The position numbers and the translations under genes are program-made. Below are positions 1 to 64,000 of a stretch of 64,000 bases of DNA, one piece after another. The notes beneath the pieces are model-generated. The model saw only the letters and a program-made list of their open reading frames with translations. It was not told the DNA's origin and searched no databases. This stretch comes from Helicobacteraceae bacterium. Its GTDB lineage: Bacteria; Campylobacterota; Campylobacteria; Campylobacterales; Sulfurimonadaceae. How positions within the stretch are numbered: position 1 is the first letter of the stretch; each line of letters opens with the position of its first letter. Location: contig JAMOSG010000039.1 of assembly GCA_027063225.1 (NCBI GenBank), positions 62,001 through 126,000 of the forward strand. Direction: 5' to 3'.

Positions 1-948
1 TTTTCCAACAACATTGAGCTGTTTTGGATCAAGAAAATAAAACTGATAGCTCTCAAATGAGAGAAGTAAAGACCATATATTATAAAAATTAACATCTATC
101 ATTGAGATATTTAAAAGACTATTTAAAATATTTTTAGGGGTAATAGCAAAAAAGTGATTATTTGTAAGGTTGTTAGTGAGTTTTCCAAAATCATTTTCTT
201 TTTGTGATGAAAAAACTACAACTATTTTCATAGGATTAAGTTGTTGACGTTTTTGTTCTAGTTTATTTTTAAAAGCTTTATCTTGGTAAAGTGTATTGAT
301 GATTTTAAGATTATGATTATCTTTTAAAAAATCATTTTCAAAACTTTGATCATTTAAAATAATAAGAGAATGAGCATCTAAAATAGAGATTTGTTTATAT
401 TTATTTATATCATATAAATCTCCTATACGTACACGAATTGTAAGGGCATTATAATCTTTTGATGTTATTTTTTCCAAAAAAAGTTGTGTTTCTTCATAGT
501 GATGTAGCAGTAAAATAACTTCATGAGATTCTTTTTTAGAGTTATAAAGATGGTTGAGTTCCTCTAAAATATTAAAAATCGTTTCATTATAATTTATAAT
601 TATTGTGTGATTTTCTCCTAAAAAGTTAAGTTTCCCTAGTCTAATATCACGCAAAATTTCCTCTAAAAAAGTGGTTAATACTGAGACTACAAAAGATAAA
701 ATGACCACACCAACAATCATTAAAACTAAAGAGAAAAATAATGTTGCGTTTGACTGTTTTGCAATAAATAAAGAAGCTGGATCAACAAAAATTGTGTAAG
801 TATCTTCAATAGAACCTATAAAAAAGCTACTAGATACGATAAGTAAAAGTGAAAATAAAATGATGATACTAACTTGAATAAAAATAGGCTGTAAAACAAA
901 CCATTCTTTGAAGTTATTAAATTTTTTAAAAAACATTTTATTTAACAT
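1..948 (-). CDS. CASTOR/POLLUX-like ion channel / RCK-type NAD-binding protein, partial (3' end beyond window start)
   Basis: Open minus-strand frame not in the ORF track because it runs off the edge. Reads MLNKMFFKKFNNFKEWFVLQPIFIQVSIIILFSLL...FFSLVLMIVGVVILSFVVSVLTTFLEEILRDIRLGKLNFLGENHTIIINYNETIFNILEEL: TM helices, then a Rossmann-like 'NHTIIINYNE' segment. Confidence 0.55.
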   Translation of the reverse strand, partial: MLNKMFFKKFNNFKEWFVLQPIFIQVSIIILFSLLLIVSSSFFIGSIEDTYTIFVDPASLFIAKQSNATLFFSLVLMIVGVVILSFVVSVLTTFLEEILRDIRLGKLNFLGENHTIIINYNETIFNILEELNHLYNSKKESHEVILLLHHYEETQLFLEKITSKDYNALTIRVRIGDLYDINKYKQISILDAHSLIILNDQSFENDFLKDNHNLKIINTLYQDKAFKNKLEQKRQQLNPMKIVVVFSSQKENDFGKLTNNLTNNHFFAITPKNILNSLLNISMIDVNFYNIWSLLLSFESYQFYFLDPKQLNVVGK

Positions 949-1050
949 TTTTGCAAACCTTTTTTGTGGAATCTTAACATATTTTTTTTGAGAAATTTAG
1001 ATTTTAAGAGTTATGAAGTTATAATTTTAAAAATTTAATAAAGGTTTTGA

Positions 1051-1341
1051 ATGATAGTACATATTGTAATGTTTAAATTTAACGATGAAAACAAAGCACA
1101 AAATTTAAAAAAAGTAAAAGGGATGTTAGAAGCACTTCCAAGTAAAATTGATCCACTTTTGAGTATGGAAGTTGGGATAGATTTTAACCAAAGTGAAAGA
1201 GCTTTTGATTTAGCACTTTATTCAACTTTTGAAACAAAAGAGGGTTTAAAAGAGTATGCAGTAGATCCTGCACATTTAGAAGTTGTTGAATTTATTAAAA
1301 AAGTAACATCTGAGTCAAAAGTTGTTGATTATATAAAATAA
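1051..1341 (+). CDS. Dabb (stress-responsive alpha/beta barrel) domain protein
   Basis: MIVHIVMFKFNDENKAQNLKKVKGMLEALPSKI..., typical Dabb pattern with VHIVMFKF and DPAHLEVVEFIK. Confidence 0.75.
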   Translation: MIVHIVMFKFNDENKAQNLKKVKGMLEALPSKIDPLLSMEVGIDFNQSERAFDLALYSTFETKEGLKEYAVDPAHLEVVEFIKKVTSESKVVDYIK

Positions 1342-1407
1342 CAGTGTTTGTTTTTACTATATGTTAGATACAATCATAGCAGAACTTTAAAAAATTGAAA
1401 GACTTGA

Positions 1408-3396
1408 ATGATGAGAACTTATAATACTCTACTTACAACACTTGATGATTTAGAAGGTTTTATTAGAGAAAATAAAATAGAAACATCTAAAAATGTTTTA
1501 GTTCAAATCTTTACAGGTCTTGTTGATGAAATTTTTATTCAACATCTTGTAGATTCTTTAAAAAAGATTATTCCACATATCCAAATTATTGGTTCTACTA
1601 CAGATGGTGAAATTTTAGATGGTCAAGTTAAAGAACTCTCTACTGTGCTTTCTTTTTCTACTTTTGAAAAAACACAACTTCAAACCTACTATCAACCTTA
1701 TGAAAACTCTCCTAAGCTATTAGCAAAAAAACTTTACAAACAATTTTCTTCTACAGAAAATAAAAGGCTTTTTCTAACTTTTATAGATGGTTTAAATATT
1801 AATGGTGAAGAGTATATTAAGGAGTTTGGAGCTCTTAATAATGACGTGATTATTGCAGGTGGTTTGGCTGGTGATAATGCCCATTTTCAAAAAACGTATG
1901 TTTTTACGCAAGATACTATTTTGGAAAAAGGTGCTGTTGGTGTTTTGTTAAACTCTACAGAGCTTTTAGTTGGAACAAATTTAAGTTTTGGTTGGAATAG
2001 AATAGGGAAAAAACTTAAAATTACAAAAGCAAAAGAGAATGTTGTTTATACAATCGAAGATATTCCAGCAGTTGATATGTATTTAAAATATCTAGGTTCA
2101 GATATTTCAAATGATTTACCAGCAACAGGGGTAGAGTTTCCTTTAATTTTAAATAGAAACGGTATAGATATAGCTCGTGCTGTTGTTGGTGTAAATAAAG
2201 AAGATGGCTCTATGCAGTTTGCTGGAAATGTAGCAGAAGGGGAGTATGTACAGTTTGGATATGGAAATGTAGATATGATTCAATCTAAAATTCCACATAC
2301 AATGCAAAAGATTACACAAAATGCAGTAGAGAGTATTTTTATATACTCTTGTATGGCACGTAAAAGATTACTTGGAAAAGAGATTGAAAGTGAGATGCTT
2401 CCACTTGCTAAAATGGCACCTTTGAGTGGTTTTTTTACATATGGTGAACTTTTTACACACAATAACTCTTATGAACTTTTAAACCAAACAATGACAGTAC
2501 TTACACTTAGTGAAAAGAGTACTTCTAAAGTGAGTGGAGATTTTGTAGAGAGAAAATCAAAAGATACTCACAAGCGTACAATTAATGCTTTAACACACTT
2601 AGTTGGTGTTGCAACTCAAGAGTTAGAAGAGCTTAATGAAAAACTAGAGACAAAAGTACAAGAGGAGGTTGAAAAAAATCGTCAAAAAGATATCACTCTT
2701 CTTCGTCAGAGTCGTTTAGCACAAATGGGTGAGATGATAAGTATGATAGCTCACCAATGGAGACAACCTTTATCTGCTATTAGTAGTGCTGCAGCTGGTT
2801 TAAAAGTAAAAGCACAGTTACATAAAGTAGAAAATGATACGATTATTGAGATAAGTGATAAGATTTTATATTCTTCTCAATATTTAAGTAGTACAATAAA
2901 TGACTTTAGAGATTTTTACAAAGCAAACAAAGAAACAAGAGAGTGTGGTTTTAATGAAATGTTAGATGGGGTTTTGAGGATTATTGGTTCTCAGATTAAA
3001 AATCGAGGCATTACATTGGAATTAGATTTGCAAGCAAAAGAGAAGATTAGAACTTATCCAAATGAGGTAAAACAAGTTGTAATGAACTTGCTTAAAAATG
3101 CAGAAGATGCTTTGTTGATGGCTTCGATAAGAGATCCTTATATTAAGATTAGGACATATAAAGAGGGAGAAAAATTTATTTTAGAAGTTTCTGATAATGC
3201 AGGTGGTATTGAAGAAACTATTCTTCCAAAAATTTTTGATCCTTATTTCTCTACTAAAAAAGAGAAAGATGGAACAGGACTTGGATTGTATATGTCTAAA
3301 ACCATTATAGAAAATCATTGTAATGGACAACTAATTGCATACAATAATAAAGAGGGTGCAATCTTTCGAATAGAGTTGGAGAGTAAAGAGAGTTAA
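1408..3396 (+). CDS. FIST N/C sensory domain histidine kinase
   Basis: N-terminal FIST-like region (GSTTDGEIL, AGGLAGDNAHFQKTYVF); H-box MISMIAHQWRQPLSAI; N-box NLLKNAEDAL; G-boxes DNAGGI and GTGLGLYMSK. Confidence 0.85.
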   Translation: MMRTYNTLLTTLDDLEGFIRENKIETSKNVLVQIFTGLVDEIFIQHLVDSLKKIIPHIQIIGSTTDGEILDGQVKELSTVLSFSTFEKTQLQTYYQPYENSPKLLAKKLYKQFSSTENKRLFLTFIDGLNINGEEYIKEFGALNNDVIIAGGLAGDNAHFQKTYVFTQDTILEKGAVGVLLNSTELLVGTNLSFGWNRIGKKLKITKAKENVVYTIEDIPAVDMYLKYLGSDISNDLPATGVEFPLILNRNGIDIARAVVGVNKEDGSMQFAGNVAEGEYVQFGYGNVDMIQSKIPHTMQKITQNAVESIFIYSCMARKRLLGKEIESEMLPLAKMAPLSGFFTYGELFTHNNSYELLNQTMTVLTLSEKSTSKVSGDFVERKSKDTHKRTINALTHLVGVATQELEELNEKLETKVQEEVEKNRQKDITLLRQSRLAQMGEMISMIAHQWRQPLSAISSAAAGLKVKAQLHKVENDTIIEISDKILYSSQYLSSTINDFRDFYKANKETRECGFNEMLDGVLRIIGSQIKNRGITLELDLQAKEKIRTYPNEVKQVVMNLLKNAEDALLMASIRDPYIKIRTYKEGEKFILEVSDNAGGIEETILPKIFDPYFSTKKEKDGTGLGLYMSKTIIENHCNGQLIAYNNKEGAIFRIELESKES

Positions 3397-3397
3397 G

Positions 3398-5383
3398 ATG
3401 GAAAATTTAGATAATATTATAAAATATAGTAAACAACTCAATTTGTTATATGTAGAAGATAATGAAGATGCAAGAGTAAACTCTCTTTTTATTTTTGAAG
3501 AGTTTTTTAATGAAATATTTGTAGCTGTTGATGGGGAAGATGGTTTTGAACTTTTTTCACAGAAACAAGAGAGTATAGATATTATTATTACAGATATTAA
3601 TATGCCTCGTCTTAATGGTCTTGAGATGTTAGAAAAGATTAGAGAAATAGACAAGCAAATACCTGTTTTAGTGCTTTCAGCATACAATGAATCTAACTTC
3701 TTTATGGAAAGTATTAAACTAGATGTTGATGGTTATTTGCTCAAACCTATAGATTTAGAACAGTTTTTATCAACTCTTTCTAAGGTGGTTGAAAAGGTCA
3801 AGTTGAAAAAGGAAGCACAAAAAAATCTTAATTTTTTACATCAGTATCAAGAAGCGACAGATGCAAGTACAATTGTTTCAAAAACAGATGTTGATGGTGT
3901 AATTACTTATGTGAATGATGAATTTTGTAAAGTTTCGGGTTACTCTAAAAAGGAAGTACTTGGAAAAACACATGCTCTTATAAAATCAAACCATATGTCA
4001 CCTAGTGATTATGCTGAGTTTTGGGATACAATTAAAAATAAAAAAGAGATATGGCAAGGAACATTTAAAAATGTAGCTAAGAATGGTAGTTTTTATTACT
4101 TAAAAACAACAGTAAAGCCAATTTTAGATGAAGATGGCAATATTATTGAATTTATTGCTTTAACAGATGATATTACAGATGTTATGAATCAAGAGAAACA
4201 GTTTACTGATTTATATAAATCTTTAGATGAGCCTATGGTTGTTCTTTTAAAAATTGAAGATTTTGATGATATTTATAATTACTATGGACAAGCTCTTATA
4301 GAAGAGATAGAACAAAGTATTACACAACTTATTTTAGAGAAACTTCCAGCTGCTTTTTCAAAAGATAAGTTTTTTAGATTAGGTCAAGGGGAGTATGGCT
4401 TTGTAAAAACTTTGATGAATTCACATGATGTTTGTGAAGGGATTCTAAAAGATTTTCAAAATGATTTAAATGATTCCGTTATTACCATTGAAGGAGTTGA
4501 ATACAATATCTCTATTTTGATTAGTTTCTCTTTTGGTAAAGATGCTTTAGATAATGCAAAATATGGATTAAAAGAGTTAGAAAATTCACATAATATTTTT
4601 ATTTCTGCAACAAATTTATCAGATAAAATGCATAAAGAAGCAGATGAAAATATTAAAACACTAAAAATGATAAAAAGTGCTTTAGCAGATAATAGAATAG
4701 TTTCTTATTTTCAACCAATCGTAGATAATAGAACAAAAGAGGTTGTAAAGTATGAATCACTTGTACGTTTAATAGATGAAGAGGATAATGTTATCTCTCC
4801 ATTTTTCTTTCTTGAGCGTGCAAAAAAAGGGAAATATTACAATCAGATTACACACAGAGTTTTAGAAAACTCTTTTGCAGCACTTAAACAAATTAAAGAG
4901 GATATTTCTATTAATGTTTCCTCTTTAGATATTGAAAAAAAAGCAACACGAGATAAAATTTTAGAATTACTTCGTAACGCTAAAGAGGATGCTAAAAGAG
5001 TTACAATTGAACTTTTAGAAGATGAAGAGATACGAGATATTAAAACTTTTAAAGCATTTATTAGTGACGTGAAAAATTTAGGTGTAAAAATTGCAGTAGA
5101 TGATTTTGGAAGTGGTTACTCTAATTTTGAACGTCTTTTAGATTATGAGCCAGATATTTTAAAAATTGATGGCTCTTTAGTAAAACATCTTGTAGAAGAT
5201 CGTTATTCAAGGGATTTGGTAGATACTATAGCTGTATTTGCTTATAAACAAAATATGGAAATTATTGCTGAGTTTGTTGAGAATGAAGAGGTATTTCAAA
5301 TTTTAGATGATATTGGTGTACAATATACACAAGGGTATCTTTTTGGTAAACCTATGCCTCTTAGTGAAATAGTTGACGAATAA
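3398..5383 (+). CDS. Response regulator receiver - PAS - degenerate GGDEF - EAL protein
   Basis: Receiver LLYVEDNEDAR...DIIITDINMPRLNGLEML...LLKP; PAS TYVNDEFCKVSGYSKKEVLGKTH; GGDEF position reads GQGEY; EAL region YESLVRL, AVDDFGSGYSNFERL, ILKIDGSLV. Confidence 0.85.
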   Translation: MENLDNIIKYSKQLNLLYVEDNEDARVNSLFIFEEFFNEIFVAVDGEDGFELFSQKQESIDIIITDINMPRLNGLEMLEKIREIDKQIPVLVLSAYNESNFFMESIKLDVDGYLLKPIDLEQFLSTLSKVVEKVKLKKEAQKNLNFLHQYQEATDASTIVSKTDVDGVITYVNDEFCKVSGYSKKEVLGKTHALIKSNHMSPSDYAEFWDTIKNKKEIWQGTFKNVAKNGSFYYLKTTVKPILDEDGNIIEFIALTDDITDVMNQEKQFTDLYKSLDEPMVVLLKIEDFDDIYNYYGQALIEEIEQSITQLILEKLPAAFSKDKFFRLGQGEYGFVKTLMNSHDVCEGILKDFQNDLNDSVITIEGVEYNISILISFSFGKDALDNAKYGLKELENSHNIFISATNLSDKMHKEADENIKTLKMIKSALADNRIVSYFQPIVDNRTKEVVKYESLVRLIDEEDNVISPFFFLERAKKGKYYNQITHRVLENSFAALKQIKEDISINVSSLDIEKKATRDKILELLRNAKEDAKRVTIELLEDEEIRDIKTFKAFISDVKNLGVKIAVDDFGSGYSNFERLLDYEPDILKIDGSLVKHLVEDRYSRDLVDTIAVFAYKQNMEIIAEFVENEEVFQILDDIGVQYTQGYLFGKPMPLSEIVDE

Positions 5384-5487
5384 AATAACTAAAAAGACTA
5401 CTTAAGTCGTCAATATAGTTTTTTCTTCTGGTTAATCTTTTAAGGAAATTGTGTTATTCTGCTTGGAAATTTTAGAAGGAGTTTTCT

Positions 5488-5691
5488 ATGGCAGAACCAA
5501 CATTAGAAGCAATAGATGATTACAATGAGTTAAAAGGTGACAAGAAAAAAATTGTTTATATTGTAGTTCTTGTATCGCTTATTATAGGTGCTATTTATAG
5601 TATATCTTACAATTTTCTTGGTAATGCTAAAGGTGCGTTACCTATTGATGATCCAATAGCAAAAGTTCCTGTAAGTAAGGCACTTCATTAG
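5488..5691 (+). CDS. Small single-TM membrane protein of unknown function
   Basis: 67 aa with one TM (KIVYIVVLVSLIIGAIYSISYNFL); AAGGAG upstream of ATG. Confidence 0.6.
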   Translation: MAEPTLEAIDDYNELKGDKKKIVYIVVLVSLIIGAIYSISYNFLGNAKGALPIDDPIAKVPVSKALH

Positions 5692-5744
5692 TATAGATTC
5701 GCTATAATTTGCCATCTAAATAACCAATATGAAAGGTGGTTTTT

Positions 5745-7007
5745 ATGCTGATGGCATTTGTAGTGATCTATTCACTTTATGTTTTAATTTCACTTTATGT
5801 AAGTGTGATGCAAATAGGTTTTATAAACAGAGCAAAAAAGCAAGAGGCTATTTTACTCTCTCCTGTTGGCTTTTACAAAGCTGGTAACTATAGTGTTGCT
5901 AAAGAAAAGCTCTCTTTAGTAAAAACATTTGTAGATTATATTGTTTTTATAGCATGGCTTGGTTTTGGTATTAAATGGCTTGAATCGTTATTTATTACAC
6001 AAGATGAAGCGTTTATGAATGTAGCTATAGTTATGAGTTTTGTTCTTATTAACTCTCTTATCTCGTTTCCTTTTGATTACTACGAAAAATTTGTTATTGA
6101 TGCTGAGTTTGGTTTTAATAAATCCTCTTTAAAACTCTTTTTAAAAGATACTTTTATCTCTTTAGTTGTTACGCTTGTACTTGGATCTTTTTTAGTGTGG
6201 GGCATTTATGAGATTATGACAACTTTTTCATTATGGTGGTTATGGAGCTTTTTATTTATTTTTACATTTGTAATTCTTATAAATATGTTTTATCCAACAT
6301 TTAGAGCAATGTTTTTTGATAAACTCACACCACTTCAAGATGAAACACTCAATGAAAAAATTACTCAACTTATGCAAAAAACAGGATTTGTAAGTGATGG
6401 TATCTTTATAAGTGATGCTTCAAAAAGAGATTCACGCCTAAATGCTTATTTTGGTGGACTTGGTAAAACAAAACGTGTAGTTTTATTTGATACTTTACTA
6501 GAAAAACTCTCTACAAATGAACTCTTAGCAGTACTTGGACATGAATTAGGGCATTTTGCACATGGTGATATTTACAAAAATATTGCATTAGTAGGTGGTA
6601 TGCTTTTTGGTATGTTTGCTCTTTTTGGAAATTTACCACAAGAGATTTTTTTAGAATTAGGTATAGCTCCTACTCCTTATGCTACAATGATTTTACTTAT
6701 GCTTTTTATGCCTGTTTTAGGATTTATTATGATGCCTCTTATGGGGATTGTAAGTCGTCATAATGAGTATGAAGCAGATAAAATGGGAAGTGAGCTTGTA
6801 GGTAATGCAGGGGAGATTGAGTTGGCAAATGCACTACAAAAACTTGTAGAGGAAAATAAAAGTTTTCCACTTTCACACCCACTTTATATTTTCTTTCACT
6901 ACACGCATCCACCGGTGTTAGAGCGACTCAAAGCTTTAGGTGTAGATTTAAAAAGTGTAGATGAAAAAGAGGCTATGCAAGGTAGTTGTGAAGCAAATAT
7001 TGATTAA
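5745..7007 (+). CDS. M48 family (Ste24/HtpX-like) membrane metallopeptidase
   Basis: HEXXH motif VLGHELGHFAHGD; C-terminal NEYEADKMGSEL; multiple TMs. Track starts at GTG 5736, but AAAGG sits about 8 nt before ATG 5745. Confidence 0.85.
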   Translation: MLMAFVVIYSLYVLISLYVSVMQIGFINRAKKQEAILLSPVGFYKAGNYSVAKEKLSLVKTFVDYIVFIAWLGFGIKWLESLFITQDEAFMNVAIVMSFVLINSLISFPFDYYEKFVIDAEFGFNKSSLKLFLKDTFISLVVTLVLGSFLVWGIYEIMTTFSLWWLWSFLFIFTFVILINMFYPTFRAMFFDKLTPLQDETLNEKITQLMQKTGFVSDGIFISDASKRDSRLNAYFGGLGKTKRVVLFDTLLEKLSTNELLAVLGHELGHFAHGDIYKNIALVGGMLFGMFALFGNLPQEIFLELGIAPTPYATMILLMLFMPVLGFIMMPLMGIVSRHNEYEADKMGSELVGNAGEIELANALQKLVEENKSFPLSHPLYIFFHYTHPPVLERLKALGVDLKSVDEKEAMQGSCEANID

Positions 7008-7022
7008 TCATAGAGGAAAGAG

Positions 7023-7316
7023 ATGCAGAGGTTAAATAAAGAGATTATTTTAAATTACTTACAAGAACATAAAAAAGAGTTTATGTTGAAGTATAACCTT
7101 AAGAAGATAGGTCTTTTTGGAAGTTATGCAAAAGATTGTGCTTCTTATGATAGTGATATAGATATACTTGTAGATATGCCTCCATCTTTTAAAAATTATT
7201 ATGAATTAAAGCACACGTTAGAGGAGTATTTTCATAAAAAAGTTGATTTAGGTTTAGATAATACTTTAAGAAGTTTTGTAAAAAAAAGAGTTCAAAAGGA
7301 AATTATCTATGTCTAA
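7023..7316 (+). CDS. mntA: MntA-type nucleotidyltransferase antitoxin (type VII toxin-antitoxin)
   Basis: MNT motif LFGSYAKDCASYDSDIDILVD (GSx10DxD); overlaps hepT by 8 nt. Confidence 0.8.
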   Translation: MQRLNKEIILNYLQEHKKEFMLKYNLKKIGLFGSYAKDCASYDSDIDILVDMPPSFKNYYELKHTLEEYFHKKVDLGLDNTLRSFVKKRVQKEIIYV

Positions 7317-7743
7317 AAGGGATGTTGAACTTTATATAGTGGATATTTTAATAGCTATTAATAAAATTGAACGTTACTCTAAAAAATTTACAAATGCTCA
7401 AGAGTTACTTTATAGTGAACTTGAATGGGACGCTGTTATAAGGGAATTAGAAATTGTTGGAGAAGCGACAAATAGTCTTTTAAAACTTAATTTTTTAAAT
7501 CAAGAGTATAGAGTTATTGTTGATTTTAGAAACCAAATAAACCATGGTTATTTTGGTATTGATGAAAATATAGTTTGGGAAGTAATTACGAGTTATTTAA
7601 AAGAGTTTCGTATGGCATTATTTGATATCATTAAAGAAAATAATATCTCTTTAAATGAAGCAATAGAATCCGCAAAAGAGGATAATAGTTTTAATCAAAA
7701 TATATTACACTTTTTAGATTCTCTAAGTAATGAGTTTAATTGA
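7309..7743 (+). CDS. hepT: HepT-like HEPN ribonuclease toxin
   Basis: HEPN motif RNQINHGYFGID (Rx4H..Y); partnered with the MNT gene. Confidence 0.8.
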   Translation: MSKRDVELYIVDILIAINKIERYSKKFTNAQELLYSELEWDAVIRELEIVGEATNSLLKLNFLNQEYRVIVDFRNQINHGYFGIDENIVWEVITSYLKEFRMALFDIIKENNISLNEAIESAKEDNSFNQNILHFLDSLSNEFN

Positions 7744-7757
7744 ACTAAAGGATAAAA

Positions 7758-8933
7758 ATGAACATAGTAGAGTTAGATAAGAAATATGTTTTACCAACTT
7801 ATGCAAGAGTTGAAGTTGAGTTTGTCAAAGCAAATAATGCGACACTTTTTGATAGTAATGGTAAAAAGTATATAGATTTTACATCAGGTATTGGGGTTGT
7901 GAGTGTTGGGCATGCAAACAAGCGTGTAAATGATGCAATTTGTAATCAAATCAATAATATTACACACATTTCAAACCTTTACTACATTGCACCACAAGCA
8001 AAAGCAGCACAAAAAGTTGTAGAGGCTAGTGGGTATGATATGCAATGTTTCTTTGCAAATAGTGGTGCTGAGGCAAATGAGGGTGCGATTAAAATTGCAC
8101 GTAAACATGGTGAGCGTGATGGTGAGATAAAACGTTATAAAATTATTACGTTAAAGCATTCATTTCATGGTAGAACAATTACAACTGTAAAAGCAACAGG
8201 GCAAGAGGCGATGCATAATTATTTTGGACCATTTCCAGATGGTTTTGTCTATGCACAAAATATTGAAAGCATAGCAGATATGTTAGATGACCATACAGCT
8301 GGAGTTATGATAGAGCTTATTCAAGGTGAGGGTGGAGTTGAACCACAAGATAAGCAAAAAGTTCAAGCTTTAGCAAAACTTTTAAAAGAAAAAAAGATCC
8401 CTTTAATTGTAGATGAAGTGCAAACAGGAGCTTATAGAGTAGGAGAGTTTAGCGCTTCACAAGCTTATGGAATTGAGCCAGAGATTATTACACTTGCAAA
8501 AGGTGTTGGTGGTGGTGTACCTGTTGGTATTGTTATGACATCACTCAAAGGTGTTTTGAGTGCTGGAGATCATGGTTCAACATTTGGTGGAAACTATTTA
8601 AGTGCAACAGCTGTTTGTGAGGTTGTAGATATTTTACAAGAGTATAAACAAAGTGGAGCTTTAGATGAAACAATAGAGTATTTCGATAAAAAACTCCAAG
8701 AGTATTTCAAGCAAAATAAAGAGCTTTATACAGAGTGTGTTGGTTTTGGACTTATGCGTGGACTTCGTGTAAAAGATGGCGATACATTAACAAACATTAT
8801 AAACTCTGCAAGGGAAAATGGAGTTATGCTTTTAAAAGCTGGACGTAATACATTAAGATTTTTACCACCACTTACAATTACAAAAGAGGAAATAGATGAA
8901 GGTTTTGAAGCACTTAAGCATATTTCTTTGTAG
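7758..8933 (+). CDS. argD: Acetylornithine aminotransferase
   Basis: Class III aminotransferase: FANSGAEANEGAIKIARKHG, IVDEVQTGAYRVGEFSASQAYGIEPEIITLAKGVGGGVPVG. Confidence 0.85.
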   Translation: MNIVELDKKYVLPTYARVEVEFVKANNATLFDSNGKKYIDFTSGIGVVSVGHANKRVNDAICNQINNITHISNLYYIAPQAKAAQKVVEASGYDMQCFFANSGAEANEGAIKIARKHGERDGEIKRYKIITLKHSFHGRTITTVKATGQEAMHNYFGPFPDGFVYAQNIESIADMLDDHTAGVMIELIQGEGGVEPQDKQKVQALAKLLKEKKIPLIVDEVQTGAYRVGEFSASQAYGIEPEIITLAKGVGGGVPVGIVMTSLKGVLSAGDHGSTFGGNYLSATAVCEVVDILQEYKQSGALDETIEYFDKKLQEYFKQNKELYTECVGFGLMRGLRVKDGDTLTNIINSARENGVMLLKAGRNTLRFLPPLTITKEEIDEGFEALKHISL

Positions 8934-10083
8934 TTCACTTCTTGTTGCATCATCGCAAGAGTATCTTTTAGATACAAAGCTTCAAGAATTTGAATACGAT
9001 TATGAAAAAAATAAGGCACAAAGTAATTTACTAAAAAACTCTTGGATAGCTCCTATTATGCTTAATTACTCTTACACTAGAAGCAATGCTACTTCTAGTG
9101 ATGAGTCTTCTCAAGCTGCTTCTGTATCTATTACGCAACCTATTTTTCAAACGGGTGGGATTGTTTATGGTATAAAGTATGCAAAAGCTCTTAAAGAGTT
9201 TGGAAACTATACAATTGATCTACAAAAAACACAAATGAAAAAATCTGTTTTAGAGTTACTTATAAAGCTTAAACAGATAGATTTAAAACTACAAAAGCAA
9301 GAACTTTTAATTCAAAATGCACAACTTGATTTAGATGCAAAACAATCACGTTACTTAAATGGGGAGATAGATTCAGGATTTTTAGATAATGCTATTATTA
9401 AACTAAACTCTATGACTTTGGTACGGTATGATTTAGAAACAGCTAAACAAAATCTTCTCTCTAGCCTTAAAACACTCTCTAAGATAGACTATAAAACATT
9501 TCCTTTGCCAAGGCTAAAACTTTTAACAAAAGAGGAGTTTTTTCAGCAAAATATTTTGTTAAAAATGCAAAAAGCGAAGGTGAAAAGTAGTAGTTATCAA
9601 AAAGATATGATAGTAGCAAAATATTTACCTCAAGTTGCTTTAATAGGTAGTTATAATTGGAGTAAAATACCAGCACCAATAGGTGGTAAAATAGAACAAG
9701 ATTATTATAATTATGGAGTATCTGTAACACTTCCTTTAAATGTTAATAGTTTTGATGATATGGAAGCACAACGAGTTCAACAGTTTAAAGAGAAGCTTCT
9801 TTTAGAAGATAATAAAAGGGAACTACAAGCACTTTATGAAAGAGTAGAGCATAACTTGCAAAATCTTAAAAATAAAGAGCAACTTTCTCTTCAAAGTGTA
9901 GCAATTTATAAGAAACTTTTAAAAGATACAACAGTGTTATTTCAAAGTGGATATAAAACTGCTGCTGATGTCTTGATGCTACAAAATTCTTTAACAACAG
10001 CAAAGATAGATAAAGAGATTTTAGAATTAGATAGAGATATTGAGTTATTAAATTTATATGAGATGGTAGAAGATGAGATTTAA
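8896..10083 (+). CDS. TolC-family outer membrane protein
   Basis: Signal-like N-terminus, two-repeat coiled-coil OEP pattern (QAASVSITQPIFQTGGIVYGIKYAKA ... YNYGVSVTLPLNVNSFDDMEAQRVQQFKEKLL). Confidence 0.7.
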   Translation: MKVLKHLSIFLCSSLLVASSQEYLLDTKLQEFEYDYEKNKAQSNLLKNSWIAPIMLNYSYTRSNATSSDESSQAASVSITQPIFQTGGIVYGIKYAKALKEFGNYTIDLQKTQMKKSVLELLIKLKQIDLKLQKQELLIQNAQLDLDAKQSRYLNGEIDSGFLDNAIIKLNSMTLVRYDLETAKQNLLSSLKTLSKIDYKTFPLPRLKLLTKEEFFQQNILLKMQKAKVKSSSYQKDMIVAKYLPQVALIGSYNWSKIPAPIGGKIEQDYYNYGVSVTLPLNVNSFDDMEAQRVQQFKEKLLLEDNKRELQALYERVEHNLQNLKNKEQLSLQSVAIYKKLLKDTTVLFQSGYKTAADVLMLQNSLTTAKIDKEILELDRDIELLNLYEMVEDEI

Positions 10084-11077
10084 TGAATATATGAACAAAT
10101 GGTTGTATGGTAAAGATGGTTACTATGCAACCTATAAAAATATAGGAAAAGAGGGTGATTTTTATACTGCAGTGAGCAGTAGTAAGTTTTTTGGTGGGAG
10201 TGTTGCTAAGCATATTATTAGTTTAGTAGATGAAGGTTTTTTGGCAAAAGATGGTACAGTATGTGAGATAGGTGCTCATCACGGCTATTTTTTAGCTGAT
10301 ATTATAGAGTTTATCTATACTCTTCGTCCAGAGCTTTTAGAAACTTTAGAGTTTGTAATTATTGAGCGTTTTGATGATTTACAAGAGTTTCAAAGGAACT
10401 ATTTTAAAGAATCTTTTGGTGATGTTGTAAAGCTTACACATTACAAATCTTTGAGTGAAATGCAAAGAGAATCTACTTTTTTTATAGCAAATGAAATTTT
10501 TGATGCTTTTGGATGTGAACTTTACTATAAAGGTAAAGTAGCTACTGTAGATGAAAATCATAACATAGAATTTAATGAAGTAGATGAATGGGTAGAAGCA
10601 AAAGCAAAAAAATACCATAAAGAAAGAGGTGAGATAGCTTTAGGGTATGAAGAGTTTGCACAAGAGATGGCAAATGCTAGTAAAACTTTTGAGTTTATGA
10701 GTTTTGATTATGGTGAGATGCAAGCAAGACCAGATTTTTCAATTAGGATTTATACAAAACATAAAGTGTATCCATTTTTTGATGAAGAGATAAAAGAAAA
10801 ACGAGCAGAGCTTTTTGCAAAGAGTGATATTACTTATGATGTAACTTTTGAACATATAAAAGATGCTTATGAAGAGGCTGGAGTAGGGTTTGTAGAACTT
10901 AAAGCTCAAATGACAGCTCTTGTAGATATGGGTATAATAGAATTACTTGAAATTTTACGTGAAAAAGCAGATGAAAAAATTTATAAACAAGAACTTGAAA
11001 AAGTAAAGATTTTAATTCTTCCAGATTTTTTAGGGGAAAGATTTAAAATGATTCGTTTTAGAAAAACTGCAAAATAA
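10073..11077 (+). CDS. MidA-family class I SAM-dependent methyltransferase
   Basis: MRFNEYMNKWLYGKDGYYAT...GDFYTAVSSSKFFGGSVAKHI...VCEIGAHHGYFLADII; IANEIFDAFGCELY. Confidence 0.75.
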   Translation: MRFNEYMNKWLYGKDGYYATYKNIGKEGDFYTAVSSSKFFGGSVAKHIISLVDEGFLAKDGTVCEIGAHHGYFLADIIEFIYTLRPELLETLEFVIIERFDDLQEFQRNYFKESFGDVVKLTHYKSLSEMQRESTFFIANEIFDAFGCELYYKGKVATVDENHNIEFNEVDEWVEAKAKKYHKERGEIALGYEEFAQEMANASKTFEFMSFDYGEMQARPDFSIRIYTKHKVYPFFDEEIKEKRAELFAKSDITYDVTFEHIKDAYEEAGVGFVELKAQMTALVDMGIIELLEILREKADEKIYKQELEKVKILILPDFLGERFKMIRFRKTAK

Positions 11078-11104
11078 AACTTGATTGTTAAAAATGGAAG
11101 TTTG

Positions 11105-11127
11105 AAGTAAGCCAAAAAGGCTTACTT
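11105..11127. terminator. Hairpin between convergent genes
   Basis: Perfect 9-bp inverted repeat AAGTAAGCC-AAAAA-GGCTTACTT between the + gene ending 11077 and the - gene ending 11143; no clear U-tract. Confidence 0.5.
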
Positions 11128-11142
11128 GAGAAAAGTAAATCT

Positions 11143-12855
11143 CTAAGGTTTAGAGATAGAAACTGCTTTTCTTTCGTGGAAGTGGAAGTGATCTTCAAGA
11201 TCAAGCATACTTAAAAGTACAGGAACAACTAAAAGTGAAGCAATAACTGCCGCAACTGTTCCAAAAATAAGTGCAACCCCTAGACCACCAAATACGGCAT
11301 CTCCAGCTAGTAGAGTTGAAGCTAGAATAATAGCAACTGCTGTAAGGAAAATAGGTTTCGCACGAGTTGCAGATGAATATGCAATTGCTTCGAATTGGTT
11401 AAGACCTTTTTCTTGCATTAACTGTTTTGTAAAGTCAATAAGAAGTAATGAATTACGAGAACTAATACCAATAAGTGCAATAAATCCAATTAGTGATGTT
11501 GCAGTTAAGAAGAATGTATCACGAGTGAAAACATCCATAATCCAGTGACCTACAATTACTCCAATAATAGAAAGGAATGAACCAAGTAAAATAATACCAC
11601 TAAGTGCAAAGCTTTTATAGTAAATAACCATGAGTAAAAAGATAAGAATAAGTGCAGCAATAAATGCACCACCAAGTTCAATAAAAGTATCGATTGTTAC
11701 TTTCATCTCACCATCCCATACTAAGTCATAAGATAAAAGAGTTCTCTTATCTGTAAGACGAAGATTAAACATGTCAGTTGTTTCAACTTTGTAGTCATCT
11801 GAAAGTGTATCTATAATCATCTCTCTAGCATCAAGAAGTGGATATACTTGAGAAACCATATCTGTCATTGCAAGTACATTTGTCATTTGGCGTAAATTTT
11901 TACTCAAAATTTTAGGATGAGATTTACCAGGAATAATACGAACAAGTTCTGTAACTGGTGTCATCATACCACGACGATTCATTAGTTTTAGAGATGTTAA
12001 TTTACTTTTAACAGAAGCTAAATCTTTTCTTGTAAAAGCTTTAGATTTTGGGCTTAATGTTAAGAAAATTGGAATTTGATCATTATATTTTTCAGAGTTT
12101 TTAACAGTGATTTCCATACCTTTGAAAGCAAGATATAAAATATTGTTAAGTTGTTTAATATCAACACCACTTCTTGAAACTTTAGAGCTATCTACAATTA
12201 TTTCAAAAGTATCATAAATCTCATCTTCCATTGTATCGATATCTACAAGACCATCTGTATGTTCAAAGATCTTTTTCACTTTATTTGCAACTGTTCTAAT
12301 TCCATTAGCATCGCTACCATACACTTCTAAAACAATATCTGAAAGTGTTGGAGGACCAGCAGGTGGTTCAACAAATGAAATTACAGTATCTTTATAAATA
12401 TTTTCACACTCTTGTTGAATCTCTGGACGAATTCTTTGTACCATTAAAAATGATGGTTCATGTCTATGGTGTTTAGGTGTAATATTTACAACAATTTCTG
12501 CAACATTTTCAGAATTCTTAAATGCAGAACCTTTAATAAGACCAGCAAAATCAAGAGGGGATCCCATTCCTAAAAATGTTTCAATATTTAAAACATCATG
12601 CTCTTGTTTTAAGTGGTTTACTACACAATCTGTTACCTCTTTTGTTTGATGGATGGAACTACCATTTGCTAGTGTAATATATACATTAAATGTATCATTA
12701 TCTTTACCAGGAAGCATTTTCGCAAGAACTAATTTAGTTGGTGCAATCATAAGTACAGATAAAATAAAAGCAACAAGCGTCATAACTAAAATAATACGAC
12801 GCTCAAGTGGATTTTGTATAATCTCTAAGAGAATTTTTTCAAATTTATCATACAT
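11143..12855 (-). CDS. RND efflux permease, C-terminal half (TM7-TM12)
   Basis: NPLERRIILVMTLVAFILSVLM (TM7), periplasmic porter region, then LILIFLLMVIYYKSF...LIGFIALIGISSRNSLLLIDF...RAKPIFLTAVAIILAST; start overlaps the stop of the N-terminal half (TAATG). Confidence 0.85.
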   Translation of the reverse strand: MYDKFEKILLEIIQNPLERRIILVMTLVAFILSVLMIAPTKLVLAKMLPGKDNDTFNVYITLANGSSIHQTKEVTDCVVNHLKQEHDVLNIETFLGMGSPLDFAGLIKGSAFKNSENVAEIVVNITPKHHRHEPSFLMVQRIRPEIQQECENIYKDTVISFVEPPAGPPTLSDIVLEVYGSDANGIRTVANKVKKIFEHTDGLVDIDTMEDEIYDTFEIIVDSSKVSRSGVDIKQLNNILYLAFKGMEITVKNSEKYNDQIPIFLTLSPKSKAFTRKDLASVKSKLTSLKLMNRRGMMTPVTELVRIIPGKSHPKILSKNLRQMTNVLAMTDMVSQVYPLLDAREMIIDTLSDDYKVETTDMFNLRLTDKRTLLSYDLVWDGEMKVTIDTFIELGGAFIAALILIFLLMVIYYKSFALSGIILLGSFLSIIGVIVGHWIMDVFTRDTFFLTATSLIGFIALIGISSRNSLLLIDFTKQLMQEKGLNQFEAIAYSSATRAKPIFLTAVAIILASTLLAGDAVFGGLGVALIFGTVAAVIASLLVVPVLLSMLDLEDHFHFHERKAVSISKP

Positions 12856-14459
12856 TAGTGATGATCTCCTTCAGGTCTTTTTAACATTCTTACTGCCATA
12901 TAAGGTGTAAAAATATAAGCAACAAAAAGTGAAGCAATAAGTGCTACAGGAACATTTTGTGGAATAGGCTTCATAAATTGACCCATCATACCACCAACAA
13001 AGTACATTGGAACCATCGTCATAATAATAGCAAGAGTTGCAATGTTTGTGGCAGAACCAATCTCATCTGTTGCTTCAATCATTAACTCATCCATATCTTT
13101 ATGAGCGGAATCTGGTGAGTGTAAATGTCTGTGAATATTTTCAATAACGATAATAGCAGCATCAACTAAGAGTCCAAGTGAAAGTAGGAATGCAAAGAGT
13201 GTAATCCTATTGATTGTTTGCCCTCCAAGATAAGCTACAAAAAGAGTTACTGAAAGAATCATAGGTACTGTAATTGTTACAATAACAGATTCTCTCCAAC
13301 CAAGTACAAAAATAAGAAGTATAGCAATAATTACAATTGATAATACAAGGTGATATACTAGTTCATTTACAGCTTCATCTGCACGTGTACCATCATTTCT
13401 TGTAATTACATAACTAATACCATTTTGTGCTAAATAATCTTTGTAAAGTTCAAGTTCTTCAATTACGGCATCTGAAATAATTACAGCATTTGTACCTTGA
13501 AGTTTTGAAATAGTTAATGTAACTTGAGGAATTTGAGGAGAGAAAGTACCATCCCTACGAGATACATTAATATAACTAGATTTGAAATTTTGAATATCCA
13601 TACCTTTAGTTACTTTAGCAACTTGGTAAAGATAAATTGGTGAACCCATATATTGAGCTACAATAATATTTTTAATATCATCTTCAGTGTCAATTGCATT
13701 TTTTACTGTTAAAATAGCAATTTTATTATCTTTTGTTTGGTTTTTAATAGCTGGTGCATTATATGCTAATGCTTCAACAGCTTGTTTAATTTGACCAAGT
13801 GAAAGGTTATAACCTGAGAGTTTATTGATATCGACTTCAATATTAAACTGAGTTTTATGCCCACCTTTAATGTCTGTTACCGCAACATTTGGAAGAGAGT
13901 TAATATGGTGTTGAATCTCTTTTACTGCATTGTAAAGTGTAGTTTGATCTAACTCTTTATCATTTGAATAAAATGCAATTGTTACAATTGGAATATCAAT
14001 ATCGATATCAAGAGGTTTGATCATAGGGTTTAATGTACCTTTTGGGAACATATCTGAGTTTTGCATAATTTTATCATAAACTTTAAGGTTTGAATCTGCT
14101 TTTGTTTCACCAATAAAAAATGATGCAACAACAATCCCAACATTATCCATAGCTGTACCATAAATATGCTCAACCCCTTTAACCTCTTTCATTTTACGCT
14201 CAAGTGGTTTTACAATAACTTTTTCAATCTCTTCTGCAGTAGCACCAGGAAGCACAACAATAACATTTGATCCACTAACAACCATTTGAGGGTTCTCTTC
14301 ACGAGGCATAATTTCAAGTGCTAAATAACCCATAATAATTAAAAAGACACCTAAAACAGCTGTTAAAGGGTTTCTAATAAACCCTTTTGCAAGCTTTCCT
14401 GCAACGTCTGTAACCTCATACGGTTTATGTTTGTTACGTTTTGTTTGATGAATAGCCAT
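12855..14459 (-). CDS. RND efflux permease, N-terminal half (TM1-TM6)
   Basis: NPLTAVLGVFLIIMGYLALEIMPREENPQ, LPGATAEEIEKVIVKPLE, TM4 LGLLVDAAIIVIENIHRHL; ends RMLKRPEGDHH. Confidence 0.85.
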   Translation of the reverse strand: MAIHQTKRNKHKPYEVTDVAGKLAKGFIRNPLTAVLGVFLIIMGYLALEIMPREENPQMVVSGSNVIVVLPGATAEEIEKVIVKPLERKMKEVKGVEHIYGTAMDNVGIVVASFFIGETKADSNLKVYDKIMQNSDMFPKGTLNPMIKPLDIDIDIPIVTIAFYSNDKELDQTTLYNAVKEIQHHINSLPNVAVTDIKGGHKTQFNIEVDINKLSGYNLSLGQIKQAVEALAYNAPAIKNQTKDNKIAILTVKNAIDTEDDIKNIIVAQYMGSPIYLYQVAKVTKGMDIQNFKSSYINVSRRDGTFSPQIPQVTLTISKLQGTNAVIISDAVIEELELYKDYLAQNGISYVITRNDGTRADEAVNELVYHLVLSIVIIAILLIFVLGWRESVIVTITVPMILSVTLFVAYLGGQTINRITLFAFLLSLGLLVDAAIIVIENIHRHLHSPDSAHKDMDELMIEATDEIGSATNIATLAIIMTMVPMYFVGGMMGQFMKPIPQNVPVALIASLFVAYIFTPYMAVRMLKRPEGDHH

Positions 14460-14470
14460 ATTTCTTAACC

Positions 14471-15223
14471 TTAGTCAATTTCTACTGTAGCATACATACC
14501 AGGATAAACTGATCTATTTCTTGTTTTAAAAGAAACTTTAATTTTAAATGTATGTGTCATAGGGTTAGAATTAGGGATAATCGCTGTTACACGCCCAATT
14601 GTCGTAATATTTAAGGATGGAATTTTAACAGTTACTTTTTTCCCATGTTTAATACGTGGTAAGTCACTCTCTGCAATCTCTGCAGAAACTTTTAAATTAC
14701 TTAAATCTGAAAGAACAATAGCTGGCATACCAGGCATTGCCATCTCACCCACTTTGATATTTTTTTGTACAACAACACCATCATTTGGTGCTTTTACATT
14801 AAGATATGCATATTGATTTTTAACTTCTCCTAGTCTTGCTTTAGAGATTTTAATCATATCTTCAAGGTTTTTAGCCGCAAGTTCAAGATTTTCAACTTCG
14901 TAACGTGAAACCATATCTTTTTTCAAAAGACGCTTATGACGCTCTAAGTTTCTCATAACATTTTGGTATTGGTTTTCATAAATTTGTAAGCCAGATTCAG
15001 CTTGACGTTTAGCAGAATCTATTTCACGTGAATCGATAGTGTAAAGAACTTGATTTTTTCTTACCTGTTCACCTTCAGAAACATTAACAGATGTAACAAA
15101 GCCCATAAAACGACTTGTAATCATTTTTTGATTATCTGAGATAATACTACCAGATAACACAATAGGTTCTGCCATTAAAGAGGCACCAATAAAAAGTAGT
15201 GACGATACTAACAGTTTTTTCAT
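14471..15223 (-). CDS. RND periplasmic adaptor (membrane fusion protein)
   Basis: SEGEQVRKNQVLYTIDSREID...YLNVKAPNDGVVVQKNIKVGEMAMPG; preferred ATG at 15223 preceded by GGAG (track starts at 15238). Confidence 0.85.
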   Translation of the reverse strand: MKKLLVSSLLFIGASLMAEPIVLSGSIISDNQKMITSRFMGFVTSVNVSEGEQVRKNQVLYTIDSREIDSAKRQAESGLQIYENQYQNVMRNLERHKRLLKKDMVSRYEVENLELAAKNLEDMIKISKARLGEVKNQYAYLNVKAPNDGVVVQKNIKVGEMAMPGMPAIVLSDLSNLKVSAEIAESDLPRIKHGKKVTVKIPSLNITTIGRVTAIIPNSNPMTHTFKIKVSFKTRNRSVYPGMYATVEID

Positions 15224-15224
15224 A

Positions 15225-16655
15225 TTATTTTTCTCCATTTGCTAATTTTTCAAGAGCAAAAACTCTCTCATTTCTTCTATTTTTAACTATCTGTAATTCA
15301 AGAATTTTTTGAATTTGTTCCGATTGTTTAATAATAACATCACTCATAGAAACAAGTTTTTCTCTATATCTTGCTTCGTAGTTATGATAAATTTCATTAG
15401 CAAGTGCTAACTCTTTTTCTAAAGAAACAATTTTTTCATCTTCAGATTTAATCTCTGTTTTAATCTTTGCTACCATAAGGCCAATACCTTTACGTGCAAG
15501 TTGAACTTGAGTTTGAGTTTTTAAAAGTTCAATTTTAGATTTCTCAATTGTTGCTTGATCAATACCACCATTATAAAGGTTCCATGTCATTCTAGCGCCA
15601 ATTGTGTATGAACCATCTTCGCCTGCTTGAGCCAAAGAATCTACAAAGTCATCATCAGCAGTTTGCCATTTTACAGACAGTCCAACCATTGGATAGTTTT
15701 CTGCTTTTGCAACATTAAGCATTCCACGTCTAACTTTTAAACCAGTTTCTGCACGTTTAATATCAACATTGTTTTCAATGATTGTTTTACCATTGATTCT
15801 AGGCATTGGAACGCTGCTATTAGTTGGAACAACAATACTTGTTACTTTTTGGTTTAATAAAAAACTTAGGTAATGATAAAGAAGACGTTCATTTAAGTGC
15901 ATATCCATAAGTAAACGTTCAACATTACCTTTTTTAGCACGAACTTCTAAAAGGTCAACTTTCTTTGCATATCCAACATCAATCATTGTTTTTGTTGTAT
16001 TTTCAAGTTTGCTGATGTTATCAAGAATAATATTTAAGTTTTTAATAGAACTCTTTAGTAAGGCCATATTATAAAAACTTTTTTTCAATTCATAGATTTT
16101 TTCGTTAATTGTTTTCTTTTTTTCTAAAGATTTCATACGACTCATGGCATTCATAATCTCTACATAACTAGAAATTTTGTAACCAGTAAAGATTGGTAAT
16201 TGCCATTCAATTTGTGTTTGATAGAACATTCTATCATCAGGATTATTGAGAGCATCATATTCTTTATCATTTTGTGCATCAACAGCTTGTTGTTCTTGAG
16301 GAGTATCAATTTGATTATTTCCATTACTTTGTGCTATTGCTGCTTGATCTCTTTGGTATTCAGCTAAACCAAAGTCTCTATAAGTAGCCTCACGAGAAGT
16401 TATTTTAAAACCAAAAACATTTCCAGCATCATTTGACATGGCAATATTTTGAGTTAAATCAATTTTACCGTAGTGGTTTCCAGATGCAGTTTTAACATCT
16501 TTTTTTGCTATTTTTTGATCAAGTTTTGCGATTTTAATCTCTAAGTTGTTAGATTTTAAAATCTCAATAGCTCTAGGCAAAGTTAAAGATGCACTTGCAA
16601 ATGCAACATTTGAAAAAATGGTCAATGCCACAAATGTGGCGAATCTTTTTTCCAT
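15225..16655 (-). CDS. TolC-family outer membrane efflux protein
   Basis: MEKRFATFVALTIFSNVAFA signal peptide; TIGARMTWNLYNGGIDQATIEKSKIELLKTQTQVQLARKGI; ATG 16655 preceded by AAAGG (track ORF starts at 16706 without support). Confidence 0.8.
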   Translation of the reverse strand: MEKRFATFVALTIFSNVAFASASLTLPRAIEILKSNNLEIKIAKLDQKIAKKDVKTASGNHYGKIDLTQNIAMSNDAGNVFGFKITSREATYRDFGLAEYQRDQAAIAQSNGNNQIDTPQEQQAVDAQNDKEYDALNNPDDRMFYQTQIEWQLPIFTGYKISSYVEIMNAMSRMKSLEKKKTINEKIYELKKSFYNMALLKSSIKNLNIILDNISKLENTTKTMIDVGYAKKVDLLEVRAKKGNVERLLMDMHLNERLLYHYLSFLLNQKVTSIVVPTNSSVPMPRINGKTIIENNVDIKRAETGLKVRRGMLNVAKAENYPMVGLSVKWQTADDDFVDSLAQAGEDGSYTIGARMTWNLYNGGIDQATIEKSKIELLKTQTQVQLARKGIGLMVAKIKTEIKSEDEKIVSLEKELALANEIYHNYEARYREKLVSMSDVIIKQSEQIQKILELQIVKNRRNERVFALEKLANGEK

Positions 16656-16851
16656 GTTTTTCCTTTTCTTGGATTTTTGAGATTTGAAATTTCCTGATTT
16701 TAACATAATAATTATGTGATTTTTATTAATCGTATAACATAAACAAAGTTTACTTTATTTTTTAGAGCATTTAAAGAAGAAATATAATCTCTTTTTAACA
16801 AAAAAAAAGATAAAATCGCAAGATAAATTTTTATATTAAAAGAGAAAAATA

Positions 16852-18876
16852 ATGTTGCAACCACTTCTTATTGAAATAGGGGTAGAGGAACTACCAGCTG
16901 TTCCCCTTTTAAAAGAGTTAAAAAATATTGAGAAAAAATATGCAAAAATCTTAGAGGAGTATTCACTTCTTTGTGAATTTGAATTTTACTATACTCCTAG
17001 ACGTTTAGTGCTTTGGCATAGAGAGTTTCCTATTGCTCAAGCAGATAGTGTAGAGGAGTTCTTTGGAGCTCCACTTGCTATTGCTTATGATGAGCAAGGA
17101 GAGCCAACAAAAGCTGCACTTGGTTTTGCAAAAAAATGTGGTGTAGATGTTAGTGAGCTTTTAAAAAGAGAAAAAGGTGGTAAAGAGGTTCTTTATTACA
17201 AAAAAGAGGTAAAAGGAAAACCTTCTAGTGAGCTTTTAGAAGAGATTATTAACAAATGGATTGAATCCTTAGATTTTGGAAAATCTATGAGATGGGGGAG
17301 TTTAACAAAAAGCTTTATCCGTCCAATTCGTTGGGTTAATGTAATGTTTAACAATGAACTTGTAGATGTTGAGCTTTTTGAAGTAAAATCTGCTAAAAAA
17401 ACATTTGTGCATCGCATTGCAAATTTTGATGCTCTTGAAGTTCATTCTGCAAAAGAGTATTTTGAAACACTTAAAAATAATGGTGTAACACTTTTCCAAG
17501 AACAAAGAGAGAAAGATATTTTAGATACTTTTAAATCTTTAGAAGAGAGTGAAGGTGTAACTATTGAGATAGATGAGGAGCTTTTAGCGGAGGTTGTTGC
17601 TATTACTGAAAATCCTACTCCACTTCTTGGAAGTTTTGATGAGGAGTTTTTAACACTTCCTCCTGAAGTTATTATTACTTCTATGAAAGAACATCAGCGT
17701 TATTTTCCTGTTTTTAAAGATGGTAAGCTTATAAATAAATTTTGTGTAGTTTCTAATGCTTATACAGATGATTTTTCTAAAGTTATTGAAGGAAATGAAA
17801 GAGTTTTACGTCCACGTTTAGCAGATGCACTTTTCTTTTACAATAATGACCTCAAAAAAGGTTTAAGTACAGATGGACTTGAGAAGGTTGCTTTCTTTAA
17901 AGGGCTTGGAAGTGTTGCAGATAAAATAGAGCGTGAGAAAAAAATAGCATTAAAACTCTTTGAACTTTATAATTTAGATGCTTCACAAAAAGAGGACTTG
18001 GTAACGGCTATAACTCTTGCAAAAGCAGACTTAATGAGTGAAATGGTCTATGAGTTTACTGAGCTTCAGGGAATTATGGGTGGATACTACGCAAAAGCTC
18101 AAGGTTTAAGTGACGCAGTTGCAATTGCAATTACAGAACAATACTTACCAACAGGGGAGGAGAGTGCATTACCATCTACAAAACTTAGTGCTATTGTTGC
18201 AATGAGTTTAAAACTTGATACTTTACTAGCTCTTTTTAGTATTAACCAAATTCCAACAGGTTCACGTGACCCATTTGCACTTCGTCGTGCTGTAAATGGG
18301 ATTATCCGTATTACAAATGAGCATAATTTAGAGTTTGATATTGTAAAAACATTAAAACTTTTAGCACAAGATTATAAAGAGTTTGATTTTTCACTTTTAG
18401 AAAATTTTATTTTAGAGCGTGTAAAACAATATTATAAGGTAAATCCATCTATTGTAGAGGCAGTTTTAGCTTCTGGTGAGAGAGAACTTTTAAGTATTGG
18501 TAAAAAAATAGAAGCACTCAATACTCTTGTGGAATCGGATGATTTTAGTGAAGTTGCATCACTTTTTAAACGCGTTGCAAATATTACAAAAGATATGGAC
18601 TTAGCAGCAATTCCTCAAGTAGATGAAACACTTTTTGAAGCAGATGCAGAAAAAGAGCTTTACAATGCTTACAAAGAGGTAATTGCAAAAGAGTATGAGT
18701 CGTATGAAGAGGAGCTTGATGCACTGTTTGGACTTAAAGAGCCTCTTAATAATTTTTTTGCAGATGTTATGGTAAATGCAGAAGATGAGAAGATTAAAAA
18801 CAATAGAAAAGCACTTGTAGCTTCTATTTATAACTCTATTTTAAAAATAGCAGATATTAAAGAGGTAACAGTTTAA
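16852..18876 (+). CDS. glyS: Glycyl-tRNA synthetase beta subunit
   Basis: MLQPLLIEIGVEELPAVPLLKEL...FYYTPRRLVL...GKSMRWGS...FIRPIRWV; KEHQRYFPVF; SRDPFALRRAVNGI. Confidence 0.95.
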   Translation: MLQPLLIEIGVEELPAVPLLKELKNIEKKYAKILEEYSLLCEFEFYYTPRRLVLWHREFPIAQADSVEEFFGAPLAIAYDEQGEPTKAALGFAKKCGVDVSELLKREKGGKEVLYYKKEVKGKPSSELLEEIINKWIESLDFGKSMRWGSLTKSFIRPIRWVNVMFNNELVDVELFEVKSAKKTFVHRIANFDALEVHSAKEYFETLKNNGVTLFQEQREKDILDTFKSLEESEGVTIEIDEELLAEVVAITENPTPLLGSFDEEFLTLPPEVIITSMKEHQRYFPVFKDGKLINKFCVVSNAYTDDFSKVIEGNERVLRPRLADALFFYNNDLKKGLSTDGLEKVAFFKGLGSVADKIEREKKIALKLFELYNLDASQKEDLVTAITLAKADLMSEMVYEFTELQGIMGGYYAKAQGLSDAVAIAITEQYLPTGEESALPSTKLSAIVAMSLKLDTLLALFSINQIPTGSRDPFALRRAVNGIIRITNEHNLEFDIVKTLKLLAQDYKEFDFSLLENFILERVKQYYKVNPSIVEAVLASGERELLSIGKKIEALNTLVESDDFSEVASLFKRVANITKDMDLAAIPQVDETLFEADAEKELYNAYKEVIAKEYESYEEELDALFGLKEPLNNFFADVMVNAEDEKIKNNRKALVASIYNSILKIADIKEVTV

Positions 18877-18877
18877 A

Positions 18878-19984
18878 TTGTACGATTTTGCTGTTGTTGG
18901 AGCGGGGATTAATGGCTGTGCCATAGCATATGAGTTGGCACAGTCTGGAAAAAAAGTTCTCGTTTTTGACAAAGAATCTATTGCAGCAGGTGGTAGTGGT
19001 GCTGCTGGGGCTTTTGTAGCTCCAAAATTTTCTAAAAGTGGACCCCTTAAAGAGTTGGTTCATCACTCCTTTTTGTATGCAAAAGAGTTTTATACTCAAA
19101 AATTTCCTGAACATTTTACTCAAATAGAGCTTTTACATTTAGCCCATAATGAAAAAACAACTGCAATGCTTCAAGCATACAAACAAACAACCCCATTAAA
19201 AACTTTGCAACTCTCAAAAGAGCATTTAACGCAAAATGCAAAAGAGGCTTGCTCTATTGGTATTGAAGCGGGTGTTGTAGATGCAAAAGCTATGTGTGAA
19301 GCACTTTGTAGTGGGAGTGATTTTATTCAAGAGGAGATAGTGTCTCTTCAATATCAAGATGATTTTTGGTTTTTAAATGAAAAATATAAAGCAAAAAATA
19401 TCGTTGTAGCAACTGGGGCTTATCTTTCAATTTTACCAGAAAAATATGTAAAATTGCGAGGTGTTTGGGGTCATAGAGTAGATATTGCAACACAAACACA
19501 AAATGCTATCTCTTTACATCAAGAGGTTTCTATCTCTCCAAATAGAGATGGTATTATTGCAGTTGGAGCAACACACAATCTTTCATACCATCTTCAAACT
19601 ACACAAGAGCCTTATGATTTTAAAGCAGGACAAGAGGAGCTTTTACAAAAAGCTTCTAAAACACTTCTTTTTAAAGATGATATACAAATAGTGAAAGATT
19701 ATGTAGGACTGCGTTCAGGCTCAGCAGATTATATGCCAATTTTGGGGAATTTAGTAGATTCACAAAAAACTTTTGAGAGTGGTTTAAATTTACGTAGAAA
19801 AAAAATTGAATATAGTAAGTTTATTTATCATAAAGGACTTTATATTATTAATGGTAGTAGTGGGTATGGATTTGTTTTAGCTCCTTATTTGGCTAAAGTT
19901 TTAAAAGAGTTTATTTTAGAGCAAAAACCCCTTGCAAAAGAGCTTGATGTAGCTCGTTTTTTTGCAAAAGAGGCAAGAAGTTAG
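18878..19984 (+). CDS. FAD-dependent oxidoreductase (DadA/MnmC C-terminal-like)
   Basis: DFAVVGAGINGCAIAYELAQSGKKVLVFDKE dinucleotide-binding motif; VGLRSGSADYMPILGNL; NGSSGYGFVLAPYLAK. TTG start. Confidence 0.7.
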   Translation: MYDFAVVGAGINGCAIAYELAQSGKKVLVFDKESIAAGGSGAAGAFVAPKFSKSGPLKELVHHSFLYAKEFYTQKFPEHFTQIELLHLAHNEKTTAMLQAYKQTTPLKTLQLSKEHLTQNAKEACSIGIEAGVVDAKAMCEALCSGSDFIQEEIVSLQYQDDFWFLNEKYKAKNIVVATGAYLSILPEKYVKLRGVWGHRVDIATQTQNAISLHQEVSISPNRDGIIAVGATHNLSYHLQTTQEPYDFKAGQEELLQKASKTLLFKDDIQIVKDYVGLRSGSADYMPILGNLVDSQKTFESGLNLRRKKIEYSKFIYHKGLYIINGSSGYGFVLAPYLAKVLKEFILEQKPLAKELDVARFFAKEARS

Positions 19985-20733
19985 TTAATTCTTTGAATAG
20001 TAGGTGGCACACTGCTAAAAGCTTTCATAAAAGCATTTGCACGAACATCTTTCATCTTTCCATTTGCAACAGGTGAGAGGTAGTAAACAATCTCTATACA
20101 CTCCTCTGGGTCGTAGTTTCTATCGTGAACAAATGCTATTGTTTTTCCAGTTTTTTGTGCTTGCATCGAGATGTTTTGAGCATAATAGAGAATATTTTTA
20201 AACTCTTGATCAAACTTGTGTCCATGTGCAAAGAAAATAAACTTACCGTTATAACGCATATTGAGGTAGTCATGGTAGTTAAGCTCTTTATCGTGACGTG
20301 TAAGTTGGTTAGAACGAAGCTTGTCTATATCTTTATGTAACTCTTCTAGTAGAAATTGATTTTTCTCTAAATCTTCTCTGTTGTAGTTAAACAGATATTT
20401 TATCTCTATAAGTTTCCCTTTGTAGTTCTCTTTTGTTGCACGTGCAATAACATTCATCTCATCGTTAGGGTCTAACTCTACAAACTCATTTTCAAATTCA
20501 AACCCTTGTTCTGCTAACCTTGTTTTAAGGTTATACCCCTTTGGTGCAATATGTGGGTTAAATAAAAAAATTGTTCCCGCAATATGTTTACGACGTTTTT
20601 TTAACATCGCCTCTAACTCTTGTGTGCTTATTAAAATATCTTGATTGTTTTCATCTTTTTCGTTTATGTAAATATAGTGTTCTACTAAATATTCTAAATC
20701 AAAATTTGTAGCATATTTTCCAAATGTTTGCAT
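19981..20733 (-). CDS. Conserved hypothetical protein, 250 aa
   Basis: Long ORF with normal coding character; convergent 4-nt overlap with the upstream gene. Confidence 0.6.
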   Translation of the reverse strand: MQTFGKYATNFDLEYLVEHYIYINEKDENNQDILISTQELEAMLKKRRKHIAGTIFLFNPHIAPKGYNLKTRLAEQGFEFENEFVELDPNDEMNVIARATKENYKGKLIEIKYLFNYNREDLEKNQFLLEELHKDIDKLRSNQLTRHDKELNYHDYLNMRYNGKFIFFAHGHKFDQEFKNILYYAQNISMQAQKTGKTIAFVHDRNYDPEECIEIVYYLSPVANGKMKDVRANAFMKAFSSVPPTIQRIN

Positions 20734-20775
20734 AAAACTCCCCTTTGTAAGTGAAATTATACTATAATTTTTCTT

Positions 20776-21546
20776 ATGATATATATTACTTTTTTATTTA
20801 CTACTTTTATTGTTTTGGCGATTGTTTTTTACTTTACACAAGATTTACTTCTTTTTACTCCCACATATTATAGAGAAAACTTTGAATGTGAAGAGTGCAC
20901 ACTTTTGAGTGTTACTACAGAAGATGGTGTGGAGCTAGAGGGGATTGTCTATGAACCAAAAGAGGTGCATAGTACACTTTTAGTTTTTGTTGGTCGCTCA
21001 CATGATGCTGTTGGGCTGATGCCAAAACTTGCACAAACATATAAAAATTGTAGAATCATAAGTTTTAACTATCGCTCTTATGGTGAAAGCCAAGGGGTTG
21101 TCAACGAGCAAAATATGTATGCAGATGGAATCAAAATAGCCTCTTTAGTACAAAAAAATTATGGAGATTTTTATCTTCTTGGATTTTCTATAGGGAGTGT
21201 TGTGGCAGCTTTTGTTGCAAAAGAGCATAGAAGTTTGGGAGTGTTTTTAATAGGAAGTTTTGATTCTTTAGCAAATTTAACAAAGAAAAAATATAAAATC
21301 CCTTTAAAGCCACTTTTAAAATATGAGTTTGATACAAAAGAGTATGTAAAAAATATAACTGCACCAACTTATCTTTATGCAAGTAAAGATGATGAGATAA
21401 CTTATATTCAAAATGTAAGAAATCTAAAAAATTATGTAAGAAATTTGGTACATTACCAAGAGTTTGAATCTCTATCGCATAAAGATTTACTTTTTTATGA
21501 TGGTGTAGTGGAATCTGTTAAAGGGGTGGTATGCAAAAAAGTATAA
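20776..21546 (+). CDS. Alpha/beta hydrolase with N-terminal membrane anchor
   Basis: Nucleophile region LLGFSIGSVVAAFVAK; APTYLYASKDDEITY; N-terminal TM. Confidence 0.75.
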   Translation: MIYITFLFTTFIVLAIVFYFTQDLLLFTPTYYRENFECEECTLLSVTTEDGVELEGIVYEPKEVHSTLLVFVGRSHDAVGLMPKLAQTYKNCRIISFNYRSYGESQGVVNEQNMYADGIKIASLVQKNYGDFYLLGFSIGSVVAAFVAKEHRSLGVFLIGSFDSLANLTKKKYKIPLKPLLKYEFDTKEYVKNITAPTYLYASKDDEITYIQNVRNLKNYVRNLVHYQEFESLSHKDLLFYDGVVESVKGVVCKKV

Positions 21547-21872
21547 AAAAAATTGCACAATTAGCACTTTACGTAGAGTTACTTGTTATAGAATTTTTAG
21601 CAACTACAACTACAGTGCATATAGAGGTTGTAGAGAGTATGTGGGATAAAGCAAATCATTTTATAGCATTTTTTACACTTTATATAACTTTTTATACAGC
21701 ATACTCTTTAAAAATATGGCAAAAATTTATGCTATTGTTTCTTTTTGGAATGCAAATAGAGATAGTGCAGTATTTTATAGGGAGAGAATTTTCACTATAT
21801 GACCTTTTAGCTGATGGTATAGGGATAACAATAGGTGTTGTATTAAGCAATATTTTTTTGAAGTTTAGATAA
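21531..21872 (+). CDS. VanZ-like small membrane protein
   Basis: DKANHFIAFFTLYITFYTAYS...GMQIEIVQYFIGREFSLYDLLADGIGITIG, VanZ signature pattern. Confidence 0.65.
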   Translation: MQKSIKKIAQLALYVELLVIEFLATTTTVHIEVVESMWDKANHFIAFFTLYITFYTAYSLKIWQKFMLLFLFGMQIEIVQYFIGREFSLYDLLADGIGITIGVVLSNIFLKFR

Positions 21873-21904
21873 AATAAAATAATTTTAGTAGTAAGGAAAA
21901 CTAT

Positions 21905-22525
21905 ATGCTAACAGTAGCACTTCCAAAGGGTCGTATTGCAAAAGAGACGCTGGAGATTTTTGAGCAAATTTTTGGTAATAAATTTCAATTTGATGATAGA
22001 AAACTTATTTTAGAGCAGGGTGATTTTAGATTTTTACTTGTAAGAAATCAAGATGTTGCAACATATGTGTACCACCAAGCAGCAGATATTGGTGTAGTTG
22101 GGCTTGATACTCTTGAAGAGCAGGGACTTGATGTTATGCGTCTTTTAGATTTAAAACGTGGTATTTGTAAAGTGGCTATTGGTATGAAAAAAGGTGAGAA
22201 GTTAGATCTTAACAAACCAGAGTTAAAAGTTGCAACAAAAATGGTAAATATTACAAAACGCTATTTTGAAGAGCGTGCTGTAAGTGTTGAGATTATTAAA
22301 CTTTACGGTTCAATTGAGCTTGCTCCACTTATTGGCCTTGCAGATATGATTGTAGATATTGTTGAAACTGGAACAACTATGAAACAAAATGGTTTAGAAG
22401 TTGTAGAAGATATGATGACAAGTTCAACATACCTTATTGCAAATAAAAATAGCTATGTTTCTAAAAAAGATGAAGTTTTAGATATTTATGAAAAAATTAA
22501 TGCAATTATAAAAGCAGAGCAGTAG
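21905..22525 (+). CDS. hisG: ATP phosphoribosyltransferase, short form
   Basis: LTVALPKGRIAKETLEIF...DIGVVGLDTLEE...DMIVDIVETGTTMKQNGLEVVE; 206 aa. Confidence 0.92.
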   Translation: MLTVALPKGRIAKETLEIFEQIFGNKFQFDDRKLILEQGDFRFLLVRNQDVATYVYHQAADIGVVGLDTLEEQGLDVMRLLDLKRGICKVAIGMKKGEKLDLNKPELKVATKMVNITKRYFEERAVSVEIIKLYGSIELAPLIGLADMIVDIVETGTTMKQNGLEVVEDMMTSSTYLIANKNSYVSKKDEVLDIYEKINAIIKAEQ

Positions 22526-22527
22526 TT

Positions 22528-23211
22528 ATGACAAACTTAGACCTTTATGCAAAAGCTGAACATCTCTTAGGTATAGAAGAAGCAACAAAAGCACTTCATA
22601 ATCTTTATAAAAGTGAGTTAGAACAGTATGGGATAAAAACTCTCTTAGATGTTGGGTGTGGTCGTGGAGGCTTTTTGGAGCTTATGGCTAAAGAGGGTGT
22701 AGAGGTAAAAGGGATTGACTTAAGTGAAGTGATGGTAGATGAGTGTCAAGCAAAAGGGTTAGATGTTAGTGCACAACCTCTTAGTGAAGTAGATGGAAAA
22801 TTTGATGCGATAGTTTCTATTTTTGATGTGTTAAACTTTTTTAATAAAGAGGAATTAGAGAAATTTTTAGAAGATGTTGCTTCTCACCTTAATGATGGTG
22901 GAGTTTTTATAGCAGATATAAATACACGTTATGGCTTTAGTGATGTAGCAGAGGGAAGTATGGCAAGTGAAAGTGAGAAGGAATTTTTAAATGTAGATGC
23001 TATCTTTGAAAATGATACTCTTACAACAACTTTTACACTTTTTGAAGCACAACAAGATGGGTGTTATAAGAAGTATCAAGATAAAATTGTTCAATATTTT
23101 CATCCTATAAAAACTTTTCAAAAACATAAAGCTGTAAAATTAATAGATAAACAAACATTTTCACTTTACGATACACACGATAAAACATTACTTATTTTAC
23201 AAAAGCGTTAA
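22528..23211 (+). CDS. Class I SAM-dependent methyltransferase
   Basis: LLDVGCGRGGFLELMAKEGVEVKGIDLSEVMVDECQAKG. Confidence 0.8.
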   Translation: MTNLDLYAKAEHLLGIEEATKALHNLYKSELEQYGIKTLLDVGCGRGGFLELMAKEGVEVKGIDLSEVMVDECQAKGLDVSAQPLSEVDGKFDAIVSIFDVLNFFNKEELEKFLEDVASHLNDGGVFIADINTRYGFSDVAEGSMASESEKEFLNVDAIFENDTLTTTFTLFEAQQDGCYKKYQDKIVQYFHPIKTFQKHKAVKLIDKQTFSLYDTHDKTLLILQKR

Positions 23212-23213
23212 AA

Positions 23214-23636
23214 ATGAAAAAAACTCTTGTTTTAGCACCTTTTTTATTGTTTGTTGGGTGTAGCGATAATGCACAAGTAACATTGTATGATAAAAGTTTA
23301 AAACAGGAAAAAATTGAGTGTTTAGAGTTAAAAGTTACGTCAAAAAATGAAGTAATTGCAAAAACGCTCAAACAACTTTACCATTTTAAAAATGGGTGTC
23401 ATTATAAGTTAGTTGCTACAGATAAAAGTCATATTGTATGCAATTCAAACCAAAATGCACCCCTTAAAGCTACTTCAAACTTTCCTTCAGCATTTTTAAA
23501 TCTCTCTATTTATAAACGTGGTTCTTTAGCGTTTAGTTACTATGTAGATTTAACACATAAAGTAGAGGCAAAAGATGTACAAAAAGGGTTCAAAAGAGTA
23601 ACAAAAGAGTTAAATATAGTGGGGAATAACAAATGA
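23214..23636 (+). CDS. Putative lipoprotein
   Basis: Lipobox-like N-terminus MKKTLVLAPFLLFVGCSDN. Confidence 0.6.
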   Translation: MKKTLVLAPFLLFVGCSDNAQVTLYDKSLKQEKIECLELKVTSKNEVIAKTLKQLYHFKNGCHYKLVATDKSHIVCNSNQNAPLKATSNFPSAFLNLSIYKRGSLAFSYYVDLTHKVEAKDVQKGFKRVTKELNIVGNNK

Positions 23637-24580
23637 AAAAAGAGGCAATAATCCTTTTAAATATGGGTGGACCAAATAATTTAGAGGAGGTGGAACTTTT
23701 TTTAAAAAATATGTTTGCAGATGAAAACATTTTAACAATGAAAAGTTCACTTTTGCGTAAATTTATTGGGAGTATGATAGTTTTTAACAGAGTAGAAGCT
23801 GCTCAAGAAACATACAGAGCTTTGGGTGGGAAATCTCCACTTGTTGGTTATACAAAAGAGCTTGTAGAAAAACTACAAAAAGAGGTGCCAAATGATGTTA
23901 TTGTAGATTTTGCAATGCGTTACACCCCACCTTTTGCACAAGATGTTATTAAAAAACTCCCACAAGATTTAGAGCATATTTATCTTATTCCACTTTATCC
24001 TCACTACTCAACAACCACTACAAAATCCTCACTTGAAGATTTTGAAAAAAAACATTTTTTCTCTAAAAATGAAGCGGTTTTAGTGGAGATAAAACATTTT
24101 TTTGAAAATAAAACATATAATGAAGCGATTATTCAAAGAATAGAGGAGGTTATGCAAGGGGAGCGTTATGAGGAGTATGATATTATCTTCTCTGCTCATG
24201 GATTACCTCAAAAAATTGTAGATAGTGGTGATGTGTACCAAAAGCATATTGTGAAACATACAACAATTTTAGAAAAACGTTTAAAACAAAAGGGTATCAA
24301 TTTTTCAAGTACCCATTTAGCATATCAATCTCGTTTAGGCCCTATGAAATGGCTTGAGCCTTCACTAGAACAGAAACTTCAAGAGTTGCGTAATAAAAAT
24401 GTAGTTATTTTTCCACTTGCATTTACTATAGATAACTCAGAAACAGAGTATGAATTGCATATTGAGTACAAAGAGATAGCACAAAAGTTAGGGTTTAAAA
24501 ACTATAAAGTTGCAAAAGCACCAAACGATTCAGAACTTTTTGTAAAAGCACTTGTAGAGATTTACCAAAAGATGAGATGA
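23633..24580 (+). CDS. hemH: Ferrochelatase
   Basis: KEAIILLNMGGPNNLEEVELFLKNMFAD; IIFSAHGLPQKIVDSGDVY; YQSRLGPMKWLEPSLE. Confidence 0.93.
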   Translation: MKKEAIILLNMGGPNNLEEVELFLKNMFADENILTMKSSLLRKFIGSMIVFNRVEAAQETYRALGGKSPLVGYTKELVEKLQKEVPNDVIVDFAMRYTPPFAQDVIKKLPQDLEHIYLIPLYPHYSTTTTKSSLEDFEKKHFFSKNEAVLVEIKHFFENKTYNEAIIQRIEEVMQGERYEEYDIIFSAHGLPQKIVDSGDVYQKHIVKHTTILEKRLKQKGINFSSTHLAYQSRLGPMKWLEPSLEQKLQELRNKNVVIFPLAFTIDNSETEYELHIEYKEIAQKLGFKNYKVAKAPNDSELFVKALVEIYQKMR

Positions 24581-25212
24581 TGCAAAAGATTGTAATTTTT
24601 GATATGGATGGAACATTGTTAGATTCTAAAGAGGATTTAACTATTTCAGTAAATTATGTAAGAGAAAAAAACCATCATCTTCCACCACTTACACAAGAGT
24701 TTGTTGTAGAAGCTATTAACCTCTATGAGAGAAATTTACCAAAACTTTTTTACGAAACAGAAGTGTATGAACAAAGAGATAGAGAGCTGTTTGAGCCTTT
24801 TTATGCAAAACAATGTACACAACATACAAAACTTTACGATGGTATTTTAGAACTTTTAGAAGCTTTAGAACAAAAAGGTGCAAAAATGAGTGTTGCAACA
24901 AACGCACCTACAAAGTTTGCGTTAAAAATGTTAGAGAGTGTAGGGATAAAAGAGAAGTTTGATTTTATTGTTGGTGCAGATCAAGTGAGAAAAAGTAAAC
25001 CAGATAAAGAGATGGTAGTGAAAATTCTAGATGGTTATTATTTTGAAGCACAACAAGATAAAGCAATTGTTGTAGGAGATACTTTAAAAGATATGCAAAG
25101 TGCAAAAAATGCACAAATTGAAGGTTATTTTGCGTTATGGGGTTTTACTACAAAAACTAATTTTACTCCATCATTAAAAACTCCAATGGAGGTTTTAGAT
25201 GTTTTATATTGA
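24577..25212 (+). CDS. HAD-superfamily phosphoglycolate phosphatase-like
   Basis: IVIFDMDGTLLDSKEDL; VATNAPTKFALKML; VVGDTLKDMQSAKNA. Confidence 0.8.
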   Translation: MMQKIVIFDMDGTLLDSKEDLTISVNYVREKNHHLPPLTQEFVVEAINLYERNLPKLFYETEVYEQRDRELFEPFYAKQCTQHTKLYDGILELLEALEQKGAKMSVATNAPTKFALKMLESVGIKEKFDFIVGADQVRKSKPDKEMVVKILDGYYFEAQQDKAIVVGDTLKDMQSAKNAQIEGYFALWGFTTKTNFTPSLKTPMEVLDVLY

Positions 25213-26443
25213 TACATTAGCAATTATAGCATTTATGGTTTTGCTTTTTGTAAGGCAAATTTTTACAGTTAAAGATCCCGCAAAAATAAATTATGCACCA
25301 CTTGTTATCACTTTAGGAATTATTGGTGGTGTTTTACATTTGTTATTATATTTAGATGCAACACAAGATTCTCTAAGTGTTTTTAAAGAGGCTCTTTTTA
25401 GCCCTTTTATAGCTTTAACGCTTTATATGTTTATGAATATTTTACACCAAACACAACAAACATCCCTTTTTAAAATTCAAGAAGAGTTTAGTATAGTTCT
25501 TGTAAAACAAGTGAGTGAACTTAAAAATTTTGTGCAAGATTTAGAACAAAGAATGACTCTTTTTGCTCAAGAAGATAGAAAACAGCAGCAAGATATGCTT
25601 TTACAATTTCAGCATGAGATGCACTCTTTACGTGATATTAAACAAAATCAAGAAAAAATTTTTACAAAATTTGATGAAGCTCAAGAGAGAAATATTTACA
25701 TAGCAAAAGAGTTAAAAAACTTTGTAGAGATTCAAATGCCACAAATTGATAGTGTTGTGCATAAACATATTGACATTTTGCGTGTAGCACAACAAGACCA
25801 TTACAACCAACTCCGTTTGGGTATTAATGAACTTTTAGCAAGTAAACAAGATGTTACAAGTGAGGTTGAAGAGCTACGAGGAGCAGTTGCTAGTATGCAA
25901 AATTTAGCAGATAGTATTGCAAAATCTATTACACGCCATACATTGCAACAACTTTCAGATGTTACAAAAGCATTTGAAGGGGAGATTATCACACTTAAAA
26001 CCCAGGCTGAAGGTGTTAAAACTTCATTATTAGAGGGTGAGAGTCGTCTTGAAGCTATTAGAAAGCAAAGTGAAATGATTATGAAGCAAATGGTGCTTTC
26101 TTCGAATAAAATGGAGGAGTTAAAAGTTCAAAATGAGGGATTATATAATCTTTATGATGTGGTAAAAGTTTTAGTATCTCAAATAGAAGAAGTATATGAA
26201 CAATATACAAAATCACAAACAAGATTAAGTGTTATAGCACATGAAATAGAATTGAGTGAAAATGAAAATATTCAAAAAATGCGTCAAGAGATAGAGCATT
26301 TATCGCAAACACTTAATCAAAAAATAGATGAGTCTTTGTCGAAGTTACATGAACATTATCATATTGTAGATAAAGAGGTAACACAAAATATTCAGTTTTT
26401 AGCACAACGTGCAAAAGTTCAAAACTATACAAATGAGGATTAA
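25199..26443 (+). CDS. Membrane-anchored coiled-coil protein of unknown function
   Basis: Three N-terminal TM segments followed by about 300 aa of heptad-like E/Q/K/L-rich sequence. Confidence 0.6.
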   Translation: MFYIDTLAIIAFMVLLFVRQIFTVKDPAKINYAPLVITLGIIGGVLHLLLYLDATQDSLSVFKEALFSPFIALTLYMFMNILHQTQQTSLFKIQEEFSIVLVKQVSELKNFVQDLEQRMTLFAQEDRKQQQDMLLQFQHEMHSLRDIKQNQEKIFTKFDEAQERNIYIAKELKNFVEIQMPQIDSVVHKHIDILRVAQQDHYNQLRLGINELLASKQDVTSEVEELRGAVASMQNLADSIAKSITRHTLQQLSDVTKAFEGEIITLKTQAEGVKTSLLEGESRLEAIRKQSEMIMKQMVLSSNKMEELKVQNEGLYNLYDVVKVLVSQIEEVYEQYTKSQTRLSVIAHEIELSENENIQKMRQEIEHLSQTLNQKIDESLSKLHEHYHIVDKEVTQNIQFLAQRAKVQNYTNED

Positions 26444-26445
26444 CT

Positions 26446-26697
26446 ATGAGTTTTTTAGGAGATTTTTTTGCTTTATTTAAAACAGAAAGAAATGTACAAA
26501 CAAAAGAGCAAAAAAGGGCACAGATTTTAAATGAATATGAAACAGAATTAGAGAAAATTTTATCTCAAACTACTGAAGAGGAGAAACCTCAAATTAAAAA
26601 GCAATATTTAATGCGTTACTCCCAAGAACTTTCTCAAAATATCTTTTTTGATAAAGATGAAATAAGAGAGATTATTTTAAAATTATCACAAAAATAA
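26446..26697 (+). CDS. Small hypothetical protein
   Basis: 83 aa, 3 nt after the previous gene, charged helical. Confidence 0.5.
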   Translation: MSFLGDFFALFKTERNVQTKEQKRAQILNEYETELEKILSQTTEEEKPQIKKQYLMRYSQELSQNIFFDKDEIREIILKLSQK

Positions 26698-26707
26698 GGA
26701 GTCAAAA

Positions 26708-27265
26708 ATGAGTAAAGTTTTAGTTCCATTAGCAAAAGGTTTTGAAGAGATTGAGGCAGTATCTATTATAGATGTTTTACGTCGTGCAGAGATAGAAGTT
26801 TTTGTTGCTGCACTCGATGAAAATAGATTAGTGCAAGGAGCAAATGGTATTGTTATTGAAGCAAATGTAATTATTACAGATATAAATGTAGATGAACTAG
26901 ATATGGTAGTTCTCCCTGGTGGATGGGATGGAACACATGCTCTTGCTAAAGATAAAAACGTACAAAATATTCTTCAAGAGATGGATACAAAAGGGAAAAA
27001 TATAGGTGCTATTTGTGCAGCTCCATATGCACTCAATGCTGCTGGTGTTTTAAAAGAGAAATACACATGTTACCCATCAGTTGAAGAGGAAATTAAAAAA
27101 GATGGTTATATGGCAGATAGTGCAATGGTAGTAGAAGATCAAAATATTTTAACTTCACGTGGACCTGCAACTGCTCTTTGTTTTGCACTAAGTATTGTTA
27201 AAAAACTAAACCCTGCAAAATATGATACACTTAAAAGTGGCCTTTTAGCAACTTACTGTGAGTAG
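26708..27265 (+). CDS. DJ-1/PfpI family protein
   Basis: KVLVPLAKGFEEIEAVSIIDVLRRA; nucleophile-elbow IGAICAAPYAL; ILTSRGPATALCFAL. Confidence 0.85.
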   Translation: MSKVLVPLAKGFEEIEAVSIIDVLRRAEIEVFVAALDENRLVQGANGIVIEANVIITDINVDELDMVVLPGGWDGTHALAKDKNVQNILQEMDTKGKNIGAICAAPYALNAAGVLKEKYTCYPSVEEEIKKDGYMADSAMVVEDQNILTSRGPATALCFALSIVKKLNPAKYDTLKSGLLATYCE

Positions 27266-27267
27266 AG

Positions 27268-28095
27268 ATGGATTTAGCTATTAAAGAGCTTCTTTTAGAA
27301 GCTACTACAATTTTAAAAGAGGCAAATATCCCATCTCCTGCAAAAGAGGCAACACTTCTTTTGCAACATTATCTTCAAAAAGATCAACTCTATATTATGA
27401 CAAATCAAGATATTATTGTAAAAAATACTCAAAGTTATTTTGATTTAATAAAGCGTAGAGCTAAAAATGAACCATTAGAGTATATAACAAATAGGGTAAG
27501 TTTTTATTCCCAAGAGTTTTATATAGATAATGGTGCACTTATTCCACGTCCTGAAACAGAATTACTAATAGATGAAGTTTTACAAAATATTTCAGACAAA
27601 GAGCAACAACTTACTATTGTAGAAGTTGGAGTAGGGAGTGGAATAATCTCTATTATGCTTGCAAAACATTTAAAAAATGCAAAATTTATCGCTATAGATA
27701 TCTCACAAAAAGCATTAGCAGTGGCAAAGAAAAATATCTCTCAATTTCATTTAGAGAAACAAATAGAACTAAGAGAATGTTCACTACTTGATTGTGTAGA
27801 TGAAAAGATAGATTATTTAGTTTCAAATCCACCCTATATTGAAGATGGGATAGAGCTAGAATCTAATCTATCCTATGAACCTCAAAATGCTTTATTTGGG
27901 GGAAGAGTAGGGGATGAGATTATAAAAAAACTTCTTGATGAAGTCTTAAGTAGAAAGATTAAATTTTTTAGTTGTGAAATGGGATATGATCAAAAGAGTA
28001 AAATATCTTCTTATTTAGAGGAGTCTTTATTTGATTCACTCACTTTTTATAAAGATTGGAGTGGATTTGATAGAGGTTTTACATTAAAGGTTTAG
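27268..28095 (+). CDS. prmC: Release factor glutamine methyltransferase
   Basis: IPRPETELLIDEVL; VEVGVGSGIISIMLAK; NPPY motif VSNPPYIEDG. Confidence 0.9.
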   Translation: MDLAIKELLLEATTILKEANIPSPAKEATLLLQHYLQKDQLYIMTNQDIIVKNTQSYFDLIKRRAKNEPLEYITNRVSFYSQEFYIDNGALIPRPETELLIDEVLQNISDKEQQLTIVEVGVGSGIISIMLAKHLKNAKFIAIDISQKALAVAKKNISQFHLEKQIELRECSLLDCVDEKIDYLVSNPPYIEDGIELESNLSYEPQNALFGGRVGDEIIKKLLDEVLSRKIKFFSCEMGYDQKSKISSYLEESLFDSLTFYKDWSGFDRGFTLKV

Positions 28096-28096
28096 T

Positions 28097-28585
28097 ATGA
28101 ATAAAAGAATGTTCTTTGATTTTGGGTATTTAGTTATGTTAGCAGCTACATTTGGAGCTGTTTTAGCTCTGGGTGCAATTGTTGCTCCAGTTGTATTTCA
28201 TACAGATAAAATTTTATCTGGAATGTTAATTGACCATTATAATGCTGGAATTATTATGGGTGAGATTTTTCGTAGATTTTCTTATTGGATTTATGCAGTT
28301 GCATTTTTTGTTATACTATATGAAGCAGCACTTTATAAAACAGGAAAACGTGATGCAATTGCATTTGGTAGTGCATTTGTAGTTGTTTTTACATCTTTAC
28401 TTTTTAGTGGTGTTTATTCGCCAAAAATTTTAGCTATGCAAGCATTAGGTGCTGAAACAACACAAAGTGATACATTTGCAAATATTCATATTGCAAGCGA
28501 AATAGATTTTAAAATTTTAGCATTAGGTTTAATTGTACTTTTTGTAAGAAGGTTAATGATTTTACCAATGAGTGTTAAAAAATAG
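28097..28585 (+). CDS. DUF4149-like membrane protein
   Basis: Four TM segments; LGAIVAPVVFH, GEIFRRFSYW. Confidence 0.55.
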   Translation: MNKRMFFDFGYLVMLAATFGAVLALGAIVAPVVFHTDKILSGMLIDHYNAGIIMGEIFRRFSYWIYAVAFFVILYEAALYKTGKRDAIAFGSAFVVVFTSLLFSGVYSPKILAMQALGAETTQSDTFANIHIASEIDFKILALGLIVLFVRRLMILPMSVKK

Positions 28586-28593
28586 AAGAGGAG

Positions 28594-28618
28594 ATAGACA
28601 AGAATCAATCTTGTCTAT
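28594..28618. terminator. Hairpin overlapping the ftsZ stop codon at a convergent junction
   Basis: Perfect 10-bp inverted repeat ATAGACAAGA-ATCAA-TCTTGTCTAT; ftsZ stop lies in the loop (28605-28607, minus). Confidence 0.55.
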
Positions 28619-29795
28619 GTCTATAATATGCAGGAGTATCTAAGCTATTTGGATCGTATTCAAAAGTTCCAATATCACTTCCTACAATTTTTCTAGGTCT
28701 ACCAGAAAGAGTTGTTTCTTGAGTATTGATAGTTTGTTGTTGAGAAACAGTAGGTTCTTGCATAACTACATTTTCAGTAGATTCAAAACCTGTATTGTTA
28801 GCTACATTTTTTTCAAAACCAGTCGCTACAATTGTGATTTTTACATAATCTTCAGCAAGAGCTTCATCTGTTGATGTACCAAAAATAACATCAGCTTCTT
28901 CATCTACACTTTCATAAACTACATTCATAGCTTCTTGAATCTCCATAAATGGGAAATTAGGATGGAATTGGAAGTGTACAAGAACACCCATCGCACCATT
29001 AATTGAGATATTATCCAGAAGAGGAGACTCAATAGCAGTTTTAATAGCTTCATAAGCAGCATTTTCACCTTGATGTTCACCAACACCCATAAGTGCCATA
29101 CCTTTGTAGCTCATTACAGTTCTTAAGTCATTAAAGTCAACATTGATGTCATCTACACCACTTGAGAGGATAATACCAGAAGTTCCTTTAACAGCTTGTG
29201 CTAAAACGCTATCTACAATTTTAAAGCTATCTTTTAAACCTGCTTTTCTATCGATAATAGAGATAAGTTTTTCATTTGGAATAACAACAATAGAATCACT
29301 TTCTGCTTTAAGAGCTTCTAAACCTTCTAATGCAAGTCTATTTCTCTTTTTACCTTCAAATTGGAAAGGTTTTGTAACAACAGAAACTGTAAGAGCCCCA
29401 ACATCTTTAGCAATTCTTGCAACAACTGGTGCAGCACCTGTTCCCGTTCCTCCACCAAGACCAGCAGAGATAAATACAATATCTGCACCTTGAAGTTCAG
29501 CTCTAATCTCTTCTTCATTTTCTAAAGCAGACTCTTCACCAATTTCTGGTTTCATACCTGCACCAAGACCTTTAGTGAGTTTTACACCAATTTGAACTTT
29601 CTTTTCTGCTGGGCTGTTTTGTAGCGCTTGAGCATCTGTATTTACAACCATCATTTCGATGCCTGTAACATTCTCTCTAATCATATGGCCTATCATATTT
29701 CCACCGCCGCCACCGACACCAACAGCGATAATTCTAGCACCTTGAATATTTGGAACATTTTTAATTTCTTCTACTGCAAATGGTTGATTTGACAT
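28605..29795 (-). CDS. ftsZ: Cell division protein FtsZ
   Basis: IIAVGVGGGGGNMIGHMI; FISAGLGGGTGTGAAPVVA; C-terminal peptide LDTPAYYRHRQD. Confidence 0.97.
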   Translation of the reverse strand: MSNQPFAVEEIKNVPNIQGARIIAVGVGGGGGNMIGHMIRENVTGIEMMVVNTDAQALQNSPAEKKVQIGVKLTKGLGAGMKPEIGEESALENEEEIRAELQGADIVFISAGLGGGTGTGAAPVVARIAKDVGALTVSVVTKPFQFEGKKRNRLALEGLEALKAESDSIVVIPNEKLISIIDRKAGLKDSFKIVDSVLAQAVKGTSGIILSSGVDDINVDFNDLRTVMSYKGMALMGVGEHQGENAAYEAIKTAIESPLLDNISINGAMGVLVHFQFHPNFPFMEIQEAMNVVYESVDEEADVIFGTSTDEALAEDYVKITIVATGFEKNVANNTGFESTENVVMQEPTVSQQQTINTQETTLSGRPRKIVGSDIGTFEYDPNSLDTPAYYRHRQD

Positions 29796-29818
29796 AATTT
29801 CCTCTCCTTGTTTAAACT

Positions 29819-31219
29819 TTAAAATAATTGTGTAGCCCAGTTTATAAATTTATTAAACACATTTGGCTCTTTTGTGTTTTGCATACCTTTTTTTTGTGCA
29901 TCAAGATCAAATACTTGTGTACTCTCCTCATGATCAACAGGAGGAATTACTGGTGGTACAACACCAATATTACTTTGCTCTACAGCTGTAGCTGATTGAA
30001 GATTTCCAATAGCAGTTGCTTCTGCTGGAATCTCATTTGGATGACGTACACGTTTGTTTACATCTATTTCATATTTTGTGTAAGAGTTACTCATATACAT
30101 AACCAATCCAATAGCAGAAGCAAATTCTGGTCCACTTACTTCCTCAAAAAGCCCAGCTAATGGTTTTGGTTTTGCTAAGCGTACAGGCATAGAACCAAAA
30201 GTAGCACCAGCTAATTCACGGATTCCATCCATTTTAGAAAATCCACCAGTAAGAACTATACCCGCACCAAGTAACTCTTTAAGACCACTATTTTCAATAA
30301 AATGTGCAAGAATCATAAGAGTTTCTTCAACTCTTGCATAAGCAATATCGCTTACAACTGCTAAAGAAACCTCTTTTGTAGCCTCTTCATTTCCAGTTAT
30401 TGGAATCTCTACAGAATCGTTCACTGGAGGATTGAGTAAAGAAGTGTAGTGTAGTTTTAGTGTATCTGCATAGTTTAATGGTGTTTGCAAAGCTGTTGAT
30501 AAATCATTTGTAATGTGATTTGAACCAACACCTAAAAATTCATTAAAACGAATAGAATTACCAGCATAAATACTAATACTACTTGTACTTCCACCCATAT
30601 CTATAACAGCTGCACCTAACTCTTTTTCATCTTCATTGAGTGTAGCAATAGCTGAAGCATAGCTATTTAAAACAACACTTTCAACTTCGATTCCAGCTGC
30701 ATTAACAGCTTTTTTTAGATTGTTAAGATTTGATTTTTGAGTAGTAATAATATGAGATTCTACTTCTAATCTTGCAGCATTCATCCCTAGAGGGTCTTCA
30801 ATATAATCTTGATTATCTACTTTGAAGTTATATGGAAGGGCATGTAAAACATCATAATCATTTTGAGGAATTTTTGCATTGTAAAGAGATGTTTGCATAA
30901 CACGTTCAATATCTTTAAAAGTTATCTCTTTTGATTGGATATTTACAATACCAGTAGAATTTAAACTTTTTGTATATGCTCCAGAGATAGAAACAACTGC
31001 AGAGATTACATCGCTTCCAGAGATGCGTTTTGCATCCTCTACAGCAGCTTTAATAGATTTAGAAGCTTGTTCAATATTTGTGATACTTCCTTTTTTTAAT
31101 CCTAGTGCTCTAACGATACCAGTACCGGTAATATCAATAGTTTCATCATCATTAATTTGTGCGATAATGGCACATACTTTTGTTGATCCGATGTCAATTG
31201 CTAAAACAGTTTTGCTCAA
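29819..31219 (-). CDS. ftsA: Cell division protein FtsA
   Basis: TVLAIDIGSTKVCAIIAQI; AAVIDMGGSTSSISIYAG; GIVLTGGFSKMDGI; C-terminal amphipathic FNKFINWATQLF. Confidence 0.93.
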   Translation of the reverse strand: MSKTVLAIDIGSTKVCAIIAQINDDETIDITGTGIVRALGLKKGSITNIEQASKSIKAAVEDAKRISGSDVISAVVSISGAYTKSLNSTGIVNIQSKEITFKDIERVMQTSLYNAKIPQNDYDVLHALPYNFKVDNQDYIEDPLGMNAARLEVESHIITTQKSNLNNLKKAVNAAGIEVESVVLNSYASAIATLNEDEKELGAAVIDMGGSTSSISIYAGNSIRFNEFLGVGSNHITNDLSTALQTPLNYADTLKLHYTSLLNPPVNDSVEIPITGNEEATKEVSLAVVSDIAYARVEETLMILAHFIENSGLKELLGAGIVLTGGFSKMDGIRELAGATFGSMPVRLAKPKPLAGLFEEVSGPEFASAIGLVMYMSNSYTKYEIDVNKRVRHPNEIPAEATAIGNLQSATAVEQSNIGVVPPVIPPVDHEESTQVFDLDAQKKGMQNTKEPNVFNKFINWATQLF

Positions 31220-31220
31220 C

Positions 31221-32699
31221 TTAGAGTCCTTCTACGTAGATTTCTGTTTTGTACTTATTGTTCAAGTTTTTAAGTAAACCTTGATTTAATAGAGCACTTT
31301 TTAATTTCTTAATAGTATCTTTAAGATCTTCCTCTTTTGAAGTAAGCAGTTTTTGTTCCACAATGTCAAAAAGAACAATTTTTCCACTTTTTAAAACGAT
31401 GAAAGATTTTTTCTTTTCACTATTAAAAAGCTCTACTTTAAATTCTTGAATTTCTAAAGCATTTAAACCATTAAAACTAACTTCATCTTGAAGTTTAAAA
31501 AGTTTGCTCTCTTTTGTGTTTTTTCCAAACTCTTTTTTATCAATAAGTTTATTTGCTAATTCTAAGAGTTTGTCTTTTTTAAGTTGTGCAATATAAAGAG
31601 GTTTCACAATATCTCTTACCTCTTCAAAACTTTTCACTTGAGGAGCAATTTTATTTACCACTTTAATAACAACATAAACATTACCAACTAAAATTGGTTT
31701 TAAAACTTTAGGCGTACTAAGAGTTGTACTTACTTTTTTTAATGCTTCACTATTTAGTGAGTTATTGTGTTGTGAAAGAGTCTCTTTTTTCGTTGTAACA
31801 TCTTGAGAAAGTTTATTTTTCTTGTATGCAATATATTTTCTTAAAGCTTGATCCTTAGCTTTTTTTGCATTTAAAGCTTTTACTACATCATCTTTTACAT
31901 TTTGAAGTGGTTCAATTTTTCCCTCTTCATTTTTGAATTTATATTTATTATCTGTATAGTACGTTTGAATCTCTTCATCACTAAACTTAAGGTTAGGAAT
32001 AGCTACTTCGATATATTCTATTTCATACTTCTCATCACTCATAAAATCAGATTTTCTTTTTTCCCAAAAATCCTTAAGTGCTTGAGGTGTTACTTTTACT
32101 TTAATGTCATCTTGAGACAATACTTTGTATTTGATTTTATCTGCAATGTCAAAAGCAGTTGTAATAGCTTTTTGCTCTTGTTGAGACACTTTTACTTCTA
32201 AAATTTTTAAAAGCTTTTCAATAAGTAGTTGTTTACGTAAATCTTTCTCATACTCTGCAATTGTCATTCTGCTTCTTGAAAGAACTTGTTTGTATGTTTC
32301 TTTGTTAAATTTACCATTTTTAAAGAAATATTCTTGAGAAGTAATAGCTTTTAAAAGTTCTTCATCTGTTACTTGAAGATCATACTCTTTTGCAAGATTA
32401 ATTAAAAGTGCTTGATCTATAAGTTGTTTAAGTGCTTGGCGTTGAAGACCAAAAGTTTTTGCTTGTTTTTCATCAAAATTACCCTGAAAAAGCTGGCTAT
32501 ATTGCATATATAAACGGGAATAACTTTTTTGAAGTTCCCCTTGAGATATCTCTTCATCTCCCACTTTTGCAATTGCTCCTGCTTTATCTCCGTAACTGTA
32601 TTGCCCCCATCCTACAAATCCTGCTCCAATAAAAGAGATAGTTGAAACCCAAATTGTAACAATGAGGTATTTTTTATGTTTTTGCATCCAAGTAATCAT
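31221..32699 (-). CDS. SurA/PpiD-like periplasmic peptidyl-prolyl isomerase/chaperone
   Basis: ITWMQKHKKYLIVTIWVSTISFIGAGFVGWGQYSYG anchor plus SurA_N-like SQGELQKSYSRLYMQYSQLFQGNFDEKQAKTFGLQRQALKQLIDQALL. Confidence 0.8.
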   Translation of the reverse strand: MITWMQKHKKYLIVTIWVSTISFIGAGFVGWGQYSYGDKAGAIAKVGDEEISQGELQKSYSRLYMQYSQLFQGNFDEKQAKTFGLQRQALKQLIDQALLINLAKEYDLQVTDEELLKAITSQEYFFKNGKFNKETYKQVLSRSRMTIAEYEKDLRKQLLIEKLLKILEVKVSQQEQKAITTAFDIADKIKYKVLSQDDIKVKVTPQALKDFWEKRKSDFMSDEKYEIEYIEVAIPNLKFSDEEIQTYYTDNKYKFKNEEGKIEPLQNVKDDVVKALNAKKAKDQALRKYIAYKKNKLSQDVTTKKETLSQHNNSLNSEALKKVSTTLSTPKVLKPILVGNVYVVIKVVNKIAPQVKSFEEVRDIVKPLYIAQLKKDKLLELANKLIDKKEFGKNTKESKLFKLQDEVSFNGLNALEIQEFKVELFNSEKKKSFIVLKSGKIVLFDIVEQKLLTSKEEDLKDTIKKLKSALLNQGLLKNLNNKYKTEIYVEGL

Positions 32700-32828
32700 T
32701 AACGTTGTAACCTTAAATATAATATTGGTGCTATTTTATGAAAATTCGCATTAAATCTTGATAAAGTAAGTAAAAACAAGTAAAATACAAGAAGAATAAG
32801 TAAAACAAATAAATAAGAGGCAACTATT

Positions 32829-34136
32829 ATGAACAATAACGAACTAAGAGAACGTGATTTAGAGGTTTTATGGCACCCTTGTACTCAAATGAAAGACCAT
32901 GAAACTTTGCCACTCATCCCTATAAAAAATGCAAAAGGTGTTTATTTAGAAGATTTTGAGGGGAATCGTTATATCGATGCTATTAGTAGTTGGTGGGTAA
33001 ATCTTTTTGGGCATACAAATGAGTATATTAACCAAAAAGTAAAAGAGCAGATTGATACTTTAGAGCATGTTATTTTAGCTGGATTTTCTCATAAACCCAT
33101 TGTAGAGTTATCTGAAAGATTAGTAAAATTAACACCCCCAAATTTAGATAAATGTTTTTATGCAGATAATGGCTCAAGTGCCGTTGAAGTAGCACTTAAA
33201 ATGAGTTACCATGCACATTTAAATGATGGAGCAACAAAACCTCTTTTTGTTTCATTAAAAAACTCTTACCATGGAGAGACTATAGGAGCTTTAAGTGTAG
33301 GTGATGTAGAGCTTTATAAGGACACTTATAAACCTTTACTTATACGCTCTATTCAAACGGCAGTTCCAAAAGATATGACTATAAAAGCAGCACAAGAAGC
33401 AGCACAAGAGTTTGAAGAACTTTGTAAGCAAAAAGGGGATCAAATTAGTGCTATTATTTTAGAGCCTCTTATTCAGGGTGCTGGTTCTATGCATATGTAC
33501 CATGAAGAGTTTTTACATTTGGTGCGTAAAATTGCAACAAAATACAATGTTCACTTAATAGCAGATGAAGTGATGGTTGGATTTGGAAGAACAGGAGAGC
33601 TTTTTGCATCTGCTAAAGCTGGAATTAGTCCAGATTTTTTAGTGCTTTCTAAAGGTTTAACAGGTGGATATCTACCACTTTCAGTTGTACTTACAAGTAA
33701 TGAAATATATGCCAAATTTTATTGTGATTATAATGAGCATAAAGCATTTTTACATTCTCACTCTTACACAGGAAATGCTCTTGCTTGTGCAGCTGCAAAT
33801 GCAACTTTAGATATTTTTGAAAATGAAAATATTATAGAGAAAAATAAAAAAACAGCACAATTTATGGCTCAACAACTTCAAAAATTTCAAGAGTTGCTAA
33901 ATGTAAAAGAGATTCGCCAAACTGGGATGGTATGTGCGATTGAACTTCAAGGGTATGAACCTCAAGAGAGAATAGGGCTTAAAGTGTATCAACATGGATT
34001 AAAAAATGGTGTTTTATTAAGACCTCTTGGGCATATTATTTATTTTATGCCACCTTATGTTATTACAGAAGCTGAGATAACAAAGATGTTTGATGTTGCA
34101 TATGAAGCTATTGTTAATCTTGATGTTAAAATTTAA
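32829..34136 (+). CDS. bioA: Adenosylmethionine-8-amino-7-oxononanoate aminotransferase
   Basis: LWHPCTQMKDHETLP; DAISSWWVNLFGH; LIADEVMVGFGRTG; SKGLTGGYLPLS. Confidence 0.92.
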   Translation: MNNNELRERDLEVLWHPCTQMKDHETLPLIPIKNAKGVYLEDFEGNRYIDAISSWWVNLFGHTNEYINQKVKEQIDTLEHVILAGFSHKPIVELSERLVKLTPPNLDKCFYADNGSSAVEVALKMSYHAHLNDGATKPLFVSLKNSYHGETIGALSVGDVELYKDTYKPLLIRSIQTAVPKDMTIKAAQEAAQEFEELCKQKGDQISAIILEPLIQGAGSMHMYHEEFLHLVRKIATKYNVHLIADEVMVGFGRTGELFASAKAGISPDFLVLSKGLTGGYLPLSVVLTSNEIYAKFYCDYNEHKAFLHSHSYTGNALACAAANATLDIFENENIIEKNKKTAQFMAQQLQKFQELLNVKEIRQTGMVCAIELQGYEPQERIGLKVYQHGLKNGVLLRPLGHIIYFMPPYVITEAEITKMFDVAYEAIVNLDVKI

Positions 34137-34174
34137 GCTATAATTATAAAAAAATTAATCTAAAGAGAAGTAAG

Positions 34175-35203
34175 ATGGATCCAATAAAAAGAGTTCAAGA
34201 AGCCATAGAAGAGATTAAAAAAGGTAATATGGTTATTATGATAGATGATGAAGATAGAGAAAATGAGGGTGATCTTGTTTATGCTGCTGCATTCTCTACG
34301 CCAGATCATGTAAACTTTATGGCAACACATGCAAGAGGGCTTATTTGTGTAGCTCTCTCAAAACAAACTGCACAACGCTTAGAGCTGAACCCAATGGTAA
34401 GTTCTAACACATCTTCTTACGAAACAGCATTTACAGTCTCTGTTGATGCAAAAACAGCACTTACAGGAATCTCTGCTGCTGAGAGAGATGAAACAATTAA
34501 AATTTTAGCCAATCCTTTAAGCAAAGCAGATGAACTTGTAAGACCTGGGCATATTTTTCCACTTATTGCTAAAGATGGTGGTGTGCTTGTAAGAACAGGG
34601 CATACAGAGGGTTCAGTTGATCTTTGTCACTTAGCAGGACTTAGTGAAGCAGGTGTTATTTGTGAGATTATTAAAGATGATGGAACAATGGCACGTAGAG
34701 ATGATTTAGATATTTTTGCACAAAAGCATAAGTTAAAAACTGTTTTTATCTCTGACTTAGTTGAGTATCGTTTAGCTAATGAGAGCTTGATTAAAAAAGA
34801 GAGTGAATCTGAAATAGAATTTTTTGGAGTTAAAGCAAAAGAGTCTATCTTTAAAGATCATGATGGAGTTGAGCATAAAGCTATAAGTTTTGGAAAGATA
34901 GAAACAACTACAAATATTCGTGTGCATAATGTAATTTCTGATATGGAACTACTTTTAAATCAAAAAAAATATAATAATCTTATAGACTCTATAGAATATC
35001 TTAAACAAAATGGTGGAATTTTAGTGTTTATCAATAAAACTATTCATCAAGATGATGCAACAATGAAAGAGTTTGGAATTGGTGCACAGATTGTAAAATC
35101 TTTTGGTGTTTCAAAAATGAACCTTTTAAGTTCCGTAAAACAGATAGATTTTTCAGCATTAAGTGGTTTTGGTTTAGAGATTCAAAAAGTGGTAGAGTTA
35201 TGA
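34175..35203 (+). CDS. ribB: 3,4-dihydroxy-2-butanone-4-phosphate synthase with degenerate GTP cyclohydrolase II-like C-terminus
   Basis: [47 protein letters not shown]-terminal half contains no cysteine. Confidence 0.9.
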
Positions 35204-35904
35204 TAGAGGGGTATTTTACACGTATTGAAGATGGAAATGAAGTACTTATAGAGCATGTAGCATTGCCAGAATCTCCAAAAGGGTATAAAACACTCTTTAA
35301 TATTTTTATAAAAATTACAAACCCTGAAGATGAAAAGTTTTCAAAACTTAAAGAGGCTCTTATTTTAGCTGTTGAGTATAACGATAGTGCTTGTTATGTT
35401 GGAAGTAGATTTGTAGATGGTTGGTATGAACTTTACTTTTACGCAAGAGATTCTAAAGGGCTCAATACAACAGCAAGTGATATTTTAAAAGAGAGTGGTT
35501 ATGCTTATGAGAGTGGAGTAGTAAAAGATCCAAAATGGAATTTTTACTATAAATCTTTAGAACCAAAACCATTAGAACTTATAGACCTTCAAAGTAAGCA
35601 GATTATTGCTATGCTTGAAAATGAAGGAGATAATATTGAAGAATCAAGAGAGGTTGAACATTATCTGTTTTTTTCTACACCTTCTCAAAAAGAGAGGTTT
35701 ATTAAAGAGTTAGAAACAAATGAAACATTTTCATTTTTAGATGAGATAGAAAATGATAGTTTTGAAAATGGGATAGCTGTTGTGACAAATCATAATGTAA
35801 CATTTAATGAGGTGCAAAAGATAACCCACACTCTTTATGATTTAGTTTCAAAAGAGCATGGATTTTATGAGGGGTGGAGTACAACACTTTGTTGTGAAGA
35901 TTAG
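35200..35904 (+). CDS. DUF695 / RraB-like domain protein
   Basis: N-terminal DUF695-like (GYKTLFNIFIKI..., DGWYELYFYARDSKG); C-terminal EVEHYLFFSTPSQKERFIKEL...GFYEGWSTTL resembles RraB. Confidence 0.55.
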   Translation: MIEGYFTRIEDGNEVLIEHVALPESPKGYKTLFNIFIKITNPEDEKFSKLKEALILAVEYNDSACYVGSRFVDGWYELYFYARDSKGLNTTASDILKESGYAYESGVVKDPKWNFYYKSLEPKPLELIDLQSKQIIAMLENEGDNIEESREVEHYLFFSTPSQKERFIKELETNETFSFLDEIENDSFENGIAVVTNHNVTFNEVQKITHTLYDLVSKEHGFYEGWSTTLCCED

Positions 35905-36311
35905 TAATCTAAAATAGATTCATCCTCTATTCTGTTAAAAGAGTTTCTTTGAAGCTCTTTTAAAATCTCTTTGAGGCGGTTATATACCATTGTAGGTGTT
36001 TTTGAATCTGCAAAGGTATCTATAGCTATTAAAGAGCTATTGTTTCCAAAATGGTTATCTAAAGATTGTATAAGATTTTGAGCAGCTTTAAATGCTTGTT
36101 CTTGGTTAATATACATAAAATTTATAAAATAGTGGTTTTCATCTATTTTTAAAAAATGATCACTTTTTCTTACATATTTACCCAAATCTATAGGTTCCAT
36201 TGCCCCTTCATGATAGAGTAGTGTAAATGTTGAAGCAGTTTGGTATCTGCTGTTGAGATAGTAACTTTTCTCTATCATAATTCTTAATCTATTTGCTATA
36301 TTTTGTTCCAT
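35901..36311 (-). CDS. Hypothetical protein
   Basis: 136 aa, adjacent to rodA, convergent 4-nt overlap with the upstream gene. Confidence 0.5.
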   Translation of the reverse strand: MEQNIANRLRIMIEKSYYLNSRYQTASTFTLLYHEGAMEPIDLGKYVRKSDHFLKIDENHYFINFMYINQEQAFKAAQNLIQSLDNHFGNNSSLIAIDTFADSKTPTMVYNRLKEILKELQRNSFNRIEDESILDY

Positions 36312-36320
36312 TTTTTTCTC

Positions 36321-37436
36321 CTATAAAAAGCTTTTTTTACCTGTTTTGTCGTATAGATCTTTGTATCTAAAGGTAATAAGGTTTTGCATAATAGCAAAAA
36401 GTATAATAAAATTCAAAAAACTGCTTCCTCCATAGCTAAACATAGGAAGGGGAACACCAACAACAGGAGCATATCCAATAGTCATGGAGATATTTACTCC
36501 CATATAGATAAAAATCATAAAAGCAATAGCACTAGAGACCACTTTAATGTAATAGTCTTTATTGTATTCACTTAAACTTAGTAAATGTAGAATTAGTAAA
36601 ATATAAACAGAAACAATCCCAAGAGCACCTAAAAAACCTGTACGCTCTACCAAAAAAGCAAAGATAAAATCACTTGTAGCAATTGGTAAAAATTTCATTT
36701 GTGTTTGGGTAGCTTCCTCTTTATCTTTTCCTGTAAGTCCACCTGAACCTATAGCAATAATCGATTGTTGTACATGGTAAGAGGGTTTTTCACTTAAAAA
36801 GTCATTAATACGTGTTTTTTGATAATCGTGAAGTACAAAGTTATAAGCAAGAGGAATAATAATTAAAACACCTACGATGATTGTTGCCCAAATTTTCCAA
36901 TAAACTCCCACATAAAATAAAATACCATAACTAATAAGTAAAAGAACAAGTGCTGTTCCTAAGTCTGGTTCTTTTGCAATAAGAAAAAATGGAAGTAATA
37001 TATAAAAATTTATTTTTAAAAAATCTTTTATTCTATAACCAAAAACTGGAGGTGGATTTTTATGGATAAGGTAAGCAAGCATTAAAATGAGAGCAGGTTT
37101 TACAAATTCTGATGGTTGAATAGTAGCATTTATAAAGGGTAGTTCAATCCATCTTTGTGCGCCAAGACGGGCATGACCAAAAAATTCAACAGCAAGTAAA
37201 AGTGCTATATTTATCCAATAAATTATTGGAATAACCCAACTAAAACGGCGAATAGGGAGTAAAAAAACACCTACAAAAACTAAAGCAGCGATTCCAACAT
37301 AGGCACTTTGTTTTTGAGCAAGAGCTGGAACTGCTTCACCTATAAGCCAATGGGATGTAACAATAAGAGGGATAAGTAAAAGTATTGAAATAAAGTCAAA
37401 TTGTGATAAAATACGCTTATCAAAAAATCTCCACAA
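36321..37436 (-). CDS. rodA: Rod shape-determining peptidoglycan polymerase RodA (SEDS)
   Basis: RRFSWVIPIIYWINIALLLAVEFFGHARLGAQRWIELPF...IQPSEFVKPALILMLAYL; EPDLGTALVLLLI; GYAPVVGVPLPMFSYGGSSFL. Confidence 0.93.
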   Translation of the reverse strand: MWRFFDKRILSQFDFISILLLIPLIVTSHWLIGEAVPALAQKQSAYVGIAALVFVGVFLLPIRRFSWVIPIIYWINIALLLAVEFFGHARLGAQRWIELPFINATIQPSEFVKPALILMLAYLIHKNPPPVFGYRIKDFLKINFYILLPFFLIAKEPDLGTALVLLLISYGILFYVGVYWKIWATIIVGVLIIIPLAYNFVLHDYQKTRINDFLSEKPSYHVQQSIIAIGSGGLTGKDKEEATQTQMKFLPIATSDFIFAFLVERTGFLGALGIVSVYILLILHLLSLSEYNKDYYIKVVSSAIAFMIFIYMGVNISMTIGYAPVVGVPLPMFSYGGSSFLNFIILFAIMQNLITFRYKDLYDKTGKKSFL

Positions 37437-37491
37437 AGAAAACCCCTAAATATAAAGTTACAAAGTAATTGTAACATAAAGGTTAAATGGT

Positions 37492-38457
37492 ATGAACAAT
37501 AAATTAGAATTTTTATGTAGTGAGCCTTTTAGATTAGATCTTTTTTTAGCAAAAGAGCTAGATCAAACTCGTTCACAGACTGCACAGCTTATTAAACAAG
37601 AGGTTGTAAGTGTTGATGGTAAAATTGTTAATAGAGCTGGTGTTAAATTAAAAGTGGGGCAAAGCATAGTTGTTGTTTTACCACAACCTAAACAAACAGA
37701 ACCATTAGAAGTAGATTTTGATGTAGAAATACTTTATGAAGATGAAGATTTGCTTGTTATTAATAAACCAACAGGGGTAACAGTACATGGTGCACCAAGT
37801 GTAAAAGATGCAACATTAGTAGATTGGTTAAAGCATAAAGGTGTGAGACTCTCAACAATTAGTGGAGAGGAGCGTCATGGAATTGTTCATAGACTCGATA
37901 AGGGGACAAGTGGAGTTATGGTTGTTGCAAAAAATAATGAATCGCATGAATTTTTGTCACAACAATTACAAGATAAATCTATGGGGCGTTACTATTTAGC
38001 AGTGATTACACCAAAACTTAAAGAGAATTTGACTATTGTTGAGTGTAGTATTGCAAGAAGTAGTGCAAATAGACTTAAAATGGGGTGTAATGAGAGTGGA
38101 AAATATGCAAAAAGTGCATTTGCCCACTTAGCACTAAGTAATGATGAAACAAAACAGCTTATTGCTTGTAAACTTTTTACTGGAAGAACACACCAAATTC
38201 GTGTTCATTTAGAGAGCATGAGTCGTCACATTATTGGAGATCATCTTTATGGTGGAACTACTAAAGGTGAAGGTAATGTAAATAGAATTATGCTTCATGC
38301 ATATTCCATATATTTTATCCATCCAAAAACAAAAAAGATGATGCAGTTTCAAGCACCTTTAGATAAAGAGATGTTAGCATACGTTGAGGAAAAATTTCAA
38401 GTGGAGAGAGATAGTGAAATATTTAATAGCGAGTTTATCACTCATTGTTTTCATTAG
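37492..38457 (+). CDS. RluC/RluD-family pseudouridine synthase
   Basis: S4 domain then VINKPTGVTVHGAP; GIVHRLDKGTSGVMVVAKN; GRTHQIRVHLES. Confidence 0.9.
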   Translation: MNNKLEFLCSEPFRLDLFLAKELDQTRSQTAQLIKQEVVSVDGKIVNRAGVKLKVGQSIVVVLPQPKQTEPLEVDFDVEILYEDEDLLVINKPTGVTVHGAPSVKDATLVDWLKHKGVRLSTISGEERHGIVHRLDKGTSGVMVVAKNNESHEFLSQQLQDKSMGRYYLAVITPKLKENLTIVECSIARSSANRLKMGCNESGKYAKSAFAHLALSNDETKQLIACKLFTGRTHQIRVHLESMSRHIIGDHLYGGTTKGEGNVNRIMLHAYSIYFIHPKTKKMMQFQAPLDKEMLAYVEEKFQVERDSEIFNSEFITHCFH

Positions 38458-39679
38458 TGGTTGTGGGATTAGCCCAGAGCCAAAAAAACCAAAAACTATA
38501 GCGGTAGATGAACATTTAGAGATGCCACAACTTACACAACATGGTGTTGTGTTAGATATGAATGCAATCGCTTTTGAATGGAAAAAAATTACAGATCCAA
38601 ATGTTGAAGGTATCTATATTTACAAATCATCAATTGATGATAAAAAGAAAATGGATAGCAATGTTCCTTATAAAGTGATAACAAATAGATATGCAACACA
38701 CTTTGTAGATAGTGAAATAAAGCCTTCTCATCGTTATGTGTATAAATTTTCTTCATATAGTGGAGATAAACGTTCCCATTTAACAAAAAAAATACCTTTA
38801 CGTTCCTTGGGAGTTCTTTCCTCTGTAACTTGGATTTATGGTGTTTCAAATATGCCAAGAAGTGCAAAAATACTTTGGAGGCCTCATCCAAATATGAGAG
38901 TAAAAAGTTATATTATTGAAAGAAAAGCACCAACAGATAAACACTACAAAGAGATAGCACAAATTGATGGAAGATTACACGCAGAGTATATTGATTGGGA
39001 TTTAAAAGATGCAACTCAATATTCATATAGAATACGTGTAAAAACATTTGATGGTATTGTCTCTCATGCTAGTGCTTTTGTAAAAATAGTAACGAAAAAA
39101 ACTCCATCTACTATAAAAGGTTTTCAAGCGACAACAAATTTACCTAAGAAAATTCTCCTTACATGGAAACCAACAACGCAAAAAGATTTTAAACGTTATT
39201 ACCTTTATAGAGCAAAACAAAAAGATGGAGAGTATGAGCTTATAGCAAAACTTTATAACCCAAAGTTTATAGATAAAACACAAGAGGATGGGGAGGTTTA
39301 TTATTATCATTTAACAGTTATTGACAATGATGGTTTAGAGAGTGATTTTGTTGCAACAAAAGGGATGAGTTTAGCACAACCAAAAGCTCCAAAATTATTA
39401 GATTTAAAGTTAAAAGATGGTAAAATAATTTTACATTGGATTGCCTTAGATGGTAGAGCTAAAAGCTATATGATTCTAAGACACGAAAAGATTGGTTGGT
39501 TTGATGAAGTTGTAAAACGCTATGAAGATATTAAAGAACAAGAGTTTATAGATAGTGACATAAAAGGTGGTGCAACTTACACTTATGAGGTATATGCACT
39601 CGATAAATATCTTCTTGTTTCAAAACCTAGTAATCAACTTCAAATTACAACAAAACAAAATAAAAAAGCTGAGAAATAG
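38414..39679 (+). CDS. Fibronectin type III repeat lipoprotein
   Basis: GTG start at 38414 after GGAGAGAGATA gives VKYLIASLSLIVFISGCG lipobox; repeated FN3-like units (ILLTWKPTTQKDFKRYYLYRA). Confidence 0.65.
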   Translation: MKYLIASLSLIVFISGCGISPEPKKPKTIAVDEHLEMPQLTQHGVVLDMNAIAFEWKKITDPNVEGIYIYKSSIDDKKKMDSNVPYKVITNRYATHFVDSEIKPSHRYVYKFSSYSGDKRSHLTKKIPLRSLGVLSSVTWIYGVSNMPRSAKILWRPHPNMRVKSYIIERKAPTDKHYKEIAQIDGRLHAEYIDWDLKDATQYSYRIRVKTFDGIVSHASAFVKIVTKKTPSTIKGFQATTNLPKKILLTWKPTTQKDFKRYYLYRAKQKDGEYELIAKLYNPKFIDKTQEDGEVYYYHLTVIDNDGLESDFVATKGMSLAQPKAPKLLDLKLKDGKIILHWIALDGRAKSYMILRHEKIGWFDEVVKRYEDIKEQEFIDSDIKGGATYTYEVYALDKYLLVSKPSNQLQITTKQNKKAEK

Positions 39680-40855
39680 ATGCCACATTTACATATTAAA
39701 GAGTTCAAAGAGATAGATTTTCCAGCAACACATGATGGTGTTGCATTTGATTTTATTGCTAATAATGTTAAGTATGATAATGAGCAGCTAATTGCTACAC
39801 AAGTAGGGGAAGACAAGTTTTTTCTTCTTGTTGTAGATGAAGATAATAAAAAGATGCTCAAAACAGATAAACTAACAAGACCCGCTTCTATTTACAATGT
39901 ACATAAAGCGCTTTTAGCATATGCAGAGTTGGCAGATTTAGAAGTTATAAGCTCAAATGTTCCTCAAAAACCAAAGAATATTCACCTTCAAGAGGTAAGT
40001 GCTCTGAAAAAAATAGAGTATTTTATAGAAGAGTTTCCAACAGATAAAGAGATAGCTATTGAGGTTGGTTTTGGCTCTGGAAGACATATTTTACATCAAG
40101 CAATTAATAATCCAGATATTTTATTTATTGGGATTGAGATCCATAGACCTTCAATTGAGCAAGTTTTAAAACAGATAAATATCCAAAATATAGATAATCT
40201 TTTACTTTTAGATTATGATGCTCGTTTATTTATGGAGCTTGTACCATCTAATTTAGTTCGTACTATTTATGTACATTTTCCAGTACCTTGGGATAAAAAG
40301 CCACATCGTCGTGTTATCTCTACTGCATTTATAGAGGAAGCAAAGCGTATTTTAAAAGTGGGTGGAACACTAGAGCTAAGAACAGATAGTGAAAAATATT
40401 ATGCATATTCGTATGAAACTTTTATAGCATTTAATAAAATCACTCTTCAAATCAATAAAAACAAAGAGATAGCAGTAAGTTCTAAGTATGAAGATAGATG
40501 GAAAAAGATGCAAAAAAACATCTATGATGTTGTAATGATAAATGATGAAGAATCACCAGCTTTAGAATTAGAGGGGAGTTTTGATTTTAAAGAAGCAAAG
40601 GTAGATTTTGAGAAACTTTTATCTCTTAATGCAAAAACACAAAAATTTGCCCAAAGTTTTATCCATATAGAGAGAATCTATAAAATGAAAGATGGTTTAT
40701 TGCTTCGTATATCTATGGGAAGTTTTGATAGACCTGAACATCTTTATTTGATTTTAAAAGAGAATCAACAACCTGAGTATTATCCACTTCCTCCAATTCG
40801 CACACGTGCAAATTTAGAAACACATAATTATCTTTTAGAGGTTATTTATGGATAA
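39680..40855 (+). CDS. trmB: tRNA (guanine-N7-)-methyltransferase
   Basis: [66 protein letters not shown]. Confidence 0.9.
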
Positions 40856-41519
40856 AGTGATAATTGCAGACAATTTAACACTTGCATATTCACAAAGTGA
40901 AGCTATTATAAATAGAGCAAGTTTTTCTGTTAATTCTGGAAGTTTTGTTTTTATTACAGGGGCAAGTGGTAGTGGAAAATCTACACTTTTAAAATCACTT
41001 TATGGTGCTTTAAAACCAAATGGTGGGAGTTTAGTTGTTGGTGGAGTTGAGCTTAAAAAGGTTTCTAATTCTAAGTTAAACTTTTTACGTAGACATATTG
41101 GAATAGTTTTTCAAGATTATAAGCTGGTACGTGAGTGGACTATTGAAAAAAATATTATGTTACCACTTATTATTAATGGATATGAAAAAAATGTGATTAC
41201 AAGTCAAGTTGATTCTTTATTGCAACATGTTCGTCTAAAACATCAAGCTGGTAAATATCCACAAGAGTTGAGCGGGGGTGAGCAGCAACGTGTTGCAATG
41301 GCAAGAGCACTTTCACATAATCCTATTTTAATTTTAGCAGATGAGCCTACGGGTAACCTTGATGATTATTCATCGCAACTTATTTGGAACCTTTTAGAGG
41401 GAGCAAATACACAGTTAAAAACTACTGTTATTGTTGTAACACACAACATTCCAAAAAATATGAATGTAAATTATAAACATTTTCATATAGAGTATGGGAG
41501 TATTCGTGAAGTCAATTAA
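40848..41519 (+). CDS. ftsE: Cell division ATP-binding protein FtsE
   Basis: Walker [28 protein letters not shown]; signature [15 protein letters not shown]; Walker [14 protein letters not shown]. Confidence 0.88.
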
Positions 41520-42318
41520 AAATCATCTATCTCTTGTTATTGCTCTTGTGAGTATTTTATTTTCACTACAAGTTCTTGTTATTACAGATAGAGCTATTAT
41601 GAGTTATAAAGAGCAATTAGCTTCTCAGTACTCTGTAGTTGTCGTTGCAAAAGTTTCTTTAAAACAGGAGCAGTTTTTAAAAATGGATCCTCTAATAAAA
41701 TCTGCGACTGCTCTTTCTCCAGATGATGTTATAAAACGATTAAACAGTGGAATGGATAAAAAAAATATAGAGCTTTTAAAATTAACACTACCAAAGTTTT
41801 ACAAACTTCATTTAAAGCATTATCCAACTCCTCAAGAGGTGCAAGATTTAACAAAAAAACTTCTTAAACAAAAGAGTATTGTGAAAGTTGAAAACTTTGC
41901 TCATACACACGATTTAGTTTATAAACTATTGGTGTTATTTAAGACAATTATAGTTATTTTTACTGTAGCAGTTTTTGTAGTTACATCGTTACTTATTTTT
42001 AAAGAGCTTCGCATTTGGCAATTTAAACATAGTGAACGTATGAATATTATGGGGCTTTTTGGAGCACCTATGTGGTTACGCTCAGCTGTACTTTTTCGTT
42101 TAGCAATCGTTGATGCAATTATCGCTTCAATTGTTTCTTTTGTTGTATTTGTTTATCTTTCAACAAATAGTTGGCTTTTAGAGCAGTTTAAAACATTGAA
42201 TATAGAGCTTGTTATTTTTAATCCTATAGATGATTTGGTGATGTTTTTAGGTGTAAGTGTAATTCTTGCAACAATTTTAGCAACAATGATAGTTTTATGG
42301 CATAAAGAAGAGGTATGA
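41494..42318 (+). CDS. ftsX: Cell division permease FtsX-like
   Basis: Follows ftsE; TM near N-terminus, then C-terminal TM bundle with FKHSERMNIMGLFGAPMWLR. Confidence 0.82.
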   Translation: MGVFVKSIKNHLSLVIALVSILFSLQVLVITDRAIMSYKEQLASQYSVVVVAKVSLKQEQFLKMDPLIKSATALSPDDVIKRLNSGMDKKNIELLKLTLPKFYKLHLKHYPTPQEVQDLTKKLLKQKSIVKVENFAHTHDLVYKLLVLFKTIIVIFTVAVFVVTSLLIFKELRIWQFKHSERMNIMGLFGAPMWLRSAVLFRLAIVDAIIASIVSFVVFVYLSTNSWLLEQFKTLNIELVIFNPIDDLVMFLGVSVILATILATMIVLWHKEEV

Positions 42319-43565
42319 TTAAAAGTTTATTTTTAGTAGCAAGTTTACTTTTTGTTTCTGCTAATGCTCAAGATGACATTGACAAAAAGATTAAAAAAAC
42401 AAGTACAAAGTTAAGTCGTTTTCATAAAAGCTATGCACAACTTAGCAAAAAAATGTCACGGATTGCAGATGAAATTTTAAAGCAAAAAGAGGAACTTTAT
42501 AAACAAAGTATCTATTTAGATGAACTCAAAGTTGCTTTAAGAAAGAAAGAAAGAGATTATAAAAAAAATAAACAAGCTTTAAAAAAATTAACATCAAAAC
42601 AGGTAAAACTTTTAGAGACACAACAAAAAATAGAGGATAACCTTTTGTTTTTTATCTCTAAAAGTATCTCTTTATCTTTACTTTTAGAAGATGAAAATAC
42701 AAAAACTGCACAAACACTTATTGAGTCTGAAGTATTAAAAAGTATGCTTGAAAACTTTAAGAAAAAAGCAAAAAAATTAAATGAAGATTTTTATCTCAAT
42801 GCTCAAAATATAGAAGAACTCAACAAAGAAACTAAAAAATTACGTCAAGCTATCAAAGATATAGAATCTCGCCGTGCTAAAATTAAAAAAATTCAAAAAG
42901 AGAATAAAAAGGCACTTGTTCGTTTAAATAGAGATAGATTAAAATATAAACAGGCATTGAAAAATCTTTTGAAGAAACAAGATACTTTAAAAAAGACACT
43001 AGCTGGGCTTAATATTATTAAAATAGATAAAAAGAAAAAAGCGCAAGAGGAGAGAGCAAGACGTTTAGCTTTTAAAAAGAAACTTCAACAGCAAAAAAAG
43101 GAGCGTGAGAGCTTAAACAATAAAAAATTACCAAAAGTAAAACGTTATGCAGATAGTTATCAAGCAGTAAAAACAAAACGTTATCGTGGTCCAAAAACAA
43201 TTGCACCATTAAAACATTATACTATTACTAAAAAATATGGGACATATACAGATCCAATTTATGGTATAAAAATATTTAATGAGTCTATTTCCCTAAAACC
43301 AAAAACACCAAACGCAAAAGTGCGTAATGTTTTTAATGGAAAGGTTATATATGCAGATAAAACAGCTGTTTTAGATAATATTGTTATTGTAGAGAACCAT
43401 CATGGAATACATACAATTTACGCAAATCTTTCTCAGATTGCACCTAATGTAAAAAAAGGTTTTCGTATTAGAAAAGGGTATGTTATTGGTAGAGTTGAAA
43501 AGGAATTGGTGTTTGAAGTTACACAAAAATCGTATCATATAAACCCAATAAAACTTTTTAGATAA
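42315..43565 (+). CDS. EnvC-like murein hydrolase activator (coiled coil plus degenerate LytM)
   Basis: Signal peptide, long coiled coil, C-terminal M23-like fold (AKVRNVFNGKVIYADKTAVLDNIVIVENHHGIHTIYANLSQI) lacking the HxxxD and HxH ligands. Confidence 0.8.
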   Translation: MIKSLFLVASLLFVSANAQDDIDKKIKKTSTKLSRFHKSYAQLSKKMSRIADEILKQKEELYKQSIYLDELKVALRKKERDYKKNKQALKKLTSKQVKLLETQQKIEDNLLFFISKSISLSLLLEDENTKTAQTLIESEVLKSMLENFKKKAKKLNEDFYLNAQNIEELNKETKKLRQAIKDIESRRAKIKKIQKENKKALVRLNRDRLKYKQALKNLLKKQDTLKKTLAGLNIIKIDKKKKAQEERARRLAFKKKLQQQKKERESLNNKKLPKVKRYADSYQAVKTKRYRGPKTIAPLKHYTITKKYGTYTDPIYGIKIFNESISLKPKTPNAKVRNVFNGKVIYADKTAVLDNIVIVENHHGIHTIYANLSQIAPNVKKGFRIRKGYVIGRVEKELVFEVTQKSYHINPIKLFR

Positions 43566-43613
43566 ATTTGATATAATTGCAAAAAATTTAAAATTCGAAA
43601 AAAGAGAAACAAA

Positions 43614-45086
43614 ATGAACTTTATACAAACACGTGGTATTGATACTAACAAGCCTGCTAAAGCGGCATTTTCAGAAGTTATTTTAGATCCTATCGCATCT
43701 TTTGGTGGGTTATATGTCCCAGAAAAATTACCAGAATTGGGTGAAGAGTTTTTACAAAAACATCTTCAATCATCATATAAAGAACTAGCTCTTGATATGC
43801 TTCTCCGTTTTGAAGTAGATATTGAAAAAGAGATTTTAGAAGAAGCACTTGCATTGTATGATAAGTTTGATGATGGTAAAAATCCTGTACCTGTTGTAAA
43901 AGTGAAAGAGGATCTTTTTGTAAGTGAACTTTATCATGGTCCAACACGTGCTTTTAAAGATATGGCACTACAGCCTTTTGGTGTAGTTTTATCTTCTATT
44001 GCTCAAAAAAGGGATGAGAATTATCTTATTTTAGCAGCAACAAGTGGAGATACTGGTCCAGCTGCACTTGAAACATTTAAAAATAGAGCAAATGTAAAAG
44101 TAGCTTGTTTGTATCCAGATGGTGGAACAAGTGATGTACAACGTCTTCAAATGGTTACAGAGGATGCACCAAACTTAAAAGTTATTGGTATTCATGGTGT
44201 TTTTGATGATGCACAAAGTGCGTTAAAACGCCTTTTAGCTTCACAAGATTTTAAAAATACACTCAAAGAGAAACATACAATGCTCTCAGCAGCGAACTCT
44301 GTAAATTTTGGGCGTATTATTTTTCAAATTATTTATCATATCCACTCTTATTTAGAACTTGTTCGTACAAATGAGATTACAATGGGTGAGAAAGTATATT
44401 TAAATGTACCTAGTGGAAATTTTGGAAATGCTCTTGGTGGTTATTATGCTTGGAAAATGGGACTTCCTGTTGAAAAAATCATTATCTCTTCAAATGAGAA
44501 CAATGTTTTAACACGTCTTATTAAAGATGGAAAATATGATTTACGTCAAAGTGAAGTTGTTTCAACTACATCACCTGCTATGGATATTTTAAAATCTTCA
44601 AATGTTGAGCGTGTGCTTTATGATCTTTTTGGAACTGAGCGTACGCGTGAGCTTATGCAAAATTTAGAAGAACAAAATTTTTATGAGCTTACTCAAGAGG
44701 AGTTAATTAAACTTCAAGAGTGTTTCGATGCAGATTTTTGTACAGGAGAAGAGGGTAAAAAGTATATTAAAGATACATTTGAGAAAAATAATTATCTTAT
44801 GGATCCACATACTGCTACTTGTATGAAATCTTACGAAACATGTACAAAAGATGGAATTAAAACTATTGCATACTCAACAGCCGAGTGGACAAAATTTTCT
44901 CCTGTAATTGCAAATGCTTTAACAGGTGCACAAAATATGAGTGATATTGAAGCGTTAGAGACTATCTCTAAAACTGCATCCCTTCCAATCCCTCAAATGG
45001 TAAAAGATCTTTTCTCTAAAGAGATTGCACAAAAAACTGTTATAGAGAAGGAAAATATTGAAGACGAGATTCTTAAGTTTTTGTAG
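43614..45086 (+). CDS. thrC: Threonine synthase
   Basis: MNFIQTRGIDTNKPAKAAFSEVILDPIASFGGLYVPE; FHGPTxAFKD-type motif LYHGPTRAFKDMALQPFG; AATSGDTGPAALE. Confidence 0.95.
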   Translation: MNFIQTRGIDTNKPAKAAFSEVILDPIASFGGLYVPEKLPELGEEFLQKHLQSSYKELALDMLLRFEVDIEKEILEEALALYDKFDDGKNPVPVVKVKEDLFVSELYHGPTRAFKDMALQPFGVVLSSIAQKRDENYLILAATSGDTGPAALETFKNRANVKVACLYPDGGTSDVQRLQMVTEDAPNLKVIGIHGVFDDAQSALKRLLASQDFKNTLKEKHTMLSAANSVNFGRIIFQIIYHIHSYLELVRTNEITMGEKVYLNVPSGNFGNALGGYYAWKMGLPVEKIIISSNENNVLTRLIKDGKYDLRQSEVVSTTSPAMDILKSSNVERVLYDLFGTERTRELMQNLEEQNFYELTQEELIKLQECFDADFCTGEEGKKYIKDTFEKNNYLMDPHTATCMKSYETCTKDGIKTIAYSTAEWTKFSPVIANALTGAQNMSDIEALETISKTASLPIPQMVKDLFSKEIAQKTVIEKENIEDEILKFL

Positions 45087-47709
45087 TCTCTTTTTAGTAG
45101 GGTCATTAGAAGCAGATGTTGTTTTTGATGATAAACCTTACTTTAAGTATGATACAAAAAATTTAGAGATTATCTATACAAAAGAGCATCTCCCTTTTGC
45201 AAAACATACAGCAAAAGAGGAGATGCTTATTGAGCAAAAATATTCCGATATCTACAACTGGAATTTAGATGAAAAACTTTATGTAGGACTTATATCTAGT
45301 AATAACCAAATTGCAAATGCTTTTTCTTCTCAATACCCAAATAATAGACAAATCAACTATATGGGTGGAACTCTTTTAGTTGATGAATTTGCTTCTATCT
45401 CATGGCTTGATACTTTACTCTACCACGAAGGTGCACACAATTACCAAATGAATATGAAAGGGAGTGAAGTTTCGCAAACACTTCATAAATATCTTGGTAA
45501 TGGTATAGTTTTGTTCCCTTATCCAATCATTGTACCAAATTTAATGGAAAATAGCTTTTTAGTAGAAGGAAATGCTGTTTTAAGTGAGTCGTTATTTGGT
45601 AATGGTGGAAGACTTTATAATGGTTTTTATAAAGCTCAGACAATTATACAAGCGTATGAAAATAAAATTCAACCTGCTTTAGTTTACAATAAAACACTTA
45701 ACTTTCCTTATGGTGACATTAGCTATATTCAGGGTGGATTTTATCAACTTTATTTAGCTCAAAAATATGGTTTAAAAAAAACCAATAGTTATTTCATGAA
45801 CCATTCTTTGTATTACTATTGGCCTTTTTTAACAAACAAACCAATGAAAGAGAGTATAGGTGTTAATTTTGAGGACTCACTAAAAAATTTCTCTGATTAT
45901 TATAAAAAGCTTTATAAAAGTGGTTTTAGAATAGCTACAGGTTTACCTGTTGTAACATCACACTTTTTTGCACCATTGAGTAAAGATAAGGAAAATATCT
46001 ATTTTTTAGCATCTCCAAATAAAGCATCTAAACCAATGGTTATTGTGTTTAATAAAAAAGAGCAATCAGTTACTATGATTCCTCAATCTCTAAAATTTGG
46101 AAAACTTTTTAAGATAGGTGGTAAGTACTATAGTGTAGCAAGTGTTTTAAATAAACCAAATAGAATTACACAGGCATTGTATGATGCAGATCTTCAAATG
46201 GAGTCAGCAACAGATTCCAAAGTTGTTCAAGGTTTTTTATCTTCTCATAAAATGGTTTATTTTGATGTAAAAAAATCTTTTTATAAGCCACAACTTTATG
46301 TGGATGGCAAATTTTATGCAACCACTTCCTCTTCAGCTTTTGTAGATAAAAATGATAATATCTATTATTTTAAACAAAAAGGGAAAAAAAGAACACTTTA
46401 TAAAAATAAACGAGCTCTTTATAGTTATCAAGGTTATTTTGGGATAGTAAGTGATGTTGATAGTAAAGGTAATATCTATTTTATTGCTAACAGTGATTTA
46501 GGATCAACTCTTTACATGTTAGATATAAGGCAGCATAAAGTTTTTAGAGTTTTAGATGCAGATAATATCAGAGATGCAAAACTTTTAAACGATAAAGAAG
46601 TTTTTGTTAGTGCAATTGGTGCAGATAATTATTACTATATTGTTCAAAAGCTTATCAAAAAAGCTCAAAGACCTTATAATACACGTTTTTTCTTTGAAAA
46701 ACAAATAAGGCAAAAACAACCTAAAATCTCGTTGGAAGGTTTTAAAACCCCAAAACCTTATTTACCAAAGTACGAAAGACACTATAGTGCAACAAATATA
46801 GCATATATTACATTAGATGATTTTCAAACAGATATTGAAGTAAATTTTGAAGATCCTTTAGGATTTAATAGAGTAGCTCTTTTTTATACTAAAGATAGTT
46901 ATACAACAGTTGGAGGTATAACTTATGAGAATTATCAACATAGACTCTCGTATAATGTTAGTCTTTATGGAACTATAGATAATAACTATAAAACAAATAG
47001 AGACATTACACTCTCTGGGGGAGCAAATTATCCACTGTTTGTTAAAGGATACCAAAAAAGTTCTTTAGAGTTTGATTATTTTCAAGATTATCAAACACAA
47101 GAGAGAGAACCAATAAGTGTTGGTTTTTTGTGGGATAAAACAAAAAAATATGGCTTAAGCCTATTTAATAATGAACAATACTCTATGGCTGTTTATGGTG
47201 CGAAAGAGAGAGATGATTATGCTTTAAATGCAAAGTTTTCTTTTATGCACGATATGTTGGAGGAGCTTTATTTAGGATTAAATTTTCATACTCTTTATAC
47301 AACAGCAGGGAGTAGTTATGGTGTTCAAAGAGGTATTAAATTAACACATTTAGCAAACACTAATGACAAAGTTTCTGTAAGTATGCCTAGTTTAGATATC
47401 TCTTATTATGTAAAAGGGGTGACTTATACAGATGTGGCACTCTATAAGACACTTTATTTTTCACAATATTATTTTACATTTCCTTTCTCTTTACAAAGAG
47501 AAGCTTTATATTCAAAATATAGACATTATGATATAGAAAACTTTAAGTCAAAACATTATAGTGTAGATGAACTTACATTTGGTGTGCAACTACAAACTGT
47601 ATTTGCAAATTCGTTTGAATTACCAATTAAAGTAGAGTATATTTACAATAATGCTTCATTTATACAAGATAGTTTGCAATTTAAGGTAACTTTAGGTGTA
47701 GATTTTTAA
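45058..47709 (+). CDS. Predicted outer-membrane protein with HExxH metallopeptidase-like, propeller-like and beta-barrel regions
   Basis: TTG start with AAGGA 5 nt upstream; signal peptide MKTRFLSFCSLFLVGSLEA; HEGAH motif at 45424-45438; FLVEGNAVLSES downstream; repetitive beta-rich middle; C-terminal aromatic LQFKVTLGVDF. Confidence 0.65.
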   Translation: MKTRFLSFCSLFLVGSLEADVVFDDKPYFKYDTKNLEIIYTKEHLPFAKHTAKEEMLIEQKYSDIYNWNLDEKLYVGLISSNNQIANAFSSQYPNNRQINYMGGTLLVDEFASISWLDTLLYHEGAHNYQMNMKGSEVSQTLHKYLGNGIVLFPYPIIVPNLMENSFLVEGNAVLSESLFGNGGRLYNGFYKAQTIIQAYENKIQPALVYNKTLNFPYGDISYIQGGFYQLYLAQKYGLKKTNSYFMNHSLYYYWPFLTNKPMKESIGVNFEDSLKNFSDYYKKLYKSGFRIATGLPVVTSHFFAPLSKDKENIYFLASPNKASKPMVIVFNKKEQSVTMIPQSLKFGKLFKIGGKYYSVASVLNKPNRITQALYDADLQMESATDSKVVQGFLSSHKMVYFDVKKSFYKPQLYVDGKFYATTSSSAFVDKNDNIYYFKQKGKKRTLYKNKRALYSYQGYFGIVSDVDSKGNIYFIANSDLGSTLYMLDIRQHKVFRVLDADNIRDAKLLNDKEVFVSAIGADNYYYIVQKLIKKAQRPYNTRFFFEKQIRQKQPKISLEGFKTPKPYLPKYERHYSATNIAYITLDDFQTDIEVNFEDPLGFNRVALFYTKDSYTTVGGITYENYQHRLSYNVSLYGTIDNNYKTNRDITLSGGANYPLFVKGYQKSSLEFDYFQDYQTQEREPISVGFLWDKTKKYGLSLFNNEQYSMAVYGAKERDDYALNAKFSFMHDMLEELYLGLNFHTLYTTAGSSYGVQRGIKLTHLANTNDKVSVSMPSLDISYYVKGVTYTDVALYKTLYFSQYYFTFPFSLQREALYSKYRHYDIENFKSKHYSVDELTFGVQLQTVFANSFELPIKVEYIYNNASFIQDSLQFKVTLGVDF

Positions 47710-47762
47710 TCTATTAACAAATTTATGTATAATAACAAAAAAAAATAAAAAGGCGTAAAAAA

Positions 47763-48683
47763 ATGGCAACTTATGTATTTGGTCATACAACTCCAGATAG
47801 TGATTCAATTGTTGGAGCAATTGCACTAGCTTATTTAAAAAATCAGTTAGGTGAAGAGTGTATTGCTACTCGTCAAGGTGATATCTCAGCTGAGACAGAG
47901 TTTATTTTAAATAAATTTGGATTTGAAGCACCAGAGCTTAAAACTTCTGTTGCTGGAGAAAAAGTATATTTGGTAGATTTTTCAGATAAAGCACAAGCTC
48001 CAAAAGATATTGAAGAAGCAACTATTTTAGGGATTGTAGATCATCATAAACTAGGTGATTTAACAACAGATACTCCACTTGAGTGTTGGATTCGTCCAAT
48101 TGGTTGTTCAAACACTGTAATTAAAGAGATGTTTGATTCTTATGGTGTAGAGATTCCTAAAAATTTAGCTGGTATGATGATGCTAGCGATTTTAAGTGAT
48201 ACTGTTATTTTTAAATCTCCTACTTGTACAAAAGTAGATACAAAAGCGGTAAAAGAGTTATCTGAAATTTGTGGTATAGAGGATTATAAAGCTCTTGCTA
48301 TGGAGATGTTTATTGTTAAATCTGCTGTAGATGGAGCAAGTGCTCGTTCATTAAATACAAGAGATTACAAAGAGTTTGAGATGAATGGTATTAAAGTTGG
48401 TATTAATCAACTTGAGATGGTAGATATTACAGCACTAGATAATAGAAAAGCAGAGCTTTTAGAAGATTTAAAAGCGATGAAAGAGGAAAAAGGGTTGCAT
48501 ACAGTACTGACTCTTTTAACAGATATTATGAAAGAGGGCTCAACACTTTTATGTGTAAGTGACGAACCTCAAAAAATTGAAGCAGCATTTGGTGTAAAAC
48601 TTCAAAATAATGAGGCATGGCTCGAGGGTGTAATGAGCCGTAAAAAACAGGTTGTTCCAGTAGTGCAACCACAATTTAAATAA
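47763..48683 (+). CDS. ppaC: Manganese-dependent inorganic pyrophosphatase
   Basis: YVFGHTTPDSDSIVGAIALAYL; GIVDHHKLGDL; SRKKQVVP C-terminus. Confidence 0.93.
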   Translation: MATYVFGHTTPDSDSIVGAIALAYLKNQLGEECIATRQGDISAETEFILNKFGFEAPELKTSVAGEKVYLVDFSDKAQAPKDIEEATILGIVDHHKLGDLTTDTPLECWIRPIGCSNTVIKEMFDSYGVEIPKNLAGMMMLAILSDTVIFKSPTCTKVDTKAVKELSEICGIEDYKALAMEMFIVKSAVDGASARSLNTRDYKEFEMNGIKVGINQLEMVDITALDNRKAELLEDLKAMKEEKGLHTVLTLLTDIMKEGSTLLCVSDEPQKIEAAFGVKLQNNEAWLEGVMSRKKQVVPVVQPQFK

Positions 48684-48692
48684 GGAAAAAGT

Positions 48693-48995
48693 ATGAATCA
48701 AAGTAGATTTGCAGCACTTTTTGAAGATGAAGATGATATTTTTGCAGGAACTCCAAAATCAAGATATTGGGATATTGCAGGACAATTAAGTGATGATTTA
48801 ATAGAAGATGAGTTTGATGGTGTTGTTGAGCGTTTAGCAGTTTTAGAGTCTATTATCTCTAAAACGCATGAATATGAAGCTCTTGATGATATGGTAAAAC
48901 GTTATGCAATGGAAAATTATGAAGAGATAGAGGCCCTTAAAAAGAGTGTTTATATGGAACTTGCTGGCCAGCTTATATATAGAATGAATGATTAA
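48693..48995 (+). CDS. Small acidic conserved hypothetical protein
   Basis: 100 aa, spaced 10 nt after ppaC; MNQSRFAALFEDEDDIFAGTPKSRYWDIAGQLSDD. Confidence 0.55.
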   Translation: MNQSRFAALFEDEDDIFAGTPKSRYWDIAGQLSDDLIEDEFDGVVERLAVLESIISKTHEYEALDDMVKRYAMENYEEIEALKKSVYMELAGQLIYRMND

Positions 48996-49005
48996 AGAAA
49001 GTTAT

Positions 49006-49206
49006 ATGAAACTTATTGTCAATGGTCAAGAAAAAACTTTTACGACTGGGGTTACTTTAGCACAAGTTTTAACTGAGTTGCAACTTGATGGTAAGGTTAT
49101 GGCAGCTGCTGTTAATATGGAGATAGTAAAACAAGAAGATTGGAAAACTTATCAACCAAAAGATGGTGACAAGTTAGAACTTCTTGATTTTGTTGGAGGA
49201 GGGTGA
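49006..49206 (+). CDS. thiS: Sulfur carrier protein ThiS
   Basis: MKLIVNGQEKTFTTGVTLAQVLTELQL...LELLDFVGGG; C-terminal GG; likely ATG at 49006 rather than 48988. Confidence 0.8.
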   Translation: MKLIVNGQEKTFTTGVTLAQVLTELQLDGKVMAAAVNMEIVKQEDWKTYQPKDGDKLELLDFVGGG

Positions 49207-49210
49207 TGAT

Positions 49211-49921
49211 TTAATATTTCACTTTTGCCAAATAAAGCCCGCAACTTTGTGCGGGTTTAAATTTATACTTTTTTTCTAAAGAGAGTTGTTGTTGAATTTG
49301 CTCTTTTTCTAAGGAGAGTAGTGCTCCAACCATAAAACGTATTTGTGTACGTAAAAATCCATTTGCTTCAAAGTATAAAATAGTTTTTCCTCTATAGTTA
49401 TAAAGATATGCCTTATAGATAGTTCTTACATTTGTTTTAGTATCACTTCCTTGTTTTATAAAGTAAGAAAAATCGTGTGTTCCTTCAAAAAGTTTTATAT
49501 TTTCTTTTATTTTTTGTAAATCTATATCTTTATAGTATGCTACATATCTACTCTCAAAAGGATTAGGCTCTTTTTGTTGTAAAATATAGCGATAAGCACG
49601 TTTTTTTGCACTATATCTTGCATGAAGAGTATTATCTACTTTGTAAATTTTTTTGATTCTAATTGCAGGGGGAACTATTTTATTGAGTGCTGTTTGTAGT
49701 TTATCTAAATTTGTCCAAAAAGAGGGGAGTTCTATATGGCAAATTTGAGAAAAGGCATGCACCCCTTTATCTGTTCTGCCTGAAGCGATAACTTTTGAAT
49801 CTATTTTAAGATGTAAAAGAGCAGATGTTATTTCCCCTAAAATAGTTTGTGGTATCTCTTTTTGTATTTGCGAACCAAAAAAATCTGTTCCATCATATGC
49901 TATATCTAAAAAAACACGCAT
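49211..49921 (-). CDS. truA: tRNA pseudouridine(38-40) synthase
   Basis: IAYDGTDFFGSQIQ; ASGRTDKGVHAFSQICHI; GFLRTQIRFMVGALL. Confidence 0.93.
   Translation of the reverse strand: MRVFLDIAYDGTDFFGSQIQKEIPQTILGEITSALLHLKIDSKVIASGRTDKGVHAFSQICHIELPSFWTNLDKLQTALNKIVPPAIRIKKIYKVDNTLHARYSAKKRAYRYILQQKEPNPFESRYVAYYKDIDLQKIKENIKLFEGTHDFSYFIKQGSDTKTNVRTIYKAYLYNYRGKTILYFEANGFLRTQIRFMVGALLSLEKEQIQQQLSLEKKYKFKPAQSCGLYLAKVKY
49234..49258 (+). terminator. Putative intrinsic terminator for the ppaC-thiS operon, antisense within truA
   Basis: CCCGCA-ACTTTG-TGCGGG followed by TTTAAATTTA on the + strand; lies inside the 3' coding end of minus-strand truA. Confidence 0.55.
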
Positions 49922-49922
49922 C

Positions 49923-50942
49923 TTAAAATCTTGAAACTATTGTTTTTCTATAAAGTGTATAAGTTGCTATAAGCCATAGTGGAGCTACAAGAGTAATTGT
50001 ATAAAATCCTATAGCTTTTTGAAGTCCCATACTTAAACCATAAAAGAGGATAATACTTGCAAAAAGCCAAAGATATATCATACTCTTTTGATGTCTTGCA
50101 TGTACTACACTAATGCTAACAATAAGAAAAACAGAGATAAGAGGAAAAAGGCTTAAAAGAGTATTGGTAATAAGCATTCCATTTTTAAACTTTCTTTTAT
50201 CATTACTTAACCAATACTCAAGTGGATTTTTGTATGTTTTAAGTTTTGTTTGAAGTGTATCGTTAATATACATTGTTAAAAAATTAATCTGAGAAAGTGA
50301 TTCGTTAGAATAGCTATACCCTTGACCATTTGTAAGTTTTAAACGTAGAATGCCATCTTCATTTAAAACTTGCGCTTTTTTTGCACCAATGAGTACTTCC
50401 TCTTTTTTGTTTTTATTAAATAAAAAAACATCTCCATAGCTTCCATCTTTATTTTTACTCCCTAGGTATAAAAGCCAGTCTCCAAATTTATGTCCAAACT
50501 CCGATGCAGAGAGGTTAAATTGTGCTTCACTCTTTTTATAAGAGATGAAATTATCAGAAAGTACTGTTGTATGTGGAAAAAGAACTAAAAAGTTAAAAAA
50601 GAGTAAAAAAGAGAGCAAAAAAGCTGGTTTTGCTAATGTTTTTACTAAAAAACTAGGCTTAATTCCCAATGCAAAAAGTACAACTATCTCATTATCGTTT
50701 GAGAGTCTAAAAATAGCAAGTGCAGCTGCTATAAAAAAAGTAATGGGCAAAGTATAAAATAAAATTTGTGGTAAGAAAAAAAGGTAAAGTTTTACCATCT
50801 CTAAAATAGAGAGTTGAATAACTGCTGTATAGGTTGCTAGTTTAATAAGAAAAATAACAGAAGCAATCGCAAACAAAGAAAGAAATATCGATAAAAAAAG
50901 TGTTGAAAGATTTGCTATAAGATATTTTTCTAATTTATTCAT
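49923..50942 (-). CDS. LptF/LptG-family LPS export permease
   Basis: MNKLEKYLIANLSTLFLSIF...; SNDNEIVVLFALGIKPSFLVKTLAKPA; C-terminal TM block. Confidence 0.8.
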   Translation of the reverse strand: MNKLEKYLIANLSTLFLSIFLSLFAIASVIFLIKLATYTAVIQLSILEMVKLYLFFLPQILFYTLPITFFIAAALAIFRLSNDNEIVVLFALGIKPSFLVKTLAKPAFLLSFLLFFNFLVLFPHTTVLSDNFISYKKSEAQFNLSASEFGHKFGDWLLYLGSKNKDGSYGDVFLFNKNKKEEVLIGAKKAQVLNEDGILRLKLTNGQGYSYSNESLSQINFLTMYINDTLQTKLKTYKNPLEYWLSNDKRKFKNGMLITNTLLSLFPLISVFLIVSISVVHARHQKSMIYLWLFASIILFYGLSMGLQKAIGFYTITLVAPLWLIATYTLYRKTIVSRF

Positions 50943-50953
50943 AAAAATATTTC

Positions 50954-51778
50954 CTAGTAGTGTGTATTATTTATATAATGCATTATTGGTGCATCAAAAA
51001 GCATAACAATAAATGTTGCAATTGTTAAAAAAGGAACATATGCTACACGCACCTCTTTATTTGTTTGTTGTTGCATAAAAAGCATTATAGGTAGTGCTAA
51101 AACAGCAGAGAGAAAAATAGCAACAAGTGTTAAAGGGATACCAAGTAGTGCGCCCATTGTTGCTGCTACCATAATATCTCCTTCCCCCATAGCTTCTACA
51201 AAAGGGGTTCTGTCGTAGTGTTTGTTCCAACTTGTTTGCGTTTTTTTCATTGCTCTATGGTAAGATGATGTTAAAAAGTATGAAAGGGTAAATCTAAGTA
51301 GAGTAAAGCCTCCAGCAAATAAAAGAGCGTTTTGAAAGTTTTGTATAATGCCATTAAAATTCCAAGCTCCAAAAATTGCAAATACAATTGCTAAAAGATT
51401 CAAACTATCTGGTACCATTTGATATTTTAAATCTATAAAAGTAAGTGCTAAAAGCATAGAAAAACTCAGCAGTATAAAAATTAAAGCTAAAGAGAAAGAG
51501 CCATACTTAAGTGCAATGAAAAAAAAGACAACACCATTAAGTATTTCAACAAGAGGGTATTGCCAGGAGATTTTTTCTTGACAAAATGCACATTTTCCTT
51601 TTAAAAATATATAAGATAATAGAGGAATATTATGCCAAGGTTTAAGTTTTGTTTTACAAGTAGGGCAGTGAGATGGTTCAAAAACAATATCCTCCCCTTT
51701 TGGTAAACGTAAAATTATTACATTTAAAAAAGACCCAATTAAAATACCAAAGATAGCCGCTACAAAAGCAAATTCCAC
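50954..51778 (-). CDS. Prepilin peptidase (type IV, A24)
   Basis: IGSFLNVIILRLPKGE; zinc-type CPTCKTKL...CAFCQEKI; LTFIDLKYQMVPDSLN; GEGDIMVAATMGALLG. Confidence 0.9.
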   Translation of the reverse strand: MEFAFVAAIFGILIGSFLNVIILRLPKGEDIVFEPSHCPTCKTKLKPWHNIPLLSYIFLKGKCAFCQEKISWQYPLVEILNGVVFFFIALKYGSFSLALIFILLSFSMLLALTFIDLKYQMVPDSLNLLAIVFAIFGAWNFNGIIQNFQNALLFAGGFTLLRFTLSYFLTSSYHRAMKKTQTSWNKHYDRTPFVEAMGEGDIMVAATMGALLGIPLTLVAIFLSAVLALPIMLFMQQQTNKEVRVAYVPFLTIATFIVMLFDAPIMHYINNTHY

Positions 51779-52455
51779 TACTTAAGACCTCCAAAACGTC
51801 GCTCAATCCCTTGAAATTGTGCAATAATAGATTCTAAATCATTCGTTGAAAAATCTGGCCACAGTTTTTTAATAAAAAAGAGCTCTGCATATGCTGCTTG
51901 CCACATAAGAAAATTAGAGAGTCTAAAATCTCCCCCTGTACGAATCAGTAAATCTACATCCATACTAGCATCAAGAGCATCGTTAAAACTCTCTTGAGTT
52001 ATTTCAATATTTTGTTGTTGCAGTTTTTTTGCAGCCCTTACTATTTCATCTCGTGAACCATAGTTAAGTGCTAAAGATTGCACAAGTCCATTACAATGAG
52101 CTGTTTTTTGCTCAACCATTGCAATTGTTTTTTGAAGTTTTTTAGAAAATGCACTAATATCCCCAATCGCTTCAAATTTAACATTATTTTCTAAGTAAAC
52201 TGGTAACTCTTTTTTAAGGTAGTCATCAAGAAGTTTCATTAAAAACTCAACTTCTAAACGGGGACGTTTCCAATTTTCTGTTGAAAAAGCATAGAGTGTT
52301 AAACGCTCTATCTCTGGATGGTTAGAGCAGTATGTTGTAATTGTTTTTACAACTTTAGCTCCCTCTTCATGCCCCTTAACCCTTTTTTTTCCTTGGTTTT
52401 GTGCCCATCTGCCATTACCATCCATAACAATAGCTATATGTCTTGGAATATTCAC
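51778..52455 (-). CDS. uppS: Undecaprenyl diphosphate synthase
   Basis: PRHIAIVMDGNGRWAQNQGKKRVKGHEEG; LTLYAFSTENWKRP; DLLIRTGGDFRLSNFLMWQAAYAELFF. Confidence 0.95.
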   Translation of the reverse strand: MNIPRHIAIVMDGNGRWAQNQGKKRVKGHEEGAKVVKTITTYCSNHPEIERLTLYAFSTENWKRPRLEVEFLMKLLDDYLKKELPVYLENNVKFEAIGDISAFSKKLQKTIAMVEQKTAHCNGLVQSLALNYGSRDEIVRAAKKLQQQNIEITQESFNDALDASMDVDLLIRTGGDFRLSNFLMWQAAYAELFFIKKLWPDFSTNDLESIIAQFQGIERRFGGLK

Positions 52456-53726
52456 TACTCTAAACCTTTAGATAATTCTAAAATTTTAAATGCAAGTTGC
52501 AGTTTATCTTGTGTTGGTAGTGTTGTTTGGGAATTTGGTGTTAAAAATTCAACACTATTTGTATCTGTTCCGAAACTTGAAGAGTCTTTTAAAATATTTA
52601 AACATACTGCATCTATATTTTTCTTTATAAGCATATTTTGTGCATTTTTTAAACCATTTTGCTGATCCATCTCCGCTTTAAAACCAACTGTAACAATTCC
52701 CTCTTTATTTATAGAAGCTAAAATATCTCTATTTTTTTTGAGTTTTAGCTCCCAAACTTCACCCAAACTCTCTTTTTTAAGTTTACCATTTTGAGCAAAT
52801 TGAGGTACATAATCACTCACAGCTGCAGCCATAAAAAGGTAAGGTTTTTTTGCTATATGATGAATTTGTTCACTACTCATTAATGTAGCCTTAGAGAGTT
52901 TCCCTTTCTTAGCAATACGGATAGAATCTTCTAAATATTCATACATCTCCTGTGTATCTTGTACATCAATTGTATGAATATCATTTGGTAAATCACTCTC
53001 AAAACGTGTTGCTATTAGATTTACATCTGCACCTAAACAATAAAGTGCAGTGGCAATAGCTGAAGCCATTTTACCACTTGAAAAGTTTGAAATATAGCGA
53101 ACATCATCTATTTTCTCAATAGTTCCACCACCCGTTACCATCACCATTCTATCTTTGTAAAAATCATCACTTAAAAGTTCACGTGCAGTTGCAAAGAAAA
53201 TATCATTTACCTCAGCCATAGCACCATTACCTGTTGTTTTACACGCTAACTCTTTTACTTGAGGTTGTACTATTTCATAGTTTGCGATAGCTACCATTTT
53301 AAGGTTTGCTTGGGTAATTGGATTTTCTATCATATTTGTATTTGCAGAGGGTGCAAGCACTTTTTTCTTTGGGTAAGCAAGAGCAGTTTGCGTTAAAATA
53401 TTATCTGCAATTGCATTAGCAAGTTTTGCAATAGTATTTGCTGTTGCTGGAGCAATTACAAAAACATCTGCCCACATACCAATTTGTATATGGTTAAAAT
53501 CATCCGCCCAAGACTCATTTGTATCATCTAAAACTTTATTAGAAGTGATTGTTTCAAATGTAAGAGGAGTTATAAACTTTTTTGCACTTTGTGTCATAAT
53601 AACACGAACCTCAGCACCAGCTTTTACAAAACTACGTGCAAGCTCAACTGACTTGTAAATTGCAATAGAACCTGTAACTCCAAGAAGAATTTTTTTATCT
53701 TTTAAAAAAGTGTTAGAAATTTGCAT
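52455..53726 (-). CDS. coaBC: Phosphopantothenoylcysteine decarboxylase/synthetase
   Basis: ILLGVTGSIAIYKSVELARSFVKAGAEVRVIMT; MVTGGGTIEKIDDVRYISNFSSGKMA; ATG 53726 preferred over the TTG used by the track. Confidence 0.93.
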   Translation of the reverse strand: MQISNTFLKDKKILLGVTGSIAIYKSVELARSFVKAGAEVRVIMTQSAKKFITPLTFETITSNKVLDDTNESWADDFNHIQIGMWADVFVIAPATANTIAKLANAIADNILTQTALAYPKKKVLAPSANTNMIENPITQANLKMVAIANYEIVQPQVKELACKTTGNGAMAEVNDIFFATARELLSDDFYKDRMVMVTGGGTIEKIDDVRYISNFSSGKMASAIATALYCLGADVNLIATRFESDLPNDIHTIDVQDTQEMYEYLEDSIRIAKKGKLSKATLMSSEQIHHIAKKPYLFMAAAVSDYVPQFAQNGKLKKESLGEVWELKLKKNRDILASINKEGIVTVGFKAEMDQQNGLKNAQNMLIKKNIDAVCLNILKDSSSFGTDTNSVEFLTPNSQTTLPTQDKLQLAFKILELSKGLE

Positions 53727-53795
53727 AATACCCCACAAAATTTTTAGTGAGGTATTGTAACTTTTTTTTGCTTTTTATCTATTTAATTTTGTTAA

Positions 53796-54605
53796 TTACA
53801 ATAGTTTTTGCATTAAATTAATATGGTAACTTTCTTGGTTGTTGATAAAGTCAAAAAATTTAGAAAGTTCTTCATCTTTAATCGCTGCACTTAACTCTAA
53901 ACACATCTCTTTTGCAGCTTCCTCTTCAGCTATACCATCTTTAATGAATTTTTGAAAATCTTTTACTACATAAGTAAGCTCATGGAGTTCACGTGGAAGT
54001 GCTAAAATGCCAAGTTTTGCCATCATATTCCCAAAAGATTTTAAATGAAAATAAGATTCATCTATGAGATCTTGAAAAACATCAAACTGCACAACATCAT
54101 TTGTTCTTGCTTGCATATAGGCATAAACTAAAATAAGCTCATACTCTTTATAAGATTCATCAAATAAAAAGAGTGTTAAAGCATCAATTTGATCTTGTGC
54201 AAGCTCATTATCTGGCCATTTTCTTTGCATATTAAATGCAGTAATTTCTTGATTGTTCTGGGGATTGTTTAATAAAGATTCTATATATTCTAAAAGATAT
54301 TTTTCATCACTCTTTATTCTAAAAAATAGCTCTTCTGTAGTGTATAGTTTTTGCACTTGTGCAATTTCTCTTTGCAAATCTTCTAAAATAGGAAAAACTT
54401 TTTCTTGTCGATAAAGCATCATATCTCTATCATAGTTGTAGTTAGAACCTTTTGCTAAAATATCTTGTCCAATCCATTTCATATGGCGAAACATAATAGT
54501 AGAGAAGTCGTATAGTCTTGATTTAATTGTTTCATCATTAATAGCAAAAGAGGCAAAAAGAACACTTAACCAAAGTTGATGTTTTTGTTTATAAAGCTCT
54601 TGCAT
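53796..54605 (-). CDS. Ferritin-like helical protein of unknown function
   Basis: All-helical 269 aa; candidate E/H ligand motifs (YEL...YAYM, DESYFHLKSFG, EEEAAKEMCLE, NNQESYHINLM). Confidence 0.45.
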   Translation of the reverse strand: MQELYKQKHQLWLSVLFASFAINDETIKSRLYDFSTIMFRHMKWIGQDILAKGSNYNYDRDMMLYRQEKVFPILEDLQREIAQVQKLYTTEELFFRIKSDEKYLLEYIESLLNNPQNNQEITAFNMQRKWPDNELAQDQIDALTLFLFDESYKEYELILVYAYMQARTNDVVQFDVFQDLIDESYFHLKSFGNMMAKLGILALPRELHELTYVVKDFQKFIKDGIAEEEAAKEMCLELSAAIKDEELSKFFDFINNQESYHINLMQKLL

Positions 54606-55060
54606 TATTTTTGCTCCCCATTACAACTCTCTTTCATCTTTAGAACATGCATCTCTTCCTCTTTACCTTCTAATTTATTTTCATAGTTAATCATAGAAGC
54701 GATAAAAGCAGTAAAGACAATATCTGCACACACTTTTTGTTGCGGTGTAAGCTCACCCAATTTTTCGTGCATTTTTTGTACTGCTTTTTGAGCATACTCT
54801 GTGTCATTACCTATAATCATCTCGCTAAACATAGAACCAATTACAACAGTATCTTGACAACCATTTGTAGCAAATTTTGCATCTTTTATAATCTCATCTT
54901 CACGTAAAGAGTAAAAAATCACATACTCTCCTGTTTTTTCATCGTGTGCAAGACCAATTCCATTAGCGTTATCTAACTTTCCATAATTTTTAGGAAACAT
55001 AAGGTGTTCTAACACTTCAGGATTCATCCCTTCTGGCATTTTTACATTTTCAAACATCAC
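54605..55060 (-). CDS. IscU/NifU-N-like protein lacking the first scaffold cysteine
   Basis: LMFPKNYGKLDNANGIG...IIKDAKFATNGCQDTVVIGSMFSEMIIGN...LTPQQKVCADIVFTAFIASM aligns with IscU; two of three cysteines kept. Confidence 0.7.
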   Translation of the reverse strand: MMFENVKMPEGMNPEVLEHLMFPKNYGKLDNANGIGLAHDEKTGEYVIFYSLREDEIIKDAKFATNGCQDTVVIGSMFSEMIIGNDTEYAQKAVQKMHEKLGELTPQQKVCADIVFTAFIASMINYENKLEGKEEEMHVLKMKESCNGEQK

Positions 55061-55104
55061 AAACCTCTCTTTATTATTTGGTAAACTTTTTGTATTTTAT
55101 CACA

Positions 55105-56784
55105 TTAAGTGTAAAGATAACGCTTTATCTTTTTTGTAGGTGTTTTAATAAAAGCTTCTCTTTGTTCTATAAACTTAGTAACTTTTGAAAAAGAGGAAAC
55201 ATTATTGTTAAGTTCCAATCTCATCTGCTCTAAAAGTTCATCAATTTTCTCTTTTATTTGTGGTTCTGTTAAATTTTTTGTACCAAATTTTTTATCTATT
55301 AAATCATAGTCCAAATGAATTCTTGCTATTAACTTTCCATCTTGTTCTAAAACCAATGCATCCGCAACAAACTCATTTTTATTAATATGAGATTCTATTT
55401 GTTCTGGATAAATATTTTCTCCAGCTGGACCAATAATAACATTTTTGCTTCTTCCACTAATAAAAAGATACCCTTCATTATCTAAGTATCCTAAATCTCC
55501 TGTTTTGAACCATCCATTTTGAATAACTTCTTGAGTCTGTTTTTCATCTTTATAGTACCCCATCATCACACTAGGAGATTTTACTAAAATCTCACCTTCA
55601 TGGGCATTTTCATCCTCTTTATCTATCATAATCTCAACACCAGCCATTGCAACACCTGTTGAGCCTAATTTTTTCTTCCCTCCTAAAATAGAACCAGCAA
55701 TAAGAGGAGAAGTTTCTGTTAGGCCATACCCTATAATGTAAGGAAAATCTGCTTCAATTAAAAACTCTTCTACATAAGTTGCAAGTTTTGCTCCACCAAT
55801 GCCATAAAAACGAAGTCTTCCACCAAATGTGTCTATCATCTTCTGACCAGCTTTTTTATTAAGTATTTTTCTAAAAAAGCTTATTTTATAAAGAAATTTT
55901 AAAAAAGCATTACTTGTAAGATTTGGTAAAATTTTTGATTTATAGATTTTTTCTATAATAAGAGGTACACTTACCATCATTGTTGGTTTTACTTCATTAA
56001 AAGCTTTTAACAACACACTTGGTGTTGGTGCTTTTTGTATATAGTAAACGCTAGAACCATGTAAAATAGGAATAATAAGCCCAACAGTACATTCAAAGGT
56101 ATGAGCAAGTGGTAAAATAGATAAAAAACTATCTTCAGGGTAAATTTTTACTTGAATATAAGCACTCATAGCATTTGTAACTAAATTTTTATGTGAAAGC
56201 ATTACACCTTTTGAATGTCCTGTTGTTCCAGAAGTATAAATAATAGCTGCTATATCCTCTTGCAAAACCTCTTTTTGTTGATTTGTTAGTTTATCAAACT
56301 GCTCTTTAGCTTTTTGTTTTAGAGTTGTTAAATAATCTTTATTTGTTAATTGTTCAAGAAGTGTTAAAGAGTCTAACTCAATTCCAAAAAGGAGATTTTT
56401 CCCTTCATATTCTTCGATAGTTTGAAGATGTTTTTGTGAAACAAAAATAGCTTTTACCTCTGCATGTTTTAAAATATGATGAACATCATTTGCATGAAAA
56501 TCTACTAAAATTGGAACAACAACAGCCCCAAAAGAGGTAATAGCAAAATAAGCAACACCCCAATGTGGCATATTTTCAGCAAGTAAAGCGACTCTATCAC
56601 CTTTTTGAATCCCATTTTCTTGCAAAAGCTTTGCCATCTGCGTAACTTTATAGTCAAACTCTGCATAACTCATAGGCTCTTGACCTACTTTAGCACTTAA
56701 TGGTCTCTCTCCATAAAGTTTTACAGAACGCTCAAGTAGTTTAGGGAGGGTAAAGGTATCGAAATTTTCATAAGGGTAGTTCAT
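55105..56784 (-). CDS. Long-chain acyl-CoA synthetase / AMP-binding enzyme
   Basis: AAIIYTSGTTGHSKGVMLSHKNL; IGYGLTETSPLIAG; GWFKTGDLGYLDNEGYLFISGRSKNVI. ATG 56784 preferred; the track extension to 56931 overlaps the divergent ygiQ gene. Confidence 0.9.
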   Translation of the reverse strand: MNYPYENFDTFTLPKLLERSVKLYGERPLSAKVGQEPMSYAEFDYKVTQMAKLLQENGIQKGDRVALLAENMPHWGVAYFAITSFGAVVVPILVDFHANDVHHILKHAEVKAIFVSQKHLQTIEEYEGKNLLFGIELDSLTLLEQLTNKDYLTTLKQKAKEQFDKLTNQQKEVLQEDIAAIIYTSGTTGHSKGVMLSHKNLVTNAMSAYIQVKIYPEDSFLSILPLAHTFECTVGLIIPILHGSSVYYIQKAPTPSVLLKAFNEVKPTMMVSVPLIIEKIYKSKILPNLTSNAFLKFLYKISFFRKILNKKAGQKMIDTFGGRLRFYGIGGAKLATYVEEFLIEADFPYIIGYGLTETSPLIAGSILGGKKKLGSTGVAMAGVEIMIDKEDENAHEGEILVKSPSVMMGYYKDEKQTQEVIQNGWFKTGDLGYLDNEGYLFISGRSKNVIIGPAGENIYPEQIESHINKNEFVADALVLEQDGKLIARIHLDYDLIDKKFGTKNLTEPQIKEKIDELLEQMRLELNNNVSSFSKVTKFIEQREAFIKTPTKKIKRYLYT

Positions 56785-56841
56785 TTTTAATCTCTTATTA
56801 TAAAATTTTTTACTATTATATTGAAAATAGGTTAAAAGGTA

Positions 56842-58626
56842 TTGCAATTGAGTAGAAGAAATAAAAATAGGCAACCAAAACGTAACACAGTAACATTTAG
56901 CGCAAAAGATTTTCTCCCAACAACACGTCAAGATATGATAGAGCGTGGATGGGATCAGTGTGATATTATTTTAGTAAGTGGTGATGCTTACATAGACTCT
57001 CCATATATTGGTGTGAGTGTAGTAGGGCGAATGTTAGAGCGAATGGGATATAAAGTTGGAATGATAGGACAACCCGATATTCATAGCGATATTGATATCA
57101 AACGCTTAGGAGAGCCTAAACTTTATTGGGGTGTGAGTGGTGGAAGTGTAGATAGTATGGTAAGTAACTACACAGCAACAAAAAAATTTAGAAATAAAGA
57201 TGACTACACACCAGGTGGAGTAAACAACAAACGTCCCGATAGAGCAGTCCTTGCATATTGTAACCTTATTCGCCGTTTTTATAAAAACACTGTTCCAATT
57301 GTACTTGGTGGTATTGAAGCTTCTCTTCGTCGTGTTACACATTATGATTATTGGCAAAATAAACTACGTAAACCTATTTTATTTGATTCAAAAGCAGACT
57401 ATCTCATCTATGGAATGGGAGAGATTGCCCTTGAAGAGCTAACGTATGCCATTGCAAATAAAAAAGATCCAACTGAGATACGTGGAGTCTCTTATATTGC
57501 TAAAGAGCCAAAATATGAGTATATTCAGCTCCCTTCCCATAAAGAGTGTTTAGAAGATAAAGAGAAATATATTGACCTTTTTGATCATTTTTATAAAAAT
57601 AATGACCCCCTTACTGCTGAGGGATTATGCCAAGAGGTGGATGGGCGTTACCTTATTCAAAACCCTCCGTGTGATTATTTAAACCAAGAGGAGATGGATG
57701 CAAATTCAAAACTCCCTTTTACACGTGAACTTCACCCATACTATGCAAAGATGGGAAAAGTAAAATGTTTAGAGACTATTAAATTTTCTATTATGACACA
57801 CCATGGATGTTGGGGTGAGTGTAACTTTTGTGCTATTGGGGTGCATCAAGGTAGAACCATACGAACAAGAAGTGAAGATAATATTGTAGAAGAGGTAAAA
57901 GAGTTTAATAAATATAAAGATTACAAAGGTGTTATTAGTGATGTTGGTGGACCAACAGCAAATATGTATGGGTATGAGTGTGAGAAAAAACTTAAAAAAG
58001 GGACATGTGAGCATATTCGTTGTGTTGACGCAAATAGACTTTGTAAAACAATGAGTGTAAATCACGATAGAAATATTAACCTTCTAAGAAGGGTAAGAAA
58101 TGTTGAGGGTGTAAGACACGCTTTTGTAGCAAGTGGAGTACGTTATGACCTTATAAATGCTGATAAAGCTTATGGCTATAGCTACTTAAAAGAGATGGTA
58201 AAACATCATATCTCTGGGCAAATGAAAGTAGCACCAGAACACACACAACAACATGTTTTAGAACTTATGGGAAAACCTGGAAAAGAGGAGCTTGTAAAAT
58301 TTAAAAGGCTTTATGACAAACTCAACAAGGAAGAAGGTAAAAACCAATTTTTAACATACTATCTTATAGCTGCACACCCAGGGTGTAGAGAAAAAGATAT
58401 GCATGAGCTTAAACGTTTTACTACACATGAGCTTAAAATGAACCCTGAACAAGCACAAGTTTTTATACCAACTCCTGGAACATATTCTGCAGTTATGTAC
58501 TATACAGAGTTAGATCCAGTAACAAGAAAGAAAATTTTTGTAGAGAAAGATACAAGGCGTAAAGAGAAACAAAAAGAGATAGTGGTGAAAAAAGGGTGTG
58601 GGTTTAAGAGTGGATTTGCATCATAA
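56842..58626 (+). CDS. YgiQ-family radical SAM protein
   Basis: FLPTTRQDMIERGWDQCDIILVSGDAYIDSPYIGVSVVGR; radical SAM CxxxCxxC in MTHHGCWGECNFCAIGVHQGR. TTG start, exact codon uncertain (56842 or 56848). Confidence 0.92.
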   Translation: MQLSRRNKNRQPKRNTVTFSAKDFLPTTRQDMIERGWDQCDIILVSGDAYIDSPYIGVSVVGRMLERMGYKVGMIGQPDIHSDIDIKRLGEPKLYWGVSGGSVDSMVSNYTATKKFRNKDDYTPGGVNNKRPDRAVLAYCNLIRRFYKNTVPIVLGGIEASLRRVTHYDYWQNKLRKPILFDSKADYLIYGMGEIALEELTYAIANKKDPTEIRGVSYIAKEPKYEYIQLPSHKECLEDKEKYIDLFDHFYKNNDPLTAEGLCQEVDGRYLIQNPPCDYLNQEEMDANSKLPFTRELHPYYAKMGKVKCLETIKFSIMTHHGCWGECNFCAIGVHQGRTIRTRSEDNIVEEVKEFNKYKDYKGVISDVGGPTANMYGYECEKKLKKGTCEHIRCVDANRLCKTMSVNHDRNINLLRRVRNVEGVRHAFVASGVRYDLINADKAYGYSYLKEMVKHHISGQMKVAPEHTQQHVLELMGKPGKEELVKFKRLYDKLNKEEGKNQFLTYYLIAAHPGCREKDMHELKRFTTHELKMNPEQAQVFIPTPGTYSAVMYYTELDPVTRKKIFVEKDTRRKEKQKEIVVKKGCGFKSGFAS

Positions 58627-58637
58627 ATAATTATTTT

Positions 58638-58655
58638 GGGTCAAGACTAGTTTAG
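58638..58655 (+). repeat. Left terminal inverted repeat
   Basis: GGGTCAAGACTAGTTTAG, exact reverse complement of 58981-58998. Confidence 0.9.
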
Positions 58656-58681
58656 CATAGAGAATATGTTAAACTAAGCCC

Positions 58682-58984
58682 ATGAATACGGTAAAAAACA
58701 AGTATATAAAACATGCACACATTTCAGAGAGAAAATTTAAAGAGATTTTGAAGTGTTTTTGTATAGATTTAACAGTTACACAGACTTCAAATTTAATAGG
58801 TATAAATAGAAATACCATTAATAAATATTATTCTAAATTTAGAGTAAGAATTGTTGATTTATGCAATATTGATTCACCTTTTGCAGGAGAGATAGAGGTA
58901 GATGAGAGTTACTTTGGAGTAAAAAGAGTAAAAGGTAAAAGAGGTAGAGGAGCAAGAGGAAAAACTATAGAATTTTCCCTCTAA
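58682..58984 (+). pseudogene. Truncated IS1595-family transposase (N-terminal HTH and first DDE Asp only)
   Basis: VTQTSNLIGINRNTINKYYSKFR ... GEIEVDESYFGVKRVKGKRGRGARGKT then abruptly IEFSL*; rest of the catalytic domain absent. Confidence 0.85.
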
Positions 58985-58998
58985 ACTAGTCTTGACCC
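58981..58998 (-). repeat. Right terminal inverted repeat
   Basis: CTAAACTAGTCTTGACCC; contains the transposase-remnant TAA (58982-58984). Confidence 0.9.
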
Positions 58999-59887
58999 TA
59001 AAACAAATTTAGTAAGAGATTTAGCAAGTGGTAAAGGTGAGCTTACAAAACGTTTACCTGTTGAATCTAAAGATGAACTTGGAGAGGTGAGTTTTTACAT
59101 TAATGCATTTATAACAAAAATTCAAGAACTTGTGAGTAATGCAAAAGTTATTGCTCAGAACAACAATGAGTTAAGTAGTTCTATTTTAAATAATGCAAAC
59201 CAATTAGAATCTCTTTCTAAAGAGCAGTCAGCTGCTGTAGATAAGTCAAACCATTTAACAGCAGATGCAAAAGATGATTTAGATATTTTTGAAGAGTTAG
59301 CAAATAAAACTTCTCAAGATGTTAATAGAATGATTGATGTTTTAACAAATCTTGAAGAGATTAGTACAGATGTTATTAATATGATTGAGGATGATTCTCA
59401 AAGAGAAGGTGAATTGGCCGAGCGTATTAACTCTTTAGCTGTACAAACAAATGAGATTAAAAATATTTTAGATATTATCAAAGATATTGCAGATGAAGTG
59501 CGTAAATTAGCAGAAAAAACTCAACGTAGTATTGGTGAAATTGATGCAACTGTAACAGTAGTTGTTCAAAATGTTTATGAGATCTCTTCAGAGATGAATG
59601 ATAATAGTGAAAAAATTCATTCATTAACTGATAAAACATCTTATATGCTAGATATTTTAGGGCAATCAAAAGAAGCATCTCAAAAAACAAGTATAGCTTC
59701 TGTTGAGTCTGCAGAAAAAACTGTTGTTATTGGTTATAAAATCAAATCTCTCTTTGAAATTATGCAAGAAACATTAGAATCTACAAAACATACAAAAGAG
59801 ATAGCTGAGAAATTAGATGCTCTTGGTAAAACACTTGAAACAGGAACTAGAGAATTAGATTCTAAACTAGGTGAGTTTAGAACTTAA
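58999..59887 (+). pseudogene. Methyl-accepting chemotaxis protein remnant: N-terminal sensor lost and hairpin tip deleted
   Basis: Frame is open from the IS edge: KTNLVRDLASGKGELTKRLPVESKDELGEVSFYINAFITKIQEL (HAMP); signalling region reads NEIKNILDIIKDIADEVRKLAEKTQRS with the usual [18 protein letters not shown]...FAVVAD segment missing; ends LDSKLGEFRT. Confidence 0.8.
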
Positions 59888-60698
59888 GCTGATAAAAAAC
59901 TTTATAACGTATCAAGGTCTTCTCTTGAGGCCTTGGATACTTCGCATAAGCGTATTCAATAGTCTCTTTTGTTGTTTCATCCAAAATAAAAACTCCACTT
60001 TTTTCTAAAAATTTAAAATCACTTATATGTCCATCTGGATAAAGATAAAACTCAATCGTATTTGTTCTATTTACTCGTAAATCTCTTGGTAAATTAACAC
60101 TAGCAACACGCTCTAAGACTCCTTGAGTTATACGACGCATAATCTCTTGATTATCTAAAATATATTGTTGTTGCCCCTTTGTAAGCTCTGCAAATTTTTC
60201 TCCATATAAATCTTGTATATTTTGAGATAGGTTATTACTTTGTTTTTTAGGTTGTGTTTGTTGTGGAGCATAATCTTTGTACATCCAAGCAAGTGGATCA
60301 TTTTGTTTAGGTTTTGGTAGTGTTTTTTCTACCTTTTTTAAAGGTGATTTTTTCTCAATTTTTTGTGGTTGTTTTTTTAATTGTTTTGTTTGAACTTTTT
60401 TTGGTTTTATTTTTTTAATTGGCTTTGATTTAGATTGCTTTTTAAGAACTTTTTCTTTTTTTACACTCTTTTGTTGTTTTTGTGGAGCAACCCTTTTTTT
60501 CTTTTTTAGTTTAGGTTTTTTAATACCCATTTTTTTATCTTTTTTTATTATTGGATTTTTAAGATAAACTCTAACTTTATGTTCTTGTTGTTTTATTTTT
60601 TCCTTTTTTGGCTTTTGTTGGAGAAAAAAGTAAAGTGAGGTAAATAGTAAAAAATGAAGCATAAATGCAATAAACAAAGCAACAAGATACCTTTTCAT
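59877..60698 (-). CDS. TonB/TolA-like protein with Lys-rich linker
   Basis: N-terminal TM, long K/Q/P linker, C-terminal LRVNRTNTIEFYLYPDGHISDFKFLEKSGVFILDETTKETIEYAYAKYPRP (TonB C-terminal pattern). Confidence 0.75.
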   Translation of the reverse strand: MKRYLVALFIAFMLHFLLFTSLYFFLQQKPKKEKIKQQEHKVRVYLKNPIIKKDKKMGIKKPKLKKKKRVAPQKQQKSVKKEKVLKKQSKSKPIKKIKPKKVQTKQLKKQPQKIEKKSPLKKVEKTLPKPKQNDPLAWMYKDYAPQQTQPKKQSNNLSQNIQDLYGEKFAELTKGQQQYILDNQEIMRRITQGVLERVASVNLPRDLRVNRTNTIEFYLYPDGHISDFKFLEKSGVFILDETTKETIEYAYAKYPRPQEKTLIRYKVFYQLKF

Positions 60699-60763
60699 AA
60701 AACTCCAAATAGATTTTTAATACAACTTCGATATAATACCAAAAAACTACTAAGGTATATTTA

Positions 60764-62059
60764 ATGAATACAGAAGCATCAAAAAAAGCATTTAGTGAAG
60801 TACAAAATTTTATTCCAGGTGGTGTAAATTCACCTGTTCGTGCATTTAAAAGTGTTGGGGGAACTCCACTTTTTATAGCTGAAGGTGAGGGTGGTTACCT
60901 TAAGGATATAGATGGTAACAAGTATGTTGACTTTGTTCAAAGTTGGGGTCCGCTTATTTTTGGACATAGAGATGAAACAATTGAACAAGCTGTAATTGAT
61001 GCAGTAAAGCATGGGCTTAGTTTTGGAGCACCAACATTAGCTGAAACAGAGTTAGCAAAACTTGTTATTGAGTTTTTTGATTCAGTTGAAAAAGTGCGTT
61101 TTGTAAGTAGTGGTACAGAAGCTGTGATGAGTACTATTCGTCTTGCACGTGGTTTTACTGGGCGTGATGATATTGTAAAATTTACAGGGTGTTACCATGG
61201 GCATAGTGATGCTTTACTTGTAGAAGCTGGAAGTGGTGCTGCAACGTTTGGCTCACCAAGCTCACCTGGTGTTCCAGCAGACTTTACAAAACATACACTT
61301 TTGGCAGAATACAATAATATTGAAAGTGTAAAAAAATGTTTTGTTGATTCTAAAGATATCGCATGTGTTATTATTGAGCCAATCGCTGGAAATATGGGAC
61401 TTGTTCCAGCTGATAAAGAGTTTTTACATCAACTCAGAGAGCTTTGTGATGAAAATGGAGCACTTTTAATTTTTGATGAAGTGATGAGTGGTTTTCGTGC
61501 AACATTAAATGGTGCAGAATCTTTAGTTGGTGTAAAACCAGATTTAGTAACACTTGGTAAGGTTATTGGTGGTGGTATGCCTGTTGGTGCGTTTGGTGGA
61601 CGTCGTGAAGTTATGGCAAAACTCTCTCCAGAAGGACCTGTATATCAAGCTGGAACACTCAGTGGAAACCCTGTTGCTATGGCAGCTGGATATGCAGCAC
61701 TTTCTAAACTTAAACAAAATCCACGTGTTATTGCTGTACTAGAAGAAAGAGCAAAAACTTTAGTTTCTGGTATGCAAGCAGCAGCTAAAGAGCAAGGCAT
61801 TACAATGCAAACAGATGTAAGAGGAAGTATGTTTGGCTTTTTCTTTAATGATAAAGAGGTAAAAAACTTTAACAATGCAGCATCTTCAGATGCAGAGCTT
61901 TTTGCAAAATTTCATGCTGGTATGTTAGATGAAGGTTTTTACTTTGCATGTTCATTGTATGAAACAGGTTTTATCTCAACTGCTACAACAGATGAGATGG
62001 TACAAGAAACTATAGAAGCGAGTAAAAGAGTATTTAAGGCTATAAAAGATGGAAAATAA
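60764..62059 (+). CDS. hemL: Glutamate-1-semialdehyde 2,1-aminomutase
   Basis: [76 protein letters not shown]. Confidence 0.96.
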
Positions 62060-62375
62060 AGAACCACGCAAACCCAGAATAAAACCAATTATTGAAGCAG
62101 CAGATCATTTAAGTTTAGGAATCTCCATAGTAGTTGCAATTGCTATGGGGCTTGGAATTGGGTATTTACTTCGTTCCTTAACAGATATTGGTTGGACATT
62201 TTTTATAGGTGTATTTATAGGGATTGCAGCAGCAATTTTAAATGTGTATAAAGCTTACTCTAAACAATACAAAGAGTATGAAGAGCTTGCAAAACAACCA
62301 CGTTATGCAATGCAAAAGAAAAATCAAATAGATAACGATGACGATGATGAGGACTACGGTGAAAAAAGCTATTAG
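62049..62375 (+). CDS. AtpZ/AtpI-like membrane protein
   Basis: Two TMs: [22 protein letters not shown] ... [22 protein letters not shown]; acidic tail. Confidence 0.65.
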
Positions 62376-62862
62376 TCTTTTTCTTGCTATCGAAGCACTT
62401 ATAGGGGTGAGTTATTTTTATGATTTCTCACTCTTTATAAATAGTGAAGTTGCATTTTTAAGTTCTTTTTTTGTTATAGTTGGTTCAAGCTTTGCCTATA
62501 AAAAAATGGTTACTACGCAAGTAGAGAAAAAAGAGTATGAAGAGTTACGTGATCCTTTAGAAAAAATAGAAGATCCTTATGAGTTGTATGACGATAAAAT
62601 AAACAATGCTCCCCTTGAAGAGTTAGATATTAAAGAGATAGTAAAAGAGGAAAAAGCAAAAATTAAAACTTTTAATACAACAGCGATGAAGCAGGGTGTT
62701 AAAGGTGGATTTTCTCCATTTCGTCTTGTACCATATCTTTTTTTAATTGTAGGGTTTATTGCACTAGAGAATAATCATTATCTTGATTTAAAAGTTTATT
62801 TACCAATGTTGCTTGTGGGGATTGTTGCAGGGAATATTGTAGTTACAAAAATTACTAAATAG
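62359..62862 (+). CDS. Hypothetical membrane protein
   Basis: Two N-terminal and two C-terminal TMs; GTG 62359 preceded by GAGG fits better than the track ATG 62338 inside the Asp-rich tail of the upstream gene. Confidence 0.55.
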   Translation: MKKAISLFLAIEALIGVSYFYDFSLFINSEVAFLSSFFVIVGSSFAYKKMVTTQVEKKEYEELRDPLEKIEDPYELYDDKINNAPLEELDIKEIVKEEKAKIKTFNTTAMKQGVKGGFSPFRLVPYLFLIVGFIALENNHYLDLKVYLPMLLVGIVAGNIVVTKITK

Positions 62863-62865
62863 CTT

Positions 62866-62908
62866 TTTATATAGTGATTATATAAAGGAGTTTTTACTCC
62901 TCTATATA
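62866..62908. terminator. Overlapping alternative hairpins between convergent genes at the rpoD 3' end
   Basis: Hairpin A TTTATATA-GTGAT-TATATAAA (62866-62886); hairpin B TATATA-a-AGGAGT-TTTT-ACTCCT-c-TATATA (62879-62908); TATATA at 62879-62884 is shared. Confidence 0.5.
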
Positions 62909-64000
62909 ACTTTTAAGTTTACGACCAACTTTAGGGTGTTTTAACTTTTTAATAGCACTCGATTCAATTTGACGAACACGCTCACGTGTAACACGAAGCT
63001 CTTTACCAATCTCCTCTAAAGTTCTATCACTCTCATCGTCCATAATACCAAAACGAAGTTTAATAACAGCACGTTCTCTCTCATTGAGTTGCTCAAGCAC
63101 ACTCTCTATTTGTACACGTAAATCATCTTTTAAGATAGCATCAGCAGGAGATAGTGATGCTTTATCTTCAATAAAATCTCCAAAACGTCCATCATCTTCA
63201 CTACCAATAGGTGCTTCAAGAGAAATAGGCTCTTTTGTAATTTTAATAACATTTTTTACTTTCTCAACAGAAAGACCAACCTCTTTTGCAATTGTATCTA
63301 CATCTGGCTCTTTACCATGCTCTTGAAGGTGTTTACGCATAATTTTATTAATACGGTTAATTGTTTCAATCATATGGATAGGGATACGAATAGTTCTTGC
63401 CTGATCTGCAATTGCACGGCTAATTGCTTGACGAATCCACCATGTTGCATAGGTTGAAAATTTATACCCTTTTTGGTATTCAAATTTATCAACCGCTTTC
63501 ATAAGACCAATGTTTCCTTCCTGAATTAAATCTAAGAATGGAAGTCCACGGTTTGTGTAACGCTTAGCAATAGAAACAACAAGACGTAAGTTTGAACGAG
63601 CCATACGAGTTTTTGCTTTTTCACTAATATTTTTACCACGTTTAATTTGTTCTAAAATATCAGCTAATTTTTCTGGTTCCATATCAAAACTATTTTTACT
63701 CGCTTCTTTAGTTTGTACAAGTTTTTTAATCTCCATATATGTAGAAACCATTGTAGCTTCTGGTACCATACTAGCGATATCTTCTTTTGTTAAGTCTTGA
63801 ATCTTTTCAATAAGAACTTTATGGTTTGCTTTTAGAGTTGCATTAAAAAGTGGAAGTTTATACTCCAAGCGGCGAAGCTCTTTGTCGTAACCATCTTCAC
63901 TTTTAAGTGCAGTTTCCATAGCTTTTACAAGTTCATTAATCAATTTTGAAGTTGGTCCAAGCTCTAAAAGCTTCTCTTTTAGGATATTTTTTTTGTAAGT
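62894..64000 (-). CDS. rpoD: RNA polymerase primary sigma factor, partial (5' end beyond window)
   Basis: Region 2: [67 protein letters not shown]; region 4: [29 protein letters not shown]. Frame stays open upstream of 63943 to the window edge. Confidence 0.95.

Follow-up and report, generated by a model that had tools for sequence, protein, structure and literature searches.

A naturally split RND efflux permease in Campylobacterales-type bacteria: two adjacent half-genes divided at the ancestral duplication boundary

RND permeases are normally single chains of about 1,000 aa, thought to be derived by internal duplication; in the DNA analysed here (the window, 64,000 nucleotides in all) such a permease is distributed over two open frames, and the question arises whether the interruption is a defect, a site of recoding, or the boundary between two genuine subunits of one pump. 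Four closely packed genes were located on the minus strand (11143–16706) in the order OMF-MFP-A-B; these genes and the sites within them are as follows.

15225–16706, minus strand: TolC-like outer-membrane factor (OMF), first gene in the cluster; PF02321 OEP, TolC subfamily TIGR01844 below cut-off.
14471–15238, minus strand: short periplasmic adaptor (MFP), 255 aa; RND_mfp TIGR01730, 141 bits vs cut-off 94.9; best PDB matches TriA/TriB fusion 6vej_P and MexJ 20yy_D.
12855–14459, minus strand: RND half A, 534 aa, TM1–TM6 and first porter region, ending ...KRPEGDHH*; PF00873 positions 3–494, 264 bits.
11143–12855, minus strand: RND half B, 570 aa, TM7–TM12 and second porter region, starting MYDKFEK; PF00873 positions 527–1019, 139 bits.
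12853–12857, minus strand: TAATG, the half-A stop overlapping the half-B start (TAA 12857–12855, ATG 12855–12853, one A common to both); read directly.
12866–12871, minus strand: AAGGAG, Shine-Dalgarno-like, 10 nt 5' of the half-B ATG, within E-G-D codons of A; read directly.
13161–13163, minus strand: half-A Asp433 codon, equivalent to AcrB Asp407 (TM4 proton acceptor); Asp in 89/89 split loci and 46/46 fused relatives.
11455–11457, minus strand: half-B Arg467 codon, at the AcrB Lys940 position (TM10); Arg in 89/89 split loci and every aligned fused relative.
11341–11364, minus strand: half-B Arg498 to Thr505 codons, equivalents of AcrB Arg971 and Thr978 (TM11); Arg and Thr in 89/89 split loci.

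The TAATG junction with its upstream AAGGAG, and the assignment of TM1–TM6 to the first frame and TM7–TM12 to the second, had been put forward in a preliminary description of the locus, and both were borne out. The two halves match different parts of ACR_tran (PF00873, model length 1021), so that each is one repeat; the limits of the two matches place the break in the TM6–TM7 cytoplasmic linker, where the ancestral repeats join, i.e., at the duplication boundary, as had been proposed. Alignment with AcrB and the fused orthologs gave the same position: A stops right after TM6 and B opens at the helix preceding TM7. Both RND repeats are present, each with six TM and a large periplasmic loop behind its first helix (TM1 or TM7), and the helices and strands seen in the models agree with this; in the window, as in 89 relatives, the repeats lie on separate frames, not on one polypeptide. 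Adaptor and TolC-like partner genes lie alongside in the window, as in a tripartite pump; the adaptor and OMF genes share 14 nt. The further RND permeases of this genome that were examined each have a single frame (ca. 1,022 and 1,042 aa), and the split is therefore specific to the present subfamily.

Distribution of the split: a half-A ortholog was found in 137/151 sampled genomes of the window's family (E up to 1e-60) and in 175/249 genomes of its order (E up to 1e-50); the split occurs in about 14 family-level groups of the order, the half-A frames of which are mostly 519–560 aa long. Neighbourhoods were inspected for 60 of the ortholog loci and for 80 loci from named genomes. B lies directly downstream of A wherever the sequence of a split locus extends far enough, and A without B was seen only at contig ends; adaptor and OMF genes lie upstream in 67/92 split loci. 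Isolates carrying the split include Malaciobacter halophilus DSM 18005 and, on its complete chromosome, Sulfurospirillum cavolei UCH003; plasmids bear the split pumps of Sulfurovum mangrovi and Sulfuricurvum kujiense DSM 16994. The pump of the latter adjoins TetR and MarR regulators, and its adaptor and OMF genes are nearby on the opposite strand. The pump seems to be absent from two family-level groups of the order (f11 and f14), where many near-complete genomes gave no subfamily ortholog, only full-length RND permeases of ca. 25% identity. Frames of 806–828 aa that resembled fusions in three genomes proved on inspection to end A at its usual stop, with B as a frame of its own.

The most trivial explanation would be an error of sequencing or assembly, or a single-chain permease recently turned into a pseudogene by a frameshift, and the window's own assembly is incomplete and fragmented (76.7% complete, 39 contigs); however, the same break recurs in many dozens of independent genomes, among them complete sequences (an isolate chromosome and plasmids), and its position is conserved while stop codons and offsets vary. 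Both halves are under purifying selection: dN/dS for close pairs was 0.02–0.20, far under 1 and similar to the values of fused relatives. Error or decay is thus excluded for the split clade by conservation and dN/dS, and is hardly conceivable for the locus in question. The preliminary description, which had preferred a conserved, coupled arrangement to random decay, had taken an uninterrupted frame in close relatives as the sign of an error; none was found, the fused orthologs having at most 41–48% identity in half A and lying outside the split clade.

Structure of the junction (91 distinct split junctions): B starts −11 to +16 nt from the A stop in 91/91; the TAATG type (offset +2) is the commonest (37), and 17 are of the ATGA type; B starts with ATG (81), GTG (7) or TTG (3), and A ends with TAA (50), TGA (30) or TAG (11). 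Overlap or near-overlap is conserved far beyond chance. The predominance of one relative frame of B (63/91) might be taken for programmed frameshifting or stop readthrough joining the frames into one polypeptide, the more so as a −1 shift within the overlap is enough for this; the bias is, however, due to the TAATG and ATGA overlaps themselves, 28 loci fall in the other two frame relations (16 and 12), some B starts follow a gap, and B is equipped with a start codon and a Shine-Dalgarno (SD) sequence of its own. With three relative frames, three stop codons and gapped starts no common recoding event fits; recoding was rejected on these grounds and is considered very improbable.

An SD core was present within 20 nt 5' of B in 73/91 loci vs 11% at random half-A positions; mean anti-SD duplex energy 5' of B was −7.9 kcal/mol vs −3.5 at random sites in A. 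After synonymous recoding of the A tail the mean was −6.5 kcal/mol (Wilcoxon p ≈ 3e-8, too strong a value since the loci are related). The window's own SD is no better than its synonymous recodings (−10.2 vs −12.5), so that selection on the SD is visible only across loci, themselves non-independent. From the stop-start overlap and the SD, re-initiation and near-equal synthesis of A and B are predicted.

Origin of the split: fused relatives, one frame each, comprised 11 loci of deeper Campylobacterota (42–49% identity in half A) and 35 of Pseudomonadota, Nitrospirota, Thermodesulfobacteriota and others; nearly all of the fused frames are 1,016–1,240 aa long. In the main tree (LG+G4 on the concatenated A and B of 139 sequences) all 89 split loci fell into one clade (SH-aLRT 100), i.e., the split has a single origin in this sample, and the fused loci were paraphyletic around it; a smaller mixture-model tree gave the same split clade with support 99. 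Since fused loci lie on both sides of the split clade, the fused form is ancestral; the exact root is less sure because of long outgroup branches, and the nesting of split within fused is independent of AcrB and CusA. Later pump duplicates and sampled paralogs within the clade are all split. The simplest history would be one ancient fission, unreversed in the sample. Divergences of A and B correlate (r = 0.94), which is expected from linkage alone too.

Distribution of the proton relay over the two chains: the relay of AcrB consists of D407 and D408 (TM4), K940 (TM10), and R971 and T978 (TM11). The TM4 motif LLVDAAI, correctly described earlier as having a single Asp, has this Asp at the D407 position and Ala at D408; across the split loci the former is invariant and the latter mostly Ala, 18 members having Asp there. 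Half B has invariant Arg, Arg and Thr at the 940, 971 and 978 positions. The TM4 acid and its TM10/TM11 basic and Thr partners are thus all present, shared out over A and B.

That the halves are separate homo-oligomeric half-transporters with different jobs is suggested by the homology of the RND repeats and by SecD and SecF, which are stable half-size RND chains; against this, the TM4 Asp of A and the Arg/Thr partners of B are each invariant and neither chain has the whole relay, A without B is confined to contig ends, and the pair has one adaptor gene and one OMF gene. Independent half-transporters are accordingly considered improbable. Since the full relay is on neither chain, we infer one A and one B per protomer and three pairs per trimer, and a hetero-assembled A-B protomer is the best reading of the sequences. 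AlphaFold2 of half A alone gave a mean pLDDT of 81 and RND N-half matches (AcrD/AdeJ, TM-score 0.72 on query); half B alone (pLDDT 79) gave a poor domain arrangement (TM-score ca. 0.46), which fits a chain needing its partner and is no proof of it, as isolated models cannot show pairing.

Comparison with CusA: the preliminary description had likened TM4 to that of CusA, a heavy-metal RND permease. The likeness holds for the single Asp and does not extend to the rest of the protein, the TM10 Glu (E939), TM11 Lys (K984) and Met triad of CusA not being conserved. Clustered His residues on several A C-termini and B N-termini also speak for a split CusA-type heavy-metal (HME) pump; however, such tails are cytoplasmic and in the minority (at least 5 His around the junction in 18/89 split members), and the Asp at the second TM4 position in 18 split members departs from the CusA pattern. 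The NCBIfam CusA/CzcA model (TIGR00914) gave 138 bits for half A and 61 bits for half B vs a cut-off of 701, and half A reached 226 bits with a multidrug RND model; adaptor and B are nearest to TriABC/MexJK. A CusA-type metal pump was rejected on residues and family models, and is rated as unlikely; the substrate is more likely an amphiphilic or toxic organic compound than a metal, as far as sequence can indicate it. His-rich C-terminal tails of half A (such as KKPHxHHHxHHFQKE) were noted at seven junctions, and the half-B N-terminus MPHHHHKG at two, on the cytoplasmic side.

Comparison with other RND systems: the pump resembles MexJK/TriABC of Pseudomonas aeruginosa (HAE-1-type) more than CusA. 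Among solved proteins, half B is by profile closest to MexK and TriC and the adaptor to TriA/TriB and MexJ, and the alignment shows Arg at the TM10 position in MexK too; on the other hand, MexK and TriC each consist of one chain (1,022–1,031 aa), and TM4 of MexK reads VDDA in place of the single Asp. Half A is by profile nearer to CmeB, AdeJ and MdtB. HAE-1-type models were the best NCBIfam matches, with each half far under the full-length cut-off of 1250, as any half must be. The fused orthologs of the same subfamily (Campylobacterota, Pseudomonadota, Nitrospirota and others; 31–52% identity) usually have the same adaptor upstream and differ in being one frame with a linker of ca. 30 residues between TM6 and TM7. 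The present adaptor is unusually short (255 aa vs ca. 350 aa per adaptor in the matched MexJ and TriA/B chains) and may be without the membrane-proximal domain.

MdtB and MdtC of E. coli are two complete 12-TM permeases from a whole-gene duplication (PMC7015380); there, as proposed for A and B, the products of two adjacent genes form an RND trimer in the inner membrane, but from full-length permeases, whereas A (534 aa) and B (570 aa) each match a section of the model of their own. SecD and SecF belong to the RND superfamily at half the usual size; together, these chains of six TM each make up a 12-TM unit, and in some species they are fused as SecDF (PMC8277102). The logic of split and fused forms is the same as in the present pump; SecD/SecF is, however, an accessory factor of protein export without adaptor or TolC partner, unlike the present cluster, and only half A gave a marginal match (PF02355, 23 bits; SecF model 19.6 bits vs 160).

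Proposed assembly: in the ancestor of most free-living Campylobacterales-type bacteria a single-chain permease would have been cut once, at the TM6–TM7 cytoplasmic linker, the ancient duplication boundary, and the halves would since have been retained as adjacent, mostly overlapping genes in an OMF-MFP-A-B cluster. The ribosome would end A and re-initiate on B, helped by the overlap and the SD in the last codons of A, giving near 1:1 synthesis; A (TM1–6) and B (TM7–12) would come together in the membrane to make one RND protomer, and a trimer of A-B pairs with the short adaptor and the TolC-like channel would act as a proton-driven efflux pump. This course of events, from fission through re-initiation to the trimeric pump, is judged quite probable as a whole. 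The sampled split-clade paralogs being all split, partner exchange between A and B is conceivable in genomes with two or three split copies; such exchange, or other stoichiometries, would give combinatorial pumps impossible for a fused permease, which is a speculative idea with little probability at present.

On this history a duplication-fusion would have been reversed once and would have stayed so throughout much of a phylum, and the pump offers a system for asking whether two chains can build a 12-TM RND protomer and how the halves recognise each other. In open-access text (split or half-size RND permeases, nolGHI) no published description of a naturally, anciently split tripartite RND efflux permease was found, and the ancient split at the duplication boundary is apparently an undescribed form. 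In the records of Sulfuricurvum kujiense and Sulfurovum mangrovi either half bears just the label "efflux RND transporter permease subunit", and sequences of less than 852 aa were dropped from a major survey of these permeases (PMC10872679), so that such pumps are double-counted or dropped.

Other genes of the window: nucleotidyltransferase (PF01909) and HepT-like (PF01934) genes at 7023–7743 (plus strand) overlap and resemble a toxin-antitoxin pair of the MNT/HepT type. A second TolC-like OMF (PF02321) was found at 8896–10083 (plus strand) without an adjoining adaptor or pump gene; its 5' end overlaps an aminotransferase gene (7758–8933) by 38 nt.
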